A stretch of 64,000 nucleotides of DNA, taken from assembly GCA_002779605.1 (NCBI GenBank), contig PEWE01000002.1:186001-250000 (forward strand), in the 5' to 3' direction. A program made the position numbers and the translations under genes. The notes under the pieces were generated by a model. The model was given only the letters and a program-made list of their open reading frames with translations, did no database searches and was not told the DNA's origin. How positions within the stretch are numbered: the stretch's first letter is position 1; each line of letters opens with the position of its first letter. This document shows positions 1-64,000 of this stretch, one piece after another. Source of the stretch: Zetaproteobacteria bacterium CG06_land_8_20_14_3_00_59_53 (GTDB lineage: Bacteria > Pseudomonadota > Zetaproteobacteria > Mariprofundales > Mariprofundaceae).

Positions 1-954
1 GGTTACCTCTACCTTCGCGGAGAATATCGTTATTTATTGAATGATTTGCACGCTGTATTAAAGCGTCGTCACAAGGCCAGACTGCTCGGAAAGCACATTC
101 TGGGGCAGGCTTTCGATTTCGACATCGAGATCATTGTCGGTGCGGGCGCCTATATCTGTGGTGAGGAATCCGCACTGATCGAATCGATGGAACAGAAGCG
201 CGGCATCCCGCGCGTCCGCCCGCCTTTCCCTGTCACCAAGGGTTATCTGGATCAGCCCACGGTGGTGAACAATGTCGAAACACTGGCTGCGGCTGCATTG
301 ATCGCCGTGCATGGTGGCGCATGGTTCAGTGGCCACGGTTCGGAAAAATCAGCCGGCAGCAAAGTGCTCAGCATCAGCGGCGACTGCACCACGCCGGGTG
401 TGTATGAGTATCCGTTCGGAGTCAGCATCCAGCGCATCCTCGATGACTGCGGGGCCGAGGATGTGCAAGCCGTGCAGGTCGGCGGTCCCTCCGGCACGCT
501 GATCGCCCCGGATGAGTTCGAGCGTAAGCTGGGCTTTGAAGACCTGGCCACCGGCGGATCATTCATGATCTACAGCAAGGATCGTGATCTTCTCAAGGTC
601 ATCAGCAACTTCACGCATTTCTTCGCGCATGAAAGCTGCGGCTTCTGCACACCGTGCAGGGTCGGCACCACCCTGCTGAAGAACGGTCTGGACAAGATCG
701 CCTCCGGTCACGGCACCAAGTCCGATGTGGACGAGATGTACCGCATGGCCACAATGGTCAAGCGCCGCTCACACTGCGGTCTGGGCCAGACTGCACCCAA
801 CCCCCTGCTGGATGCCCTGAAACGCTTCCCGGAAGTTTTCGAGCAGCGTCTGGTACACGACAGCGAATTCGAACCCCATTTCGATCTGGATGCGGCGCTT
901 GAGGAAGCGCGGCAGATCAGTCATCGCGATGATGCGGAGGCACATCTGGCATGA
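1..954 (+). CDS. hoxF: NAD-reducing hydrogenase diaphorase subunit HoxF (5' truncated by window)
   Basis: Flavin- and NAD-binding large diaphorase subunit of a soluble NAD-coupled [NiFe] hydrogenase. The frame is open from base 1, so only the last 317 codons are present; an internal TTG at 37 is not the real start. Visible parts are the YLRGEYR stretch at the left edge, the GAGAYICGEESAL loop of the NuoF-like FMN/NADH fold at about codons 47-59, and the C-terminal [4Fe-4S] motif ESCGFCTPC with cysteines at codons 213, 216 and 219 and the fourth in SHCGLG near codon 259. The stop overlaps the ATG of hoxU (ATGA), so the two are translationally coupled. NuoF of complex I is the alternative, but the hoxU-hoxY-hoxH neighbours rule for HoxF. 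Confidence 0.93.
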   Translation, partial: GYLYLRGEYRYLLNDLHAVLKRRHKARLLGKHILGQAFDFDIEIIVGAGAYICGEESALIESMEQKRGIPRVRPPFPVTKGYLDQPTVVNNVETLAAAALIAVHGGAWFSGHGSEKSAGSKVLSISGDCTTPGVYEYPFGVSIQRILDDCGAEDVQAVQVGGPSGTLIAPDEFERKLGFEDLATGGSFMIYSKDRDLLKVISNFTHFFAHESCGFCTPCRVGTTLLKNGLDKIASGHGTKSDVDEMYRMATMVKRRSHCGLGQTAPNPLLDALKRFPEVFEQRLVHDSEFEPHFDLDAALEEARQISHRDDAEAHLA

Positions 955-1706
955 GCGATACTATGAAAGAAAACAACAACACCATCACCATCGACGGTCG
1001 CGAGATCCCCTTTAAAGAGGGGCAGACAATCATGGACGCAGCTCTGGCCGCCGATATTTATATTCCGCACCTGTGCCACAGGCCAGGGCTGAAACCGCAC
1101 GGCAGTTGCAAACTGTGCACCGTGGAGGTCAACGGACGCAGCGCTTCGGCCTGCACCCTGCCGGCCGCCAAGGGTCAGGAGATCAGCAACAACACCGAAG
1201 CCCTGAACGGGGTGCGCAAGACCATCACCCAGATGTTGTTCGTCGAGGGCAATCATTTCTGCCCGGCCTGCGAAAAGACCGGCGACTGCACCCTGCAGGC
1301 GGTGGCCTATCATCTGGATATGCTCGACGGGCATTTCCCGCAGTTCTATCCGCGCCGCGAGGTGGATGCCTCGCATCCGGGCATCGTGCTGGACAGGGAT
1401 CGCTGCATCATGTGCGAGCTGTGCGTGCGGACCAGTCGCGAGATGGACGGCAAGGATGTCTTCGCCATCACCGGGCGCGGCATCGATGCCAAACTGATTG
1501 TGAACTCGGCCAGCGGCAAGCTTGCCGATACCGACATCACCACCGACGATCTGGCGGCGCATATCTGCCCGGTCGGCGCCATCCTGATCAAGGAGCACGG
1601 CTATGAAGTCCCCATCGGCCGGCGTACCTTCGATCTGCACACCATTGCCGAACCCGGCGTCGAGCCGGTTATCCTGCGTAAAGGAAAGCATGCCGATGAG
1701 CACTAG
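951..1706 (+). CDS. hoxU: NAD-reducing hydrogenase diaphorase small subunit HoxU
   Basis: Electron-transferring iron-sulfur subunit of the HoxFU diaphorase module, related to the N-terminus of NuoG. The 251-residue protein has a plant-type [2Fe-2S] set (C42, C53, C56, C68), the His-Cys3 [4Fe-4S] set typical of this family (H102, C104, C107, C113) and a further cluster set beginning C152, C155, C158, with the last ligand probably in HICPVGA. It passes electrons between the hydrogenase module HoxYH and the flavin of HoxF. The ATG overlaps the hoxF stop and the 3' end overlaps the start of hoxY, so the operon is tightly packed. Confidence 0.94.
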   Translation: MSDTMKENNNTITIDGREIPFKEGQTIMDAALAADIYIPHLCHRPGLKPHGSCKLCTVEVNGRSASACTLPAAKGQEISNNTEALNGVRKTITQMLFVEGNHFCPACEKTGDCTLQAVAYHLDMLDGHFPQFYPRREVDASHPGIVLDRDRCIMCELCVRTSREMDGKDVFAITGRGIDAKLIVNSASGKLADTDITTDDLAAHICPVGAILIKEHGYEVPIGRRTFDLHTIAEPGVEPVILRKGKHADEH

Positions 1707-2241
1707 GAAAATCCGTGTAGCCACTACCTCCCTGGCAGGCTGCTTCGGCTGCCATATGTCCTTTCTGGATATCGACGAACGGATCGTCGGCCTGATCGAG
1801 CATGTCGAATTCAGCCGCTCGCCGATCAACGATATCAAGCACTGCCATCCCGACTGCGACATCGGACTGATCGAAGGCGGCCTGTGCAATGCCGAGAATG
1901 TGCATGTGCTCAAGGAGTTCCGCGAGAGTTGCAAGATCATCATCGCGGTCGGAGCCTGCGCCATCAACGGCGGCGTTCCCGCCATGCGCAACCATTTCAC
2001 CCTGAAGGAATGCCTCGAGGAGGCCTATCTGGATGGCATCGGCGTGGAGAATCCGATGATTCCCAACGATGTGGAACTGCCGCTGCTGCTTTCCAAGGTA
2101 CATCCGATTCATGAGGTGGTGCATGTGGATTACTACCTGCCCGGATGTCCGCCGCCGGCCGATGCCTTCATGAAGGTGCTCACCGACCTGCTGGAAGGTA
2201 AAGAGCCGAGCCTGCCGAAAGAGATCCTGCATTTTGACTGA
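1696..2241 (+). CDS. hoxY: NAD-reducing hydrogenase small subunit HoxY
   Basis: Small [NiFe]-hydrogenase subunit carrying the proximal [4Fe-4S] cluster that takes electrons from the active site in HoxH. Ligand cysteines are visible as CFGC (C16, C19), GACAI (C88) and PGCPPPAD (C151), the usual pattern for the short HoxY type without the distal ferredoxin-like domain; at 181 residues it has normal length. No twin-arginine signal is present, so the enzyme is cytoplasmic. The frame stays open upstream to 1603. I chose the ATG at 1696 because AAGGA at 1681-1685 is well spaced for it, whereas the ATG at 1690 is only about four bases away. It overlaps the hoxU end by 11 bases. Confidence 0.92.
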   Translation: MSTRKIRVATTSLAGCFGCHMSFLDIDERIVGLIEHVEFSRSPINDIKHCHPDCDIGLIEGGLCNAENVHVLKEFRESCKIIIAVGACAINGGVPAMRNHFTLKECLEEAYLDGIGVENPMIPNDVELPLLLSKVHPIHEVVHVDYYLPGCPPPADAFMKVLTDLLEGKEPSLPKEILHFD

Positions 2242-2274
2242 ACACGAACTGCCTTTGACTTTAAGGAGACAAAT

Positions 2275-3735
2275 ATGAGCGAACAAATGCGTCGGGTTGC
2301 CATCGATCCGGTCACGCGTGTCGAAGGGCACGGAAAAATCACCCTGCTGCAGGATGCGGACAATCGCGTGCACGAAGCACGTCTGCATATCGTCGAATTC
2401 CGCGGCTTCGAGAAATTCATCCAGGGACGCCCATACTGGGAGGTCTCGACCTTCGTGCAGCGCCTGTGCGGCATCTGCCCGGTATCGCATCATCTGGCTG
2501 CCGCCAAAGCCATCGATCAACTGGTCGGTGTGGAAGAGCTCACCCCGAGTGCGCTGAAGCTGCGCCAGTTGCTGCACTTCGGTCAGACGCTGCAATCGCA
2601 TGCCCTGCACTTCTTCCACCTCTCCTCGCCCGATCTGCTGTTCGGATTCGGCTCGGATGTGGCCAAGCGCAACATCATCGGGGTGATCGAGAAGTATCCG
2701 GAAACAGCGGTGAAGGGCGTGAAGCTGCGCAAATACGGCCAGCAGGTGATTGCCGCAATCGCCGGCAAGCGCGTGCATGGCTCGGCGGCCATTCCGGGCG
2801 GCATGAACAAGTCGTTAAGCAGGGAAGAAAGAAACAGCCTGCTGGCCGACATCAAGGACATCATCGCCTGGTCACAGGATGCGGTCAGCCTGAGTGAGCA
2901 GATCCATATGGCGCATCCGGAGAATCACGATTTCGGTAAACTGAATACCAACTTTCTCGGCATGATCGGCCCCAAAGGCGAACTGGAACTGTACCACGGC
3001 GGCCTGCGCGCCCGCGCAGCCGATGGCTCCACGATCCTCGACCAGTTCGATTATCGCGGTTATCAGGACATCATCCGTGAAGAGGTTCGCTCGTGGAGCT
3101 ACATGAAGTTCCCCTACCTGAGCTCGCTGGGTAAGGAAAAGGGCTGGTATCGCGTAGGTCCTCTGGCGCGCGTCAACAACTGCGATTCGATCAGCACACC
3201 GCTGGCCGAGGCCGCGCGCAAACGCTTCAAGGCGTTCGCCAACGGCGCCTTCGTGCAGGACACGCTGGCCTATCACTGGGCGCGCATGATCGAGGCCCTG
3301 CATTGCGCCGAATCCATCGAGTTGCTGCTGGGCGATGAGGACATCTCGGGTGACGATCTGGTGGTGACAGGCGAGAAGCGCGACGAGGGAATCGGCGTCA
3401 TCGAGGCACCGCGCGGCACCCTCTTCCATCACTACAAGATCGACGAAGAGGGCATGATCAGGAAGGCCAACCTGATTGTTTCCACCACCAGCAACAATCA
3501 GGCGATGAACGAATCGGTACGCTCCGTGGCCGATCAATACATCGACGGCAAAGAGATCACCGAAGGCCTGCTCAATCATCTGGAAGTGGCGGTTCGCGCC
3601 TACGATCCCTGCCTGTCGTGCGCTACACACGCCATGGGCAAGATGCCGCTGCAGGTCGAGCTCGTTGATGCCGATGGTCGGCTGGTGGACCGTCTGACCA
3701 AGGGCAGCGACGGACGCATCGAAAGATCAATGTGA
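2275..3735 (+). CDS. hoxH: NAD-reducing hydrogenase large [NiFe] subunit HoxH
   Basis: Catalytic subunit that splits or forms H2 at a Ni-Fe centre and couples to NAD+ through HoxY and HoxFU. The four nickel ligands are visible: RLCGIC near the N-terminus (C65, C68) and DPCLSCATH near the C-terminus (C446, C449). The residue after H452 starts a 34-residue tail that the dedicated protease removes after nickel insertion. RVEGH (15-19) is the usual N-terminal signature. A strong AAGGAG lies just before the ATG. The next gene, the maturation protease, overlaps its stop. Subunit make-up and motifs place it in the bidirectional NAD-linked group (3d); this is family knowledge, not a phylogeny. Confidence 0.95.
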   Translation: MSEQMRRVAIDPVTRVEGHGKITLLQDADNRVHEARLHIVEFRGFEKFIQGRPYWEVSTFVQRLCGICPVSHHLAAAKAIDQLVGVEELTPSALKLRQLLHFGQTLQSHALHFFHLSSPDLLFGFGSDVAKRNIIGVIEKYPETAVKGVKLRKYGQQVIAAIAGKRVHGSAAIPGGMNKSLSREERNSLLADIKDIIAWSQDAVSLSEQIHMAHPENHDFGKLNTNFLGMIGPKGELELYHGGLRARAADGSTILDQFDYRGYQDIIREEVRSWSYMKFPYLSSLGKEKGWYRVGPLARVNNCDSISTPLAEAARKRFKAFANGAFVQDTLAYHWARMIEALHCAESIELLLGDEDISGDDLVVTGEKRDEGIGVIEAPRGTLFHHYKIDEEGMIRKANLIVSTTSNNQAMNESVRSVADQYIDGKEITEGLLNHLEVAVRAYDPCLSCATHAMGKMPLQVELVDADGRLVDRLTKGSDGRIERSM

Positions 3736-4301
3736 CCAGCGTTCCGCCTATCCTTGTTTTCGGTTACGGCAATCCGGGCCGGGGCGATGATGCCCTCGGC
3801 CCGGAGGTCGTGGCCGCCATCGAGTCGGCGGACTTTTCTTCCGTTGAGGTTCAAACGGACATGCAATTACAGGTCGAGCATGTCACCGACCTTGAGGGAC
3901 GTGAGCGCATCCTGTTCGTGGATGCCGATGTGTCCTGCGCCGAACCCTACGTTTTCACCACGCTGGAGCCGGAAAAGGACGGCAGCTACACCAGCCATGC
4001 CATGACCCCCGGCGCGCTGCTGCATGCCTACAGGAAGGTGTACGGGAGTGATTCTCCGCCCGTCTGGATGCTGCGCATCCGAGGCTACGCCTTCGAACTC
4101 GGCGATCCGATGGGTGAACAAGCCACCGCCAACCTCGCAGCAGCCATCGAACTGGTAAAAAAACTCTGCGCCGATCCCGACGAGGAACACTGGACGCAGC
4201 ACCTGAGCCAGGGCGCCGACGGAAACGCTCCGGCCTCCCCCTGCCCCGGTTGCAGCTCCTACACCTTTTCAACATCTATTGAGAATATTTCCAGCAATTA
4301 G
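3732..4301 (+). CDS. hoxW: hydrogenase maturation protease (HoxW/HycI family)
   Basis: Endopeptidase that trims the C-terminal extension of HoxH once nickel is in place. The family signature FGYGNPGRGDD near residues 10-20 carries one acidic nickel-sensing residue, and FVDAD supplies another. The 189-residue length is normal, although the last 40 residues, rich in Ser, Pro and Cys (SPCPGCSS), are not part of the core fold. The start is a GTG inside the ATGTGA junction with hoxH, so translation is probably coupled; no good independent Shine-Dalgarno site is seen. Its position right after hoxH makes that subunit the evident substrate. Confidence 0.9.
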   Translation: MTSVPPILVFGYGNPGRGDDALGPEVVAAIESADFSSVEVQTDMQLQVEHVTDLEGRERILFVDADVSCAEPYVFTTLEPEKDGSYTSHAMTPGALLHAYRKVYGSDSPPVWMLRIRGYAFELGDPMGEQATANLAAAIELVKKLCADPDEEHWTQHLSQGADGNAPASPCPGCSSYTFSTSIENISSN

Positions 4302-4640
4302 TTATTGGCAGGCAGTGAGTTCGAAGCGGATGGGGATGTGCCGCCGGCTTTGGACAGGGAATCCGAGATGCGTGGCCGGGATGAATTGCCATGGTTTGTC
4401 AGCTTGGTCGACAGCGGCAGCGAGCTTGTCGAACCCACTTCACTTCGCACCACGATAGACATTTAGCTCAACATGAAGAGCGCTTCCTGACTGCTGAAAA
4501 ATGGCCCTGCCATTGGGCCGCGACATTATGCCGCATTTTGTGAAACCTCCCCGTCGGTAACATCCGCGCTCACTAAACAACACCGAAGGCAGTCAGAAAC
4601 TTTCAGTCCAGATGATGTCTGCAATCGTGGGAGATTATAT
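4302..4640. other. intergenic region between hoxW and the TonB-dependent receptor
   Basis: About 340 bases without a convincing gene. It contains a small hairpin (GGCCC 4503-4507 with GGGCC 4515-4519) lacking a T-run, a RegA-like palindrome at 4520-4534 and the Shine-Dalgarno GGGAGA just before the receptor start. The hoxW frame continues open past its stop for about 50 codons, but with no start codon this is probably chance or an old 3' end. I see no cobalamin or other known riboswitch here. Confidence 0.6.
4520..4534. promoter_or_regulatory. predicted RegA/RegR-type operator upstream of TonB receptor
   Basis: The 15-mer GCGAC-ATTAT-GCCGC fits the GCGNC-N5-GNCGC pattern known for RegA/PrrA-class regulators, and also the RegR box of Bradyrhizobium as I recall it (GNGRCRTTNNGNCGC). 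It lies 106 bp before the receptor ATG. A regB-regA pair sits 4-6 kb away and similar palindromes precede exbB and regB. Confidence 0.6.
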
Positions 4641-6935
4641 ATGAATGTAAAAAAGACCTTCTTCAATGAAGAAGATCATCTCTTTGCCCAAAACAGGAAA
4701 ATGGATGCAGCATCGCCATTCAAGGTGAGTCATCTGACATTCGCCTTGCTAGCCATCGGTATCGGGAATGGTCCGGCGTGGGCCGCAGAGAATCTTCCGA
4801 CCATCGAGGTCAATGCGGCTGCGATAGCCGACACGCAGGCAGGTCATCAAACAGCGGTAGGCAAGAATGATTTGAAATCCAAACTTGCAGCGACAAGCGA
4901 TACAGCCTCCCTTCTGAAAGACGTCCCCGGGTTGAATCTTCAGAGTGGCGGTGGTGTTTCAAGTTTACCAACGGTTCATGGTCTGGCTGATGACCGCCTT
5001 CGTATCAAGGTCGATGGAATGGATCTGGTATCCGCCTGTGCAAACCATATGAACCCGCCTCTCTCCTACATCGACCCTAGCAATGTAGGCAGTGCAACGG
5101 TTTTTTCCGGCATTTCACCTGTGAGTATGGGTGGTGACAGTATTGGTGGAACAATTCTGGTTGAATCCGAAAGCCCTGAATTTGCCAAGCCGGGTGAAGG
5201 TTCACTCTATCAAGGCCAAATCGCCACCTTCTATCGTAGCAATGGCAATGTGCTGGGAGGGAATGTCTCCGCAACGGCCGCGACCGAATCAGCCAGCGTC
5301 AGATATAACGGCTCCACTGTGAAGGCGAATAAAAACTACAAGGCTTCCGGCGACTTCAAGCCGGCAGGTCTTGCAGCGGCAGATCGAGGATGGCTGGCCG
5401 CCGATGAGGTTGGCTCAAGTATCTACGAAGCGACCAACCACGCTCTTGCCATCGATGTGCTGCAAAACAATCACTTGATCGATCTGAAACTCGGACTTCA
5501 GGATATCCCTAATCAGGGTTGGACAAATCAGCGCATGGATATGACTGGCAACAACAACGTCCAGGCAAACCTGAATGTGACCAGTGATTTCGACTGGGGC
5601 AATCTGGAATCCCGCATCTATTTCGAAAACACCAAGCATTCCATGCAGTTCGGTCCGGACAAACTGTATCAATACGGAACTGCAATGATGCCTGTAAACG
5701 GCATGCCGATGGATACTGAGGGCAACAATCTGGGCGCTGCATTGAAAGCCAATATCGCCATCGCCGCTGATGATCAGCTTCGTGTCGGTGCTGAATACCA
5801 GCAGTACCGACTCGATGACTGGTGGAATCCTTCCGGTGGAATGATGATGGCACCGAATGTCTTCTGGAACATCAATAACGGAAAACGCGATCGAATGGCG
5901 GTTTATAGTGAGTGGGAATCACATATGACCCACAGCTTGCTCACCCAGTTGGGCCTGCGATACGAGCGAGTTGAAATGAATACGGGCACCGTTCAGGGAT
6001 ATAATATGATGGCCTTTCAGGGAGCGGAATCCGCAGCGTTTAATGCAGCTAACCGAAAGAAAACAGACAATAATTTCGATGCGACTGCGCTGGCACGCTT
6101 TACCCCTGATGAAACCAAAACCATCGAGTTCGGCTACGCTATGAAGACCCGTTCTCCGAATCTTTATGAACGCTACTCATGGTCCACTGCCGGTATGATG
6201 ATGCGCATGGTGAATCTGGCCGGGGATGGCAATGGTTACGTGGGTAACCTGAATCTGAAGTCGGAAACTTCCCATACCGTTAGTGCCACGGTCGATCTCC
6301 ACGATGCTGAAGCAAAGCATTGGGGTGTGAAGATGTCCCCTTACTACACCTACATCAATGATCATGTCGATGCAGCACGTTGCAGTTCTTCAAACGCCAA
6401 CTGTGGTGCTGCAAACCAGACTGCAACCAATGCATTCGTGTACCTGCAGTTCGTCAACCAGTCAGCCAATATGTACGGTGTGGATGTATCGGGTGATGTG
6501 CTTGTTAGCGAAAGCGGCTACGGCAGTGTCACAGCCAAAGGCCTGATGAACTACGTTCGTGGCAAGAATAAGGTTACCAAGGACAACCTGAACAATATCA
6601 TGCCTCTGAATGGTCAGCTGGGCCTTGAGCACACGCTGGGTGGCTGGACCAGCAATGTTGATGTTGAGATGGTTTCCCCCAAGAAGAAGGTATCGAGCGT
6701 CAGAAATGAGTTGGCTACGGGGGGGTATGCGCTTGTGAACCTGCATAGCACCTATCAGTGGAATCAGGCTCGCTTTGACGTTGGTATCAGCAACCTTCTT
6801 GACCATTTCTACAACCATCCGCTGGGTGGCGCATACCTTGGTCAGGGAGCGACAATGGGTACCGCTGTTCCCTGGGGCGTTGCGGTTCCGGGAATGGGAC
6901 GCTCTTTGTACACAGGTGTCACTATCGACCTGTAA
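4641..6935 (+). CDS. TonB-dependent outer-membrane receptor, OprC/NosA-like (copper)
   Basis: Outer-membrane beta-barrel with N-terminal plug, 764 residues, driven by TonB. After a 28-residue leader come a hydrophobic signal segment (about 31-47) and a likely cut after AWA (48). The plug carries CANHMNPPLSYIDP, so Cys133 and Met137 form a CxxxM motif, and H333-S-M335 forms an HxM motif; together they match the four-ligand copper site described for Pseudomonas OprC. Methionine-rich stretches (GGMMMAP, AGMMMRM) also fit copper. The protein ends in a short aromatic/hydrophobic strand (YTGVTIDL). The ATG at 4641 has GGGAGA upstream; a second ATG at 4701 would shorten the leader. A terminator follows, and exbB-exbD-tonB converge on it from the other strand. 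Confidence 0.88.
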   Translation: MNVKKTFFNEEDHLFAQNRKMDAASPFKVSHLTFALLAIGIGNGPAWAAENLPTIEVNAAAIADTQAGHQTAVGKNDLKSKLAATSDTASLLKDVPGLNLQSGGGVSSLPTVHGLADDRLRIKVDGMDLVSACANHMNPPLSYIDPSNVGSATVFSGISPVSMGGDSIGGTILVESESPEFAKPGEGSLYQGQIATFYRSNGNVLGGNVSATAATESASVRYNGSTVKANKNYKASGDFKPAGLAAADRGWLAADEVGSSIYEATNHALAIDVLQNNHLIDLKLGLQDIPNQGWTNQRMDMTGNNNVQANLNVTSDFDWGNLESRIYFENTKHSMQFGPDKLYQYGTAMMPVNGMPMDTEGNNLGAALKANIAIAADDQLRVGAEYQQYRLDDWWNPSGGMMMAPNVFWNINNGKRDRMAVYSEWESHMTHSLLTQLGLRYERVEMNTGTVQGYNMMAFQGAESAAFNAANRKKTDNNFDATALARFTPDETKTIEFGYAMKTRSPNLYERYSWSTAGMMMRMVNLAGDGNGYVGNLNLKSETSHTVSATVDLHDAEAKHWGVKMSPYYTYINDHVDAARCSSSNANCGAANQTATNAFVYLQFVNQSANMYGVDVSGDVLVSESGYGSVTAKGLMNYVRGKNKVTKDNLNNIMPLNGQLGLEHTLGGWTSNVDVEMVSPKKKVSSVRNELATGGYALVNLHSTYQWNQARFDVGISNLLDHFYNHPLGGAYLGQGATMGTAVPWGVAVPGMGRSLYTGVTIDL

Positions 6936-6955
6936 AACGAACCATCCTGTATTCC

Positions 6956-6987
6956 GCCCGGCCGCACCTTGTGTGGCCGGGCTTTTT
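6956..6987 (+). terminator. intrinsic terminator after TonB receptor
   Basis: Perfect 8-bp stem GCCCGGCC (6956-6963) and GGCCGGGC (6975-6982) with an 11-base loop, followed by five T residues. It ends the receptor transcript; tonB ends on the opposite strand only 11 bases away, with no T-run for that direction. Confidence 0.88.
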
Positions 6988-6997
6988 CTGGTGTTGA

Positions 6998-7702
6998 TTA
7001 AGATCCGCTCAGGCTGAATCGCATAAGGAATTGGCACTCAACCGGGCAATCCACATTTTCCGGCGGCCGAGGCATCGGCATTGCCCGCTCAATCGTCTTA
7101 CGCGCCGCAGCCATCAGAGGCTGAGGCCCATGTTCAATAAGGATATTCTGCACTGAACCATCGGATTGGAGTACAAAGCGAACCCTCACATCCCCCTCGA
7201 TGCCCTTCCTGCGCGCAATCCCGGGATACCATTTGTGCTCTTCGATATGGGCCATCACATCGCTCAAATAGCGTTCCCTTTCCCAACGAATCAAGCCCTC
7301 GGCGACCTGTGGTTGGGAATCAACGCTGGCTGCTGCAAGCTGACGAGGCTGGCTCTGTGCTTTTACCGGTTTGATTTTTTCCGGTGTCGCAACTTTCTTC
7401 ACCTCTTCAACCCGGTTGGGTGGCGCTTCTTCGACCTTCTTCGGTTCTGCATCATTCTCAGGCTGATTCTCGACCACCTCTTCTGGCAGTTCGGGCGGGG
7501 CTTGCGGCACAGGTTCCTGAGGTAGAAAACTGAGCCGGGTCACGCTGCTCGTCGTCACTTCAGGTGTGGATGCTGAAATCGCCCCCCCAAAGCTGACAAA
7601 AAGCAGCCCGTGAACCAGAAAGGAAAGGGTCAATGCACCGGTTCGGATCAACGAGATGCCGGATGAGGCATCCGAGCCGAAGAAATCGTCTCTAACGCTC
7701 AT
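6998..7702 (-). CDS. tonB: energy transducer TonB
   Basis: Periplasm-spanning protein that passes proton-motive force from ExbB/ExbD to the outer-membrane receptor. The 234 residues show a short cytoplasmic start, one transmembrane helix (about 20-42, with SFLVHG), a Pro/Glu/Lys-rich spacer (about 55-125) and a C-terminal TonB domain with WYPGIARRKGIEGDVRVRF, the usual YP..A...G..G.V.V.F pattern. Its ATG overlaps the exbD stop by four bases, so it is the last gene of exbB-exbD-tonB. It converges on the copper-type receptor gene, its likely partner. Confidence 0.92.
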   Translation of the reverse strand: MSVRDDFFGSDASSGISLIRTGALTLSFLVHGLLFVSFGGAISASTPEVTTSSVTRLSFLPQEPVPQAPPELPEEVVENQPENDAEPKKVEEAPPNRVEEVKKVATPEKIKPVKAQSQPRQLAAASVDSQPQVAEGLIRWERERYLSDVMAHIEEHKWYPGIARRKGIEGDVRVRFVLQSDGSVQNILIEHGPQPLMAAARKTIERAMPMPRPPENVDCPVECQFLMRFSLSGS

Positions 7703-8109
7703 CGTCCCGCAGGATGCTCTGTGATAATATCCACGCCGGCAGCACCTGCCAGACGAGCGGCATCAAGAACCTTCACACAATCACCCAGACTGGCTCCATC
7801 ATCGCCTCGGATCACCACACGCTTCTCGACCCGTGTGGACAACAGTTCCGCCAGCCTGACTTCCAGCTCTTCCGGCTGAATCAGCGATCCTGCCTGTGTG
7901 ATTTCTCCGGATAATGAGATGACAATCTCAAGCGGTTTGTCGTTGTTCATTGCTTCGGCAGAAACGGCATCGGGAAGATCCACCGGAAGCCCATCATCAC
8001 GAACAAAGTGGGCTGTCAGCATGAAAAAAACCAGAAGCAGGAATACAATATCGATCAGTGGCGTCAGGTTGAGCGCCTGATCACTTCGATGTGAGGCTTC
8101 AAATTGCAT
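7699..8109 (-). CDS. exbD: biopolymer transporter ExbD
   Basis: Small inner-membrane subunit of the TonB energizing complex, 136 residues. The single transmembrane helix (about 17-35) begins LTPLIDIVFLLLVFFML, with the conserved membrane Asp (IDIVF) that carries protons; a periplasmic domain follows. It overlaps exbB upstream by 11 bases and tonB downstream by four, so all three are made from one message. TolR is the related alternative, but the adjoining tonB decides for ExbD. Confidence 0.93.
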   Translation of the reverse strand: MQFEASHRSDQALNLTPLIDIVFLLLVFFMLTAHFVRDDGLPVDLPDAVSAEAMNNDKPLEIVISLSGEITQAGSLIQPEELEVRLAELLSTRVEKRVVIRGDDGASLGDCVKVLDAARLAGAAGVDIITEHPAGR

Positions 8110-8740
8110 GAACCGACATATCCTTGTGATTGAACTGGCTGTTCACCCCGCTGGCAGTCGAGTGCGGGAGTTGCTCTATCACCCTCGATGCAACGAATTG
8201 CATCGATCTGGCTCTCCCATCAACAACCCCCTCCAGAAAATGCAGCAGAAACAGCACCGGGATAGCGACTGCAAGACCTGCCCCCGTGGTGATCATCGCC
8301 TCCCAGATACCGGCAGCCAGCATCTGGGCATCCACCTTGCCACCTGCCAGTTCAATCACCTGAAAGGCTTTGATCATACCGGTAATGGTGCCGAAGAGGC
8401 CAAGCAGAGGAGCTGTGTTTCCGAGCCATGCCAGAGTGCGAAGGCCGGACTCCATCTTTCCCAGATGTTCGTTGCCTATGCGTGAGGCAACATTCACAAG
8501 ATCCATCACACCCTCTTCTGCCGCCTGCTTTACACCGCATGCAATAGCTGCTTCCGGTGAGATGCGTGCCGATCTTTGATCGTCCGGCAAGGCATTCAGA
8601 TTGATGGATTCACGATTCACTTTGGGAAGAAGATAGAAGTAGATGAGCCGTTCGACGACAATTGCCATGGCGATGACGGAATAGCCTAGAAGAATCCACA
8701 TCACTGGCCCGCCCTTACTCATCAGTAATGTCACATCCAT
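8099..8740 (-). CDS. exbB: MotA/TolQ/ExbB proton channel protein ExbB
   Basis: Inner-membrane proton-channel subunit, 213 residues, that with ExbD energizes TonB. It has an N-terminal helix (about 13-35, VMWILLGYSVIAMAIVVERLIYF) and the typical helix pair around LGNTAPLLGLFGTITGMIKAF and AMITTGAGLAVAIPVLFLLHFLEG. It is the first gene of exbB-exbD-tonB. A perfect GCGAC-N5-GTCGC palindrome lies 69 bp before its ATG, in the gap behind regA, so redox control by RegA is likely but unproven. Confidence 0.93.
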   Translation of the reverse strand: MDVTLLMSKGGPVMWILLGYSVIAMAIVVERLIYFYLLPKVNRESINLNALPDDQRSARISPEAAIACGVKQAAEEGVMDLVNVASRIGNEHLGKMESGLRTLAWLGNTAPLLGLFGTITGMIKAFQVIELAGGKVDAQMLAAGIWEAMITTGAGLAVAIPVLFLLHFLEGVVDGRARSMQFVASRVIEQLPHSTASGVNSQFNHKDMSVHAI

Positions 8741-8809
8741 TCTTCGACTCCTTCAACCATCGCTATCAACGATGGAAAAGGCTATCCCATCGGGCGGGCT
8801 GTCATCCCT

Positions 8810-8824
8810 GCGACAAATCGTCGC
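8810..8824. promoter_or_regulatory. predicted RegA-type operator upstream of exbB
   Basis: GCGAC-AAATC-GTCGC is a perfect 5-bp inverted repeat matching GCGNC-N5-GNCGC. It lies between the regA stop (8867) and the exbB start (8740), 69 bp upstream of the latter. No T-run follows on either strand, so it is not a terminator. Confidence 0.62.
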
Positions 8825-8866
8825 ACCCGAAGCACAAAGCACAGGGTGATTTCTGCAGAGAAATAA

Positions 8867-9415
8867 TCAGGATCGAGTCGGACGTTTGGCCAGTTTTCTC
8901 TGCAGGGTTCTGCGGTGCATACCCAGTCGTCTTGCCGCTTCCGAAATATTTCCCTCGCATTCAGCCAGAACCTTCTGGATATGTTCCCACTCCAGGCGGT
9001 TGACCGACATCGGCTGCGGCGCAATCCCGGCGGCCACATCCCCCTGCGTGCGCTCCAGTGCCAGAACGATCTCGTTGGCATCAGCCGGCTTGGCCAGATA
9101 ATGCGTGGCGCCCAGCTTGATGGCCTCCACGGCCGTGGCAATGCTGGCATAGCCGGTGAGCACAACAATGCGAGTGTATGCATCCAGCGCGTGCAGCCTT
9201 TCCACCAGCACCAGACCCGACGGTCCGGGCATGCTCAAATCAACGACAGCATATTCCGGCACATTGTCGCCGATCTTTGCCAGGGCATCATCCACATCAT
9301 GTGCGACCATCACCGAAAAACCCCGGTTGACCATCGCTGAAGCAAGAACAGAACAGAACAACGGATCGTCATCGACCAGCAACAGGCTAGGGAAATCTTT
9401 GTTTTTACTGTTCAT
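8867..9415 (-). CDS. regA: RegA/PrrA/ActR-type redox response regulator
   Basis: Response regulator of the RegBA global redox system. The receiver domain has the acidic pocket LVDDD (14-17), the phosphorylation site D59 in VVDLSMPG and the KPA lysine. After a short linker, the C-terminus has the Fis-type helix-turn-helix EGNISEAARRLGMHRRTLQRKLAKR, very close to the conserved RegA DNA-binding end. The frame is open further upstream to 9460, but the ATG at 9415 has GGTGAG before it and overlaps the regB stop (ATGA). At 182 residues the length is typical. Likely targets nearby are the three GCGNC-N5-GNCGC-like sites. Confidence 0.93.
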   Translation of the reverse strand: MNSKNKDFPSLLLVDDDPLFCSVLASAMVNRGFSVMVAHDVDDALAKIGDNVPEYAVVDLSMPGPSGLVLVERLHALDAYTRIVVLTGYASIATAVEAIKLGATHYLAKPADANEIVLALERTQGDVAAGIAPQPMSVNRLEWEHIQKVLAECEGNISEAARRLGMHRRTLQRKLAKRPTRS

Positions 9416-10704
9416 GTTCTCACCGTAAGCTTTATCAGTGGCAAAACAATCTTCACACATGCCCCGCCGTCCGCATGATTGGAGAAAAGCACTTCTCCCC
9501 CGAGCCTGTGCATCACAGCCTGTGTGAGGAAAAGACCGAGTCCATGGCCGCTCTCTTTGGTGGTGAAGAAAGGTTTCCCGGCCGATTGAAGGGCCGTTTC
9601 GCTCAATCCCGGACCATGATCACACACCTCAATCTCCAGCATGTCCTGACTCCATACCACACTGGCATCCACCTGCTGCGGTGACACCTCGTAGGCATTG
9701 TTCAATACATTGAAGATCGACTGGGTGAGTGTTTCATCAACCACAATGACCGGCGCCGGATCGCAGCCCTGAATCTTCTCACGTAGATTCGCGCCGGGAT
9801 GCAGGGAATTCCAATCCGAGAAGAACCCTTCACAATACTCCCTGAGATCGATACTGCGTCCGGATTCCGCCTTGAACTCTCCGGCGCTGGCGCTCATCTT
9901 GGCCATCGTTTCCTTACAGCGGTCAATCTGTGAACGGATGATGCCGAGCTTGAGAACCAGAGGCTTTTGCTCCGCCCATTCATGTTGCAGTTCGCCAATC
10001 AGAACAGCCATGGTTGCCAGGGGTGTCCCAACCTCATGTGCAGCACCGGCAGCCTGAGTACCAAGGGCTATGATATGCTCGTCGCGCGCCGCTTTTTCGC
10101 GCATAACCGCCAGTCTGCGTTCACGCTCGCGCAACGCATCGGACATGCGCATCACGAAAAAAACGATCAGACCGATGCTGAGCGCAAAGGTCAGCCACAT
10201 ACCGACCAGATGCAGTTCGAAGCCGCTGCCGACGTGCCCCATATGCGTGTCGAAAATGGGCTGATAGAAAAACACCAGCAATGTGTAGCTGAACAATACC
10301 GAGGCACCCGTCAGCCAGGCGTAGAAACGCGGCAGGGTGGTCGCGGCGATCATCATCGGGAAGAGATAAAGCGAAATGAACGGATTGGTATAACCGCCCG
10401 AGAAATACATCAGCACGGTCAGGAAAACGACATCCAGCATCAGCTGGGTAAAGTAGGCCTTCTCGGAGATCTCGGATTTATGCCCGCATAAGCGGATGCA
10501 AAGCAGATTGACCACGGAATAAACCATGATCACCGTCAGCAACGGCCACAGGCCCACATGGATCTCCGAAACAAACTGGGAAAGAGCCACCAGCGCAAAC
10601 TGGCAGAGAATGAGGATGCTGCGCATCTGCAGCAGACGTTGCAGATTGCGCGACAATGTCGGCGCATCGGTCAGTAAATCAGACACCGACTTCAATGACG
10701 GCAT
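9412..10704 (-). CDS. regB: RegB/PrrB-type redox sensor histidine kinase
   Basis: Membrane sensor kinase partner of RegA. About six transmembrane helices span residues 28-186. They include GGYTNPF (103-109), the ubiquinone-binding motif of the RegB family. The H-box AAHEVGTPLA contains the phosphorylated H223, and C263 in DRCKE stands where RegB has its redox-active cysteine. A HATPase domain follows (VLNNAYE, DHGPGL, GHGLGLF). The start at 10704 is preceded by AAGGAG; an upstream TTG at 10734 lacks a ribosome site. It is transcribed together with regA. Both known redox inputs (quinone and cysteine) appear to be kept. Confidence 0.93.
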   Translation of the reverse strand: MPSLKSVSDLLTDAPTLSRNLQRLLQMRSILILCQFALVALSQFVSEIHVGLWPLLTVIMVYSVVNLLCIRLCGHKSEISEKAYFTQLMLDVVFLTVLMYFSGGYTNPFISLYLFPMMIAATTLPRFYAWLTGASVLFSYTLLVFFYQPIFDTHMGHVGSGFELHLVGMWLTFALSIGLIVFFVMRMSDALRERERRLAVMREKAARDEHIIALGTQAAGAAHEVGTPLATMAVLIGELQHEWAEQKPLVLKLGIIRSQIDRCKETMAKMSASAGEFKAESGRSIDLREYCEGFFSDWNSLHPGANLREKIQGCDPAPVIVVDETLTQSIFNVLNNAYEVSPQQVDASVVWSQDMLEIEVCDHGPGLSETALQSAGKPFFTTKESGHGLGLFLTQAVMHRLGGEVLFSNHADGGACVKIVLPLIKLTVRT

Positions 10705-10796
10705 GGATATTTCTCCTTCGACTAAAGCATACAACAGCTCGCACAGGACCGCAGCCCCAACGGCGCGAGGCTAGTTTCTTCGTCTGGCAATGAGGT

Positions 10797-10811
10797 GTGG
10801 CAATTTGTCGC
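10797..10811. promoter_or_regulatory. predicted RegA-type operator upstream of regB (autoregulation)
   Basis: GTGGC-AATTT-GTCGC keeps the GNGRC-N5-GNCGC pattern with one change from the RegR-type box. It lies 92 bp before the regB ATG, a spacing like that of the two other sites in the window. This suggests that regBA controls itself. Confidence 0.45.
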
Positions 10812-10844
10812 ATGCCTGAGCGGAAAGGAAACTGCTGCGGAGTA

Positions 10845-11288
10845 TCAGGGACGGGCAGCCTGCAACAGATCAAAAAAATGCTCTGCCGGCATCGGCCTGC
10901 CGTGCAGGTAAGCCTGCTCATTATCGCAGTCGTGATCCTGTAGAAATTGCAACTCCCCTTCGCACTCCACCCCTTCTGCCACCACACTGAGATTCAGGCT
11001 GTGCGCCATATTGATCATGGCCTTCACCAGCACCGCCATTTCGTAATCCCTGTTCACCCCGGCGGCAGAGCTGCGGTCGATCTTCAGACCATTGAACGGT
11101 ATGGTTCTGATGTGGCGCATCGACGAAAAGCCTGTACCGAAATCATCAAGCAGGAAGTTCAGGCCCATGTTTTTCAGCTTGTCCAGCACCTGCCTGGTCT
11201 TATCCGGTCGGTCGATGAACACGTTCTCGGTGATCTCGATGCCGATACTGCCGACTGGAAGCGAGTATGCACCAAACGTCAAGACCAG
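10845..11288 (-). pseudogene. EAL-domain (c-di-GMP phosphodiesterase) remnant, N-terminus lost
   Basis: C-terminal half of an EAL domain. GIEITEN, LLDDFGTGFSS, LKIDRS, VVAEGVE and YLHGRPMP are recognisable, but the EAL signature itself and everything before it are missing. The frame can be read up to 11408, yet homology stops near 11285, where decayed transposase sequence on the opposite strand begins. The substrate- and metal-binding residues of the N-terminal half are gone, so activity is not expected. The break probably came from the insertion, or from a deletion next to it. Confidence 0.8.
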
Positions 11289-11680
11289 ATGATTGAATCT
11301 CCACCGATTTACCAGACAACTGAGAGTGCAGGTGAATTCAAGATTGAGGCAGCTGGTGGATTGTGGGCATTCAGTGGCTTCTGTCGCTAGTCGATCCGGA
11401 ATCAGCACGAAGAAACTTTATGACTGGATTGAGCGCATCCGGGCGAGGACTATGCATGGCTCCAGCAGCCTAATTCAGGCAGACGAAGTGAAGGCCAGAG
11501 GTTAACAAGGACTGGTCAAGCTATCCCGGCTGGGGAACGGTTGTGTTTACGGCTAACGCAAGGCTCACTATGATCTGAAGGATCTGGGCGAATCCCGTGG
11601 TCCAAATCGTGCTGGTCGTTTGATGCACGAGGACGGCCCGGAAACAATCCGGCCACGTTACAACGGATGCAGACAGGCAA
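11289..11680 (+). mobile_element. decayed IS3-family transposase remnant (orfA and orfB fragments)
   Basis: An OrfA-like reading starts at ATG 11289 (TTESAGEFKIEA). It moves to another frame around 11340 and continues as VDCGHSVASVASRSGISTKK..YDWIERIR, the helix-turn-helix region of IS3-type OrfA, stopping at 11505. Between about 11545 and 11680 a further frame gives VYG*RKAHYDLKDLGES and GPNRAGRLMHEDG, a piece of the OrfB DDE transposase with an internal stop. Most of orfB and both terminal repeats are missing. The fragment overlaps the 3' end of oppF and abuts the broken EAL gene, so it is old and immobile. Confidence 0.75.
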
Positions 11681-12611
11681 TCCTGTGCTCGCCCCCGGAG
11701 AGCCTAGCATCAAAGGTTTCGCAGTCACTCCGAGCAAACGGACAACGTAGCCGGAACGGGCAGCCGGCATCGGCCACACCCTCATCGCTGCGCACAATCT
11801 CATCGCCAGCGGCATGTCTCTGTGAAGGGTGCCCGACAGGTCGTGCATCCAGCAATTCGCGGGTATAGGGATGTTTCGGTCTGACATACACATCCTGCAC
11901 ATCCCCCTGCTCCACAATACGCCCTGCGAACATCACAGCCACCCGATCGGCCACATGCCGCACCACCGACAGGTCATGCGAGATAAACAGGTAAGCCAGT
12001 TCGTGTTCCTTCTGCAGATCGCTCAGCAGATTGAGGATCTGCGCCTGCACCGATACATCCAGTGCCGACACCGGCTCATCAAGCACCAGCAGTTCGGGGG
12101 ACACAGCCAGCGCACGGGCGATGCCGATACGCTGCCGCTGACCACCGGAGAACTGGTGCGGATAGCGATCCAGCACGCTGTCATCCATGCCGCATTGCTC
12201 AAGAATCCCGGCCACCTTCGCGCGCCGCTGTTTCGAATTCAACTCGGGCGCATGCACCCTTAAACCCTCACCCACCGAATCTGCGATCTTCATGCGCGGA
12301 TTCAGGCTGGCGAACGGGTCCTGAAACACCATCTGCATATGCCGGCGCTTCCTTCGCAGCGCGCTGCCCTTAAGCTGCGACACATCCTCGCCGAGCAGGG
12401 TGATGCGTCCGGCATCGGCCTCCAGCAGGCGCATCACCAGTCGTGCCGTGGTGGACTTGCCGCTACCGGATTCGCCGACGATGGCCAGGGTCTCCCCTTT
12501 CGCCACCTCGAAGCTCACATCGTTCACCGCATGCGTCACCTTGCGTTTGCCACTCCACATGCCGCCGGAGGTGAAGCTCTTGCTCAGTGATTCAACCTTC
12601 AACAAGCTCAC
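11658..12611 (-). CDS. oppF: peptide ABC transporter ATP-binding protein OppF/DppF
   Basis: ATPase of a peptide-type ABC importer, 317 residues. Walker A GESGSGKST, Q-loop FQDPFASLNP, signature SGGQRQR, Walker B LLVLDEP and the switch histidine in ISHD are all intact. The oligopeptide C-terminal extension with HPYTREL and cysteines (CPFRLRCPFARSDC), which may bind an Fe-S cluster in this family, is present. It overlaps oppD by four bases. The last few codons run into the transposase remnant, so the extreme C-terminus may be altered. No permease gene is near. Confidence 0.9.
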   Translation of the reverse strand: MSLLKVESLSKSFTSGGMWSGKRKVTHAVNDVSFEVAKGETLAIVGESGSGKSTTARLVMRLLEADAGRITLLGEDVSQLKGSALRRKRRHMQMVFQDPFASLNPRMKIADSVGEGLRVHAPELNSKQRRAKVAGILEQCGMDDSVLDRYPHQFSGGQRQRIGIARALAVSPELLVLDEPVSALDVSVQAQILNLLSDLQKEHELAYLFISHDLSVVRHVADRVAVMFAGRIVEQGDVQDVYVRPKHPYTRELLDARPVGHPSQRHAAGDEIVRSDEGVADAGCPFRLRCPFARSDCETFDARLSGGEHRIACLHPL

Positions 12612-13600
12612 AGGAATGCCTCCAGCTTCTCGTCCTTAAGCACTTCCATCACCTTCACGCAACGCGCCAGATGCCTGCCTTCCTGCCAGGCATCTTCCCT
12701 GACCGGCGTGGAACATTCGATAGCGGCCAGCGGACAGCGCGCGGCAAAGCGGCAACCCTCCGGCCACTTGCCGGGCGATGGCACCTGCCCCGAGATGGCC
12801 GGCAGTCTCTTGTGCCTGCCGTCCGCTTCCGGCCTGCAATGCATCAGGGCCCTGGTGTAGGGATGCGCCGGTTTATCAAAAATATCGGCCACCGGCCCGC
12901 GCTCGACGATATGCCCGGCATACATCACCGCCACCTCGTCGCACAACTCGGCAACCAGCCCGAAATCATGCGTCACCAGCAGCATGCCCAGCCCGCGCTT
13001 TTCCTGCAGGCCGCGCAGCAGATCGATGATGCGCTTCTGCACCGACACATCCAGAGCCGTGGTCGGTTCGTCGGCGATGATGTAATCCGGATCGGCGGCC
13101 ATGGCCATGGCGATCAGCACACGCTGGCGCATACCTCCGGACAGCGAATCGGGGTACTGGCGCAGCAGGCCCGCTCCGTCCTGCAAGCCGACATCGGCGA
13201 GCAGGCCTATCGCGCGCTCTTCCGCCGCAGGTCTGGTCAGATCAAGATGCAGCCGGATCACCTCGGTGAGCTGCGCCCCGATGGAGAACACCGGGTTGAG
13301 CGCGGTCATCGGCTCCTGGAAAATCATCGAAATACGCCCGCCGCGCACCGTGCGAAGTTCCGGCTCCGGCATGCCGAAGACATCCGCATCGTCGAGCAGC
13401 ACGCGGCCTGCCGTTCGCACGATGCCCTGCGACTCACCCAGCCGCAGAATGGCCTGCGCGGTCAGCGTCTTGCCGCAACCCGACTCGCCGACCAGCCCCA
13501 GCACATGTCCGGGCGCAAGCGTCAGCGACACATCGCTGACCGCCTGACGATCGCCCCCCGGTGCGGGAATTGCCAACGATAAATGCTCGATTTTCAGCAT
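12608..13600 (-). CDS. oppD: peptide ABC transporter ATP-binding protein OppD/DppD
   Basis: Second ATPase of the peptide importer, 330 residues. Walker A is GESGCGKT, the Q-loop FQEPMTALNP, the signature SGGMRQR, Walker B YIIADEP and the H-loop VTHD. The OppD-type C-terminal region has HPYTRALM and CRFAARCPLAAIEC. It would pair with OppF to power import of peptides or similar solutes captured by the lipoprotein encoded at 15046-16557. The M20 amidohydrolase gene lies just upstream, where permease genes would normally be. Confidence 0.9.
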   Translation of the reverse strand: MLKIEHLSLAIPAPGGDRQAVSDVSLTLAPGHVLGLVGESGCGKTLTAQAILRLGESQGIVRTAGRVLLDDADVFGMPEPELRTVRGGRISMIFQEPMTALNPVFSIGAQLTEVIRLHLDLTRPAAEERAIGLLADVGLQDGAGLLRQYPDSLSGGMRQRVLIAMAMAADPDYIIADEPTTALDVSVQKRIIDLLRGLQEKRGLGMLLVTHDFGLVAELCDEVAVMYAGHIVERGPVADIFDKPAHPYTRALMHCRPEADGRHKRLPAISGQVPSPGKWPEGCRFAARCPLAAIECSTPVREDAWQEGRHLARCVKVMEVLKDEKLEAFL

Positions 13601-13648
13601 GGGCAGAGTGTGGCGGATGCGCGGGCTGCTTTCCAGTCCCGCAAGCCT

Positions 13649-14986
13649 CTAGACCGCCAGTCCGAGCATCGCATCGGCGAGCACCGTCGCCCCGACGGCA
13701 AGTTGTTCAGGGGATGCGTATTCCGCCGGCGAGTGACTGACACCTTGATGACAAGGAACGAACAACATCCCGACCGGGATCTTCCTGCGGTCCCCGCGCT
13801 GCACCTGACTGACGACGGCGGCATCATGCCAGGCTCCACTGGGCAGAGTCGTATGCCGCAGACCGCGCATACGGCAACAATCGCCCAACAACGTCTGCAG
13901 GCTGTCGTCCAGATGTTCGATGCCGGCCAGCTGAGAGAATTCATCGAGGACGACCGTGATGCCGAACTCCTCAGCGGTCTGCCGGATCGTCTGCTCTGCC
14001 TGTTCGACAAACTCGCGTACCTCATCGGCCCTGCAACCACGCACCTCATGCGAGAAATAACCGCTGCCGCTGACCTTCGCCACAGCATTGTCATAGAACC
14101 CCGGCAGCGTCTCATTGACATGACGGTTGCTGTTCACCACGCCGATAGTCTGCACGATATCCTTGCCCGCACCGATCTCGCGGCGGATCAATTCGTCCAG
14201 TCGCACCTGCATATAGGCCATGGCGAGATTCACATCCTTGCGCCACGCATGTCCCATCGGGGTCGCGCCCGAATGATCGAATGCACCTTTCAGCTTCACC
14301 CATCTGCGCACCGAGCCGCGGATACTGCTGACGACACCGATATCGAAACCGCCCGCCTCCAGTACGCGGCCCTGCTCGATATGCATCTCAAGGCAGGCTG
14401 CGATGCCATCGCGCTCGCTTGCCGGGATGCTCGGCCGTCCATCGGCGATATAGCGGGGATCCCCACCCTGCCCGCGAATCGCATGGGCAAGCGATGTCCC
14501 CTGCCAGACATTGCCGAGCACCTCGGAGCCAAGCAGTCCGAAGGCTGCGCGGGAACCGGCTGATACCACGCCAAAGGTGGATGACTCTTCGCAGCGCCAG
14601 ACGCGCAAGCGCAAGCCTCGCTTGAGGGCAACGCCCGATGCATGCACGACAAGCAGCGCTTGCAGGCCGGCAACCACGCCGGCAGCGCCATCATAGTTCC
14701 CGCCGCCCGGAACGGTATCCATATGCGAACCGGTCTCCACCCACGTGGGGAACTCCCCGGGAGTTTCAACGATCAGATTGCCGACAGCGTCCCAGCGACT
14801 GTTCAGGCCAGCGGCCAAAGCCGCGTCTTCGATAAGCCGCATGGCTGCGCTTTCCTCATCCGACCATGCGGCACGCAAAAAGCCCCTGCCGGGGCCGAGG
14901 TTGCCGATCTTGTCGAGCGCCTCGTAATGGCCGCTGATGATGCTTGCGGAGACGGGAGTCAGAACGGGTTCGCCTGACTTGTTCAT
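13649..14986 (-). CDS. M20-family amidohydrolase (N-carbamoyl-amino acid hydrolase / allantoate amidohydrolase type)
   Basis: Binuclear zinc hydrolase of the HyuC/AllC/beta-ureidopropionase branch, which cuts N-carbamoyl or related amide groups; the exact substrate is not readable. Metal-site residues are visible: TGSHMDTVPGGGNYDG (His, Asp), CEESSTF (Glu), EMHIEQG (His) and SGAWHDA (His). The dimerization domain lies between. From 14986 it has 445 residues, slightly long. Another ATG at 15043, only two bases after the binding-protein stop, would add 19 residues; neither start has a clear Shine-Dalgarno. Co-transcription with a peptide-binding protein and OppDF suggests salvage of an imported nitrogen compound. 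Confidence 0.82.
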   Translation of the reverse strand: MNKSGEPVLTPVSASIISGHYEALDKIGNLGPGRGFLRAAWSDEESAAMRLIEDAALAAGLNSRWDAVGNLIVETPGEFPTWVETGSHMDTVPGGGNYDGAAGVVAGLQALLVVHASGVALKRGLRLRVWRCEESSTFGVVSAGSRAAFGLLGSEVLGNVWQGTSLAHAIRGQGGDPRYIADGRPSIPASERDGIAACLEMHIEQGRVLEAGGFDIGVVSSIRGSVRRWVKLKGAFDHSGATPMGHAWRKDVNLAMAYMQVRLDELIRREIGAGKDIVQTIGVVNSNRHVNETLPGFYDNAVAKVSGSGYFSHEVRGCRADEVREFVEQAEQTIRQTAEEFGITVVLDEFSQLAGIEHLDDSLQTLLGDCCRMRGLRHTTLPSGAWHDAAVVSQVQRGDRRKIPVGMLFVPCHQGVSHSPAEYASPEQLAVGATVLADAMLGLAV

Positions 14987-15045
14987 GAAAGATCGAGAGC
15001 CGGAGCCTGTTAACACTAAATTCAATGGCGACGATTCGGCCATTT

Positions 15046-16557
15046 TCACAGGCTGCCGACCCTGGCCTGCAACAGGCCGAGGAGACTGCCGTCGGGCGCT
15101 GGCTCGAACCCCTCCAGACGCGGACCGGAGACGGCAATGACAGGCTCGTACCACAGCGGGATATAGACCTGATCTTCGGCCATCTGCCGCTGGATCTTCG
15201 CATACAGGGTCTTCTGTTCTTCGCGGGACTGGCTGGCCTCGGCGGCGTTCAGCCATGCGTCCACCTGAGGGTTGCTATAGCGGCCGCGATTCGCACCCTT
15301 CGGCGGCCACATCCCGGAATGCAGGATCCAGCGGTAGATGTCCGGATCGACGATGCCCACCCAGGCCAGTGAAAATACCTGAAAATCGCCCTGCTTGATG
15401 CGCGAGTAGAAGCCGCCCCACTCCAGCGATTCCACCTTTACCTTCACACCGATCTTGCCCCACATATCGGCAATGGCCGAAGCCATGCGCAGGCGCGCAG
15501 GATCAGTGCTGGTGCGGTAGTTCAATGTAAAGCGAACCCCGTGGGCATCGGGTTTGAATCCGGCTTCATCCAAAAGAGCTGCGGCCCTTTCGGGATTATA
15601 GGGCGTAGCGGGAATGTACGATGAAGCCCAGTGCGACGGGGTAAGCACGGTCTCGCCGAGCACGGGCAGGTCGGCATTCAGTGCCTTTTTCAGGCGTGCA
15701 CGATCCACAGCCAGCGCCAATGCGCGTCGCACGCGCACATCCTTGAGCGTGGCGTCCTGCATATTCAGACCGATATAGGCGAAGGTGGTGGAGGCGCGCG
15801 TGGCCAGCTTCAGTTGCTTCTGGTCGGCAAGGTAACCGAGCAGATGCGGCGGCAGGTCGTTCTCGGTGAAATCCACCTCGCCACGGGCCAGCTTCAGGCA
15901 GCGGGTCACCGGGTCCTTCACCACGATAAAACGGATGGATTGCACGGCATCAGGAGAGTGTTTCCCCTCACGCTCCAGCAGCAGGCCGCGAGCATCGCGA
16001 CCGGCCACGCGGAATGCACCGCAACCGATGATGCTCTGCGACTGGTTGCCGAGCTTCGTTACATCAGCAGGAAGAATACCGATGGAAAGCCTTGTGAGCA
16101 GCGAAGCATCCGGACGGGAGAGATGCAGCACGACATCGCGCTCCCCATCCACCTGCACGGACTCGATGGCAGAAAAACCTGCGCGCAACGGACTTGCCGT
16201 GGCCGGATCGAGAATGGCATTCAACGTGGCAGCCACATCGGCTGCGGTCACAGGTTGCCCATTGTGAAAGAACTGCCCATCGCGCAGATGGAGGTGCCAT
16301 GTCAGCGCATCGGGCTGCGTCCACGATTCGGCCACATCGGGTTGAGCTTCAAAGCGGTCGTCCAGACGCACCAGCCCGCGATGCACCAGTTCCTGCACCC
16401 TGTGCGAAGCCGCATCGGTGGAAAAACGCGGATCGAGCGTCATCACCTGTTGGGCCAGCGCGATGCGAACCTCGCCGGTTTCCGCTGCCTGCTGCGTGCA
16501 GGCATTCAAACCAGTCATGACAAGCAGAACAAAAAGGAAAGAACGTATAGCTGTCAT
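15046..16557 (-). CDS. peptide ABC transporter substrate-binding lipoprotein (OppA/DppA family)
   Basis: Periplasmic family-5 solute-binding protein, about 503 residues. The chosen ATG gives a lipoprotein signal: MTAIRSFLFVLLVMTGLNAC, with lipobox LNAC and the acylated Cys20. The mature part shows the family features LDPRFSTDAASHRVQELVHRGLVRLD, WTFHLR-like WHLHLRDGQFFHNG, RRALALAVDR and YNPERAAALLDEAG. The frame runs open to 16689, but the ATG at 16557 overlaps the upstream methyltransferase stop (ATGA) and fits the signal peptide. The partner ATPases are encoded downstream; permeases are not in the window. Confidence 0.9.
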   Translation of the reverse strand: MTAIRSFLFVLLVMTGLNACTQQAAETGEVRIALAQQVMTLDPRFSTDAASHRVQELVHRGLVRLDDRFEAQPDVAESWTQPDALTWHLHLRDGQFFHNGQPVTAADVAATLNAILDPATASPLRAGFSAIESVQVDGERDVVLHLSRPDASLLTRLSIGILPADVTKLGNQSQSIIGCGAFRVAGRDARGLLLEREGKHSPDAVQSIRFIVVKDPVTRCLKLARGEVDFTENDLPPHLLGYLADQKQLKLATRASTTFAYIGLNMQDATLKDVRVRRALALAVDRARLKKALNADLPVLGETVLTPSHWASSYIPATPYNPERAAALLDEAGFKPDAHGVRFTLNYRTSTDPARLRMASAIADMWGKIGVKVKVESLEWGGFYSRIKQGDFQVFSLAWVGIVDPDIYRWILHSGMWPPKGANRGRYSNPQVDAWLNAAEASQSREEQKTLYAKIQRQMAEDQVYIPLWYEPVIAVSGPRLEGFEPAPDGSLLGLLQARVGSL

Positions 16558-17837
16558 TTGCGGGTCCAGAAGCTCATGGCTTCCACATGACCGCTGAACG
16601 GGAAGATATCCAGCGCGCGCAAGGCCTGCATGCGATAGCCCCGTGCATGCAGCATCTCCGCATCGCGCGCACCGGCTGCGATATCGCAATTCACCATGAT
16701 GATCTTCTCCGGCATCAATCTCCCCATCGCCTTGCAGATGGCCTTGGCACCCTTGCGCGGCGGGTCGAGCAGCAGCACATCGGCTCCGGCATAGTGCTCT
16801 TCGCGTACGCCGTCGAACAGGTTCAATGCTTCAAACTCCGCTTGCACGCCGAGGCTTCTGGCATTGGCCCGCGCAGCCCTGATGCTGGATTCGGCCACAT
16901 CGGCACCGATGACATGAGCCCCGCAGCTTGCCGCCAAAGGCAGGGATAGATTGCCGATGCCGCAGAACAGATCGGCGATGCGCTTGGGCTTCCCTGCCCA
17001 GGCCTGAATCTGGCGCAGGATATGCACATTACCGGCGGCATGCCCCTGCACAAAATCCTCGGGACCTACGGCAAGCTCCACCCAGTTCTCACCGGCCGGC
17101 AGATAATCGTGCAGCACCTGTACCGGCTTGATCAGCGGACGCAGCACCACCCCTGCACGCAGCCAGGGCTGAATGTTCAGTTCCGTCTGCCGGATGATAT
17201 CGAGGCAAGCTGCAAACACCTCTGTCGAGGGTACTTCAGCGCCCTCTCCTGTCTCGAACACCACATGCATGCCGTCATACAGGCGGATCATGCGCAACGA
17301 TTCGATCACCGGTGGCAATATCGATTCAATAGCAAGCCGCAGCGCATCCATGTCCGCGTGCACAATGGCACATAGCGGAGCCCGCACCACCCTGTTCGAG
17401 CTGCGCGAATGGAAACCGAGAAAGCTGCCTGCCTCATCCTCACCGCGATGCCAGCGTGCCCTGCGTCGCATGCCGGGAAGCGGTGCATCCTGCACCGGCA
17501 TCCATTCAGTTTCTGCATGCACAAAGCGTTCGAACTGCTTGAAAACCCAGTCGGATTTTATGTCGGCCTGCGCGCCGACATCGACATACTGCAAAGCACA
17601 GCCGCCGCATTCGGCGGCCACCGGACAATCGGCTTTGATCCGCATCGGAGAGGCCTCCAACAGGCCTGTGATATGCCCGCGCTGCGCACCACGCCGCTTA
17701 CCCGCATCGGCCAGCACCACCCTGTCACCGGGCACCCCGTTGGCGGCGAGCAGCACGCCATCGGTCATACGAACCAGCGCTTCACCACCGGGCAGCAGCT
17801 GCTCGACCCTGCCTTGCAGATCGCCTGTCTCAGGCAT
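16554..17837 (-). CDS. 23S rRNA (uracil-5-)-methyltransferase RlmD/RumA-like
   Basis: SAM-dependent RNA uracil methyltransferase, 427 residues. An N-terminal TRAM-like domain (about 5-60) is followed by the Fe-S cluster cysteines CPVAAECGGC (about 70-79), with a fourth in APLC. The Rossmann methyltransferase domain has DLFCGIGNLSLPLA, the catalytic Cys in VNCD and the general-base Glu in FPFSGHVEAM. RlmD (U1939) and RlmC or TrmA-like relatives share these motifs, so the exact target base is inferred. The ATG at 17837 overlaps the previous gene by eight bases; the frame open to 17936 is not used. Confidence 0.85.
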   Translation of the reverse strand: MPETGDLQGRVEQLLPGGEALVRMTDGVLLAANGVPGDRVVLADAGKRRGAQRGHITGLLEASPMRIKADCPVAAECGGCALQYVDVGAQADIKSDWVFKQFERFVHAETEWMPVQDAPLPGMRRRARWHRGEDEAGSFLGFHSRSSNRVVRAPLCAIVHADMDALRLAIESILPPVIESLRMIRLYDGMHVVFETGEGAEVPSTEVFAACLDIIRQTELNIQPWLRAGVVLRPLIKPVQVLHDYLPAGENWVELAVGPEDFVQGHAAGNVHILRQIQAWAGKPKRIADLFCGIGNLSLPLAASCGAHVIGADVAESSIRAARANARSLGVQAEFEALNLFDGVREEHYAGADVLLLDPPRKGAKAICKAMGRLMPEKIIMVNCDIAAGARDAEMLHARGYRMQALRALDIFPFSGHVEAMSFWTRK

Positions 17838-18987
17838 CGTCCAGTCCCAGTGCAGGCAGGCGATTGAAGTTTTCAAGATAATCGGGGGCAGCAATGCCCA
17901 CCCCCTTGCCCTGCACGGCCAGCTTGAACAGCTCACCCATACCCTGCGGCAGCAGCATGCGTTTGGCCCCGCCCATCAGCGCCATCGACTCGGCTGTGGT
18001 CTTTGCCACGGCCTGCCGGATGTAGGTCTGCACCGCAGGGCTCTGCGACAGCCACGCCCCCTGGGCGATCCAGCAGGACATGGCAAGATCCGCTGCATTT
18101 CCTGCACGGCCCATGGCGGTAAAATCGACATGCGCGGTGATGTCGCGGCTTCCGGGGTCGGAAAGCACATCGTGTACCGGTTCATGCTTCAGATGTCCCA
18201 AAAGCGTACCTTCCACACGATTCGGCCGGTAATACTCGGCCTGCGTAAAACCGTAATCCACGCTGAACACGAAACCGCGCCGCATGATACGCGACACATC
18301 GGCCTGCCAGGCGGCCAGATTGGGGTTCCATTCACTGACATATCCCGACGGCCACTGCTGCAGGATCGAAGAAGGAAGTTCGGGAAGCGTGCCTGGAGCC
18401 TCGGCAGGCCTGTCGCTCCAGCAGAACCCCCCGTCCACATCCAGCGCCACGCCGCGCTCACGCAACATGCCCTGCTGCCGGATGAAACAGCGCACCGGAA
18501 AGGCATCGGGCAATTCATTGCTGAAATAGATCAGATTGTCGGCTTCCTGCAGCTCTGCAAGGGATGCATGCTGCTGCACGCTCACTCCGAGCTTCGCATA
18601 GCTCTGCTTCTGACGCTCGCGCATCTGCGCGCTGCGCTCCACGGCATGAATATGACGAGGCATCCCAACATCACGTCCGGACAATAAAGCGACCACATCG
18701 GCCAGCAGCCTTCCCGAACCACCGCCCTGCTCGACCAGCGACCAATCGGCAGGACTGCCGAGCTCCTTCCAGCCCCATTCGACCAGATCCGCCAGCCCCA
18801 GCGACAGCCACGGGCCGGTATCGGGCCCGGTCAGGAAATCGCCTTCCCTGCCGAACACCTCCCTGGTTTCGTAATAGCCCAACGAGGGCGCATACAGCGC
18901 CTGCTGCATGAATGTGTCGAAGGATATCCAGCCCCCGTTTTCGCTGCGGATCAAGCCCGTGATATGCTCTGTTAATGCCTTCGACAT
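17830..18987 (-). CDS. SAM-dependent methyltransferase, MidA/NDUFAF7 family
   Basis: COG1565 protein, 385 residues. Family signatures are FMQQALYAPSLGYYE, GDFLTGPDTGPWL, a glycine-rich SAM loop EQGGGSGRLLADV and SNELPDAFPV. The mitochondrial homologue NDUFAF7 methylates a complex I subunit; the bacterial substrate is not established. It is the first gene of a - strand run with the RNA methyltransferase and the transport genes, and diverges from trxA across a 68-base gap. The ATG is well placed at the edge of that gap. Confidence 0.85.
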   Translation of the reverse strand: MSKALTEHITGLIRSENGGWISFDTFMQQALYAPSLGYYETREVFGREGDFLTGPDTGPWLSLGLADLVEWGWKELGSPADWSLVEQGGGSGRLLADVVALLSGRDVGMPRHIHAVERSAQMRERQKQSYAKLGVSVQQHASLAELQEADNLIYFSNELPDAFPVRCFIRQQGMLRERGVALDVDGGFCWSDRPAEAPGTLPELPSSILQQWPSGYVSEWNPNLAAWQADVSRIMRRGFVFSVDYGFTQAEYYRPNRVEGTLLGHLKHEPVHDVLSDPGSRDITAHVDFTAMGRAGNAADLAMSCWIAQGAWLSQSPAVQTYIRQAVAKTTAESMALMGGAKRMLLPQGMGELFKLAVQGKGVGIAAPDYLENFNRLPALGLDDA

Positions 18988-19055
18988 GGTTGACGCTTAC
19001 CCCTCTGTGCCGCTACCGTTGCTCTTCAATAGATTTTCAAAAGTGAGGCATCCTA

Positions 19056-19388
19056 ATGGCATCCGAACACATCACCAATGTTAGCGACGACAGCTTTGAA
19101 AGCGACGTGCTGAATGCAGCCGGTCCCGTGCTGGTGGACTTCTGGGCCCCGTGGTGCGGCCCGTGCAAGCAGATCGCTCCGATCCTTGATGAAGTGGCCG
19201 ATGAAATGCAGGGCAAGATCACCGTGGCCAAGATCAACATCGACGACAATCCCAACACCCCCGGCAAATACGGCGTGCGCGGCATCCCTACCCTGATGCT
19301 GTTCCGTGACGGCAACGTGCAGGGCACCAAGGTCGGCGCCATCAACAAAACCAAGCTGGTCGAACTGATCTCCGAGCATCTCGACTGA
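19056..19388 (+). CDS. trxA: thioredoxin
   Basis: Cytoplasmic thiol-disulfide reductant, 110 residues, classical length. The active site WCGPCK is at about residues 30-35, with the buried Asp and the cis-proline loop GIPTLMLF in place. GTGAGG lies upstream of the ATG. A TTGACG hexamer at 18990-18995 could be a -35 element, but the -10 (about TACCGT) is weak. The gene is monocistronic, with its own terminator directly behind it. Confidence 0.97.
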
Positions 19389-19408
19389 TCGAGCTGCAAG
19401 CGAACAGG

Positions 19409-19436
19409 ACGGGGCGCATTGCGCCCCGTTTTTTTT
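19409..19436 (+). terminator. intrinsic terminator of trxA
   Basis: Stem ACGGGGCGC and GCGCCCCGT with a three-base ATT loop, followed by a run of eight T (19429-19436). It is strong and placed 20 bases after the trxA stop. Confidence 0.93.
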
Positions 19437-19454
19437 GCCAGTAACGCAAACAAA

Positions 19455-20342
19455 TCAACCCGCCTCGGCCAGCAGGCGGTCCATCATGCCCATCGCCTGA
19501 GCCGCATAGCCGCCACCGAACAGGTTCACGTGATTCAGGATATGGTAGAGGTTGTACAGCGTGCGGCGCATCTCATAGCCCTCATCAAGCGGCCAGCACT
19601 CACGATAGGCCGCGTAGAAGGCCTCGGGGAATCCGCCGAACAGCCCGGTCATCGCGATATCGGCCTCGCGGTCGCCGTAGTACACCGCCGGATCGAACAG
19701 CACCGGTGTGCCATCCGCTATCACGCCCCAGTTTCCACCCCACAGATCGCCATGCAGCAACGAAGCTTCAGGGACATGCCCGGCAAGCAAAACATCAAGG
19801 GCTGCCATCAGGCGTTCGCCCTTGTTCAACAGCGCTGAATCGAAACCGTTGTGCGAGGCAAGTTGCAGTTGAAACCCGAGGCGATGGTCACGCCAGAAGG
19901 CGCACCAATCGGAGCATGGTGAATTGAGCTGCACTGTCGATCCGATGGTGTTGTCGCGTCGCCAGCCATGATCGGCTCGGGTATGCCGGTGCATATCAGC
20001 CAGTTGCCTGCCGAGAACAGCGGCAGATGCCTGTGAAGAACCGCCAAGCGGCAGCCATTCGCAAACCAGAAACGATTTCCCCTCCGCCAACCCGTGACAC
20101 AGAGGGTGCGGCACGCGTACTGCTCCTGCCTGAGCCATCTCGCTCAGCCCTTCGGCCTCGGCGGCGAACATATGCGCGCATTCCGCCCGGTTCAGTTTGA
20201 CGAAATAGCTCTTTTCGCGGGATTCATATCGCCAGGCACTGCTGATGCTTCCCCCGCCGACAGCATGGCAGGCAAGCAGGCCGAAGCTGCGATCATGCAG
20301 CCTGATGGTGTTTTCGATGGCCTGTTGCAGCGGGTTGAACAA
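19455..20342 (-). CDS. fructosamine kinase family protein
   Basis: Aminoglycoside-phosphotransferase fold kinase of the FN3K/YniA group, 295 residues, thought to phosphorylate sugar adducts on proteins as a deglycation step. The catalytic loop LLHGDLWGGNWG and the metal site FDPAVYYGDREADIAMT are characteristic, and YFVKLNR holds the ATP-site lysine. It is the last gene of the - strand run that includes metG and the DUF2062 gene, five bases after the latter. Substrate is inferred from family only. Confidence 0.88.
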   Translation of the reverse strand: MFNPLQQAIENTIRLHDRSFGLLACHAVGGGSISSAWRYESREKSYFVKLNRAECAHMFAAEAEGLSEMAQAGAVRVPHPLCHGLAEGKSFLVCEWLPLGGSSQASAAVLGRQLADMHRHTRADHGWRRDNTIGSTVQLNSPCSDWCAFWRDHRLGFQLQLASHNGFDSALLNKGERLMAALDVLLAGHVPEASLLHGDLWGGNWGVIADGTPVLFDPAVYYGDREADIAMTGLFGGFPEAFYAAYRECWPLDEGYEMRRTLYNLYHILNHVNLFGGGYAAQAMGMMDRLLAEAG

Positions 20343-20347
20343 GAAAG

Positions 20348-21022
20348 TCAGAGTTGTACGGAATCGCGGCGGGAGGATGAAACCGGTGTGGACTTGGTTG
20401 TAGTGGAAATGTCTGTGGTTTTAGCCGGCTGGGAACGCTTGGCGGACACATGGACAGGCGGGAAAGGAGCAGCGACAGTACATTCAGTCTCTCCCTTCAG
20501 GGACGACGCAAACCGGCCCGGACGATTACGCCAGCGGAAGCTGACATGGCTGCGCCAGAGCATATGGATGGCGACATAACCGATCAGGCCGAGCAACACA
20601 CCGGTGACAAGGCAACCGAGAATGAACGGCTGCCAGTTGTGCTCCAGCAGATTCATCATCCACTCAAGTGTGGGTTCGAAAACGAAATTCTCGACATCGG
20701 GCTGACCCAGAATCCACTGCCCGACCTCGTAGGAAAAATAGAACAGCGGCGGCATGGTCAGCGGGTTGGTCAACCAGACCAGCGCCACGGACACCGGAAT
20801 GTTCACATGGAAAACCACCGCAAGGGCCGCAGCAAGCACCATCTGGAAGGGGATGGGGATAAATGCGCAGATCATGCCGACCAGAAAGGCGCCAGCCACC
20901 GAATGCCGGTTGAGATTCCAGAGGGACTGATTGTGCAGACAGGCGCCCAGGAAACGCAGGCATTTTTGATCACGAATCTTCTGGTGATCCGGCATGAACC
21001 GTTTGATGAACTTGCGGGGCAT
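20348..21022 (-). CDS. DUF2062 membrane protein
   Basis: 224-residue integral membrane protein of a widespread family of unknown function. The family stretch RHSVAGAFLVGMICAFIPIPFQM and the membrane segment VSVALVWLTNPLTMPPLFYFSYEVG are clear, with a further helix at about 135-160 (PFILGCLVTGVLLGLIGYVAIHM). The C-terminal 50 residues are polar and Ser/Thr-rich. The ATG at 21022 (MPRKFIK) was preferred to the start at 21076 because of conservation and a GGAG nearby. In some genomes relatives sit next to glycosyltransferases, but nothing here assigns a job. Confidence 0.85.
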   Translation of the reverse strand: MPRKFIKRFMPDHQKIRDQKCLRFLGACLHNQSLWNLNRHSVAGAFLVGMICAFIPIPFQMVLAAALAVVFHVNIPVSVALVWLTNPLTMPPLFYFSYEVGQWILGQPDVENFVFEPTLEWMMNLLEHNWQPFILGCLVTGVLLGLIGYVAIHMLWRSHVSFRWRNRPGRFASSLKGETECTVAAPFPPVHVSAKRSQPAKTTDISTTTKSTPVSSSRRDSVQL

Positions 21023-21166
21023 CGCTCCAGTGTGCAGTCGCCACCGCAAATTGGCAATCACCCAAAGGTGTGACAAGGAGGTTACTTATCGCATCCCTGC
21101 CCTGTCGCCACCTGTGCAATCGTTAGCAGGTCATGCCGGGGACCCTGCAAAACACCCTGTTCCTGC

Positions 21167-22702
21167 CTACTCCATTCGGGGAAACACCGGTGAAGGTCTG
21201 GCGCATGCGTGCCCTTCTGCCAGCAGGCCCCAACCGCCATGGTCCACCAGTCTTAGTGCTTCGACATTCAACGCTTCGTTCATGATCTGCGAGAGCATCA
21301 TGGCACACTTGCCGGGCATGAAGGGAACCAGTTGCAGCACAACCAAACGCAGGGACTCGACAAGGTGATACAGCACCGTCGCCAGACGCTCCGTTTCCCC
21401 CTGTTTGGACAGCGCCCAAGGCGCATTGTCCTCGACATAACGATTGCCCAGACGCACCACGCCGTTGATCTTCTCCAGCGCTTCATGGAAGGCCTGCCGC
21501 TGCATGGCCGCATCCACATCCCGCTGCATGGACTCGACGGCGGCCACCAGACCGCGGTCCGACTCCTGCTCGCTGCTGCAAGCCGCCAGCACACCGCCCT
21601 GATACTTGTGCAGCATGGACAGCGAGCGATTCAGCAGATTGCCCAGATCGTTGGCCAGCTCCGTGTTGTAGCGCTGCTTCAGGGCTGCATGCGAGAAATC
21701 GCCGTCCTGCCCGAACGGCACCTCGCGCAGCAGGAAGTAGCGGATGCTGTCGGTACCGAATTCCTCGATCAGTTGATCCGGGCGCAAGGCATTGCCCTTG
21801 GATTTACTCATCTTCTCGCCCTCGACCGTCCACCAGCCGTGCGCATAGACGCGTTTGGGCAGCGGAATACCGGCAGCCAGCAGCATGCACGGCCAGTACA
21901 CGGCATGGAAACGCAGGATGTCCTTGCCGATCAGATGCACATCGCAGGGCCAGTGCGGTGTTTCTTTATCCGGGAACCCCGCGCCGGTCAGATAGTTGGT
22001 CAGCGCATCGATCCATACATAGATCACATGCGCATCATCGCCGGGAACGGGAATGCCCCACGAGAAGGTGGTGCGCGAAACCGACAAATCGCGCAATCCC
22101 CCCTCGACAAAACGCAGCACCTCGTTGCGCCGGGACTCAGGACCAATGAAATCCGGATTGGCGCGGATATGCTCCAGCAGCTGTTCCTGATAATCACCAA
22201 GGCGGAAGAAATACGATTCCTCTTTGACCTGCTCCACCGGCCTGCCGCAATCCGGGCAGCGCTTGTCGTCGGCGTGGCCGGAGTCCTTGATCTGCGTGGC
22301 TGTCCAGTAGGTTTCACAGGGCACGCAATACAGGTCTTCATAAAAACCCTTATAGATGGCTCCGGCAGCCTCAATGCGCTTCCATATCTCCGTCACCGCC
22401 CGCTTGTGCCGCGCCTCGGTGGTACGGACGAAATCGTCGTTGGAGATTTCCAGCTGCGGCCAGAGGCTACGATAGCGTTCGACCACTTCCTCTGCCAGTT
22501 CGATCGGCGCAATGCCTTTCAGCCCAGCGGCCTGCTCCACCTTCTGGCCATGCTCGTCCACACCGGTCAGGAACAGCACATTGCAGCCGGCCATGCGATG
22601 GTAACGTGCCAGCACATCGGCGGCGATCGTGGTGTAGGCATGACCGATATGCGGTTCATCGTTCACATAATAGATCGGCGTACTTACATAGTAGTTCTGC
22701 AT
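21167..22702 (-). CDS. metG: methionyl-tRNA synthetase
   Basis: Class I aminoacyl-tRNA synthetase that charges tRNA-Met. The HIGH motif is PHIGHAY (17-23) and the KMSKS loop is near residue 297. The knuckle carries two Cys pairs (C126/C129 and C149/C152), so it is the two-pair zinc form. The protein has only 511 residues and ends after the anticodon-binding helical domain, without the C-terminal EMAP-like dimer domain of the E. coli enzyme, which is normal for the short bacterial type. It follows holB by 28 bases. Confidence 0.96.
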   Translation of the reverse strand: MQNYYVSTPIYYVNDEPHIGHAYTTIAADVLARYHRMAGCNVLFLTGVDEHGQKVEQAAGLKGIAPIELAEEVVERYRSLWPQLEISNDDFVRTTEARHKRAVTEIWKRIEAAGAIYKGFYEDLYCVPCETYWTATQIKDSGHADDKRCPDCGRPVEQVKEESYFFRLGDYQEQLLEHIRANPDFIGPESRRNEVLRFVEGGLRDLSVSRTTFSWGIPVPGDDAHVIYVWIDALTNYLTGAGFPDKETPHWPCDVHLIGKDILRFHAVYWPCMLLAAGIPLPKRVYAHGWWTVEGEKMSKSKGNALRPDQLIEEFGTDSIRYFLLREVPFGQDGDFSHAALKQRYNTELANDLGNLLNRSLSMLHKYQGGVLAACSSEQESDRGLVAAVESMQRDVDAAMQRQAFHEALEKINGVVRLGNRYVEDNAPWALSKQGETERLATVLYHLVESLRLVVLQLVPFMPGKCAMMLSQIMNEALNVEALRLVDHGGWGLLAEGHACARPSPVFPRME

Positions 22703-22730
22703 GGTGTCTTCCTGTGGATTGCCAGGGTCG

Positions 22731-23702
22731 TCAGGCTAATGGCATTTCGCGCAAGGCTAACCGCAGAGCAAGCATATGCGCCAGCAGCGTCGGCGCGGGC
22801 CTGAGGGTACGGCGAACCAGTTCCTGCGGCCATACTGCCAGTTGCCTCACCGCATCAAGCACGGCATCCATGCCGGTCATATCCCCCCGGTTGCGTAACA
22901 GCACGGGGCGAATTGCGGCGAACACGGTCTCCACGATCAAGTCATGCGGTATCTTCTGCACATGCTTGCTGATCCAAAGCTGTGCCCGTCCGATATCAAA
23001 AACGGACGGCTCCGCAAGCAGGTCGTGCCAGGCCAGCAGGGCTGCGGCGACAGCCGGGTCGGCCATGGCGGCCACCCTGCCCGGCTGCCCGTCGGCCAGT
23101 TGTGCAGCAAAAGCAATCGCATCACCCGGTATCTGCATGCCGCCGAGCACGCTTTGCATATCGTCCTGATTCAAGGGACTTAAGAATTGCAGCAGGCAGC
23201 GCGAGCGCACAGTCGCCGGCATTGCCAGCGCATCTTCGCAGACCATCAGCATCAGCGAGCCCGCAGATGGCTCTTCCAGACCCTTGAGCATGGCATTGGC
23301 AGCTTGGGCATTCATCCTGCCGGCCTCGCCGATCAGGGCCACGCGACGCGCCGATTCGGCACCGCTGAGCGACAGGAATCCCAGCATACCGCGCACCTGC
23401 TCGATGTTCACGTCCCGATTCAGCTTCTTTGTTTTTTCGTTCCATTCGCGTTCCAGCAGCAGAAAATCGGGGTGACTGCCGGCAGCTATCATGCGACAGC
23501 TATGGCATTCACCACAGGCCACTCCGGCCTGCACATTGTCGCGGTTGCGCTCGCACAGATAGTCGGCTGCCAGTGCGTGCGCCAGCATGCGCTTGCCGAT
23601 ACCGGAAGCTCCGTGCAGCAGCCATGCATGGTGCAGCCGGCCCAGTCCCAGCGCTTCGATGAAGCGCTGACGCACGGCATCGTGTCCGAGTACGGCACTC
23701 AT
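22731..23702 (-). CDS. holB: DNA polymerase III delta' subunit
   Basis: Clamp-loader subunit, 323 residues. It has the AAA+ P-loop-like GASGIGKRMLA, the zinc module CGECHSC (with a fourth Cys before it), the DVNIEQVRGM segment and the sensor region around NAMLKGLEEPSAGSLMLMV. DnaX is the close relative, but the short length and the position after tmk are typical of holB. Its start overlaps the tmk stop by four bases. Confidence 0.93.
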   Translation of the reverse strand: MSAVLGHDAVRQRFIEALGLGRLHHAWLLHGASGIGKRMLAHALAADYLCERNRDNVQAGVACGECHSCRMIAAGSHPDFLLLEREWNEKTKKLNRDVNIEQVRGMLGFLSLSGAESARRVALIGEAGRMNAQAANAMLKGLEEPSAGSLMLMVCEDALAMPATVRSRCLLQFLSPLNQDDMQSVLGGMQIPGDAIAFAAQLADGQPGRVAAMADPAVAAALLAWHDLLAEPSVFDIGRAQLWISKHVQKIPHDLIVETVFAAIRPVLLRNRGDMTGMDAVLDAVRQLAVWPQELVRRTLRPAPTLLAHMLALRLALREMPLA

Positions 23703-24328
23703 GCGAGGTAACGACCGAGCAGGGCACGAACCTGCTGCTGGATGCTTTGCGCATCGCCGCTGGCATCCACCCGCTGCACGCGCTGCGGCTGTGCTGCGTG
23801 GATCGCGCTGAATCCCTGCCTGACCCGCTCATGAAAGGCCTGATGTTCCGCATCGAAACGGCTTGCCGCCTCGCCCCCCGCGACACGGCTACGCATACGC
23901 TCGAATGCCGCCGCTACCGGCAGATCGAACCACAGTGTCAACTGAGGTACTGTACCGAGTTCGGCGATAGTCAGCATCGCTTCCAGCACACTCGCATCAA
24001 GCGCCCGCCCGGCCAGCTGATAAGCACGCGTCGAATCCGTGTACCGGTCGCACAACACCACGGCGCCGCGCTCGAGTGCCGGAAGAATCACCTCGCGCAC
24101 ATGCTGGGTGCGATCGGCAAGAAACAGCAGCAGTTCGGTTTCAGCCGCCGGCACATGCGCACCACCCAGCAGCAGCGCGCGAATCTCCCTGCCGAGTACG
24201 GTATCGCCCGGCTCGAAGGTCTCCACGACCTCATGCCCCTGCTCGCGCAACCATCCAGCGCTCAGCCGGCGTTGCGTGGTCTTGCCGCAGCCGTCGATAC
24301 CCTCGAGTGTGATGAAATATCCGCTCAT
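23699..24328 (-). CDS. tmk: thymidylate kinase
   Basis: Converts dTMP to dTDP with ATP. The P-loop GIDGCGKTT (10-18), the Asp-Arg-Tyr motif CDRYTDSTRAYQ and the E. coli-like lid region (RSRVAGGEAASRFD) are present. It has 209 residues, full length. It lies between a small conserved protein and holB, with overlaps or tiny gaps on both sides, in the classic mltG-tmk-holB order. Confidence 0.95.
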   Translation of the reverse strand: MSGYFITLEGIDGCGKTTQRRLSAGWLREQGHEVVETFEPGDTVLGREIRALLLGGAHVPAAETELLLFLADRTQHVREVILPALERGAVVLCDRYTDSTRAYQLAGRALDASVLEAMLTIAELGTVPQLTLWFDLPVAAAFERMRSRVAGGEAASRFDAEHQAFHERVRQGFSAIHAAQPQRVQRVDASGDAQSIQQQVRALLGRYLA

Positions 24329-24330
24329 GC

Positions 24331-24576
24331 CTATGCCTCGTCGCCTTCCGATTTGCCGGGTTCAAAAGCATAGCGGTCAAGCACCCGCACCTCCAGAGCG
24401 GCGGGCAGCGAATGCAGCCATTCGTCGAGTTCCTGACGCTGTGCCCAGGTGCTCCACAACTCCAGTATGCCCGTGCCCCCGAGTTGACCACGCATGGTCG
24501 CCAGACCGTCCTCTCCCATCAGGATACCCTGAAATCGCACCACCGCCTCATCCGGCAGGGAAATGCGCACGATCAT
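24331..24576 (-). CDS. small conserved protein, possibly DUF4911-like
   Basis: 81-residue protein tucked between mltG (20-base gap) and tmk (two-base gap). The frame is open much further upstream but there merely shadows mltG. The ATG at 24576 has GAGG about 17 bases before it. The layout VRISLPDEAVVRFQGILMG..GLATMRG, then a strand and a D-rich helix, recalls small DUF4911 proteins (PxxxxxxxxILEGYEGLA pattern), but this assignment is tentative. No membrane segment or metal motif is seen. The tight packing supports a real gene. Confidence 0.6.
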   Translation of the reverse strand: MIVRISLPDEAVVRFQGILMGEDGLATMRGQLGGTGILELWSTWAQRQELDEWLHSLPAALEVRVLDRYAFEPGKSEGDEA

Positions 24577-24596
24577 CACATCGCTTTGCTGTTGCC

Positions 24597-25571
24597 TCAC
24601 CGCTGCCGCTCGATCTTCATCCACTGACGCACATTGGCATTGTGTTCTTCCAACGTCGCGGCAAAGGCATGTCCGCCGCTGCCGTCGGCCACGAAGTACA
24701 GATAATCGACATCGGCAGGGGCTGCTGCGGCTCGCAGGCTGGCCGCCCCCGGATTGCAGATAGGCGTTGGCGGCAGACCTTTGCGCGTATAGCTGCTCCA
24801 TGGCGTATCGCGCTGCAGATCGCCCTTGTGGATATTGCCGGAGAAATTGCCGTCGGTTCGCCACAAACCGTAGATCACCGTCGGATCCATCTGTAGCGCC
24901 ATATGGCAGGCCAGCCGGTTGCGGATCACCGCCGCCACCAGCGGGCGCTCCTTATCCAGTGCGGTTTCCTTCTCGATGATCGAGGCGACGATGCGCAGCC
25001 CCTGCACATCCAGCCATGCGGGCACCAGCGACTGCAGCAGATCGTGCTGTGCCTTGAGCATATCCAGCAGGATGGCATGCGCATTGACCGGCCTGCGATA
25101 GGTATAGGTTTCCGGCAACAGCCTGCCCTCACCTTCCTGACCATTCAGAAGCTGCCGGTACACCTCCTGCCAGTGCGCCAGCGGAGTATCGGTCTGCGCT
25201 GCAAACAGGCTTAAAACCTCGTCGCTTCTCAGGCCTTCGGGAATGGTCAGGCGATGCAACAGCACATCGCCGCGGCGCAGGCGTTGCATCACCTGCGGCA
25301 AGGTGGCTGCATCTGCAAACAGGTATTCCCCGCTCTGCAGCTCCTGCGCATCGCCGCGCAGCCGGGCCAGCAGGCGGAACATCAGGCCTGAGCGGATCAC
25401 CCCTGCCGATTCCAGCTGGCGGGCGATTCCGAAGGTGGAAGTGCCGGGAGCGATCACCAGCGTCTGCGGCACGGCGGGCTGCATGCTTGTCTGCGTTTGA
25501 AATGCGTAAACACCACCCAGAATGGACATCAGCACAAGTGCGGCGATCAACCCGGCAAGCTTCAGACGCAC
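24597..25571 (-). CDS. mltG: endolytic murein transglycosylase MltG (YceG-like)
   Basis: Inner-membrane lytic transglycosylase that cuts nascent glycan strands near the membrane. The 324 residues comprise one N-terminal transmembrane helix (about 5-24), a LysM-like subdomain (LVIAPGTSTFGIARQLESAGVI) and the YceG catalytic domain with the glutamate in VASIIEKET, DPTVIYGL, DTPWSSYTRKGLPPTPICNPG and the ending DYLYFVADGSGGHAFA. It overlaps pabC by ten bases. Confidence 0.94.
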   Translation of the reverse strand: MRLKLAGLIAALVLMSILGGVYAFQTQTSMQPAVPQTLVIAPGTSTFGIARQLESAGVIRSGLMFRLLARLRGDAQELQSGEYLFADAATLPQVMQRLRRGDVLLHRLTIPEGLRSDEVLSLFAAQTDTPLAHWQEVYRQLLNGQEGEGRLLPETYTYRRPVNAHAILLDMLKAQHDLLQSLVPAWLDVQGLRIVASIIEKETALDKERPLVAAVIRNRLACHMALQMDPTVIYGLWRTDGNFSGNIHKGDLQRDTPWSSYTRKGLPPTPICNPGAASLRAAAAPADVDYLYFVADGSGGHAFAATLEEHNANVRQWMKIERQR

Positions 25572-26347
25572 AGCACAGCCTCCGGCACACCCGGCCTGCC
25601 GCGCAGGGCATCAAGCAGGGGTGAAAAATGAAAGGCATCGGTCACCAGCCGCCGCCCGTCCACCATCGCGACCGGACGGATAAAACATCCACTATTACAC
25701 ACCGCCATCGCATCACATGCCTGCAACCATGTGGCCGGACAAGCACAGGCTTGCACGGCGCCCGCTTCAAGCAGGGTGTTGCGCACCACACCCGGCAATA
25801 CCGCCGTATGCTCCGGCGTACGCCATTCGCCGTCGATGCTGAGCAGGATATTGCCGGTTTCCATGCACAGCAGTTCGTCATCGTGCGTGAACAGTGCCGC
25901 CTCGTGCTCGGCCAGCAGGCCCGCATGCCGTGCCTGATGCAGCAGACGGATGGTGAAGGCATAATCGGAGGTAAACTTGGCCGTGCGCGCCATGCCGCCA
26001 AGGGGCCAGTGCACGCTACGCAGGGCAAGTTCGCCTGCCGGCGGATGATACGGCCAGGCCTGGATATGCACGACAGGGCTGCGCTCCCCCGCCACCAGCA
26101 GGCCGCGCGAAGCCTCCCCGCCGCTGACCGTCAGTCGCAACATGGCATCGCATCCTGCCTGTAAAGCGGCTTCAAGGCAGCGGCTTAACAAGCCGTCGGG
26201 GCAAACCAGACCGAAGGCGGCAAGCCCCCGACATAAACGGGCCAGATGCGCATCCCATGCAAAGATACAGCCATCAATGACACGCATGGTTTCAAAGCTC
26301 GCCTCCCCGAGCAGCAGTCCGCGATCTGCAGTGTTTCCGTCTGTCAA
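25562..26347 (-). CDS. pabC: aminodeoxychorismate lyase (class IV PLP enzyme)
   Basis: Forms p-aminobenzoate and pyruvate from 4-amino-4-deoxychorismate for folate synthesis. The fold-type IV features are GEASFETMRVIDG near the N-terminus, the PLP lysine in ARTAKFTSDY, METGNILLSIDGEWRTP and the phosphate loop around LPGVVRNTLLE. Branched-chain and D-amino-acid aminotransferases share this fold, but a position directly before mltG-tmk-holB is typical of pabC. It is divergent from ilvA, with only 63 bases between the starts. Confidence 0.85.
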   Translation of the reverse strand: MTDGNTADRGLLLGEASFETMRVIDGCIFAWDAHLARLCRGLAAFGLVCPDGLLSRCLEAALQAGCDAMLRLTVSGGEASRGLLVAGERSPVVHIQAWPYHPPAGELALRSVHWPLGGMARTAKFTSDYAFTIRLLHQARHAGLLAEHEAALFTHDDELLCMETGNILLSIDGEWRTPEHTAVLPGVVRNTLLEAGAVQACACPATWLQACDAMAVCNSGCFIRPVAMVDGRRLVTDAFHFSPLLDALRGRPGVPEAVLCV

Positions 26348-26396
26348 AGCAACCGCCTCCTGTAAACGGGTTTTCCTTCCGTGCCATCGACTCGCA

Positions 26397-26405
26397 TGCT
26401 ATAAG
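26397..26405 (+). promoter_or_regulatory. extended -10 promoter directly before ilvA
   Basis: TGCTATAAG reads as an extended -10 (TGnTATAAG) with no good -35. The expected start of transcription, six or seven bases further, would fall on the ilvA ATG at 26411. No Shine-Dalgarno is seen, so the message may be leaderless. Confidence 0.4.
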
Positions 26406-26410
26406 TTCGC

Positions 26411-27949
26411 ATGCCCGAATTGAATCAAACAAACCTGAACCAAACAGAAGCCTATCTTTCCGCCATCGAACACGCCCGCGTTTACGACATCGCCCGCGAA
26501 ACCCCGCTGGAGCTTGCTCCGCGCCTGTCCGCCCGGCTGCACAATGAAGTTCTGCTCAAACGCGAGGACATGCAACCGGTATTCTCTTTCAAACTGCGCG
26601 GTGCGTATAACAAGATCGCACAGATGAGCGATGCGGAGTGCGCCCGTGGTGTCATCTGCGCCTCTGCCGGCAATCATGCGCAGGGTGTGGCGATGAGTGC
26701 CGCGCATCGCGGTTGCAAGGCGACCATCGTGATGCCCACCACCACGCCGGACATCAAGGTCCGTGCTGTGGAAGCTCTGGGTGGAACAGTCGTGTTGTTC
26801 GGCGACTCCTATTCCGATGCCTCGACCCATGCCGCCAGGCTGTGCGAGGAAACCGGCATGCATTTCGTGCATCCCTACGACGATCCGGAGGTCATTGCCG
26901 GACAGGGAACGATCGCCGAAGAGTTGCTGCGGCAGGTGAAAAACGATATGGATGCGGTGTTCGTGCCCATCGGCGGCGGCGGCCTGATCGCCGGCATGGC
27001 GGTGTATCTGAAGCACTATTCGCCCGACACGAAGATCATCGGTGTGGAGCCGTATGATTCGGCAGCCATGCACGATTCGATCAAGGCCGGCGAGCGCGTG
27101 GTGCTGCCGCAGGTCGGCATCTTTGCCGACGGTGTAGCGGTGAAACAGGTCGGTGAACACACCTTCGATCTGGTGCGTAAATATGTGGACGAGATCATTC
27201 TGGTGGATACCGACGAGATATGCGCCGCCATCAAGGATGTATTCGACGAGAATCGCTCGATCGTCGAACCTGCCGGGGCGCTCGGCGTGGCCGGCATGAA
27301 GAAGTATGTCGAGCGCGAGGGATTGCGCGGCAAGGTACTGGCCTGCATCAACAGCGGTGCGAACATGAACTTCGACCGCCTGCGCCATGTCGCCGAACGC
27401 ACCGAGATGGGCGAGAAGCGCGAGGCACTGTTCGCCGTCACTATCCCCGAGAGGCCCGGCGCCTTCCTGCAGTTCTGCCGCATGCTGGGCGATCGCAACA
27501 TCACCGAATTCAACTACCGTCTGTCCAGCCGCAGCGAGGCGCATGTGTTCGTCGGCGCGTCCATCCGCAATGTCAGCGAGATGGATGCCCTGCTCAAGGA
27601 ACTGTCGGACGACGGCTATCCGGTGCTCAACCTCATAGACAACGAACTGGCCAAGCTGCATGTCCGCCATATGGTCGGCGGGCGCAGCGATCTGGTGTAC
27701 AACGAGGTGATCTACCGTTTCGAATTCCCGGAACGCCCGGGCGCCCTGCTCAAATTCCTCACCCAGTCGGCCGGTCGCTGGAATATCTCCATGTTCCACT
27801 ACCGCAACCATGCCGCAGCCTACGGGCGTGTGCTGGTGGGCCTTGAAGTCCCGCCCGCCGAGTATGGCGAGTTACAGGAATTCCTCGACGATCTGGGCTA
27901 TGCCTATGTGGACGAAAGTGCCAACGAGGCCTATCACCGCTTTCTGTAG
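26411..27949 (+). CDS. ilvA: threonine ammonia-lyase, biosynthetic
   Basis: PLP enzyme that makes 2-oxobutanoate from threonine, the first step to isoleucine. The PLP lysine is in FSFKLRGAYNK, the substrate/phosphate loop is SAGNHAQGVA and the glycine loop is PIGGGGLIAGMA. Two C-terminal ACT-like regulatory repeats (ERPGAFLQFCR near 345 and ERPGALLKFLT near 440) mark the long biosynthetic, isoleucine-feedback form, and 512 residues agrees. It is a single gene between divergent pabC and convergent pncC. Confidence 0.95.
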   Translation: MPELNQTNLNQTEAYLSAIEHARVYDIARETPLELAPRLSARLHNEVLLKREDMQPVFSFKLRGAYNKIAQMSDAECARGVICASAGNHAQGVAMSAAHRGCKATIVMPTTTPDIKVRAVEALGGTVVLFGDSYSDASTHAARLCEETGMHFVHPYDDPEVIAGQGTIAEELLRQVKNDMDAVFVPIGGGGLIAGMAVYLKHYSPDTKIIGVEPYDSAAMHDSIKAGERVVLPQVGIFADGVAVKQVGEHTFDLVRKYVDEIILVDTDEICAAIKDVFDENRSIVEPAGALGVAGMKKYVEREGLRGKVLACINSGANMNFDRLRHVAERTEMGEKREALFAVTIPERPGAFLQFCRMLGDRNITEFNYRLSSRSEAHVFVGASIRNVSEMDALLKELSDDGYPVLNLIDNELAKLHVRHMVGGRSDLVYNEVIYRFEFPERPGALLKFLTQSAGRWNISMFHYRNHAAAYGRVLVGLEVPPAEYGELQEFLDDLGYAYVDESANEAYHRFL

Positions 27950-28000
27950 TTGATGCGTCACGCCCGGCACTGGCAGGGCTGATGTTTTCTAAAGAAGGAA

Positions 28001-29023
28001 TTAAGCCGTTTTCAGCAGAAGACCGCACAGCAGGTGGAATGCGTGAATGACGGCGCGGTTGCGCACCTCGGCGCGCGAGCCGGGAAACTGGTGGCAGACA
28101 CTGTGCACGCTGCCGTCGGGCAGACCCGCCGCGATCCATACGGTGCCGACCGGCTTTGCATCACTGCCGCCCGATGGTCCTGCAATACCGCTGACCGAGA
28201 CACAGGTGTGATCAGCATCGCTGCCGGATTTCGCCATCGCCTCCACCACCTCGCGACTGACCGCGCCATGTTTCTCGATCAGACTTGCCGGCACACCGAG
28301 CAGATGGACCTTGGCTTCATTGCTGTACACCACCCAGGCGGAATCCAGCACGCCGGATGAACCCGGCTGACGGCTCAATCGCTCGCTCAAGCCCCCTGCC
28401 GTACAGGATTCGGCAAACCGCGCCATCAAACCCCGCCTGTTCAGCGCCTGCATCAGCCATTCCTCGGGCAGATAGCCGCCGTCGTTCAACACAGCCGCCC
28501 CGTCCGGCGGAGCGATCGCCGTGGCATATAATCCTGCCTCCAGCGGGCAGGCCCCTGCCGGAGCCTCGCTCGCTTCCTGCGGGACGATATATAGCGGCAT
28601 CAGCGGCTGATTATCGTTGAGCAGGGCCAGCCAGCGCTGCCGGTCACCGGCGATATCGCCGAGCGGCAGCAGCAGAACACGCGTTGGCGACGGGGTGTTT
28701 CTGAAATACCAGGCATGGCGCGACGGGTTATCCAGGACAAAAGGACTGATGCCGAGCAGGCCCGGGCTGCCATCATCACGCGCCTGAAGGCGGCGTCCGA
28801 AGTGCAGTGCCACACGGAACAGTTCTGCCTCGGATGCGAAGAACACGAACCAGTCGGCCGCGCGTTTCCATGCCTCCTGTTCCAGCATGCATACATCCAC
28901 CGATTGCGCACCGGCTGCCTGCAGCCAGGCCTTCAACCAGCCGGGCGTAAGCCCTGCGGCGAACAGTGAGGCCAGTCCGGACTCGCTGAGTACCAGCTGC
29001 GCGCGGATCCCTCCGTGACTCAC
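28001..29023 (-). CDS. nicotinamide-nucleotide amidohydrolase (PncC/CinA C-terminal domain) with unusual N-terminal part
   Basis: The C-terminal 165 residues form a PncC domain, which deamidates NMN in NAD recycling: LMARFAESCTAGGLSERLS with the catalytic serine, YSNEAKVHLLGV, HGAVSREVVEAMA, SGIAGPSGG and KPVGTVWIA. The first ~170 residues are not the usual CinA MoCF-like domain and I do not recognise them. They contain WFVFFASEAELFRVALHFGRR and WYFRNTPSPTRVLLLPLG. The start is a GTG overlapping the pgpA stop (GTGA); the open frame continuing to 29404 shadows pgpA. It is last in the ribE-to-pgpA run. Confidence 0.8.
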   Translation of the reverse strand: MSHGGIRAQLVLSESGLASLFAAGLTPGWLKAWLQAAGAQSVDVCMLEQEAWKRAADWFVFFASEAELFRVALHFGRRLQARDDGSPGLLGISPFVLDNPSRHAWYFRNTPSPTRVLLLPLGDIAGDRQRWLALLNDNQPLMPLYIVPQEASEAPAGACPLEAGLYATAIAPPDGAAVLNDGGYLPEEWLMQALNRRGLMARFAESCTAGGLSERLSRQPGSSGVLDSAWVVYSNEAKVHLLGVPASLIEKHGAVSREVVEAMAKSGSDADHTCVSVSGIAGPSGGSDAKPVGTVWIAAGLPDGSVHSVCHQFPGSRAEVRNRAVIHAFHLLCGLLLKTA

Positions 29024-29514
29024 GCCAGCACGCCTGTCTGCATAGCAACCATATATCCGGCACCGAGCAGAAATCCGGCATAGACACCCGCCAGCAGATC
29101 GTCGGCATGGATCGACCACCACACGGGGCCGAGATGCTCTACCCGCTTCACCAGCCCCGGCTTCCAGATATCGAACAACCGGAATGCCGCAAAGCCCAGC
29201 GCAAACGTCAGCCACGAGGCACCCATTAGCGGCAGGATCAACAGCAGGGTCAGCCACTGCCCCAGCCATTCGTCGATGACGATCCAGCCCGGGTCCTTTT
29301 CCGTCATATGCGGCAGAGCCACATAGGTGGACCAGCAGGCCAGCGGAATGAACAACAGGAAGATGCCGAGCAGGCCATACAGGCCGTAAGCGGAAACCAT
29401 CCACCAGGCAGGCAGCAGTGCCGCCAGACTACCGGCGGTCCCCGGTGCGACCGGAAACCAGCCGCTGCCGAATCCGGCGGCAACGAAACGGGCAAGGGAG
29501 ATGATGTTAAGCAA
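29020..29514 (-). CDS. pgpA: phosphatidylglycerophosphatase A
   Basis: Inner-membrane phosphatase that makes phosphatidylglycerol from its phosphate, the step after PgsA (encoded at 34406-35002). The 164 residues contain the family motifs GSGWFPVAPGTAGSLAAL, VIDEWLGQ, FRLFDIWKPG and HADDLLAG, plus three or four hydrophobic helices. It overlaps thiL by eight bases and pncC by four. The thiL-pgpA pairing is common in proteobacteria. Confidence 0.93.
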   Translation of the reverse strand: MLNIISLARFVAAGFGSGWFPVAPGTAGSLAALLPAWWMVSAYGLYGLLGIFLLFIPLACWSTYVALPHMTEKDPGWIVIDEWLGQWLTLLLILPLMGASWLTFALGFAAFRLFDIWKPGLVKRVEHLGPVWWSIHADDLLAGVYAGFLLGAGYMVAMQTGVLA

Positions 29515-30433
29515 AATGATCGAAGCCCCGACGGGAAGAAGCGATCCCGACGCCGTGCCTCAGCGCTCGCACACTGCCGCCTGCCACGCAGCGCCCGATA
29601 CGAACGGCATGTGCTGACAAGCTATCGCGCAAGGATTCGGGGGCCGTGCACAGCAGCGCGTAATCCTCGCCGCCTCCCAGCACCAGTCCGGCAGCGTCAT
29701 CCGGGTCCACATGTTGTTGCAGCTCAGCGAGTGACGGGATAGCGGATATGTCGATCTCCATGCCCACGCAGGACTGTTCCGCGAGATGGGCGGCATCGGC
29801 CAGCAGGCCGTCGCTGACATCGATGCAGCAGCGCACCCCTGCCTTGCGCAGCGCCACACCCTGTGCAATCAACGGCTGCACATCGGCAAATGCCCGCACT
29901 GCGTCATCCGAGTGATCCCCGCCCTGCCAGCGCTCTAGGGCGAGTGCCGCAAAACCGAGCCGCCCGCACAGCCAGATATCGTCACCGGCCTGCGCACGAT
30001 CGCGGCGCATGGCTTTGCCCTGCGGAACGACACCGGCAACGGTGACAGCCAGACTGTTGTCCGCGGCATGCACCGTGTCCCCGCCTGCCAGCTCGATACC
30101 CGACCCGGCAAGGGCCGCGGCGATACCATCGCCCATCTGCCCACCGGCAGCAGCATCGCGCAGCACAGCACATACCCATACCCAGCAGGCCTCTGCCCCC
30201 ATCGCGGCGAGATCGGATAATGCGGCATTCACCGCGCGGCACGCGGCATGCTCAAGCGGGAAATCATGCGGCCAGTGTACACCGGCCAGCGACATATCCG
30301 TGCTGACCACCAGTTCGAGTCCCGCAGGCACGGCATGCACCGAGGCATCGTCGCCACCGGGTATACGGGTCAGGGAATGTTTGAAGTGAAGCTTTTGCCT
30401 GAAGGCGCGATCGATGAGATCGAACTCGTTCAT
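29507..30433 (-). CDS. thiL: thiamine-monophosphate kinase
   Basis: Phosphorylates thiamine monophosphate to the active diphosphate. Family features over 308 residues are GGDDASV near the N-terminus, STDMSLAGVHWP, the dinucleotide-like AVNAALSDLAAMGA, AGGDTVHA, CIDVSDGLLADAAHLAEQS and the ATP-side GGGEDYALLCT. It belongs to the PurM/HypE-like ATP-binding superfamily. It follows nusB by 18 bases in the riboflavin-linked operon. Confidence 0.94.
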   Translation of the reverse strand: MNEFDLIDRAFRQKLHFKHSLTRIPGGDDASVHAVPAGLELVVSTDMSLAGVHWPHDFPLEHAACRAVNAALSDLAAMGAEACWVWVCAVLRDAAAGGQMGDGIAAALAGSGIELAGGDTVHAADNSLAVTVAGVVPQGKAMRRDRAQAGDDIWLCGRLGFAALALERWQGGDHSDDAVRAFADVQPLIAQGVALRKAGVRCCIDVSDGLLADAAHLAEQSCVGMEIDISAIPSLAELQQHVDPDDAAGLVLGGGEDYALLCTAPESLRDSLSAHAVRIGRCVAGGSVRALRHGVGIASSRRGFDHFA

Positions 30434-30451
30434 GGATGGAGTTCTCCGATC

Positions 30452-30895
30452 CTAGCGCTTGCTCTTGCTGCTGCTTTCCTGCTTGCGCAGTTCCTTCGAC
30501 AGGTTGTCCAGCACACCGTTCACAAACGAGCGCCCCGGTTCATCGGCATACGACTTGGCCAGCTCAAGCGCCTCGTTGATGATCACCCGGTAGGGAATCT
30601 CCAGACGGTTCCTCATCTCCCAGATGGCGATACGCAGCACACTGTGCTCGACATGCGCGATGCTTTTCAGGCTGCGACCGCGCACGGCACCCGAAATCAT
30701 GGCATCGATATCGTCCACCTGCTCGACAACCCCGTGCACCATCTCGCGCAGGTAGTCCTTGTCCTGATCACCGCGGTCCTCTTCGGTCAGCCGGTCGGCC
30801 AGCAGACCGGGAATCACCGCACCGTCCTGCCCGGCACTGTGCCATGCATATAGGGTTTCCAGAGCAGATTGTCTTGCCTTGTGTCGGTTCGCCAT
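30452..30895 (-). CDS. nusB: transcription antitermination factor NusB
   Basis: Small all-helical RNA-binding protein that, with NusE (ribosomal protein S10), binds boxA in rRNA leaders. The 147 residues show the typical RHKARQSALETLYAW start, DYLREMVHGVVE and the conserved RVIINEALELAKSYADEPGRSFVNGVLD near the end. It overlaps ribH by one base, the usual ribH-nusB pair. Confidence 0.95.
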   Translation of the reverse strand: MANRHKARQSALETLYAWHSAGQDGAVIPGLLADRLTEEDRGDQDKDYLREMVHGVVEQVDDIDAMISGAVRGRSLKSIAHVEHSVLRIAIWEMRNRLEIPYRVIINEALELAKSYADEPGRSFVNGVLDNLSKELRKQESSSKSKR

Positions 30896-31389
30896 CAGTG
30901 TTTCCCTTCCCCTGCAGGCAACTGTTTGAGCAGGCTTGCCACCTCAATCGCAGTCAGCGCCGCTTCCGCACCCTTGTGACCGTGTGCACCACCGACACGA
31001 TCCACAGCCTGTGCATGCGTGTCCACGGTCAGCACACCATTGCCAACGCCCAGATCGCCACGTGCGGCAATGGCGGCGATCATATCCATCGAGACCCGGC
31101 ACACATGATCGAAATGAGCCGTACCGCCGCGGATGACACAACCCAGACAGACGATCGCATCATATCCACCCGTACTTGCCATGCGTGCGGCGATGGTACC
31201 GATCTCCAGCGCACCGGGCACATGCACGACATGCAGGTCGCCCTCAACAGCGCCGTGCTCCAGCAGCGCCTGTCTGGCTCCTTCCAGCAAAGCCTCGGTA
31301 ATATCTTCATTGAAACGGCTGACGATCAGGCCGATGCGCATGCCGGTAGCATCCACATTGCCGGCCAGGTGCGGGGCATCCAGACTCAT
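30895..31389 (-). CDS. ribH: 6,7-dimethyl-8-ribityllumazine synthase
   Basis: Condenses the ribityl pyrimidine with dihydroxybutanone phosphate to give lumazine, the precursor of riboflavin. Conserved parts are [47 protein letters not shown] with the catalytic histidine, and [13 protein letters not shown]. At 164 residues it is full length. It overlaps ribBA by four bases and nusB by one. Confidence 0.96.
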
Positions 31390-32600
31390 TCGTTCTCCTG
31401 CTTCATATTCAGCAAATGTCCCATGCGATCACGCTTGGTGGTCAGATAGGCGATGTTTTCATCGTGCGGATTGATTTCCAGAGCCACACGCTCGCATACC
31501 TCAAGACCATAGCCGTCCAGACCGACGATCTTCTTCGGGTTATTGGTCAGCAGACGAAGCTTGCGCAGCCCCAGATCGCGCAGGATCTGTGCTCCGATAC
31601 CGTAATCGCGCAGATCGGCGCGGAAACCCAGCTGCTTGTTCGCCTCCACGGTATCATGCCCGGCATCCTGCAATTTATAAGCCTTCAGCTTGTTGAACAG
31701 ACCGATACCGCGGCCTTCCTGACGCAGATACAGGATCACACCGCTACCGGCCTCGGCCACCTGACGCATCGCTGCATGCAGCTGCGAGCCGCAGTCGCAA
31801 CGCCTTGAGGTGAACACATCGCCGGTAAGGCATTCCGAATGCACGCGCACCAGACACGGGGTCTCACCATCAGGCTCACCCATCACCAGCGCGACATGCT
31901 CGGCCTTATCCACCGCATTGGAATAACCCACCATGCGGAAATCGCCGAACTCGGTCGGCAGACGGACCTCGACCTCGCGCTTGACCAGCGAGTCGTGCTT
32001 CAGGCGATGCCGGATGATATCGGCGATACAGCCGACCTTCAGGTTGTGCTTGATTGCGAATTCCTTGAGCTCGGGCATACGGGCCATGCTGCCGTCATCG
32101 TTCATGATCTCGCAGATCACGCCGGCAGGCTTAAGCCCTGCCATGCGTGCCAGATCGATACTGGCCTCGGTGTGGCCGGCACGCACCAGCACGCCGCCCT
32201 TCTGCGCCATCAGCGGGAAGATATGCCCGGGACTGACCACATCGCTCGAATCAGAGTTCTCATCGGAGGCAACACGGATGGTCTGGGCACGGTCAAATGC
32301 GGAAATGCCGGTGGTCACACCCTCGGCCGCTTCGATGGAAACGGTGAACGCGGATTTGAACTTGGCGTTGGAGTCCTTGACCATCAGCGGCAGGTCCAGG
32401 CGCGCCACCTGTTCTTCAGTCAGGGCCAGGCAGATCAGGCCACGCGCATGGGTCGCCATGAAATTGACCGCCTCGGGCGTCACCCACTCACCGGCCATCA
32501 CCAGATCGCCCTCGTTCTCGCGATCCTCGTCGTCGGCGAGGATAATCATGCGCCCGGCGCGCAATTCCTCGATCAGTTCTTCGCAACTGGCCAGACCCAT
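31386..32600 (-). CDS. ribBA: bifunctional 3,4-dihydroxy-2-butanone-4-phosphate synthase / GTP cyclohydrolase II
   Basis: Two-domain riboflavin enzyme, 404 residues. The RibB half (about 1-205) has [27 protein letters not shown] and [18 protein letters not shown]. The RibA half (about 210-400) has [21 protein letters not shown] with the zinc ligands, [18 protein letters not shown] and [16 protein letters not shown]. Both sets of catalytic residues look intact, so both activities are expected. It lies between ribE (four-base gap) and ribH. Confidence 0.96.
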
Positions 32601-32604
32601 GTAT

Positions 32605-33225
32605 TCAGCTCTCCTGCTTGTAGGTTTGATGTCCGGCTGTTTGATTCATCAGGCGTTCGACATAACGCCCCAGCAGGTCGGTCTCGATATTCACTGTATC
32701 ACCGGCCTTTAAAGTGCCGAGATTGGTGTGCGCCAGCGTATGCGGAATGAGGTTCACGGTAAAGCCGCGATCATCGGCCTCATTCACGGTCAGGCTCACG
32801 CCGTTGACAGCCACCGAACCCTTGTGCGCCACATAGCGCAACAGCTCTTGCGGCAGCGTGAAGCGCATAAAACGGTGCTCGCCGATCTCTTTCATGTCTT
32901 CCAGTCGGCCCATGCCGTCCACATGCCCGCTGACCATATGGCCGCCCAGAGCATCACCCATGCGCAGCGCAGGTTCAAGGTTCACCCGCCTTCCCTCTTG
33001 CACCGAACCGAATACAGTCAGCCTGAGTGTCTCCAGAGACAGCGTCACGTCGAAACTGCCGGACTGAATAGCGGTGGCCGTCAGGCAGCAGCCATCCACG
33101 GCAATCGAGTCGCCAAGCTGCCATGCGGAAGTGTCGAGTGCGGTTGCAATACTGAAATGCGTCTGGGCTGCTTCGCGGCTGATTCGCGCGATCCTGCCCA
33201 CATCCTGAATAATGCCTGTAAACAT
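32605..33225 (-). CDS. ribE: riboflavin synthase, alpha subunit
   Basis: Dismutates two lumazine molecules to riboflavin. The 206 residues form two similar barrels: [10 protein letters not shown] and [12 protein letters not shown] in the first, [12 protein letters not shown] and [15 protein letters not shown] in the second. It is the first gene of the operon ribE-ribBA-ribH-nusB-thiL-pgpA-pncC. I looked for an FMN riboswitch upstream of it (33226-33360) and saw none of the conserved blocks. Confidence 0.95.
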
Positions 33226-33360
33226 GTGCGCCGAGTCTAGCCGGCATCTGAAGCCGATGCATCCAAAGTTTTAAGTCCGCGAGCCCCCCCCCTTTGCAGA
33301 TCATACCTGCCGGCGGCTGGGCCTTGCGGACACAGCCACTCATCGGCATCGTGCAAGCGC

Positions 33361-33537
33361 ATGAACGCCGACCTGCATATCGTCCTCTATGAACCGGAGA
33401 TTCCGCCGAACACCGGTAACATCGCCCGCCGGTTTACTTGCAAAGGGGAAAACGCTTTCCCCTCGCCATGCGGAGTAAATCCGCACGGCTCACCCCTTGC
33501 GACCCGTGCATCACGGGCCAAAGGCGGGTTGTCGTGA
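33361..33537 (+). pseudogene. orphan duplicated start of trmL with read-through tail
   Basis: ATG at 33361 opens a 58-codon frame whose first 23 codons are identical to those of trmL (NADLHIVLYEPEIPPNTGNIAR). The frame then reads through the 104-bp insert (tail FTCKGENAFPSPCGVNP and on) and stops at TGA 33535-33537, inside the GTGA that starts the intact trmL. It is the leftover original 5' end after a duplication, and may now act as a coupled upstream frame. Confidence 0.75.
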
Positions 33538-33603
33538 ACGCCGACCTGCATATCGTCCTCTATGAACCGGAGATTCCGCCGAACACCGGTAACATCGCCC
33601 GCC
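33362..33603. repeat. 69-bp direct repeat flanking a 104-bp insert at the trmL start
   Basis: Bases 33362-33430 and 33535-33603 are identical over 69 positions. The 104 bases between them are unrelated to trmL and contain three hairpins. Either a tandem duplication captured foreign DNA, or an insertion copied its target. No other copy of the insert was noticed in the window. Confidence 0.92.
33431..33534. repeat. hairpin-rich insert (possible palindromic element)
   Basis: Three perfect stems follow each other: AGGGGAAA/TTTCCCCT (33444-33451 with 33456-33463), TGCGGA/TCCGCA (33469-33474 with 33480-33485) and CCCGTG/CACGGG (33503-33508 with 33512-33517). CCCGCC (33425-33430) and GGCGGG (33523-33528) could close the whole. 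It reads open in the frame of the upstream trmL start. This resembles short palindromic elements that insert into genes without a frame break, but its family is unknown to me. Confidence 0.55.
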
Positions 33604-33992
33604 TTTGTGCATGCACGGGCATCCGGCTGCATCTGGTGCATCCGCTGGGATTCAATATCGATGACAAGCAGTTAAAACGTGCCGGACTGGATTACTGGCC
33701 CCACCTGAATGTCCGTGAGCATGAGGACTGGTCAGCCGTGCGCAACGAACTTCAGGGACATCGCTGGTTCGGGCTGAGCACGAAGGGCGGGCAGACGATC
33801 TGGCAAACGAGGTTCGAGCCCGGGGATGTCCTTGTTATGGGACCGGAAACGCGCGGACTGCCTCATACCGTGCTGGCGGATATCCAGTCGCTGCGTATCC
33901 CGATGCGGGACGATGCCCCGGTTCGATCGCTGAACCTTTCCTCGGCCTGTGCCATCGCCACTTATGAGGCCCTACGGCAACTCGACACCTGA
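33534..33992 (+). CDS. trmL: tRNA (cytidine/uridine-2'-O-)-methyltransferase TrmL
   Basis: SPOUT-class enzyme that methylates the wobble ribose of tRNA-Leu isoacceptors in E. coli. The 152 residues carry the knot motifs: LYEPEIPPNTGNIARLCACTG, HLVHPLGF, LKRAGLDYW, VMGPETRGLP and RIPMRDDAPVRSLNLSSACAIATYE. It has normal length from the GTG at 33534. The ancestral ATG survives only in the duplicated copy at 33361, so the gene has apparently switched from ATG to GTG. AAAGG is at 33520-33524. The upstream frame ends within the GTGA start and may couple translation. Confidence 0.92.
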   Translation: MNADLHIVLYEPEIPPNTGNIARLCACTGIRLHLVHPLGFNIDDKQLKRAGLDYWPHLNVREHEDWSAVRNELQGHRWFGLSTKGGQTIWQTRFEPGDVLVMGPETRGLPHTVLADIQSLRIPMRDDAPVRSLNLSSACAIATYEALRQLDT

Positions 33993-34405
33993 AGTCACAA
34001 CCCAGCCATAACAACAAACAAATGAAAAAGCAACACGCCGGATACCTCTTTTATGCAACTTATCCACTTTTCAGGAAGGCAAAAGAAACTTCATTTGAAT
34101 TCTCACATCATGCAAATCAATCACATTAATACCATATTGTAAGCATTCGTTTTATATACGTTATTCAATGTGATTAATTTTTAATCTTCGCCTTGTAATT
34201 CTGCTGTCACATGTGCCCCATAACGTTTGGCAAAAGTTATCCAGAAAGTTATCCACAGATAATGTGGACAACTCCTGAAGAGCCTTTGATAGCAAGTGCT
34301 TCACCAGAGTGAACAGAAAACGGGGACGGCCTGAGATGTCGCATAGCAAGCCTCCCGGCATTTTCCCCCTTGTCCCCCGTCCCACATCCGTCAACAATAG
34401 CGGCC
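33993..34405. other. AT-rich intergenic region with DnaA-box cluster
   Basis: 413 bases without a gene, distinctly AT-rich between about 34080 and 34200 in an otherwise GC-rich window. DnaA-type boxes: TTATCCACT (34060-34068), TTATCCAGA (34237-34245), the perfect TTATCCACA (34249-34257) and the reverse box TTGTCCACA (34263-34271, - strand), the last three within 35 bases. AATCACATT (34119-34127) and AATGTGATT (34168-34176) form a widely spaced inverted repeat flanking the AT-rich part. This could be a replication-origin-like region or a DnaA-binding locus; no dnaA, dnaN or mnmG gene is nearby. Confidence 0.6.
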
Positions 34406-35002
34406 ATGACCTGGACGCTTTCCAATCAGCTGACCGTATCGCGGGTATTGCTGATTCCCCTGTTTGCCGTTGCTTTCTACATGCCGGGGAAAGTGGGCTA
34501 TCTGTCGGCTGCGGCTCTGTTCGCCATCGCAGCGGCCACCGACTGGCTGGACGGTTATCTGGCCCGCAGCCGGAATGAGGTCACCGCCTTCGGCCGCTTC
34601 CTCGATCCTGTTGCCGACAAACTGCTGGTTGCCACGGCACTTGTGCTGCTGGTGGAAGCCGATCGTGCCCCGGCCCTGTTGGCCGCCATTATCATCGGTC
34701 GTGAAATCGTCATCAGCGCACTGCGCGAATGGCTCGCCCAGGTTTCCAGCATCGTGCATGTCTCGCAGATGGGTAAATGGAAAACCGCGGCCCAGATGGC
34801 GGCGATTGTATGCCTGCTGCTGCATATAACCCTGCTCGGCATCAATATGCATCTGATCGGCCTTGCGCTGCTGTGGGTCGCTTCCCTGCTGACCCTGTGG
34901 TCGGCCTACGAATACCTGAGAGATGCCTGGGAAGGCCTGATCGAAAGCAGTGCCCCGCAAGCCGCCGGGTCTGAATCAGAGGCCGACGAAGCAGCCCCCT
35001 AG
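34406..35002 (+). CDS. pgsA: CDP-diacylglycerol--glycerol-3-phosphate 3-phosphatidyltransferase
   Basis: Makes phosphatidylglycerophosphate, the committed step to phosphatidylglycerol. The CDP-alcohol phosphotransferase motif DWLDGYLARSRNEVTAFGRFLDPVADK (D-G-x2-A-R-x8-G-x3-D-x3-D pattern) is complete, and four or five membrane helices surround it. From ATG 34406 it has 198 residues, the usual length; a TTG at 34370 is less likely. No good ribosome site is visible. Its stop overlaps that of the convergent alcohol dehydrogenase gene. Confidence 0.92.
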   Translation: MTWTLSNQLTVSRVLLIPLFAVAFYMPGKVGYLSAAALFAIAAATDWLDGYLARSRNEVTAFGRFLDPVADKLLVATALVLLVEADRAPALLAAIIIGREIVISALREWLAQVSSIVHVSQMGKWKTAAQMAAIVCLLLHITLLGINMHLIGLALLWVASLLTLWSAYEYLRDAWEGLIESSAPQAAGSESEADEAAP

Positions 35003-36195
35003 AGCCGGGAATAAACCAGCCCGGCGATCTCGTCGTCCGTCAATACAATCGGGTTGGTCTGCATACTGTTCCCACGGCTGCCTGCCACGATGCGCGGTAT
35101 ATCGTCCTTAGTAACCCCGTATTCACCGAGCCTTTGCATCTTCAAACAATCGCTCCAACTCTGCAGCGCAGCAACCAATGCAGTCAGTGCAGCGTCATCC
35201 GGCAGCGTGACATTATCCACCAGCAAGCGTCCCGCTTCGGCATACCTGACGAGACCCGGATTCAGCGGCTCCCGATCCTGCATCGCGGCGATATTCAGAG
35301 CTGTTGCTTCATGCAGCAGCGTACCGCACACCACACCGTGAGGAATCGGGAAACAGGCCCCCAATGGAGAAGCCAGACCATGCACACTGCCTAAGCCGGC
35401 ATTGGCCAGCGTGAGGCCGGACATCGCCGAGGCATACAGCATCGCACTGCGCGCTGCGATGTCGTCCCCCTGTTCCACTGCCATCATCAGATGGTCGCGC
35501 ACCAGCCGCATGCCGCTCAGGGCCAGTGCATCGGTCATCGGGTTCGCACGACTGGAAACATAGGACTCGAGCAGCTGCGTGAAGGCATCCATGCCGCAGG
35601 CCGCAGTCACATCCGGCGGGCATGAAAGGGTGAGCTCCGGATCGAGCACGATATGGCGGGCGACCAGCATCTCGTCGCGGAATGATTTCTTGAAACCCTG
35701 CTCGCCGATCTCCGACAGCACGGCATTCTTGCTGGTTTCCCCCCCGGTTCCTGCGGTGGTCGGCACAGCGATAAACGGCGTGGACGGCCCCTGATAAGCA
35801 CGACCCTTGCCGACCCCCTCCAGATACTCCATCACCGAATCGCCCAGCGGCAGAAGCCCTGCGATCGCCTTGCCCGCATCCACAGCGCTGCCGCCACCGA
35901 TTGCGATCACACAACAGGGGTTGGACACGTGGAATTCAGCCACAGCCGCATCCACCAGTTCCGGTGATGGCTCGCCGCTCACCCGGATGCGGTGCACATC
36001 GAAACCGGCAGACAGCTCTTCGAGCAGGTCTGTGCAAAGCGCCGATGCATCGAAGGAATGGCCGCCGGTAACCAGCAGAATCCCCTTGTTATCCGCGGTG
36101 GCGAACGAGCCGGCGATCCCCTTCAGCTTCGCACGCTCACCCGCCCCGAAATGGATATGCGGCGTGGCGGCGAAATTGAAGGCTTTGATACTCAC
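34999..36195 (-). CDS. iron-containing alcohol dehydrogenase family protein
   Basis: Group III NAD(P)-dependent metal alcohol dehydrogenase, 398 residues, that interconverts an alcohol and aldehyde; substrate not readable. The nucleotide-binding part has [17 protein letters not shown] and [13 protein letters not shown]. The iron ligands are in [27 protein letters not shown] (Asp, His-type position), the [23 protein letters not shown] histidines follow, and these are largely conserved. The start is a GTG overlapping the prfC stop (GTGA); the open frame to 36261 shadows prfC. Confidence 0.88.
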
Positions 36196-37784
36196 AGGCT
36201 TTCCCGCGTCTTGAAGAACTTCACATCCGGCCACTGCTCTTCGGTGTAGCGCAACTTCCATGCATCGGGGGCCAGATAGGCCAGACTGTCATCCGAATCC
36301 AGCGCCAGACTGGCCGCGAACTGCCGCTCGAAACCCTTGAGTTTGGCTGCGTTATCACACTTGATCCAGCGCGCCAGCTTGAAATCTGTACCGACATAAT
36401 CGGCATCCACATTGTACTCGGCCTTCAACCGCGCCACGGCCACATCGAACTGCAGCACACCGACCGCACCAAGCAGATAATCACCGGTGAGCACCGTGCG
36501 GAACACCTGAACGGCGCCCTCCTCGGAGAGCTGCATCAGCCCTTTGTGCAACTGTTTGCGCTTCATCGGATCGTTCAGGCGGATGCGGCGGAACATTTCA
36601 GGTGCGAAGTTCGGAATGCCGGTGAATTTCAACGGCTCTTTGCTGCTAAAGGTGTCGCCGATGCGGATCGTGCCATGATTGTGGATGCCGATGATATCGC
36701 CGGCATAGGCCTCCTCGACATGCGCGCGGTCCTGCGCCATGAAGATGGTGGCATTGGCCAGCTTCACATCCTTGCCGATGCGATGATGGCGCACGGTCAT
36801 GCCGCGCGTGAACTTGCCGGAGCAGATGCGGAAAAAGGCGATGCGGTCGCGATGCGCCGGGTCCATGTTCGCCTGGATCTTGAATGCGAAAGCGGAGAAA
36901 TCCGGTTCGTCCGGCTCGACCATGCGTTCGGCTGCCGCACGCGGCCCCGGAGCGGGTGCCAGTTCAACAAAGGCATCAAGTAACTCGCGCACACCGAAAT
37001 TATTCACTGCACTGCCGAAAAACACCGGCGTCTGCCCGCCGTTGAGGAATTGCTGGCGATCAAACGGCATCGCAGCGCCCTGCATCAACTCCACGCTCTC
37101 GCGCAGCTCATCGGCCTGAGAGCCGAGCAGTTCATCCAGCCTTGGATCGTCCAGATCGGCGATATGTACCGCATCGTTATGCCGGGTCGCCTGCGACGGG
37201 GAAAACAGGTTCAGCTCATTCTTGTAGAGGTTGAACACACCCTTGAAGGACTTGCCCATGCCGATCGGCCAGGACATCGGCACACATTCGATCTGCAGCT
37301 TGCTCTCGATATCGGCCAGCAACTCCAGCGGATCGAGACCTTCGCGGTCGAGCTTGTTGATGAAGGTGACGATCGGGGTGTTGCGCATGCGGCACACCTC
37401 CATCAATTTTTCGGTCTGTGCCTCGACACCCTTACCGGAATCGATGACCATCATCGCCGAATCCACCGCAGTCAGCACGCGATAGGTGTCCTCGGAAAAG
37501 TCCTGATGGCCCGGAGTATCGAGCAGATTGATCTCATACTCACAGCCGCCATGCGGATAATTGAACTTCATCACCGAGGAGGCCACGGAAATGCCGCGTT
37601 CCTGCTCGATCTTCATCCAATCGGAGGTGGCATGCCGGCTGGCACGGCGCGCCTTGACCGCACCGGCCATCTGGATCGCGCCGCCGAACAGCAGCAGCTT
37701 TTCGGTCAGCGTCGTCTTGCCCGAGTCGGGATGCGAGATGATGCCGAAAGTGCGCCGTTTGCTTATTTCATCGTGTAAACTCAT
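36192..37784 (-). CDS. prfC: peptide chain release factor 3
   Basis: GTPase that removes RF1/RF2 from the ribosome after termination. The 530 residues have the G1 loop [10 protein letters not shown]2/G3 with [11 protein letters not shown] and [15 protein letters not shown], and G4 [11 protein letters not shown]. The RF3-specific SDWMKIEQ and the C-terminal domain ([27 protein letters not shown]) separate it from EF-G. The gene is followed by the alcohol dehydrogenase with overlapping codons. Confidence 0.96.
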
Positions 37785-37841
37785 GTCTGCTCCATCACCC
37801 TGGCGCCTGCTGAACGCCGGGAGCGGGAGACTAGCGGTTCC

Positions 37842-38675
37842 TTACCAGTTGGTCAGCAGGATACCCGCGCCGATGCGTGCGCTGACATAATTGTGTTCGA
37901 TCAGGTTTTCGCCGTAGCCGTAATAACCCTGCACATAGGTGCTGAAATCGTGAAAAATCTTCCAGCTCCAGTCGAGCTGCACGGCGCCCTTGTTTTTCCT
38001 GTGCAGGTTGTCGCGCAGCATGATATGGAGCTTGTGCTTCTCATAAGGCGTCCAGCGGCCGTCGAACTGCCAGAAGCCGTAGTAGTTGGTAATCGTGGGG
38101 TTGTCGTTTTTAATTGCCCTTTCAGGAACCCTCAACCAGACACGCATCGCCCCCACCCATTCATCTGCTGGATCCTGCAGCTTCACCTCGGCGTACAGCC
38201 GGTTCCAGCTACGCGACAAAGGTTGGGATTGTCCGTTGGACTGGTGATGGAAACCGATACGATAAGATGTGTCTTTGCCGAACAGCGGAGTATTTTGACC
38301 GTTCCTGCGGACAAATAGTTCCGGCTCGTAATTCGTTTCGCGAAACGGTGCAGACAAGGACGAGTTGTAGACCTGCCAATAGGACTGCTGGGTGTAGGAT
38401 CCGCCCAACTCGTACGGACTGTTTCCGAAATCGGTCATCACGCCCTGAAAGCTGATCTGGTATTTGGCTTCCTGCTGCATGTACCTGCTTCCCAGCGCAG
38501 GACCGTAAATGGAATTTAAATTGTAATGGTCGTTGTAGCTGTCGAACAGGATATAGCTCTGTTTATACGGCTCGAGACCCTGAATTATTCTCTTCTCAGC
38601 AGCTGCCGATACGCCGCTTTGCAATAGCAAGCCCACGAGCGCAAAACCGCCGCAAAAAAGTCGTCCCCAATTCAT
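37842..38675 (-). CDS. pldA: outer-membrane phospholipase A
   Basis: Beta-barrel phospholipase of the OMPLA family, 277 residues from the ATG at 38675, which gives a clean signal peptide (MNWGRLFCGGFALVGLLLQSGVSA). An ATG seven codons earlier (38696) is also possible. The family start YKQSYILFDSYN and the catalytic region GFHHQSNGQSQPLSRSWNRLY, with His, Ser and Asn of the active site, are intact. The protein ends in an aromatic residue (LLTNW), as barrel proteins do. It supports a true Gram-negative outer membrane. Confidence 0.92.
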   Translation of the reverse strand: MNWGRLFCGGFALVGLLLQSGVSAAAEKRIIQGLEPYKQSYILFDSYNDHYNLNSIYGPALGSRYMQQEAKYQISFQGVMTDFGNSPYELGGSYTQQSYWQVYNSSLSAPFRETNYEPELFVRRNGQNTPLFGKDTSYRIGFHHQSNGQSQPLSRSWNRLYAEVKLQDPADEWVGAMRVWLRVPERAIKNDNPTITNYYGFWQFDGRWTPYEKHKLHIMLRDNLHRKNKGAVQLDWSWKIFHDFSTYVQGYYGYGENLIEHNYVSARIGAGILLTNW

Positions 38676-38727
38676 ATGCGCATCGCCGCGGCCCATTGTT
38701 CTCTGTCTACCTGATAGCCTGATTCAA

Positions 38728-40982
<2,255 letters not shown>

Positions 40983-40992
40983 ATCCCTACCC

Positions 40993-42582
40993 TCACATCT
41001 CGCCGAGTTCGGCGTAACGCACCATCAACACGTTGGGCAGCGTTTCGAGCTTCTGCAGCACGTCTTCGCCCGGCGTCGAATCCACCTGGATCAGGGCCAC
41101 GGCATTGCGTGTATCCGAGCGGCGACCAAGCCTGAAGTCGCCGATATTGATATCGGCATCAGCCAGGATACGGCCGACAGCGGCAATCACGCCCGGCCTG
41201 TCTTCGTTCTGCAGGAAGATCAGATTGCCGGCCGGCGCGATCTCCACATCGCAGGTGTCGAAGCTGACCAGACGCGGACGGGTTTCGTCGAACAGCGTGC
41301 CGGAGATGCTGCGCGTGCCCTCGTCGCCTTCCACCTCGAGGCGGATCATGGTGGCGAAGTTCTCGGAGGTATCACGTGCGGTTTCATTGATCTCGATGCC
41401 GCGATCCTTGGCCAGCATGCCGGCATTGACCGCGTTGACCTCTTCCATGCTGCCGGAAAGCAGGCCGGTCAGCAGGCTGTTGATCAGCGGCTTGCGGTTG
41501 ACGGAAGCGGCATGCCCCTCGAAATGCGCGGTGATGCGTGCATAGCCCGGACGCATGGTCTGACCGATAAAGCGACCCATGCGCTCGGCCAGCAGCATGT
41601 ATGGAGACAACAGGCGCTGCTCCTCTTCGGAGAGCGAAGGCATGTTCACGGCATTGCGCACCACACCGTTGAGCAGGAAATCGGACATCTGTTCGGCGAT
41701 CTGTACCGCCACGTTCTCCTGCGCCTCGTCGGTGGAAGCACCGATATGCGGCGTGAAGCTGACATTCTCCAGCTCGAACAACGGATTCTCGGTGGCCGGT
41801 TCCCTGGCGAACACGTCAAGGGCAGCCGCACGCAGATGGCCGGACTTGCAGGCCTCATACAGGGCGGCCTCGTCCACGATGCCGCCGCGCGCGCAGTTGA
41901 CGATGATCGAGCCCTTCTTCATGCGGCCGATGATGTCCGCGTTGATCAAGTTGCGTGTGGCATCCAGCAGCGGTACATGAATGGTCAGTACGTCCACCAT
42001 CGCGGCCAGTTCGGCCACGGTTTCCACCTTGCTCACCCCCATGGCTGCGGCTCGCTCGTCGGAGATGAACGGATCATAGACGAACACGCTCATATGCAGG
42101 CCTTTCAGGCGGTCGCAAACGATCGCACCGATATTGCCGGCACCGATCACGCCGGCCTTCTTGCCGGTCAGCTCCATGCCCATGAAGCGGTTCTTTTCCC
42201 ACTTGCCTGAACGCGTAGAGGCCGAAGCCTGCGGAATCATGCGCGCCGCGGCCACGATGTGTGCCACAGCCAGCTCGGCGGTAGTGATGGTGTTACCGAA
42301 CGGCGTGTTCATCACCACGATGCCATTACGCGAACATTCCTGCACATCCACATTATCCACACCGATACCGGCGCGACCGATGACCTTGGTTCTGGTGGCG
42401 GCCGCTAGCAGCGGGCCCTTCAATGTGGTCGAGGAACGCACGGCGATGCCGTCATAATCGCCGGCGATGGCCAGCTTTTCCTCGTCCGACAGGCCGGGGC
42501 GGTAATCCACCTCGATCCCGCGCGCCTTGAACACTTCAATCGCACGCGAGGACATTTTGTCCGCAATCCAGACCTTAGACAT
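40993..42582 (-). CDS. serA: D-3-phosphoglycerate dehydrogenase (long form)
   Basis: First enzyme of serine synthesis. The NAD-binding domain has GAGNIGAIVCDRLKG, VDVLTIHVPLLDATRNLI, NCARGGIVDEAAL and FTPHIGASTDEAQENVA with the catalytic His. A long intervening domain and a C-terminal ACT domain (LIFLQNEDRPGVIAAVGRIL) give 529 residues, the long three-domain form. Two adjacent ATGs (42585, 42582) are possible; GGGAG is better spaced for the second. serC, the next pathway enzyme, lies 3.5 kb away. Confidence 0.95.
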   Translation of the reverse strand: MSKVWIADKMSSRAIEVFKARGIEVDYRPGLSDEEKLAIAGDYDGIAVRSSTTLKGPLLAAATRTKVIGRAGIGVDNVDVQECSRNGIVVMNTPFGNTITTAELAVAHIVAAARMIPQASASTRSGKWEKNRFMGMELTGKKAGVIGAGNIGAIVCDRLKGLHMSVFVYDPFISDERAAAMGVSKVETVAELAAMVDVLTIHVPLLDATRNLINADIIGRMKKGSIIVNCARGGIVDEAALYEACKSGHLRAAALDVFAREPATENPLFELENVSFTPHIGASTDEAQENVAVQIAEQMSDFLLNGVVRNAVNMPSLSEEEQRLLSPYMLLAERMGRFIGQTMRPGYARITAHFEGHAASVNRKPLINSLLTGLLSGSMEEVNAVNAGMLAKDRGIEINETARDTSENFATMIRLEVEGDEGTRSISGTLFDETRPRLVSFDTCDVEIAPAGNLIFLQNEDRPGVIAAVGRILADADINIGDFRLGRRSDTRNAVALIQVDSTPGEDVLQKLETLPNVLMVRYAELGEM

Positions 42583-42609
42583 CATTCAACTCCCAAACTC
42601 AAAATTCAT

Positions 42610-42685
42610 TTACCACAAAGACACGAAGCACACAAAGCAATTCCAAATCATTCAGCTTGGTGATCTTCGTGTCCTGCGTGGTGAA
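42610..42685. repeat. imperfect inverted repeat, ACCACAAAGACACGAAG type
   Basis: Left arm TTACCACAAAGACACGAAG (42610-42628) and right arm CTTCGTGTCCTGCGTGGTGAA (42665-42685) pair with two or three mismatches or a bulge around a 36-base loop. The ACCAC-RRAG-RCACRRAG wording is one I have seen scattered in intergenic DNA of many unrelated bacteria. Here it would lie in the serA 5' leader. Confidence 0.65.
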
Positions 42686-42694
42686 ATCGGTTCC

Positions 42695-42823
42695 TCAAAC
42701 CCTCGGAAAACGCTTGACCGGAACGGCCTGAGCCGCAGCCATAGCCATCCCGAGCGGATAACCGTCGCGCTTGCACGCGAGAACGGCGGTCGAGCCGGAA
42801 GGGAGTAGATATGACTTGAACAT
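42695..42823 (-). CDS. possible short ORF upstream of serA (42 residues)
   Basis: Short frame MFKSYLLPSGSTAVLACKR..., ending PVKRFPRV, on the serA strand, 110 bases before serA. A GGAG lies about 12 bases before its ATG. I recognise no family. It may be a small protein, a leader frame or chance; the only support is position and a plausible start. Confidence 0.25.
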   Translation of the reverse strand: MFKSYLLPSGSTAVLACKRDGYPLGMAMAAAQAVPVKRFPRV

Positions 42824-43095
42824 GGGGACTGTTTCTCCACAAAGGTGAGATGTGCACCCTGTGAAGCAAGATTCGTGGTGCGGGGCGATGATAGCCCCCG
42901 ACATCCCAAGGTCAATGCGCGCGTCCGCATCATGCAGGCAAAGCCGGCTTGCTTGCAACACGACAAGTGCGAACGTGGCCGCTGTCACATTACCGGCAAA
43001 TCGCCACCGGCATTGTGCGTGGCGGGATGGCAGCAGACGCTCTACAGTGTGCTGTGGTTGCCATAACCCGAACGCAACACAAGAGAGGCCTGTTT

Positions 43096-45987
43096 ATGAA
43101 TCTCGAAACTGAATCGCAGCCGAAATTATTCGCCCTGCTGATGCTGCTCTCCGGCTTTGCCGGTATCTCCTACGAGATCCTCTACGGTCGTATCCTCGGC
43201 AATATGGTCGGCGACCAGTTCGCGGTATCCGCCGCCATCCTGATGACCTTCCTGCTCGGCATCGGCATGGGCTCGGCCTACGCGCACCGGCTGTGGCGCT
43301 GGCTGTGGGCCATCGAGGCGGGCATCGGCATCTACGGCGCGGCCGTCGCCTTCTCGCAGCCGCTGATCGAAAGCGTGGTATATGCCGGTTCCTCGCTGTT
43401 CTCCGACAATCTTTCCGGCAGTATCCTGATCTGCGTACTGCTGCTGATCGCGCCAGCCTTTCTGATCGGTTGCAGCGTGCCCCTGTTCGCCGGCTATTTC
43501 GGACGTGAAAGTGCGGTGCATTCGCGCGCTTCCTTCTCCTGGGTGTATATGGTGTACAACTTCGGTGCCGCCCTCACCGCCCTGCTCATCGAGTTCTATT
43601 TCATCCGCAGCTTCGGCATCCGCGGCACAGTGGCCCTGTTCGCCTCGGTGAATCTGGTGATTGCCGCAGGCCTGTGGTTGCGCTTCTCGCACATGCGCGA
43701 AGAGGAAAAACAGGAAGCCGAGGAAAGCTTCGTGATCGGCAACGTGTTCCGCATGATCCCCGCTTCCCGCTGGCTGCCACTGGTGCTGGCCAGTATCGCC
43801 TCCGCCATCTTCCAGCTTTTCATGGTGAAATACTCCGAACTGGTGTTCGGCCCGTTCCGCGAATCGTTCGCGCTGGTGCTAGCACTGATTCTGATCGGTA
43901 TCACGCTGGGGTCGTTGCTGGTGCGCCGCTTCTCGCTCACCTTCACACACATCATGTGGCTGAATCTGGCGGGACTGCTCTGGCTGATGCTGGCCGCCGG
44001 TCCCGCCATCTATCTGTATGCAGCGCTTTACTCGCTGGTCGCGAATCACTTCTGGGCGCTGATCGTACTGAAAACCGTGATGCTCAGCGGCCTGATGCTG
44101 CTCCCCGCCCTGACCTTCGGTGCCACCATCCCGGCCCTGCTTTCCTATCAGGATGCCTCCGCAGACAATGCCGAGGTCAGCCGTGAATCAGGCGCCTTGC
44201 TGTTCATCTCCTCGCTGGCCAATGTGGCCGGCTTCCTGCTGATGGTGTTCGTGCTGCATCGTCTGCTGGATTACGGCGTACAGCTGTTGATGATCGGCGG
44301 CATCTCCGCCCTTGCCCTGATCGTGTACAGCAGAGCCAAACTGATTCATCTGATTCCGGCGGCCCTCGCCGTCCTGGCCATGTTCGGCTGGCAGCATAAA
44401 CACTGGGACGAGGACCTGCTGTTTCTCAGCTACACGAATTTCCGCGATGTGGCCGAACTCAAGCGTGAACGCGCCGACTTCAGCTTCCCCGACCGTTATA
44501 AGGGCTATCAGGACGTGTTCTCCATCAACTGGATGAACGGCAAGCCGTACTTCTTCATCAACGGCTATATCAGCATCCCGCTGAACAACCCGTCGGAGAA
44601 GATCGTCGGTGCGCTGTCCACACTGTATGCCCCGCGCCTCGACGATGCGCTGGTGCTGGGTCTGGGCAGTGGTGCCACCGCCTCTTCGGTCGGACTGTTC
44701 TTCAAAAAGACCGAGGTGGTGGAAATCAACCCGGTGGTGCGGGAGAACCTGTTCCGCATGGCACAATGGAACTTCGACATCGAGCATAATCCGCGCGTGA
44801 ACATCGTGGTGGACGATGCCATCCACCATGTGAAGGTGGGCGAGCAGAAGTATTCGATGATCCTGAACACGGTCACCACACCGCTGTATTTCAGCTCCTC
44901 CAAGCTTTATACGAAGGACTTCTTCGACAGCATCGAAAAACACCTGACGCCCGACGGCGTGTACATCACCTGGGTGGATTCGCGCATCGGAGACGGCGGC
45001 ACGGATATCATCCTGCGCACGCTGCAGAAGAGCTTCAAGCATTGCGCCATCCTGTATGTGAAGTCCGCCTACTTCCTGCTGATCGCCTCCAGCGAACCGC
45101 TGCGCGTGCAGCAGGCCGATGCGGTCACCGGCAACAGCGAACTGCGCGCCGATCTGATGAACAAGCATGATGTGATGGCCGAATGGCTGCCCTATCATCT
45201 GATGAATACCGACGTGTACCCGCTGATCGCCGATCCCGACGGCCCGCTGAACACCGCCGATTATCCGGCGCTGGAATTCGAGATGGCACAACTGCACGGC
45301 AAGGGCATCTATGAATTCAAGAAACGCCTGCGTGCCTCGTTCAACATCGGGGATGTGGTTCAGGGTCTGGGCAAGACCGGCGAGGCCTTCCCTGCGGATT
45401 TTCTGGCGCAGTCAGAGGACAGGCTCGGCAACTCCAGTATCACGCAAAGCTGGAAGGACGTCATGGGCGGCACACCGGGCTTGAAAGACAAGGCAAAACT
45501 GGCCGAATTGAACCGTCGTATGGTTCGAGCCGAAGTTGAGAACAGCGTCGGCGCATGGCATGCCGTGGGTACGCAGCTCACCCGCATGCAGCGCTATGAG
45601 GATGCCATCTCCGTGTTCAACAAGGTGCTGGCGATGGACCCGACACACGACAATGCCAACTACAACCTCGGCACCTGCTACGAACGTCTGGGCAGGGTTG
45701 ATGAAGCCCTGCAAAGCTTTGAAGCAGAGCAAAAACTCGACCCGAAGGATCAGGATGTGGATTTCCGCATCGGCCGTCTGTTGCTGCGCGCAGGCCGTTA
45801 TCAGGAGGCTCTGGAGGCCCTGAACCGGCACATCGACATGGTTCACCCGGGCAGCAGCAAGCCCTACACTTATCGCGCCATGGCGCATAAGGCCCTCGGC
45901 CACAAGGATCTGGCCCGCGCCGATATGGAACGTGCCCTCGCCCTGCCTCCGGAGGACGAACAGGTGCTGAAGAAGGTCGGCCTGTAA
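43096..45987 (+). CDS. membrane protein with spermidine-synthase-like domain and C-terminal TPR repeats
   Basis: 963 residues from the ATG at 43096 (GAGAGG upstream; the open frame back to 42949 is non-coding). About a dozen or more transmembrane helices fill residues 10-470, starting LLMLLSGFAGISYEILYGR, typical of SpeE proteins with an N-terminal membrane half. Around 518-625 is a Rossmann aminopropyl/methyltransferase-like domain: LVLGLGSGATASSV, VVEINP, VDDAIHHV and YFSSSKLYTKDFF. The last 150 residues hold TPR units (YEDAISVFNKVLAMDP, VDEALQSFEAEQKLDP). Whether it makes spermidine is doubtful; the D/E and Tyr residues of true synthases are only partly evident. Confidence 0.82.
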   Translation: MNLETESQPKLFALLMLLSGFAGISYEILYGRILGNMVGDQFAVSAAILMTFLLGIGMGSAYAHRLWRWLWAIEAGIGIYGAAVAFSQPLIESVVYAGSSLFSDNLSGSILICVLLLIAPAFLIGCSVPLFAGYFGRESAVHSRASFSWVYMVYNFGAALTALLIEFYFIRSFGIRGTVALFASVNLVIAAGLWLRFSHMREEEKQEAEESFVIGNVFRMIPASRWLPLVLASIASAIFQLFMVKYSELVFGPFRESFALVLALILIGITLGSLLVRRFSLTFTHIMWLNLAGLLWLMLAAGPAIYLYAALYSLVANHFWALIVLKTVMLSGLMLLPALTFGATIPALLSYQDASADNAEVSRESGALLFISSLANVAGFLLMVFVLHRLLDYGVQLLMIGGISALALIVYSRAKLIHLIPAALAVLAMFGWQHKHWDEDLLFLSYTNFRDVAELKRERADFSFPDRYKGYQDVFSINWMNGKPYFFINGYISIPLNNPSEKIVGALSTLYAPRLDDALVLGLGSGATASSVGLFFKKTEVVEINPVVRENLFRMAQWNFDIEHNPRVNIVVDDAIHHVKVGEQKYSMILNTVTTPLYFSSSKLYTKDFFDSIEKHLTPDGVYITWVDSRIGDGGTDIILRTLQKSFKHCAILYVKSAYFLLIASSEPLRVQQADAVTGNSELRADLMNKHDVMAEWLPYHLMNTDVYPLIADPDGPLNTADYPALEFEMAQLHGKGIYEFKKRLRASFNIGDVVQGLGKTGEAFPADFLAQSEDRLGNSSITQSWKDVMGGTPGLKDKAKLAELNRRMVRAEVENSVGAWHAVGTQLTRMQRYEDAISVFNKVLAMDPTHDNANYNLGTCYERLGRVDEALQSFEAEQKLDPKDQDVDFRIGRLLLRAGRYQEALEALNRHIDMVHPGSSKPYTYRAMAHKALGHKDLARADMERALALPPEDEQVLKKVGL

Positions 45988-45997
45988 GGCTCTGCAA

Positions 45998-46043
45998 CAT
46001 CAAACAAACAAGGCGGCCCGAGGGTCGCCTTGTTTGTTTGATG
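45998..46043. terminator. long bidirectional hairpin between the SpeE-like gene and serC
   Basis: CATCAAACAAACAAGGCG (45998-46015) and its exact complement CGCCTTGTTTGTTTGATG (46026-46043) form an 18-bp perfect stem with a 10-base loop. The AT-rich outer part supplies T-rich sequence in both directions, although there is no pure T-run. It sits between two convergent gene ends. Confidence 0.75.
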
Positions 46044-46059
46044 TGAGAAAGAATCAGCC

Positions 46060-47139
46060 TCAGTACTGGCTTGCGAATTCCTTCATGTAGGCGACCAGTG
46101 CATCCACGCCCTCTTCCGGCATCGCATTGTAGATACTGGCGCGCATGCCTCCGACGGAGCGATGACCCTTCAAGGTCACAAGGCCCTTTGCAGATGCGCC
46201 CTTGAGGAACTCGGCATCCAGCTCCGGATCGGCCAGCGTGAACGGCACATTCATCCATGAGCGGGCATTCTTCGCCACCGGGCTGCCGTAGAAATCAGTG
46301 GCATCGATAGCGGCATACAACTTATCCGCTTTGCGCTTGTTGAGCACGCCCATCGCGGAAAGACCGCCCTGCTGCTGCAGCCACTCGAACACCAGACCGG
46401 CCATATACCAGCTATAGGTCGCCGGTGTGTTGTACATCGACTCATTCTCGGCATGGATGGCGTAGTTGAACATGGTCGGGCAGTTCGCGGATGCCTTGCC
46501 CAGCAGGTCGTCGCGGACGATCACGATGCACAGACCGGCAGGGCCGATGTTCTTCTGTGCGCCGGCGTAGATCAGGCCGAACTTCGACACGTCGATCGGA
46601 CGCGAAAGGATGGTGGAGGACATGTCGGCCACTAGCGGTACGCCGCCCGTTTCCGGGATATAATCGAACTCCACGCCGCCGATGGTCTCGTTCGGGGTGT
46701 AGTGCACATAGGCGGCATCCGGGTTGAGCTTCAGCTCGGCCTGCGTCGGCACGCTGGTGAAGCCGCCCTCCGAGGTGTCGGCTGCGATGTTCACCGTGCC
46801 GTAGCGCTTGGCCTCGGCAATCGCTTTCTTCGACCACATGCCGGTGTTGATGTAGTCGGCGCTGGTCTTGTCCCCCAGCAGATTCAACGGGATGGCTGCA
46901 AACTGCGAGGAGGCTCCTCCCTGCAGAAAGAGCACCTTGTAGTTGTCGGGAATCGCCATGACTTCGCGCAGATCCTTCTCGGCCTTGGCTGCGATGGACA
47001 TATATTCCTTGCCGCGATGGCTCATCTCCATCACCGACATGCCCGAACCGTTCCAATCCAGCATTTCCTGCTGCGCGCGTTCGATCACGGATGCCGGCAA
47101 CATTGCCGGGCCTGCACTGAAATTAAACTTTCTTGCCAT
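46060..47139 (-). CDS. serC: phosphoserine aminotransferase
   Basis: PLP enzyme that turns 3-phosphohydroxypyruvate into phosphoserine and also serves vitamin B6 synthesis. The 359 residues include NFSAGPAMLPASV, FLQGGASSQFAAIP, ADMSSTILSRPID, the PLP lysine in YAGAQKNIGPAG and the end GMRASIYNAMPEEGVDAL. All key residues are present. It is a single gene on -, convergent with the SpeE-like gene. Confidence 0.97.
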   Translation of the reverse strand: MARKFNFSAGPAMLPASVIERAQQEMLDWNGSGMSVMEMSHRGKEYMSIAAKAEKDLREVMAIPDNYKVLFLQGGASSQFAAIPLNLLGDKTSADYINTGMWSKKAIAEAKRYGTVNIAADTSEGGFTSVPTQAELKLNPDAAYVHYTPNETIGGVEFDYIPETGGVPLVADMSSTILSRPIDVSKFGLIYAGAQKNIGPAGLCIVIVRDDLLGKASANCPTMFNYAIHAENESMYNTPATYSWYMAGLVFEWLQQQGGLSAMGVLNKRKADKLYAAIDATDFYGSPVAKNARSWMNVPFTLADPELDAEFLKGASAKGLVTLKGHRSVGGMRASIYNAMPEEGVDALVAYMKEFASQY

Positions 47140-47280
47140 GGTGGGTTTCCTCTTTTCGGGTGAATTCAGAACGCGGCGGAAGATAGCCCTTCAATGGCAA
47201 TTCCTCAATGCGCGATAAGCCAGACCGTTCTTGTTCCGCGCGACAAAGCATCCGTCCTGGCATGAAGCGGCTTAGAGCTT

Positions 47281-47745
47281 CTATTCGGGAAGATAATAGG
47301 CGGCGTGGCAGGCCAAACAGTTGTTCATGGTTTCTGCCAGTTTCATCTGAATGGCTTTGGCGGGCTGTTTTTCATTGGCCATGTTGGCGATGTCGTCGAA
47401 GGCGTAGTGCGTGCCGAAGCCGAGCTTCTTGAAATCCAGCGGCAACTTTGCTCGTAAACTGAAATCGACCGTAGCGATGGCGGCACTGCCGATAGGACGC
47501 GCGGCGGCCTCCACTGCGGTCAGGTCATCGTTGGCCAGCGCCTCGACGATGCTCTGCGTGCTCTCCAGCAGCAGGCGCATCTCGCCGAGCACGGCCTGAC
47601 GCTCGGCAGGCTCCAGCAGCAGGGCGGTACGTCCATCCGCCGCCTTCTCCCCCGTGCTGCCCAGTACAACGACCTTGACGACCCCTGCGAGCAGCAGTGC
47701 GGACAACAGTCCGATGGCAATCCAGTGCGGTTTGGTACTTTTCAT
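47281..47745 (-). CDS. membrane-anchored c-type cytochrome, cytochrome c'-like
   Basis: 154-residue exported haem protein. An N-terminal hydrophobic helix (about 9-29) acts as anchor or signal. The rest is helical, with a single haem-binding CLACH five residues from the end of the helical part (residues 143-147 of 154). A C-terminal CxxCH is the hallmark of four-helix cytochromes c' / c-556. The sixth ligand cannot be told. It follows the MarR gene by nine bases and is probably co-transcribed with it. Role in electron transfer or NO/redox stress is inferred. Confidence 0.8.
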   Translation of the reverse strand: MKSTKPHWIAIGLLSALLLAGVVKVVVLGSTGEKAADGRTALLLEPAERQAVLGEMRLLLESTQSIVEALANDDLTAVEAAARPIGSAAIATVDFSLRAKLPLDFKKLGFGTHYAFDDIANMANEKQPAKAIQMKLAETMNNCLACHAAYYLPE

Positions 47746-47754
47746 ATGATCTCC

Positions 47755-48222
47755 TTATCTCAGTTTGAGAAGTTTTTCTGAAATGTGCTTCAGTGTTCTG
47801 ATGGTGATTGCCTTGTCCTCGTCCGGTATCTCGCTCAGCACCTCCTGCTGGAAATCGCGCACCAGCGGAATCATCACCTGCATGGCCTGCTGTCCGGCAT
47901 CCGTCAGCGCAATGCGGAAATAACGCCGGTCGTCCGGATCGGGCCCGCGCTCGACAAGGCCCTTTTTTACCAGCCCGTCGATGCGCCGCGTGATGGTGGT
48001 CTTGTCGCGCAGCATCAGGGTCGCGATCGCCACCTGGGTCATGGGGCCCTGCTTGAACAGGCGGAACATGATGCCGAAATCCTGTGCCGACAGGGCATAA
48101 CCATGCGCAGAAAAGCGCCGGGCGATCTCTTCGGTCATCAGGAATGCCGTGCGGTTCACATTCAGACCGATGGCCTGTTCCAGCTGAAAATCAGAGATCT
48201 GTTGGCTTGTGTTCGTCTGCAT
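47755..48222 (-). CDS. MarR-family transcriptional regulator
   Basis: 155-residue winged-helix regulator. Recognition elements are GPMTQVAIATLMLRDKTTITRRIDGLVKKGLVERGPDPDDRRYFRIALTDAG, the canonical MarR DNA-binding and wing region. The ATG at 48222 is preferred; a TTG at 48258 would start inside a palindrome that is likely its operator. No clear ribosome site is seen for either. It precedes the cytochrome c'-like gene and likely controls the pair. Confidence 0.87.
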   Translation of the reverse strand: MQTNTSQQISDFQLEQAIGLNVNRTAFLMTEEIARRFSAHGYALSAQDFGIMFRLFKQGPMTQVAIATLMLRDKTTITRRIDGLVKKGLVERGPDPDDRRYFRIALTDAGQQAMQVMIPLVRDFQQEVLSEIPDEDKAITIRTLKHISEKLLKLR

Positions 48223-48244
48223 GCGGCGAAGCGTATTGCTTATT

Positions 48245-48259
48245 GTTGTATATTGCAAC
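48245..48259. promoter_or_regulatory. possible MarR operator
   Basis: GTTGTATATTGCAAC is a near-perfect palindrome (two mismatched pairs) 22 bases before the marR ATG, followed by a further AT-rich TTGTTTTACGCAA. Size and position fit MarR autoregulation. Confidence 0.4.
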
Positions 48260-48297
48260 TGTTGTTTTACGCAACGTTAATAGCTTTAGCATGCCGC

Positions 48298-48326
48298 AAA
48301 AAAATGCCCGCCGGTTAAGGGCGGGC
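48298..48326 (-). terminator. intrinsic terminator of the chemosensory operon
   Basis: Stem GCCCGCC (48306-48312) and GGCGGGC (48320-48326) with a seven-base loop. Read on the - strand it is followed by a run of seven T (A residues 48298-48304). It lies 24 bases beyond the last gene of the che operon. Confidence 0.9.
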
Positions 48327-48350
48327 GTGAAGGGCGTCGGACTGGTTAAA

Positions 48351-49688
48351 TCATTGTTTCTCCAACGTGGTGAGCAGCTCAACCACCTTGTCCGACAGCG
48401 GCCCGATGGCTTCGACATCAGCCACGGCTCCGGCCTTGTCTCCCTTGTTGAACCTGGCCACGGCCGATTTTGCCAGCCGGTGCACATCGGCATGCGGGTC
48501 CATCAGCTGGGTGAAGCCGGGCATATGCCCGTAATGTTCCCTGCCGGCTGTATCGTACCACTTGCCCAGCCTGCACTGATGATGATCGGTGACCTCTTCC
48601 ACGCGGATCTCGCCGCGGTCCAGAATCATGTCGATCAGGCGCTTTTTCCACAGCATATGGTCGGACTTGGCCAACTGGATCACCGCATCGCTGATCTTCA
48701 GCGTGGCGAAACTGGCCAGATCCTCACGCACCCGGTTACCCAGTTGGTCTGTCATATCCAGCGAGTCCTGTGCAAGATGTTTCAACGCATCGGCTTCCTG
48801 CGCCGTGGTGGCCACACCACCGGCGATCTCGGCACTGGCCAGTGACTGATCCTCGGCGGCATGCGTGATATCGCGAACCCGCTCGTCCACCATGCGCATA
48901 TTGCCGGCGATGTCGTTCATCGCCTCACCGGATACAGCCAGTGCGGCAGCCGCCTTCTGCACGGTATCGGAGATGGTCTCGATGCTGTTCACAGCAGTGC
49001 TCACTGTATGCTCGATGGCCTGGCTCTTCTCGGAGATATTGTCCGTCACCTGGCGTGTCTGACGGGAGAGCTCCTTGACCTCCCCGGCCACCACCGCGAA
49101 GCCCTTGCCAGCCTCACCGGCGCGCGCCGCCTCGATGGTCGCGTTCAGGGCCAGAAGATTGGTCTGATCGGAGATCTTCTTGATGGTTCCGAGCAACTGC
49201 CCGATCTCGCCGGAGATGGTTTTCAGCTGATCCATCTGCTGGATCGCAGCCATCATCTGGCTGCTGGTCTCGGCCATCACCTGCACGGTCTCATCCATCG
49301 AGGAGTGGCCAGTGGCGACCGATTCGGTGGCGGACACACTCAATTCGCGCACATCGCCCGCCCGTTCGGCCATCAGCTTCACCGTGGCACTCATCTCCTC
49401 GGTGGCGGCAGCCATGGATTCCGTCCGCTCCCGCACCTCCGAGGCCGAGGCATCCAGCCGCGCCATCACGATCGTGCTTTCGAATCCGGACACGGCCATC
49501 TCCACCTTGCCCTTGAGCTCCTGAAGCATCAAAGCATCCAGATGCTGCATCACCGCATTCACCTGCCCGGCCAGCGCGTTGCCTGGCGGCATACGCCATT
49601 GAAAATCCCCGTTCAGGATGGCCTCGAAAAAGCCGTCCAGTCCGGATACAGACTGACTTTCCGTCACATCTAGCGGATTCGCACTCAT
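48351..49688 (-). CDS. soluble methyl-accepting chemotaxis protein with C-terminal CZB domain
   Basis: 445-residue chemoreceptor without transmembrane helices, so it signals in the cytoplasm. The signalling hairpin tip is around 185-205 ([23 protein letters not shown]). The last 110 residues form a chemoreceptor zinc-binding domain: H344 in SDHMLW, C372 in HQCRLGKW, H399 and H403 in DPHADVH, the four-residue zinc set. CZB receptors are known to sense zinc state or hypochlorous acid. Its start overlaps the PilZ stop and it is the last gene before the terminator. Confidence 0.92.
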
Positions 49689-50065
49689 GACTCGCTCCTT
49701 GCCGCCGCAATGCCGAGGTGATCAACCAACTCTTGTTCGGCGGATTCCTTTGATGCCGCATTCAGTAAAATAATCTGCTTCAGGTGGTCGTAGCTCTCGC
49801 AATACAGGCCGGTGAAGTGCACCGCGAAGCCGTCATCGTCACAGCGCGCAACAAGCCCCTGCGCATGGATGACCAGCGGCTCGGTCTCGCCCAGATAGAC
49901 ACGTACCTCGCAGGCATCGTTGAGACTCACGGCAAGCGACGAGCGCAGATAGATGCCGTTCATACTGATATCGCTGATATCGCCGGGCACGGTATGGCCG
50001 TTCACATCCACCTCGGCACGGGTGGAGAACTGCACCCGGGTGAAATCACGTTCGTTGTCGCTCAT
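49685..50065 (-). CDS. PilZ-domain protein
   Basis: 126-residue single-domain c-di-GMP receptor. The N-terminal arginine region ([15 protein letters not shown]) has one RxxF-type arginine rather than a clear RxxxR, and the second motif [12 protein letters not shown] fits D/N-x-S-x-x-G. AAGGAG precedes the ATG at 50065, so the longer frame to 50185 is discarded. Its location within the che operon links c-di-GMP to the chemosensory output. Reduced c-di-GMP binding is possible given the first motif. Confidence 0.82.
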
Positions 50066-50096
50066 GGATTCATCTCCTTGTCGGTCACAGCGCCCA

Positions 50097-50912
50097 TCAT
50101 CGCGCCACCAGCCGCCACAGGTTGCGGTTGCCGAAATGCACGGCCTCCCAGCGGGATTTGTTGCCCTTGGGTATCTCGGCGGCACCGGTCACCAGATATC
50201 CGCTGTCCTTCATGCATGCGGCCAGATTGTCGATCACCTGCAGACGCGCCCCGACATTGAAATAGATCAGCACATTGCGGCAGAACACGATGTCGAACGG
50301 CCCCTTGCCACGCATCTCGGAGGAAAGCGTCGGCGAAACCAGATTGGCCGGCCCGAAGCGCACCATATTCCTTATCTCCGGCTTCAGACGCCAGTTGGAA
50401 CCATCCTGCTCGAAATATTTGATCAGCAGTCTGGCCGGCATGCCACGCTGCACCTCCATCTGGGTATAGGTGCCGCCGGCCGCCTTGGTCAGCGCCTGAT
50501 CGGAGATATCGGTGCCTGCGATCTCCACCCTTTTCCCCTTTCCGCCCAGTGCCTCCGCAGCGATCATGGCGATCGAATACGCCTCCTGTCCGGTGGACGA
50601 TGCCGCCGACCAGATGCGGACCGGCGAGGAAGCACACTGCGGCAGCATCACATCGCGCAGGGCATCGAAGGGATACTGGTCGCGGAAGAACAGGGTCTCG
50701 TTGGTGGTCATGGCATCCACCACCTGTCGTGCCAGACGGCTGTTGCGGTCTTTCTTCAGACGGTCGGCAAGCTCGTTCAGCGTGGCGATACTGTGTTCCT
50801 TGAGCAGCGGTTGCAGGCGGGTACGCAGCAGATACATCTTGCTTTCCTCCACCACCAGGCCGCTCTGTTGCAGCAGAAAATCCCGCATGAACTCAAACTG
50901 CGGCGTTTGCAT
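50097..50912 (-). CDS. cheR: chemotaxis protein methyltransferase CheR
   Basis: Adds methyl groups from SAM to receptor glutamates. The 271 residues comprise an N-terminal helical domain (FEFMRDFLLQQSGLVV, TTNETLFFRD) and the SAM-binding domain with WSAASSTGQEAYSIAM, AGTDISDQAL, FDIVFCRNVLIYF and TGAAEIPKG. The ATG at 50912 lies inside the cheB end (20-base overlap); the open frame to 51062 shadows cheB. Confidence 0.94.
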   Translation of the reverse strand: MQTPQFEFMRDFLLQQSGLVVEESKMYLLRTRLQPLLKEHSIATLNELADRLKKDRNSRLARQVVDAMTTNETLFFRDQYPFDALRDVMLPQCASSPVRIWSAASSTGQEAYSIAMIAAEALGGKGKRVEIAGTDISDQALTKAAGGTYTQMEVQRGMPARLLIKYFEQDGSNWRLKPEIRNMVRFGPANLVSPTLSSEMRGKGPFDIVFCRNVLIYFNVGARLQVIDNLAACMKDSGYLVTGAAEIPKGNKSRWEAVHFGNRNLWRLVAR

Positions 50913-51978
50913 ACTGCACCCCCGTGGCTGCGGATGTTCTGGCGCAGCGGGCCATGATAGCTGCGGAAATCTGCTCCAGCGGCAGGACTTCGTGGGCGGC
51001 ACCGCAACGCACCGTCGCCCCCGGCATGCCCCACACCACACTGGTTTTTTCATCCTGCGCAATCACATGTCCGCGCTTCTCTGCGATGGCCTTGGCACCG
51101 GCGGCACCATCCTCACCCATGCCGGTAAGAACCACGGCCAGCGTATTCAGGCGCGGGGCAAGGGCAGCCAGCGAGTAGAACATCGGATCGACCGCCGGAC
51201 GGCAATGATGCACGGGCGGTGCCGCACTCAGACGACAAACGATCTCCACACCCTCGCGTTGCAATTCGAGATGGCTTTCGCCGGGGGCAACATAGATATG
51301 CCCGCGCTCCAGCGTCATACCGTCCACCGCCAGATGGCAGGAAAGCGCGGTTTCCTTCTCCAGCCTGTCGGCCAACGGTTGCAGAAAGAGCTTGGGCATA
51401 TGCTGGGTGACCACGACAGGTACGGGAAAATTGGCCGGCAGACTGCCCAGCACGGCATGCAGGGCCGCGGGCCCTCCGGTACTTGAGCCGATGGCCACCA
51501 GATCCGGTCGGCCTGCAGCACTGCTGCCGGAGGAGCGTAGTGCAGGTTTCGGACTGACTGTGGCGAGCGGTCTCCTGCGTCTGGATTTACAGGCCGCCAT
51601 GATGCGTGGATACAGGGCGTCGATCAGGAACGCCACCGGGTCTCCATCGGACAACTGCGGCTTGAGGATGAAATCGAAGGCTCCGGCATCCAGTGCCTCC
51701 ACGGTCCGCTCCGCCTCGCTTTCGTTGCCGCTGGTCAGCACGATGGCCGGCAGATCCGGAAAATCCTTTCTCAGGGTGTGCAGCACCTGCATGCCGTTCA
51801 TGCGCGGCATGGTCATATCCAGCGTCATTACATCGGGTTTGAGCTCGGCGATTCTGGCCAGCGCATCCTCGCCGTGTCTGGCCTCGCCTGCCACCTCGAC
51901 ACCCTCCATGCCTGCCACGCACTTGCGCAGGAAGTGCCGGAACACCGGCGAATCATCGGCAATCAGCAGGCGGATCAT
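50893..51978 (-). CDS. cheB: chemotaxis response regulator protein-glutamate methylesterase CheB
   Basis: Removes receptor methyl groups when phosphorylated by CheA. The receiver domain (1-120) has IADDSPVF and the phospho-Asp in VMTLDMTMPRMNG. The esterase domain has the catalytic triad in GSSTGGPAAL (Ser), TQHMPK (His) and LTGMGEDGA (Asp). It has 361 residues, full length. The start overlaps the cheY stop (ATGA). Confidence 0.95.
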   Translation of the reverse strand: MIRLLIADDSPVFRHFLRKCVAGMEGVEVAGEARHGEDALARIAELKPDVMTLDMTMPRMNGMQVLHTLRKDFPDLPAIVLTSGNESEAERTVEALDAGAFDFILKPQLSDGDPVAFLIDALYPRIMAACKSRRRRPLATVSPKPALRSSGSSAAGRPDLVAIGSSTGGPAALHAVLGSLPANFPVPVVVTQHMPKLFLQPLADRLEKETALSCHLAVDGMTLERGHIYVAPGESHLELQREGVEIVCRLSAAPPVHHCRPAVDPMFYSLAALAPRLNTLAVVLTGMGEDGAAGAKAIAEKRGHVIAQDEKTSVVWGMPGATVRCGAAHEVLPLEQISAAIMARCARTSAATGVQYANAAV

Positions 51979-52358
51979 TCCTTGTACGCCACGCCGAGCA
52001 GATCCAGCTTGCTCTTGATCAGGGAGGCATCGAAAGGCTTCATGATGTATTCGTCGGCCCCCGCCGACAGTGCCTTCATCATCGACGGCATGCTGGCTTC
52101 GGTAGTCACCATCACCACCAGTGGCGATGAGGAATGCTCGGGCATTTCCCTGAGCCGCACCAGAAAATCGTAGCCGTTCATCACCGGCATATGCCAGTCG
52201 AGCATGATCAGCCGCACATCGGGATTCTCGAGGATCGCCTGCATGGCCTGCTGTCCGTCCTCGCAGGCGATCACCTCGAAACCGAGAGATTGCATGATCT
52301 TTCCCAGCGAGACACGCACCACACGCGCATCGTCCACCACCATCATCTTCTCAGCCAT
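51975..52358 (-). CDS. cheY: chemotaxis response regulator CheY (first copy)
   Basis: Single receiver domain of 127 residues: VVDDARVVR, the phospho-Asp in IMLDWHMPVMNG, a Thr in VMVTTE and KPFD with the conserved Lys. It resembles CheY proteins that act as phosphate sinks or motor regulators; which applies cannot be told. It lies between cheW and cheB in the operon, alongside a second cheY-like gene at 55939-56316. Confidence 0.92.
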   Translation of the reverse strand: MAEKMMVVDDARVVRVSLGKIMQSLGFEVIACEDGQQAMQAILENPDVRLIMLDWHMPVMNGYDFLVRLREMPEHSSSPLVVMVTTEASMPSMMKALSAGADEYIMKPFDASLIKSKLDLLGVAYKE

Positions 52359-52380
52359 ACAGCTACCCTCGCCTCATGAT

Positions 52381-52917
52381 TTAGTGTAAAACAACCGGTG
52401 TCTTTTTCCCGTCCGCAGATCGGGATAGCTCCTTGCCCTGCGGCTCCTGAGCTGCGCAGGGCAGCGACAGGGCAAGCAGACGGTCCACATCCAGCATCAC
52501 CGTGATATGTGTATCGTATTTCAGCACGCCTTCACCGATCTGCTGCCAGACGGCATGCAGCGTGTCAGGAACCTTTTCGAAGCGGTTGTAATCGATGGCC
52601 GATACCGCCCCTACCTGATCCACCACCAGCCCGACGTCCTCGCCCTGCCGGCTCTTCACGATCACCACATGCACATGCCGCTCGGCTTCAGCGGCCTGCA
52701 GACCCAGAATGCGGCGCACATCCACCTCGCTGATGATACGTCCGCGCAGATTGATCAGACCGAGCACCCCGTCGGGAGCCAGCGGCATCGGGGTCAGCCG
52801 CTGCTGGGTGATGACCTCCAGCACCTGTGCGACCGGGAAGGCGACCCACTGCCCTCCCACGCGGCAGCTGAAGCACTCCGAGATACCCCCTGCCCGGGGT
52901 CTCGCGGCAGCATTCAT
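52381..52917 (-). CDS. cheW: chemotaxis coupling protein CheW
   Basis: Adaptor that links receptors to CheA, 178 residues. Conserved parts are WVAFPVAQVLEVI, GVLGLINLRGRIISEVDVRRILG and VGLVVDQVGAVSAI. The ATG at 52917 overlaps the cheA stop (ATGA) and has GGGAGG in front; an earlier start at 52971 would lie within cheA. The polar tail (QEPQGKELSRSADGKK) is extra to the core. Confidence 0.93.
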   Translation of the reverse strand: MNAAARPRAGGISECFSCRVGGQWVAFPVAQVLEVITQQRLTPMPLAPDGVLGLINLRGRIISEVDVRRILGLQAAEAERHVHVVIVKSRQGEDVGLVVDQVGAVSAIDYNRFEKVPDTLHAVWQQIGEGVLKYDTHITVMLDVDRLLALSLPCAAQEPQGKELSRSADGKKTPVVLH

Positions 52918-55913
52918 GATGGCCTCCCGCCGACCAGAACCGGTCGTTCGAATACTTGTGGTGGATTGCATTCAACCGATTCATGTCCGTGCAGCCTGCC
53001 CAGACACTCGGACAGGCCCTGCCGGTCCATCTTGCTCAGCACAGTATGGAAGTGCCGTCGGTGCTCGACATCGTAGGCATCAGGCGGCGCGGAAGAGATA
53101 GCGATCACCGGCACGTCCGCCAACCGCGGCTGGCCACTGATCCATTCGGCCAGTTCGTAACCGTTCATGCGCGGCATCTCGATATCGGTCAGCACGACAT
53201 CGGGCACCTGACGGTCAAGGATCTCGCATGCCTCCTGTCCATCCCGGGCATACCAGACCTCGTAGGCCATGCTCTCCAGCACAGGGATCAGCATGGTGCG
53301 GAAAAATGGTGCATCCTCGGCGAACAGGATGGTTCTCCGGCCTTCCTCATGCGCATTACCGCCGGAGGTGAACCATTCAGGATCGGCAAGCCTGAGCAGT
53401 TCGAACACATCGATCACCTCGGTGGACTGCTCATGGATCACCGTGGTACCGAGGAACATATCCTCGCTGGATTTCATCTCGATGCGCAGCGGGGTTTGCA
53501 GGATATCCTCCACCTCATCGACATGCAGGCACATGCGCTTGCCGTTGTCGGCGATGATCAGGCAGCAATCCTCCTCCGTCTGCACCACTTCCCCGCCCAG
53601 AATGCGGTTCCAGCGCAGCACGGGAATCACATCGCCGCGATACTGCAACACCTCGCGACCGCCCGAGCGTTCAATGCTGCCCGGCGGCAGACTTTCAAGT
53701 CGCTCCACCAGCATCATCGGAATGGCATACAGCTGATTCAGGCCGCGGAACACTAACGTGTGCTGCATCTCCTCGCTGTCCACCCTGCCTCCGTCGAGCC
53801 CGGCCTCATCCTGTGCCAGCTCTGCTTCTGCGGACAATTTAAGCGACTGCACCACACCGTTGCACTCCAGAATAGGCACCACGCTGCCATCGCCCAGAAT
53901 GCTGCATCCGCCGAATACCGGCACATCACGGAAATGCATGCCCAGCGGCTTCACCACCAGTTCCTCGGAACCGATGATATCGTCCACCAGCAGCCCGATA
54001 CGGCGATTACCGGCGTGCACCACAACGATCGAACCACCCGCGTCATCCACGGCAGGCATACCGAGGCTGTCGGTCAGGCGCACCACCGGCAGCAGCTGGC
54101 CGCGCAAGCGGAAGAAGCGCTGCCCGGCGATAGCGCACCAGTGTTCCGAACCGGCATCTGCGGCAAGCAGTTCCTGCACGCTCATCTGCGGGATGGCGAA
54201 CATCTGGGATCCGGCGCTGACCAGCATGGCAGAGATGATGGCCATGGTCAGCGGGATGCGGATACGCAGCGTCGTGCCGTTACCCGGCACGCTGTGGATC
54301 TCCACGCTGCCGCCGGCCTTTTCGATGGCATTCTTCACCACATCCATGCCCACACCGCGACCGGAGATGTTGCTCACCTGCTTGGCTGTCGAGAGACCTG
54401 CATGGAAAATCAGTTGCAGGGCGGCAGCATCGCTCATGGCATCCGCCGCATCCTGCGTGAGCACACCCATATCCACGGCCTTGGCCTTGACGCGCGCGGC
54501 ATCGATGCCCGCACCGTCGTCGCGGATCACGATCAGGATCGAGCCCGCCTCCTGGGCTGCAGTCAGCGTCAATGTGCCGGTATCCGGTTTACCGTTCTGC
54601 ATGCGTTCGGACGGAAGCTCGATGCCATGATCGCAGCTGTTGCGGATGATATGCGTCAGCGGATCTTTCAGGGCTGCCAGAATGGTACGGTCCAGCTCGG
54701 TTTCCTGTCCCTCCATCTGCACATTGATCTTCTTGTTCAGCTGCCGGCCCATATCGCGCACGATGCGCGGCACCGTGCCCCAGATGGTCGAGATCGGCTG
54801 CATGCGGGTTTTCAGCAGGCGATCCTGCAGGCTTTCGGTGATGTGGTTGATATCGCGCGACAGCGGCACCAGCGACTTCATGACCTCGGCCGCATCCTGC
54901 ACCTGCATGGCGTGTCGCATGCCGCCACCGGCCCTGGACACCACCTGCAACAGACGGTTGCGTGTCAGCACCAGTTCGCCGACCTGGTTCATCAATTCAT
55001 CCAGCACAGCCACATCCACACGGATGGTTTCGGCGGCCTTGCCGGCCTGCGCTGTCTCCGGAGGTGTTTCCTGTACCCCGGCCTTTTTGGCCACGACTGC
55101 GGGTTTTTCAGTGGCCACAGATTTCGCAGGGGCTGCTGTTTCCTCGGATACCGGGGGTTTCCCGGAAGGGACTTCAGCGGATTCGCCGGTCTCCGGCGCT
55201 ACCCCCTCAGGCTTGTCGGGTGAAGGGTCCGGCTGCGCTCCAGTGGCCAGCGCGGCGAATTTCTTGGCCACGCCGAGCAACTTCAGTGCCTGCGGCGCGG
55301 CAATACCCGGCACCTCCTTGAGCACATTGAATCCTGCCTGCAACACGGCTTGCGGCGTACTCAAGCCGGCCCCGTCCAGCGCTCCGCGGATGACTTCGAA
55401 ATCATCCAGCCAGTCGCCTTCATCAGTGCTGCTTTGCACTATTTCCTGCTGTACTTCTGCGGGCTCGGCAGCCGCGACAACCCTCCCGGCCGGCGCTTCA
55501 TCGTCAACAGGCGCTCCCGCACCGCCACTCCCGATCAGACGCTCGGCAGCATTCAGCCTGCGGATCAGGGCACTGTGATCGACATCCGGCTCCTGTCGGT
55601 TGGCTTGCAGCTCATCGAGAATCACCTGGATCGCATCCGCACATTCAAGCAGCATGGAAACGATTTCGGGGGAAGCCGGATAGCGCGTCGAACGCATTTT
55701 CCCCAGCACGTTCTCACCGGCATGCGCCACCTTCTCAAGCTTCGTCAGGCCGATGAATCCGCAGCTTCCCTTGACGGTATGCACGGTACGGAAGATGGCA
55801 TCGAGCAGCTCCGTATCCTCAGACGCGGCTTCAAGGCTCATCAGTTGCTGTTCGATGGCCGCCATATTTTCATTACTTTCGACCAGAAACTCGCCGAGCA
55901 GTTCTTCATCCAT
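52914..55913 (-). CDS. cheA: hybrid chemotaxis histidine kinase CheA with second CheW-like domain and receiver
   Basis: 999-residue kinase. Order: Hpt domain with H45 in TVHTVKGSCGF, a Pro/Ala/Glu-rich linker (about 130-315), a dimer domain (VAVLDELMNQVGELVLTRN), HATPase (HIIRNSCDHGIELP, DDGAGIDAARVK, GRGVGMDVVKNAIEKAGG), one CheW-like domain (AIISAMLVSAGSQMFAIP), a second CheW-like domain (TLVFRGLNQLYAIPMMLVERL) and a C-terminal receiver with the Asp near 908 in VVLTDIEMPRMNG. GGAG precedes the ATG. Classical CheA has about 650-700 residues, so the second CheW and receiver are real additions. Confidence 0.94.
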   Translation of the reverse strand: MDEELLGEFLVESNENMAAIEQQLMSLEAASEDTELLDAIFRTVHTVKGSCGFIGLTKLEKVAHAGENVLGKMRSTRYPASPEIVSMLLECADAIQVILDELQANRQEPDVDHSALIRRLNAAERLIGSGGAGAPVDDEAPAGRVVAAAEPAEVQQEIVQSSTDEGDWLDDFEVIRGALDGAGLSTPQAVLQAGFNVLKEVPGIAAPQALKLLGVAKKFAALATGAQPDPSPDKPEGVAPETGESAEVPSGKPPVSEETAAPAKSVATEKPAVVAKKAGVQETPPETAQAGKAAETIRVDVAVLDELMNQVGELVLTRNRLLQVVSRAGGGMRHAMQVQDAAEVMKSLVPLSRDINHITESLQDRLLKTRMQPISTIWGTVPRIVRDMGRQLNKKINVQMEGQETELDRTILAALKDPLTHIIRNSCDHGIELPSERMQNGKPDTGTLTLTAAQEAGSILIVIRDDGAGIDAARVKAKAVDMGVLTQDAADAMSDAAALQLIFHAGLSTAKQVSNISGRGVGMDVVKNAIEKAGGSVEIHSVPGNGTTLRIRIPLTMAIISAMLVSAGSQMFAIPQMSVQELLAADAGSEHWCAIAGQRFFRLRGQLLPVVRLTDSLGMPAVDDAGGSIVVVHAGNRRIGLLVDDIIGSEELVVKPLGMHFRDVPVFGGCSILGDGSVVPILECNGVVQSLKLSAEAELAQDEAGLDGGRVDSEEMQHTLVFRGLNQLYAIPMMLVERLESLPPGSIERSGGREVLQYRGDVIPVLRWNRILGGEVVQTEEDCCLIIADNGKRMCLHVDEVEDILQTPLRIEMKSSEDMFLGTTVIHEQSTEVIDVFELLRLADPEWFTSGGNAHEEGRRTILFAEDAPFFRTMLIPVLESMAYEVWYARDGQEACEILDRQVPDVVLTDIEMPRMNGYELAEWISGQPRLADVPVIAISSAPPDAYDVEHRRHFHTVLSKMDRQGLSECLGRLHGHESVECNPPQVFERPVLVGGRPS

Positions 55914-55938
55914 GCTTCACTCCTTCACCAGGAACGCT

Positions 55939-56316
55939 TTAGAACAACATGCCGCCGACCATCTCGACCAGCGCATCCGGTTCGAAGGGCTTCACCAGCC
56001 AGGCCGAAATGCCTGCATCATGGCCCACCGATTTCTTTTCCTCGCCCGATTCGGTGGTCAGCATGACGATAGGCGTCTGCTCGTAGCCGGGCGTGGCGCG
56101 GATCGCCTGCACCATGCTCAATCCGTCCAGATTGGGCATGTTCAGATCGGTCAGAATCAGATCGAACGGGGTGGCGGCCGTCTGCACCTTGCTCAGCCCT
56201 TCGGCACCGTCACGCGCCTCCTCCACCTCGAACTCCACAGCCGCCAGCGTGCGCTTGACGGTGATTCTCACCATGGTCGAATCCTCGACCACCAGTATTC
56301 TCGGTGCTCCGCTCAT
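55939..56316 (-). CDS. chemotaxis response regulator CheY (second copy)
   Basis: 125-residue single receiver domain: VVEDSTMVR, the phospho-Asp in LILTDLNMPNLDG, the switch Thr in VMLTTES and VKPFEP. The form is that of CheY partners of hybrid CheA systems. The ATG at 56316 overlaps the stop of the channel-like gene (ATGA) and has AGGAG upstream; the longer frame to 56382 is discarded. The overlap ties its synthesis to that of the channel-like protein. Confidence 0.92.
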   Translation of the reverse strand: MSGAPRILVVEDSTMVRITVKRTLAAVEFEVEEARDGAEGLSKVQTAATPFDLILTDLNMPNLDGLSMVQAIRATPGYEQTPIVMLTTESGEEKKSVGHDAGISAWLVKPFEPDALVEMVGGMLF

Positions 56317-59300
56317 AGCTCGCTCCTCAGAACCTGACGTTCTTCTTCCATGACATAGCGTTTCTCGACTTCGTTCTTCCACAGCGGCTGGCCTTCCTTA
56401 GCCGCTGTTGCGGCCTGACCCCAGTCGTTCAGACAGGTTTCGACGTTCTTCAGCCTTTGCATCACCCGGTCGATCGCCTGGAAATCGGTCAGGGCCGCCA
56501 TGATGTCGTCGGCCAGTATCCCCTCCACATCACGGTCCATCGCATCGGTCAGCTTGATCAGGCCATCCTCGGTACTGGCATTGAGCAGGGCGAGCGCACC
56601 TTCCACCTGCTTCTTCAGTACCATGAGCAGCCGTTTATCGGCCGATTCCGGCCAGACTGAGCTTTGCATCACTTCACCCTCCTTGGCGATTTCTGTCGGC
56701 AAACCTTCTTCTATCAGGTGGTCTTCCGGCGGACTTTCTTCCTGTAAACGACCTGCATCCATCTCCTCAGCAGCCGTTTCCATCGTATCTTCAACCGCTA
56801 CTTCCGTTTCCACATGCGCATCTTCATGCAGCGGGCTTTCCGGCTCTTCCTGCTGCGGAGGTGTTTCATAAACGGGAGCAATGTCCGTGCCAGAAGCGGG
56901 AAGCTCCGCAGGCGGCACGCCACCATCTTCCTGTTTATCGGCGGAAACCGGCGAATCTTTTGCAACGGGTTGCACGGCAGGGATAGCTACCGGAACAGGG
57001 GGAGCAACTTGTTCGTCCGCTTTGTCGCGCAACACGCCTCTGCGACAGAACAGCAGGCTTGATGCATGCAGCGGCGCATCCATGGCCTCGGCGGGTGAGC
57101 CGCCCATCAGATGCATGCGGCTGCCGCTTTCATGCCCGCCCAGCGGGAAGATCGCATCGAGTATGCTGAACATGTCACGCCGTCCGGGCTCCGCATCGGG
57201 AAGCAGGTAAGCAGTGAGCATCCAGCCTCGTTTCCATGCCTCGCGATACACCTGCGACCAGCTTGGCGCACCGTCGGCGAACAGACGCTGCACCGCGACA
57301 TCCTCGATGATCACCGCATCGCCGAGCACCACCTGCATGAAATCGTAGGCCACAGTATCCTGCCTGAGATGCTCCGGGCGGGCATGATGCAGCACGCGAC
57401 TGAGCAGTTGGCGTGCCATGAATACATCATGGAAGCTGTCCGGCGAACCGACATCGATATCCAGCCGCGAATATCTCCGGGCTGCGCTGCGCAGTGACGG
57501 CACATTCGCCGCATCGCGCGGCAGCACCATCAGCTTCGGCGGCGTCCACCATTTCACCCTGGACTTGCGGGCATCGAGCATGCGCGCCACTTCATGGAAC
57601 CACATCTCCAACAGCGAGTCTTCACCGCCTGCCGCATCCTCAGGATACAGCATGATGACCTTGCACCCCTTGAGGTAAGGCATCAGCACCTCGGCACTGA
57701 AGCCGTACCATGGCAGCACATTGGCTTCCAGCTCGCAGCCGGTGCGCGCTGCAGCCCGTTCGGCAGCCGCCTGCATGCGTTGCTCGCGCAACCGCAAGCT
57801 GTTTTCATCGCCCGGGAAGAGCACATGCACCGCCAGTTTGTGATGCCGCTCGGCCATCTCCTCCATCATGGCCGGCAGTCCGTCGTGCCAGCCCATGAAG
57901 ATGATGTTGATATCCCACGTCTCGGGCCAGTTGAAATCCTTCAGAGCCGGCTTTCCCTGCCGGACAGCGGCTTCACCGGCACCCATCGCATGGCGCATGG
58001 CGGAGGGCCAGAGCAAGGGGTCGCGACCGATACCCACTACATCCGTCAGCCTCAATCCCTCTGCAAAATCCCCCATGTCACCGAACAGGCGGAACTCGCC
58101 ATCTTCGCTGCGCCCGGCGAGAAGATTGATGCCCTGCTCGAAGCAGCGCGTCAGCCAGTACTCCAGCGGCACCCGTTGCCCGTCATGCTCCAGCATCGGG
58201 CCAGAGGCATCACCATGCACTGTGACATCCCAGGCCACGGCATACAGGCCCGGCTCGCCGTTGACCACATCGAGCATGCGCGCGCCGAGTTCAGGCATAT
58301 GCACGCAGTGATGCATCTGGTAAAGCATGCGGGCCTTGAGCGATGCCGAATCGAGCACATCCATGCCCAGAGAATCACGGTACACCCCGAGGATATCTTC
58401 GGGCAGTGCTGCATCGCAGACCACCACGCCTGGAGAATCCTCCGCTTCAGGCAACGCGCCATCCCTGATCAGCGCATGCATATCGGCGATCGAAGTACGG
58501 TCCTGCCAGCCGCTGTAGCGCGACTGGAACACGAAGGAAAATCGCACGCCCGACAAGCGGAAGCGGCGCATCAGTCCGCGCTCACCTCTTTCTGCCTGAC
58601 GTACCGCCAGCCAGCGACCGATGGATCGCGCCCCGCTACCCACCGGCCCGAAGAATATCCATGCCGAGGCGAAGGAACGCCGCATGCGGGCGCACATCTG
58701 ATCGAACACACGCAGTACCGGCATCGCCTGCTTGCTCCAGCCTGCCACCAGCAGGGATTCGCGCGCCGAGAGCGGGCTGTTGGCAAGTTGCTCAAGCAGG
58801 AAATGCATGACATTCGAACCCAGCCCGACGAACAGCGCGAAAAAGAACACACCGGACAACACGATGCCCATGGTGACCAGCGCCAGCATCGGTGAAAATG
58901 CATCCGCCGGGGCATTGCCCGGATCGAGCAGGAATCGGAAGCTGTACAGGATCACCTGCCAGGGGGCGTAATCGGCAGCGTTGTTCACATCATCCCCGCT
59001 CAAGTCCATGCCGGGATACAGATACAGCACGGCGACGGCGGTGAGCGCCATCAGCAGCACGAACACCCCGGCCAGCATGGCCAACTCCTTGCGCACCTCA
59101 TCCAGGCTTCCCACCTTGAGCAGTGCCGCCCAGAGATTACCCATCGGATTGAGCATCACCAGAAAACGTACGGCTCTGAGCAGCGCCCAGCCCGGCGAAA
59201 GCACGGGAAGCACACCAAGCAGCGCACAACTGGTCAGCAGATCAAGGCCTGCAAAACCCAACTCGGCTCGCCTGCGCGTGCCGTCTTCCAGCGTGTGTAT

Positions 59301-60155
59301 CAGGGCAACTCCACGGCATGCCGCTTCCAGAATCAACACCATGCCGGCGAACAGGGCGATATCCGGCATCAGTACGGCCAGCGCCGCCAGCGTCAGCACG
59401 CCCATCGCATAGGGCATCGAATAGATCAGGGTCTCGTAGGTCAGGAAGCGGAAGATGCGCAGCATGCGCAGCATGTACATGCCGCGCAACAGACGGGCCA
59501 GACGAAGGTACATTCCGCCTGCCAGCACCCCTGCCGGCTGCATGACTGCGAATAACAAACTGAGCGTGGCGATGGCATCGAGCAGCAGGAAGCCCAGTTC
59601 GGCACGATTGGCGAACTGCCGCTCGCGCTGCAACCAGAAGCGCAGGCCCAGTTCCACAGTGAAGAATACCGCCAGAGATGCGAGCAACACGGCATAGTGC
59701 TCGAAGGCGCAAAGACCGAGTGCCACCACGATCAGCACGGCATAGCGCGGATGCGAGAACACCCGTTCGCCGAGCAGCAGCCACTCGCGCCGGGTCCGCG
59801 TCAATCCATGCGTCCCGCCCGCTTCGTCCGCAAGCGGAACGCTGATGGCTGCATCCGCCACAGCTGCGGAGGCCACCACGGAATGCTTTGCTGCAGCTTG
59901 AGTGCCTTCAGTGTCGCTTGTGGCTGCGGCCGGCGACGCAGGCGGTGGTCTTGCAGCACCGGTCGCAGCAGGCTGTCCGGTGTCAGTTTCTTCAGCGACT
60001 GTTTTCTCAGAATCAGGCTGTTCAACAGCGGTTTGCTCAGGGATAAGATGCTCAGTAACGGGTTGTTCGCAACCGCTCATTTCAGAATCAGCCGGACTTG
60101 TAACCTCCGATTCCGGTAGCGGTTCATCCCCTGTCGCTGACGAATCCGTGCGCAC
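56313..60155 (-). CDS. dual voltage-sensor-like, CASTOR/POLLUX-like ion channel protein with acidic tail, in che operon
   Basis: 1280 residues from a GTG with AGGAGG seven bases before it. Order: acidic, low-complexity N-terminus (1-115). First helix bundle (135-240) with an S4-like helix, arginines at 218, 221, 224, 230, 233 and 236. Second bundle (245-345) repeating the RAELGF..LD segment (RAELGFLLLD at 184-193, RAELGFAGLD at 296-305). Pore-like helix-loop-helix (357-457). Cytoplasmic LLVAGWSKQAMPVLRVF (468-484) and IIFMGWHDGLPAMMEEM (751-767), both like the RCK-type motifs of CASTOR/POLLUX channels. Glu/Pro linker (1041-1168). Helical end (1169-1280). It lies between a receptor and cheY, overlapping the latter. 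Family assignment is from motif memory; ion and gating are unknown. Confidence 0.7.
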   Translation of the reverse strand: MRTDSSATGDEPLPESEVTSPADSEMSGCEQPVTEHLIPEQTAVEQPDSEKTVAEETDTGQPAATGAARPPPASPAAATSDTEGTQAAAKHSVVASAAVADAAISVPLADEAGGTHGLTRTRREWLLLGERVFSHPRYAVLIVVALGLCAFEHYAVLLASLAVFFTVELGLRFWLQRERQFANRAELGFLLLDAIATLSLLFAVMQPAGVLAGGMYLRLARLLRGMYMLRMLRIFRFLTYETLIYSMPYAMGVLTLAALAVLMPDIALFAGMVLILEAACRGVALIHTLEDGTRRRAELGFAGLDLLTSCALLGVLPVLSPGWALLRAVRFLVMLNPMGNLWAALLKVGSLDEVRKELAMLAGVFVLLMALTAVAVLYLYPGMDLSGDDVNNAADYAPWQVILYSFRFLLDPGNAPADAFSPMLALVTMGIVLSGVFFFALFVGLGSNVMHFLLEQLANSPLSARESLLVAGWSKQAMPVLRVFDQMCARMRRSFASAWIFFGPVGSGARSIGRWLAVRQAERGERGLMRRFRLSGVRFSFVFQSRYSGWQDRTSIADMHALIRDGALPEAEDSPGVVVCDAALPEDILGVYRDSLGMDVLDSASLKARMLYQMHHCVHMPELGARMLDVVNGEPGLYAVAWDVTVHGDASGPMLEHDGQRVPLEYWLTRCFEQGINLLAGRSEDGEFRLFGDMGDFAEGLRLTDVVGIGRDPLLWPSAMRHAMGAGEAAVRQGKPALKDFNWPETWDINIIFMGWHDGLPAMMEEMAERHHKLAVHVLFPGDENSLRLREQRMQAAAERAAARTGCELEANVLPWYGFSAEVLMPYLKGCKVIMLYPEDAAGGEDSLLEMWFHEVARMLDARKSRVKWWTPPKLMVLPRDAANVPSLRSAARRYSRLDIDVGSPDSFHDVFMARQLLSRVLHHARPEHLRQDTVAYDFMQVVLGDAVIIEDVAVQRLFADGAPSWSQVYREAWKRGWMLTAYLLPDAEPGRRDMFSILDAIFPLGGHESGSRMHLMGGSPAEAMDAPLHASSLLFCRRGVLRDKADEQVAPPVPVAIPAVQPVAKDSPVSADKQEDGGVPPAELPASGTDIAPVYETPPQQEEPESPLHEDAHVETEVAVEDTMETAAEEMDAGRLQEESPPEDHLIEEGLPTEIAKEGEVMQSSVWPESADKRLLMVLKKQVEGALALLNASTEDGLIKLTDAMDRDVEGILADDIMAALTDFQAIDRVMQRLKNVETCLNDWGQAATAAKEGQPLWKNEVEKRYVMEEERQVLRSEL

Positions 60156-60166
60156 GGCAGAGCCTC

Positions 60167-62440
60167 CTACCGGCGCAATGACCCTAAAAAATCAGTCACG
60201 CGCTGATTCAGATTCTCGGACTTCGCCCGCATTTCAACTGAGACATCGAGCACCTCGTTGGCAGCCCTTCCTGTATCCGCGGCCGCTTCCTGAACGCCGC
60301 CGATGGCTTCGGTCACATTATGTGTGGCCTCGCTGGCATACTGGGCGCTCTGTGCAATCTCCCGTGTCGCCTGATTCTGCTCATCGGCTGCAGCCGAGAT
60401 CATTCTGTTGATCTCGTTCATCTTGCCGATGACATCGCCGACATGCGCAATCGCTTCGGCAGCCTGCTTGCTCTCCGACTGGATGCCGGAAATCTGCTGC
60501 GAGATGCGTTCGGTGGCCTGAGCTGTCTGATTGGCAAGCTCTTTCACCTCGCCCGCCACAACGGCAAATCCACGTCCTGCATCACCCGCACGCGCCGCCT
60601 CGATGCTGGCATTGAGTGCCAGCAGATTGGTCTGCTCGGCAATATCGGTAATCACCTGAATCACATCACCGATCTCCTGAGAAGCCTGCGCCAGCTTCTG
60701 CATGATTGTATTGCTCTTTTCCGCCTCCTGCGCTGCATTACCAGACATGTGTACTGCATCGCCCACCTGCCGGGTGATCTCGGCAATTGAAGCGGACAAT
60801 TCCTCGGCCGCACTGGCCACAGTTGCCACATTATGCGCCGCCTCGTTCACATTTTCGGTTACAGCATTGGCCTGCGCCGTGGATTCCTCCGCCATCGAGG
60901 ACAGTGTTTCCGAGGAAGCCTGCATCTGCCCGCTGGAAGTGATGAGCTCCTGAACCAGGCCGCCGATATGGCTCTCGAAGGCTGCGGACAGCTCAACCTC
61001 CTCAGTGATATCATCCCATTGCACAAGGATTTTGTCCCATTCGCCACAAGCATTATCCAGAGCAAATGCAGAGAACCGGATGTACCTGTCGTCCGCCTTG
61101 AATTGCGATGTTGCAGGAAGATTGGATCTGTCGGCCAGAAACTGCCGTTGATGAGCCGGATTTTTATGGAAAATATCGATGTTCTTGCCAACCAGATCAT
61201 CCGATTTGCAAGGCAGAAATCCTTCAATACGCTTGAATATTTTCCGGGCCGACGGATTGAGATACTGAATGGTCAGTGTTTCCGTATCGGCCATCATCAC
61301 CGCCTGGGGAAGCAATTCGGTCACCTGACCAAGCGTGAATGCCTTCTCCACACTTAACTTCAGCTTCTCGCACGAATCGACAAGCTTGTTTACAATTCCT
61401 GCCATGCGCACATCGGATATATCCACCGAAACATCGCCCTCATCCAGTGCATCCAGCGCAAGCACAATCCTCTGCAGAGGTCTCAGAATCGTTTGGGCAA
61501 TCCACTGCATCAGTGCAACACATACAACCAGAATAAGAATCAGCATCAGCCAGTAAATCCATTTCGATGAAGAGTGAACTGCAACCGACTGGGCGCCATA
61601 ACCATCCATCAGGCTGGCGAGACTGGAATCTAGCGCCTTGAGCGATGGCATCAGATTGTCGGAATGGTGCTCCTGCAATTTCGCTGATTTATCGAGCATT
61701 TCGCGACTGGTGACAAGATAAGCCATGAACCCACCCTTATATGCGCTCATTTCCTCTGCAATTCCGCGCTTGGCAGGGCGGCTCAACGGGGATGCTTCAA
61801 GAAGCTTGTTAAATTTGGAAATTTCCGCTTCCCATGCTACAACGTTCTCCGGCTTGCCGCGCAGCATGTAATCCTTCTCGTGGCGACGGAAATTCAGCAT
61901 GGAAATGATCAGATCATCCCTGCCTGCTTGCCTGATCTTCGCCTCGACCGAATGCACTGCAGTGCGCAATACACCCCTCTGCCCTTCGCTTTCGCTAAGC
62001 CCCAGCTTGATACGATCGGATTTCACCGTCTCCCATATTCCGGCAATCAAGGCCAATTCGCGACCGATCGCTTCTGAAGCAGTGCGTGAGGATGCATCCA
62101 GCAGTTCACCCGTAAGCTTGCGGTTAATCTCTTGCGCGCTCGCCAGCAAGTCCGTGACTTTCTCGCCAGTCTGAGAGTCACCATTGACAAAAACCTGTGT
62201 GAACGGGCCGATCATTCCTGATATGCCGTAAAGGTTATCCAGATCTTCCATGTGATTCGCGGACTTTGCATCCAACGAATCGATGGCCTCAAGATTGTAC
62301 AACGTCAACTGGTATACGGTGCCGACAGCCAGCATTCCCAGAGCGACAAGCCCTGATATAAGCCAGAACCTTTGCCTTATACTGACCTTCTCAAATCCTA
62401 TTAATGGGGCATGAAGCTCCGTCTGCATGTTATCGCCCAT
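60167..62440 (-). CDS. methyl-accepting chemotaxis protein, membrane type with HAMP and PAS
   Basis: 757-residue transmembrane receptor. TM1 lies at about 22-42, then a long periplasmic helical domain of the HBM type (note NFRRHEKDYMLRGKPENV), TM2 at about 303-325 (WIYWLMLILILVVCVALMQWI), HAMP, a PAS-like domain (about 385-490: LPQAVMMADTETLTIQYLNPSA, WDDITEEVE) and the signalling hairpin ([24 protein letters not shown]). The ATG at 62440 has GGAGG upstream; the open frame to 62572 is probably leader. It is the first gene of the che operon and probably supplies the main input. HBM domains bind small acids in known cases. Confidence 0.92.
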   Translation of the reverse strand: MGDNMQTELHAPLIGFEKVSIRQRFWLISGLVALGMLAVGTVYQLTLYNLEAIDSLDAKSANHMEDLDNLYGISGMIGPFTQVFVNGDSQTGEKVTDLLASAQEINRKLTGELLDASSRTASEAIGRELALIAGIWETVKSDRIKLGLSESEGQRGVLRTAVHSVEAKIRQAGRDDLIISMLNFRRHEKDYMLRGKPENVVAWEAEISKFNKLLEASPLSRPAKRGIAEEMSAYKGGFMAYLVTSREMLDKSAKLQEHHSDNLMPSLKALDSSLASLMDGYGAQSVAVHSSSKWIYWLMLILILVVCVALMQWIAQTILRPLQRIVLALDALDEGDVSVDISDVRMAGIVNKLVDSCEKLKLSVEKAFTLGQVTELLPQAVMMADTETLTIQYLNPSARKIFKRIEGFLPCKSDDLVGKNIDIFHKNPAHQRQFLADRSNLPATSQFKADDRYIRFSAFALDNACGEWDKILVQWDDITEEVELSAAFESHIGGLVQELITSSGQMQASSETLSSMAEESTAQANAVTENVNEAAHNVATVASAAEELSASIAEITRQVGDAVHMSGNAAQEAEKSNTIMQKLAQASQEIGDVIQVITDIAEQTNLLALNASIEAARAGDAGRGFAVVAGEVKELANQTAQATERISQQISGIQSESKQAAEAIAHVGDVIGKMNEINRMISAAADEQNQATREIAQSAQYASEATHNVTEAIGGVQEAAADTGRAANEVLDVSVEMRAKSENLNQRVTDFLGSLRR

Positions 62441-62650
62441 GATGCTCGCCTCCAGGAATGTATACCGATCAGCCCGGAAACGGGCCAACCGGTCATCTAT
62501 CGGCAGACACAGAGCAAATATTAGGCCACAGAAACAAATCGATGACGGATTGAAGATATGCTTCAGAAACAAAGCCCGGATAAGATGCAGCTGCTTCCCA
62601 TGGGGAAACCTTTTGACAGGATAAATCGAAGCTTTGACACAGGTAGGAAA

Positions 62651-62684
62651 AGAAAAACCCGGCTATGCGTTGCATAGCCGGGTT
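62651..62684 (-). terminator. terminator of tRNA-Glu
   Basis: AACCCGGCTATGC (62656-62668) and GCATAGCCGGGTT (62672-62684) form a 13-bp perfect stem with a three-base loop. On the - strand it is followed by TTTCTTTTCC, a T-rich tail. It lies 18 bases beyond the tRNA 3' end. Confidence 0.9.
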
Positions 62685-62702
62685 GATCAGAGCCAGTAAA
62701 GA

Positions 62703-62778
62703 TGGCGTCCCCAAGGGGATTCGAACCCCTGTTGCCGCCGTGAAAGGGCAGTGTCCTAGGCCTCTAGACGATGGGGAC
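62703..62778 (-). tRNA. tRNA-Glu (anticodon TTC), CCA encoded
   Basis: 76-nt tRNA on the - strand. Acceptor stem GTCCCC/GGGGAC, anticodon TTC (62742-62744) in loop CTTTCAC, T arm AGGGGTTCGAATCCCCT and discriminator G followed by CCA in the DNA. The GTCCCC.TCGTCTAGAGG D-arm start is typical of bacterial tRNA-Glu. It has its own promoter and terminator, hence is a single-gene unit. Confidence 0.97.
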
Positions 62779-62797
62779 GTGAGGCAAGGCGGCGCAT

Positions 62798-62825
62798 CTT
62801 ATAGAAGCCGGAAGAAGGATTCAAA
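62798..62825 (-). promoter_or_regulatory. sigma-70-type promoter of tRNA-Glu
   Basis: On the - strand TTTGAA (62825-62820), 16 bases, then TATAAG (62803-62798), 19 bases before the mature tRNA 5' end. Both hexamers are good matches, and nothing else could drive the tRNA. Confidence 0.6.
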
Positions 62826-62876
62826 CATAAATTTTCGAAGCCTGTTTCCAGCATGATATTGCCACCCGATTCGCAC

Positions 62877-63596
62877 TTAAGCCTGGTAAGCGATCTCGAT
62901 ACCCAGACGTGTAGCCACCTCGTGATACACCTCGGAAAGCCCCCCCAGATCGCGGCGGAACACATCCTTATCGAGCTTGCGATTGGTTTCTGCATCCCAC
63001 AGACGACAGCCATCCGGGGTAATCTCATCGCCCAGCAGAATCTGGCCGCCGTGCTTGCCGAATTCGAGTTTGTAGTCCACCAGCTTGATACCGATAGCGG
63101 CGAACATCGCGGTGAGTTCGGTATTCACCTTCAGCGCGGCTTCCCGCATAAAGGCAATATCCTCGCGCGTGGCCCAGCCGAACAACTCGGCATGCTCGGT
63201 ATTGATCAGCGGATCGTGCAATGCATCGGATTTATAGAACAGTTCGGTAAGCGGACGATCCAGCACCAGCCCCTCTTCCAGACCCAACCGCTTGCAGATG
63301 GAGCCTGCGGCGATATTGCGCACCACCACTTCGACAGGAATCATGCTCAGCTGCTTCACGCGCATCTCGATCGAACCGGTGCGGGCCACATAATGCGAGG
63401 CGATGCCAGCCGTGTGCAGCTTCTCGAAAATAAAGGATGAAATGGCGCAGTTCAGCTCGCCCTTGCCGGCGATCACATCATGCTTGATACCATCGAAGGC
63501 CGTAGCATCATCCTTGAAAAGCTGGATGAGTTCGCCCTCGGTTTCGCTGGCATAAAGCTGCTTGCCCTTGCCTTCATACAATAAGATGCCACGCAT
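62877..63596 (-). CDS. purC: phosphoribosylaminoimidazole-succinocarboxamide synthase
   Basis: Joins CAIR and aspartate with ATP in purine synthesis. The 239 residues have LYEGKGKQLYAS, SFIFEKLHTAGI, VVVRNIAAGSICKRLG, KLVDYKLEFGKHGGQILLGDEITPD and the C-terminal LDKDVFRRDLGG. Length and motifs match the short bacterial form. GGAG lies before the ATG. It is a single gene, divergent from rpsF across about 250 bases. Confidence 0.96.
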   Translation of the reverse strand: MRGILLYEGKGKQLYASETEGELIQLFKDDATAFDGIKHDVIAGKGELNCAISSFIFEKLHTAGIASHYVARTGSIEMRVKQLSMIPVEVVVRNIAAGSICKRLGLEEGLVLDRPLTELFYKSDALHDPLINTEHAELFGWATREDIAFMREAALKVNTELTAMFAAIGIKLVDYKLEFGKHGGQILLGDEITPDGCRLWDAETNRKLDKDVFRRDLGGLSEVYHEVATRLGIEIAYQA

Positions 63597-63710
63597 ACAC
63601 CACGCTCCGGATCAGATATAGAAGCGGCAGCCTAGCAGTGCCCGCGACAGGGACAAGCCACAGCGTGTAAGGGAATCAACAATACCGAAGCCGTCAGCCG
63701 AGATGTTGTC

Positions 63711-63739
63711 TTGCAATGCTGACCTTCCCTGCCTATAGT
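63711..63739 (+). promoter_or_regulatory. sigma-70-type promoter of rpsF
   Basis: TTGCAA (63711-63716), 17 bases, TATAGT (63734-63739): four and five of six consensus bases with ideal spacing. Transcription would start near 63746, giving a leader of about 100 bases before rpsF. Confidence 0.6.
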
Positions 63740-63845
63740 GCCGCGCTCGCTGTGCCGGCCATTTCTGTGATGTCCGCAAAGCGGTATACAAATACTCGCT
63801 CCGGACGCGCAAAGATTCCGGGGCTTGAAACCGAGAGAGGCGCCG

Positions 63846-64000
63846 TTGTACTACGAAACCATTTTCATCGTCAATCCTGACGTTTCCCAGGAAAACACCG
63901 ACATCCTGACCGATGCACTCATTCAGCGTATTGAGAAAGCAGGCGGTCGCATCGTCAAACGCGAATACTGGGGCTCCCGCCCACTGGCCTACCAGATTGC
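63846..64000 (+). CDS. rpsF: 30S ribosomal protein S6, start only (3' truncated by window)
   Basis: First 51 codons of S6, from a TTG start: YYETIFIVNPDVSQENTDI, then IEKAGGRIVKREYWGSRPLAYQI, both highly conserved in this RNA-binding protein. The TTG is the only possible start in the right place. GAGAGGCG lies a few bases before it. In proteobacteria rpsF usually leads rpsF-rpsR-rplI, so those genes are expected beyond the right edge. Confidence 0.93.
   Translation, partial: MYYETIFIVNPDVSQENTDILTDALIQRIEKAGGRIVKREYWGSRPLAYQI

Follow-up and report, generated by a model that had tools for sequence, protein, structure and literature searches.

A predicted Slo/CASTOR-type channel encoded within the chemotaxis operon of Zetaproteobacteria

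In the textbook view of bacterial chemotaxis, signals pass from receptors to a kinase, and to our knowledge ion channels are at most held to act from outside this pathway. Two kinds of bacterial channel have been brought close to it. Prokaryotic Cys-loop channels with MCP-N or Cache domains were proposed as channel-type chemotactic receptors (PMC549065), and NaVBP, a bacterial voltage-gated channel, has been reported to contribute to motility and chemotaxis (Ito et al. 2004, as cited in PMC549065 and PMC4225499). For the plant channel CASTOR, the selectivity filter is AD265S(A)GNHA, and the current is abolished by the substitution D265N (PMC6697748).

Here we analyzed a channel-like gene of Zetaproteobacteria bacterium CG06_land_8_20_14_3_00_59_53 (GCA_002779605.1). 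Coordinates are those of the window, a stretch of 64,000 nt (PEWE01000002.1, 186,001-250,000), and all features given below lie on its reverse strand (-). The gene (56313..60155) starts with GTG, ends with TGA and encodes 1280 residues. Its stop codon shares bases with the ATG of cheY1 (55939..56316; 125 aa) in an ATGA at 56313-56316, and the two genes overlap translationally. The operon begins with an MCP gene (60167..62440; HAMP, PAS-like, MCPsignal), and the channel gene and cheY1 are followed by cheA (52914..55913; with a C-terminal receiver domain), cheW (52381..52971), a second cheY-like receiver gene, cheY2 (51975..52358), cheB (50893..51978), cheR (50097..51062, given as the longest ORF, the real start being probably more internal) and then more genes. 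This gene order and the ATGA overlap bore out an earlier note on this DNA, in which no strand was given and the channel was taken as the second gene of a che operon, overlapping cheY.

A single-sequence search with the 1280-residue protein gave no match in Pfam, NCBIfam or PDB. The gene is kept at 41-63% identity across many related genomes, and alignments of orthologues and paralogues showed the S2 Glu, S3 Asp and S4 Arg residues to be invariant or nearly so. With such conservation, the channel features are far beyond chance. Among cultured Mariprofundus, M. micogutta ET2 and Mariprofundus sp. EBB-1 both have the gene.

The first voltage-sensor-like bundle (59445..59750; residues 136-237) carries the signature of a voltage-sensor domain: F-F-T-V-E in S2, as part of FF..E..LR, an Asp in S3 and six Arg in S4 (59445-59516). 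These Arg are residues 218, 221, 224, 230, 233 and 236; the spacing of Arg at every third position over 218-236, claimed previously, is therefore real, but it has one gap, since residue 227 is Met. S4 of this bundle was modelled at just about 60 pLDDT. The second bundle (59109..59417; residues 247-349) is formed by helices in the AlphaFold model and has a degenerate S4. Profile-profile alignment of the two bundles with hhalign gave a probability of 95.5% and P = 1.5e-8, indicating that the repeat suspected from the sequence is a true internal duplication. The sensor bundles may provide the channel with voltage sensing.

In the AlphaFold model, which is of a monomer, each chain has two sensor bundles but a single pore, so the comparison with two-pore channels made in the earlier note is not supported. 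The pore module consists of S5 (59019..59102; residues 352-379 in the model), a pore helix with the filter (58914..58964; residues 398-414, PWQVILYSFRFLLDPGN, from model and alignment) and the inner helix S6 (58779..58892; residues 422-459 in the model). In profile alignments the S5 region matched KvAP S5-S6 at E 0.12, and S6 aligned with the MthK inner helix at a marginal E-value. Between S5 and the pore helix lies an EF-hand-like loop of 12 residues (58971..59006; residues 384-395, DLSGDDVNNAAD), whose Asp is invariant at the first position and present in at least 90% at the last among 29 aligned homologues. The TVGYG-type signature of K+ channels was absent, and DPGN was found at the filter instead. 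D-P-G-x is present in 27 of the 28 homologues that cover the filter, x being mostly N or A, and D411-P-G-N has the Asp followed by x-G-N that marks a CASTOR-type filter. By analogy, the filter would be of an acidic Ca2+ type, with a corresponding ion selectivity of the channel.

The filter is also where a non-conducting role has to be weighed, in which the channel scaffold would be a receptor or transporter and the voltage-sensor and RCK parts would signal without conduction. It is unlike every well-studied K+, Na+ or Cav filter, and several orthologues have DPGA or DPGT in place of DPGN; both points fit a protein that does not conduct. The pore helix, the Asp-Pro-Gly of the filter and S6 are, however, all conserved, and the filter matches the functional one of CASTOR. 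We regard a non-conducting protein as very unlikely.

Two RCK-like domains follow the pore, RCK1 (57984..58760; residues about 466-724; LLVAGW) and RCK2 (57039..57920; residues about 746-1039; IIFMGW). A residue check located two GW-containing motifs at 468-484 (LLVAGWSKQAMPVLRVF) and 751-767 (IIFMGWHDGLPAMMEEM), just as they had been described. A profile comparison of RCK1 with RCK2 gave no significant signal of duplication. The model had a pLDDT of 80 and a pTM of 0.75, and its Foldseek search gave 66 PDB matches at E<=0.001, the best being Slo1 (E 1.5e-15), the gating rings of LjCASTOR (TM 0.65-0.67 by target length, E about 5e-14) and MtDMI1, and GsuK; over the entire chain the TM-scores were about 0.4. 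The pore and RCK of MthK gave a marginal profile match. A pore module followed by two tandem RCK domains per chain, as found by the model and Foldseek, is the arrangement of the RCK-gated class (Slo/CASTOR/MthK). In the model, then, the channel architecture is that of two sensor-like bundles, one pore and two RCK domains, and the channel probably assembles as a tetramer. The earlier reading of the protein as a channel is supported by this predicted fold, which has VSD-like bundles and a pore and matches Slo1 and the LjCASTOR gating ring. The likeness to CASTOR/POLLUX stands for the gating-ring fold and the acidic filter, but not as sequence homology, there being no Pfam match and no retrieval of CASTOR chains.

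The che-type homologues form one clade with a support of 100, and all of them (32/32 distinct) lie in che operons with the order MCP-channel-CheY-CheA-CheW-CheB-CheR. Orthologues thus always sit in che operons, as far as this homologue search reached. The paralogues, of about 955 residues, form a sister clade; most of them belong to the flagellar operon, next to fliK, and one subclade lies at a second che cluster. Since most of the placed paralogues are also in flagellar or che loci, the idea that homologues would be mostly outside chemosensory loci, raised earlier against a sensory channel, is contradicted. Among 39 Mariprofundaceae genomes, the channel was present in 19 of the 21 with an orthologous CheA and in none of the 18 without it (hypergeometric about 3e-9, kinship ignored), and a search of 355 other Pseudomonadota gave no homologue of the channel. 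In a search of open-licence papers, no account was found of a zetaproteobacterial che or flagellar operon that includes a channel. One channel in the che cluster and a sister in the flagellum cluster suggest that this group of marine iron oxidisers relies on an ion channel in steering or driving its swimming.

The flagellar paralogue could be expected if the channel served ion or energy homeostasis for swimming, supplying or balancing cations for the flagellar motor or for pH control, as NaVBP does in alkaliphilic Bacillus, a precedent reported by Ito et al. 2004 (cited in PMC549065 and PMC4225499). The che operon would then merely provide co-expression, and the fusion would tether a CheY phosphatase to the membrane. 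Against such a role speak the fused domain of signalling type, the constant position beside cheY and a further subclade that has spread to a second che cluster, and we consider it improbable.

At the C-terminus, a domain of residues 1163-1280 (start about 1163; 56316..56669) is joined to the channel via a long flexible linker. It contains DRVMQ, a DxxxQ motif running from D1229 to Q1233, at 56457-56471 and ends in a YVMEEER tail; D-R-V-x-Q is invariant in the domain alignment. In 43 of 46 zetaproteobacterial loci, some of them duplicates, cheY is directly downstream of the domain. In nine loci of other Pseudomonadota, short MCPs end in the same domain, with cheY 13-66 nt downstream, and in one relative, G009, where no channel was detected, the domain is encoded by a gene of its own. 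The domain therefore occurs both fused and standalone. A further match in G128 (E 5e-4) was set aside as probably due to chance, because no che genes are in its neighbourhood. None of the filter sequence, the EF-hand-like loop, the CheY-adjacent C-terminal domain, its internal start or the flagellar-operon paralogue had been mentioned in the earlier note.

This internal start is a putative one (56667..56681), with an in-frame ATG at 56667-56669 just ahead of the domain, preceded by a Shine-Dalgarno sequence, AAGGAGGGTGAA, in a region encoding EGEVM. It was found in all single fusions, and the standalone domain genes begin at the same place. Apparent standalone copies in G005, G062, G086 and G026 lie at contig ends and were left out of the count of free genes, because they are probably cut ends of fusions. 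A synonymous-codon test for a selected Shine-Dalgarno sequence gave a combined p = 0.2, no stronger than the peptide demands, because EGE itself forces the motif. Support for the internal start thus comes from its position, its conservation and the standalone genes, and a second, free product of about 13 kDa would arise from it.

The most likely binding partner of the domain is CheY or CheY-P. A single CheA was found in the genome, and of CheZ and CheC, the two proteins looked for there, neither was recognisable; by analogy, the domain may act in a CheZ-like manner, as the missing CheY-P phosphatase. Homology to CheZ was dropped: hhalign against 5 CheZ sequences was not significant with 20 domain sequences, nor on repetition with 32 that included MCP tails, and there was no match to PF04344 in Pfam. 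Foldseek of the domain against PDB also gave no confident fold match. As these searches were negative, CheZ-like action is argued from the five-residue motif, the gene context and the absence of CheZ and CheC.

With its link to CheY, the domain would allow signalling in either direction. RCK channels have gating rings that cytosolic ligands can move, and CheY-P could accordingly bind the C-terminal domain and gate the channel, so that chemotaxis would alter ion flux or membrane potential instead of sensing it. The tether to the channel and the adjoining cheY would suit such an output. Yet in other Pseudomonadota this domain forms the end of short chemoreceptors, where only a signalling role is possible, and G009 has it as a separate gene with the channel not detected. 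We think an output role unlikely, and favour, as an inference, the input role suggested in the earlier note, by which the channel would pass membrane potential or ion flux into CheA/CheY.

We propose, with a probability of about 0.6 for the whole including the CheY-directed domain, that the gene encodes a cation channel of the Slo/CASTOR type. Its subunits would probably form a tetramer, with two RCK domains per chain building a cytoplasmic gating ring, and it would be gated by membrane potential, cytoplasmic Ca2+ or a nucleotide. The channel state would reach the single flagellar chemotaxis pathway via ion flux, the positioning of the CheY-acting domain, or both; the internal start would also yield the domain as a free protein, and a comparable task at the motor would fall to the paralogue of the flagellar operon. 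A more specific form, in which a voltage- and ligand-gated, probably Ca2+-selective sensor parallel to the MCPs signals CheY via the C-terminal domain, has a flagellar sister and lets an iron-oxidiser steer by membrane potential or Ca2+, is possible, and we offer it tentatively.

A full channel is thus a constant component of the principal che operon in one bacterial class; it is fused to a domain that accompanies cheY, and a sister channel is encoded in the flagellar operon. If the channel conducts and signals, the long-standing question of whether membrane potential or Ca2+ acts on bacterial chemotaxis would become directly testable with one gene. A bacterial Slo/CASTOR architecture with a CASTOR-like filter is relevant to where those channels came from and how they select ions, and the analysis defines an undescribed CheY-linked domain common to a channel and to chemoreceptors of other Pseudomonadota.

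Compared with known systems, the NaVBP/NaChBac type has an unrelated architecture (6 TM, no RCK), and no fusion to a chemotaxis domain is reported for it. The Cys-loop channels belong to another family; their proposed role is based on domain architecture and gene neighbourhood, and a che-operon link is not described in the part of PMC549065 that concerns them. The C-terminal domain resembles CheZ by analogy, in a DxxxQ that lies in a long helix after (L/F)Q and is followed by a linker and by a conserved helix at the C-terminal end, but hhalign, not being significant, established no alignment of the two, the tail differs and the domain is fused to a channel or MCP. With MthK, GsuK and KvAP the channel shares pore, inner helix and RCK, aligned at marginal E-values and for GsuK through the fold, whereas the filter, the number of TM helices and the C-terminal domain differ. 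Slo1/BK and Slo2, the best Foldseek matches, likewise combine a voltage-sensor bundle, a pore and a pair of RCK domains within a single chain; the che channel differs in its non-K+ filter, its extra sensor bundle and the lack of detectable sequence homology. CASTOR/POLLUX/DMI1, plant nuclear Ca2+ channels, share the lack of TVGYG, the acidic filter, two RCK domains per chain and the gating-ring fold (TM 0.62-0.67 by target length), while sequence homology was not found, Castor_Poll_mid being absent in the Pfam search and the profile search of PDB missing the CASTOR chains. For CASTOR, a total of 4 TM is predicted, against the two voltage-sensor bundles of the che channel, and the che channel alone has an EF-hand-like turret and a CheY-linked C-terminal domain, is bacterial and is encoded in a che operon.

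The channel gene (56313-60155, minus strand; 1280 residues) comes second in a che operon reading MCP, channel, cheY1, cheA, cheW, cheY2, cheB, cheR, with the MCP gene at 60167-62440 and cheY1 at 55939-56316. The TGA of the channel and the ATG of cheY1 share bases as ATGA, thus the two genes are probably translationally coupled. On the 3' side of cheR, a small gene (49685-50185) was read by eye as encoding a PilZ-type domain-like protein. No match to the channel was found among Pfam and NCBIfam profiles (E<=1) or in a PDB sequence search (E<=10).

The order MCP, channel, cheY, cheA, cheW, (cheY2), cheB, cheR was constant in all intact loci. All 32 distinct homologues of the che type, which form a single clade with support 100, were located in che operons. 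Co-occurrence was analyzed in 39 Mariprofundaceae genomes of at least 90% completeness. The orthologous CheA was present in 21 genomes and the channel in 19 of these, and in the other two (G005 and G081) the contig stops at the place of the channel. No che-type channel was found in the 18 genomes without this CheA. The random chance of this split is about 3e-9 when shared ancestry is ignored. The genome of the window encodes one CheA, and neither CheZ nor CheC was found in it.

When the channel alignment was used to query 84,980 genomes, 53 loci were retrieved, labelled mostly Zetaproteobacteria, Mariprofundaceae, Mariprofundus or Ghiorsea and for the remainder just 'proteobacterium'; the genome of the window (2.37 Mb) groups with these channel-carrying relatives. 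When 397 Pseudomonadota genomes were sampled, all 29 channel matches fell within the window's own order, and no homologue was found in the approximately 355 genomes outside it.

A paralogue of about 955 residues, with about 20% identity to the che type and lacking the C-terminal domain (residues 1163-1280 of the channel), was found in many genomes inside a flagellar operon: flgC-fliE-fliF-fliG-fliH-fliI-fliJ-(MgtE_N protein)-channel-fliK-flgD-flgE. The gene for the MgtE_N-domain (MotE-like) protein is on one side and fliK on the other at locus L062 (7273-10134), and also at L051, L057, L060 and L064. In the window's own genome (G000, contig C27; L050, 7226-9463), flgC, fliF and the MgtE_N protein are encoded upstream of the paralogue. 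Flagellar neighbours were assigned to 20 of 35 distinct paralogues by an automatic label, which in 2-3 of the 20 depends largely on a LapD-like gene. Four paralogues form a subclade that lies beside or near a second, different che cluster (L170, 8965-16813; L169, 8962-17313; L163; L165), most clearly at L170, where channel, cheY, cheA, cheW and MCP are followed by a further MCP. Together with that of the che type, these contexts make at least three settings in which the family is tied to swimming and chemosensing. One main rival explanation is that the channel provides ions for the motor. In the mechanism we propose, the channel would instead sense potential, Ca2+ or another ligand and change its conductance, and would alter CheY-P via the tethered C-terminal domain or via the ion. 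For an iron oxidiser that is microaerophilic, has little energy and is placed between gradients of Fe(II) and O2, it would presumably make sense to steer by membrane potential.

The C-terminal domain, modelled as a separate piece, was helical (pLDDT 77). Its D-R-V-x-Q is invariant and its VMxxE tail, usually RYVMEEER, is conserved. A long low-complexity linker precedes it; in L035, L040, L043 and L049 the linker consists of short repeats (VEEQ/VEAQ/VEPK), which seem to cause breaks in the assemblies there. Of 46 zetaproteobacterial loci, which include some duplicates, 43 have cheY directly 3' of the domain, the exceptions being two loci at contig edges and genome G009, where cheA is next. The domain also ends short MCPs of 360-440 residues, seen first in genome G172 and then in more Pseudomonadota, and cheY was found 13-66 nt downstream in nine such loci. 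As the domain adjoins the same CheY type in two unrelated architectures, CheY is its likely partner. The other main rival reverses the direction, with CheY-P controlling the channel.

The domain was also found in proteins of 190-220 residues distant from che genes in other Pseudomonadota, with the DxxxQ helix and a YxxxxER tail (L201, 4198-4767; L204, 4559-5143; L210, 4143-4748; L211, 4306-4980; L217, 4107-4682); all that were read full-length end in DDIELF. In an order-level relative (L042, 1922-6946), a channel with three copies of the domain is followed by a standalone copy and then cheY. In G009, where no channel was detected, a CZB-domain MCP is followed by the domain as its own gene and then cheA, with flagellar genes upstream (L044, 10854-13864).

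In all single fusions the first residues of the domain are EGE(V/I/L)M or similar, the DNA of which places a strong Shine-Dalgarno sequence a few bases upstream of an in-frame ATG (AAGGAGGGTGAAGTGATG in the window). This is the strongest before any ATG in the window's channel gene, and among the top two or three elsewhere. Standalone domain genes in the sister-family genomes G038-G040 begin at the same Met, and G039 has channel-fused copies besides. The Shine-Dalgarno sequence was no stronger than the encoded peptide requires (p = 0.2), which counts against a free product; a free domain is predicted as a likely second product.

The DxxxQ motif resembles the (L/F)Q-D-L-T-G-Q of the CheY-P phosphatase CheZ. 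Homology to CheZ was tested and none was found. We do not class the domain as a CheZ; its putative action would be CheZ-like at most.

An AlphaFold model of channel residues 105-1065 (pLDDT 80, pTM 0.75) contained ten membrane helices. An S1-S4 bundle comes first and an S1-S4-like one next; S5, the pore helix and S6 come after these and lead into two RCK domains of Rossmann type. The S2 Glu, S3 Asp and S4 Arg of classical sensors are invariant or nearly so in orthologues and paralogues. Judging from alignment of the two bundles with hhalign (probability 95.5%, P 1.5e-8), they are an internal duplication. Foldseek against the PDB matched the model to human Slo1 (E 1.5e-15), to the gating rings of LjCASTOR (E 4.5e-14, TM 0.66 by target length) and MtDMI1, and to GsuK. 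The pore and RCK of MthK (E 0.036-0.15) and S5-S6 of KvAP (E 0.12) aligned to a profile of 29 channel homologues, with values that are marginal alone and alignments that are collinear.

At the filter position, the end of the pore helix, the channel has D-P-G-N/A. LjCASTOR is a Ca2+-selective channel without TVGYG, whose filter is AD265S(A)GNHA at the corresponding position and whose current is abolished by D265N (PMC6697748). Between S5 and the pore helix, a 12-residue loop has a conserved Asp at its first and last positions and often reads DxNxDGxxxxxD, resembling an EF-hand loop. From these motifs, the CASTOR-like acidic filter and the EF-hand-like loop, our best guess is that the channel conducts divalent cations.
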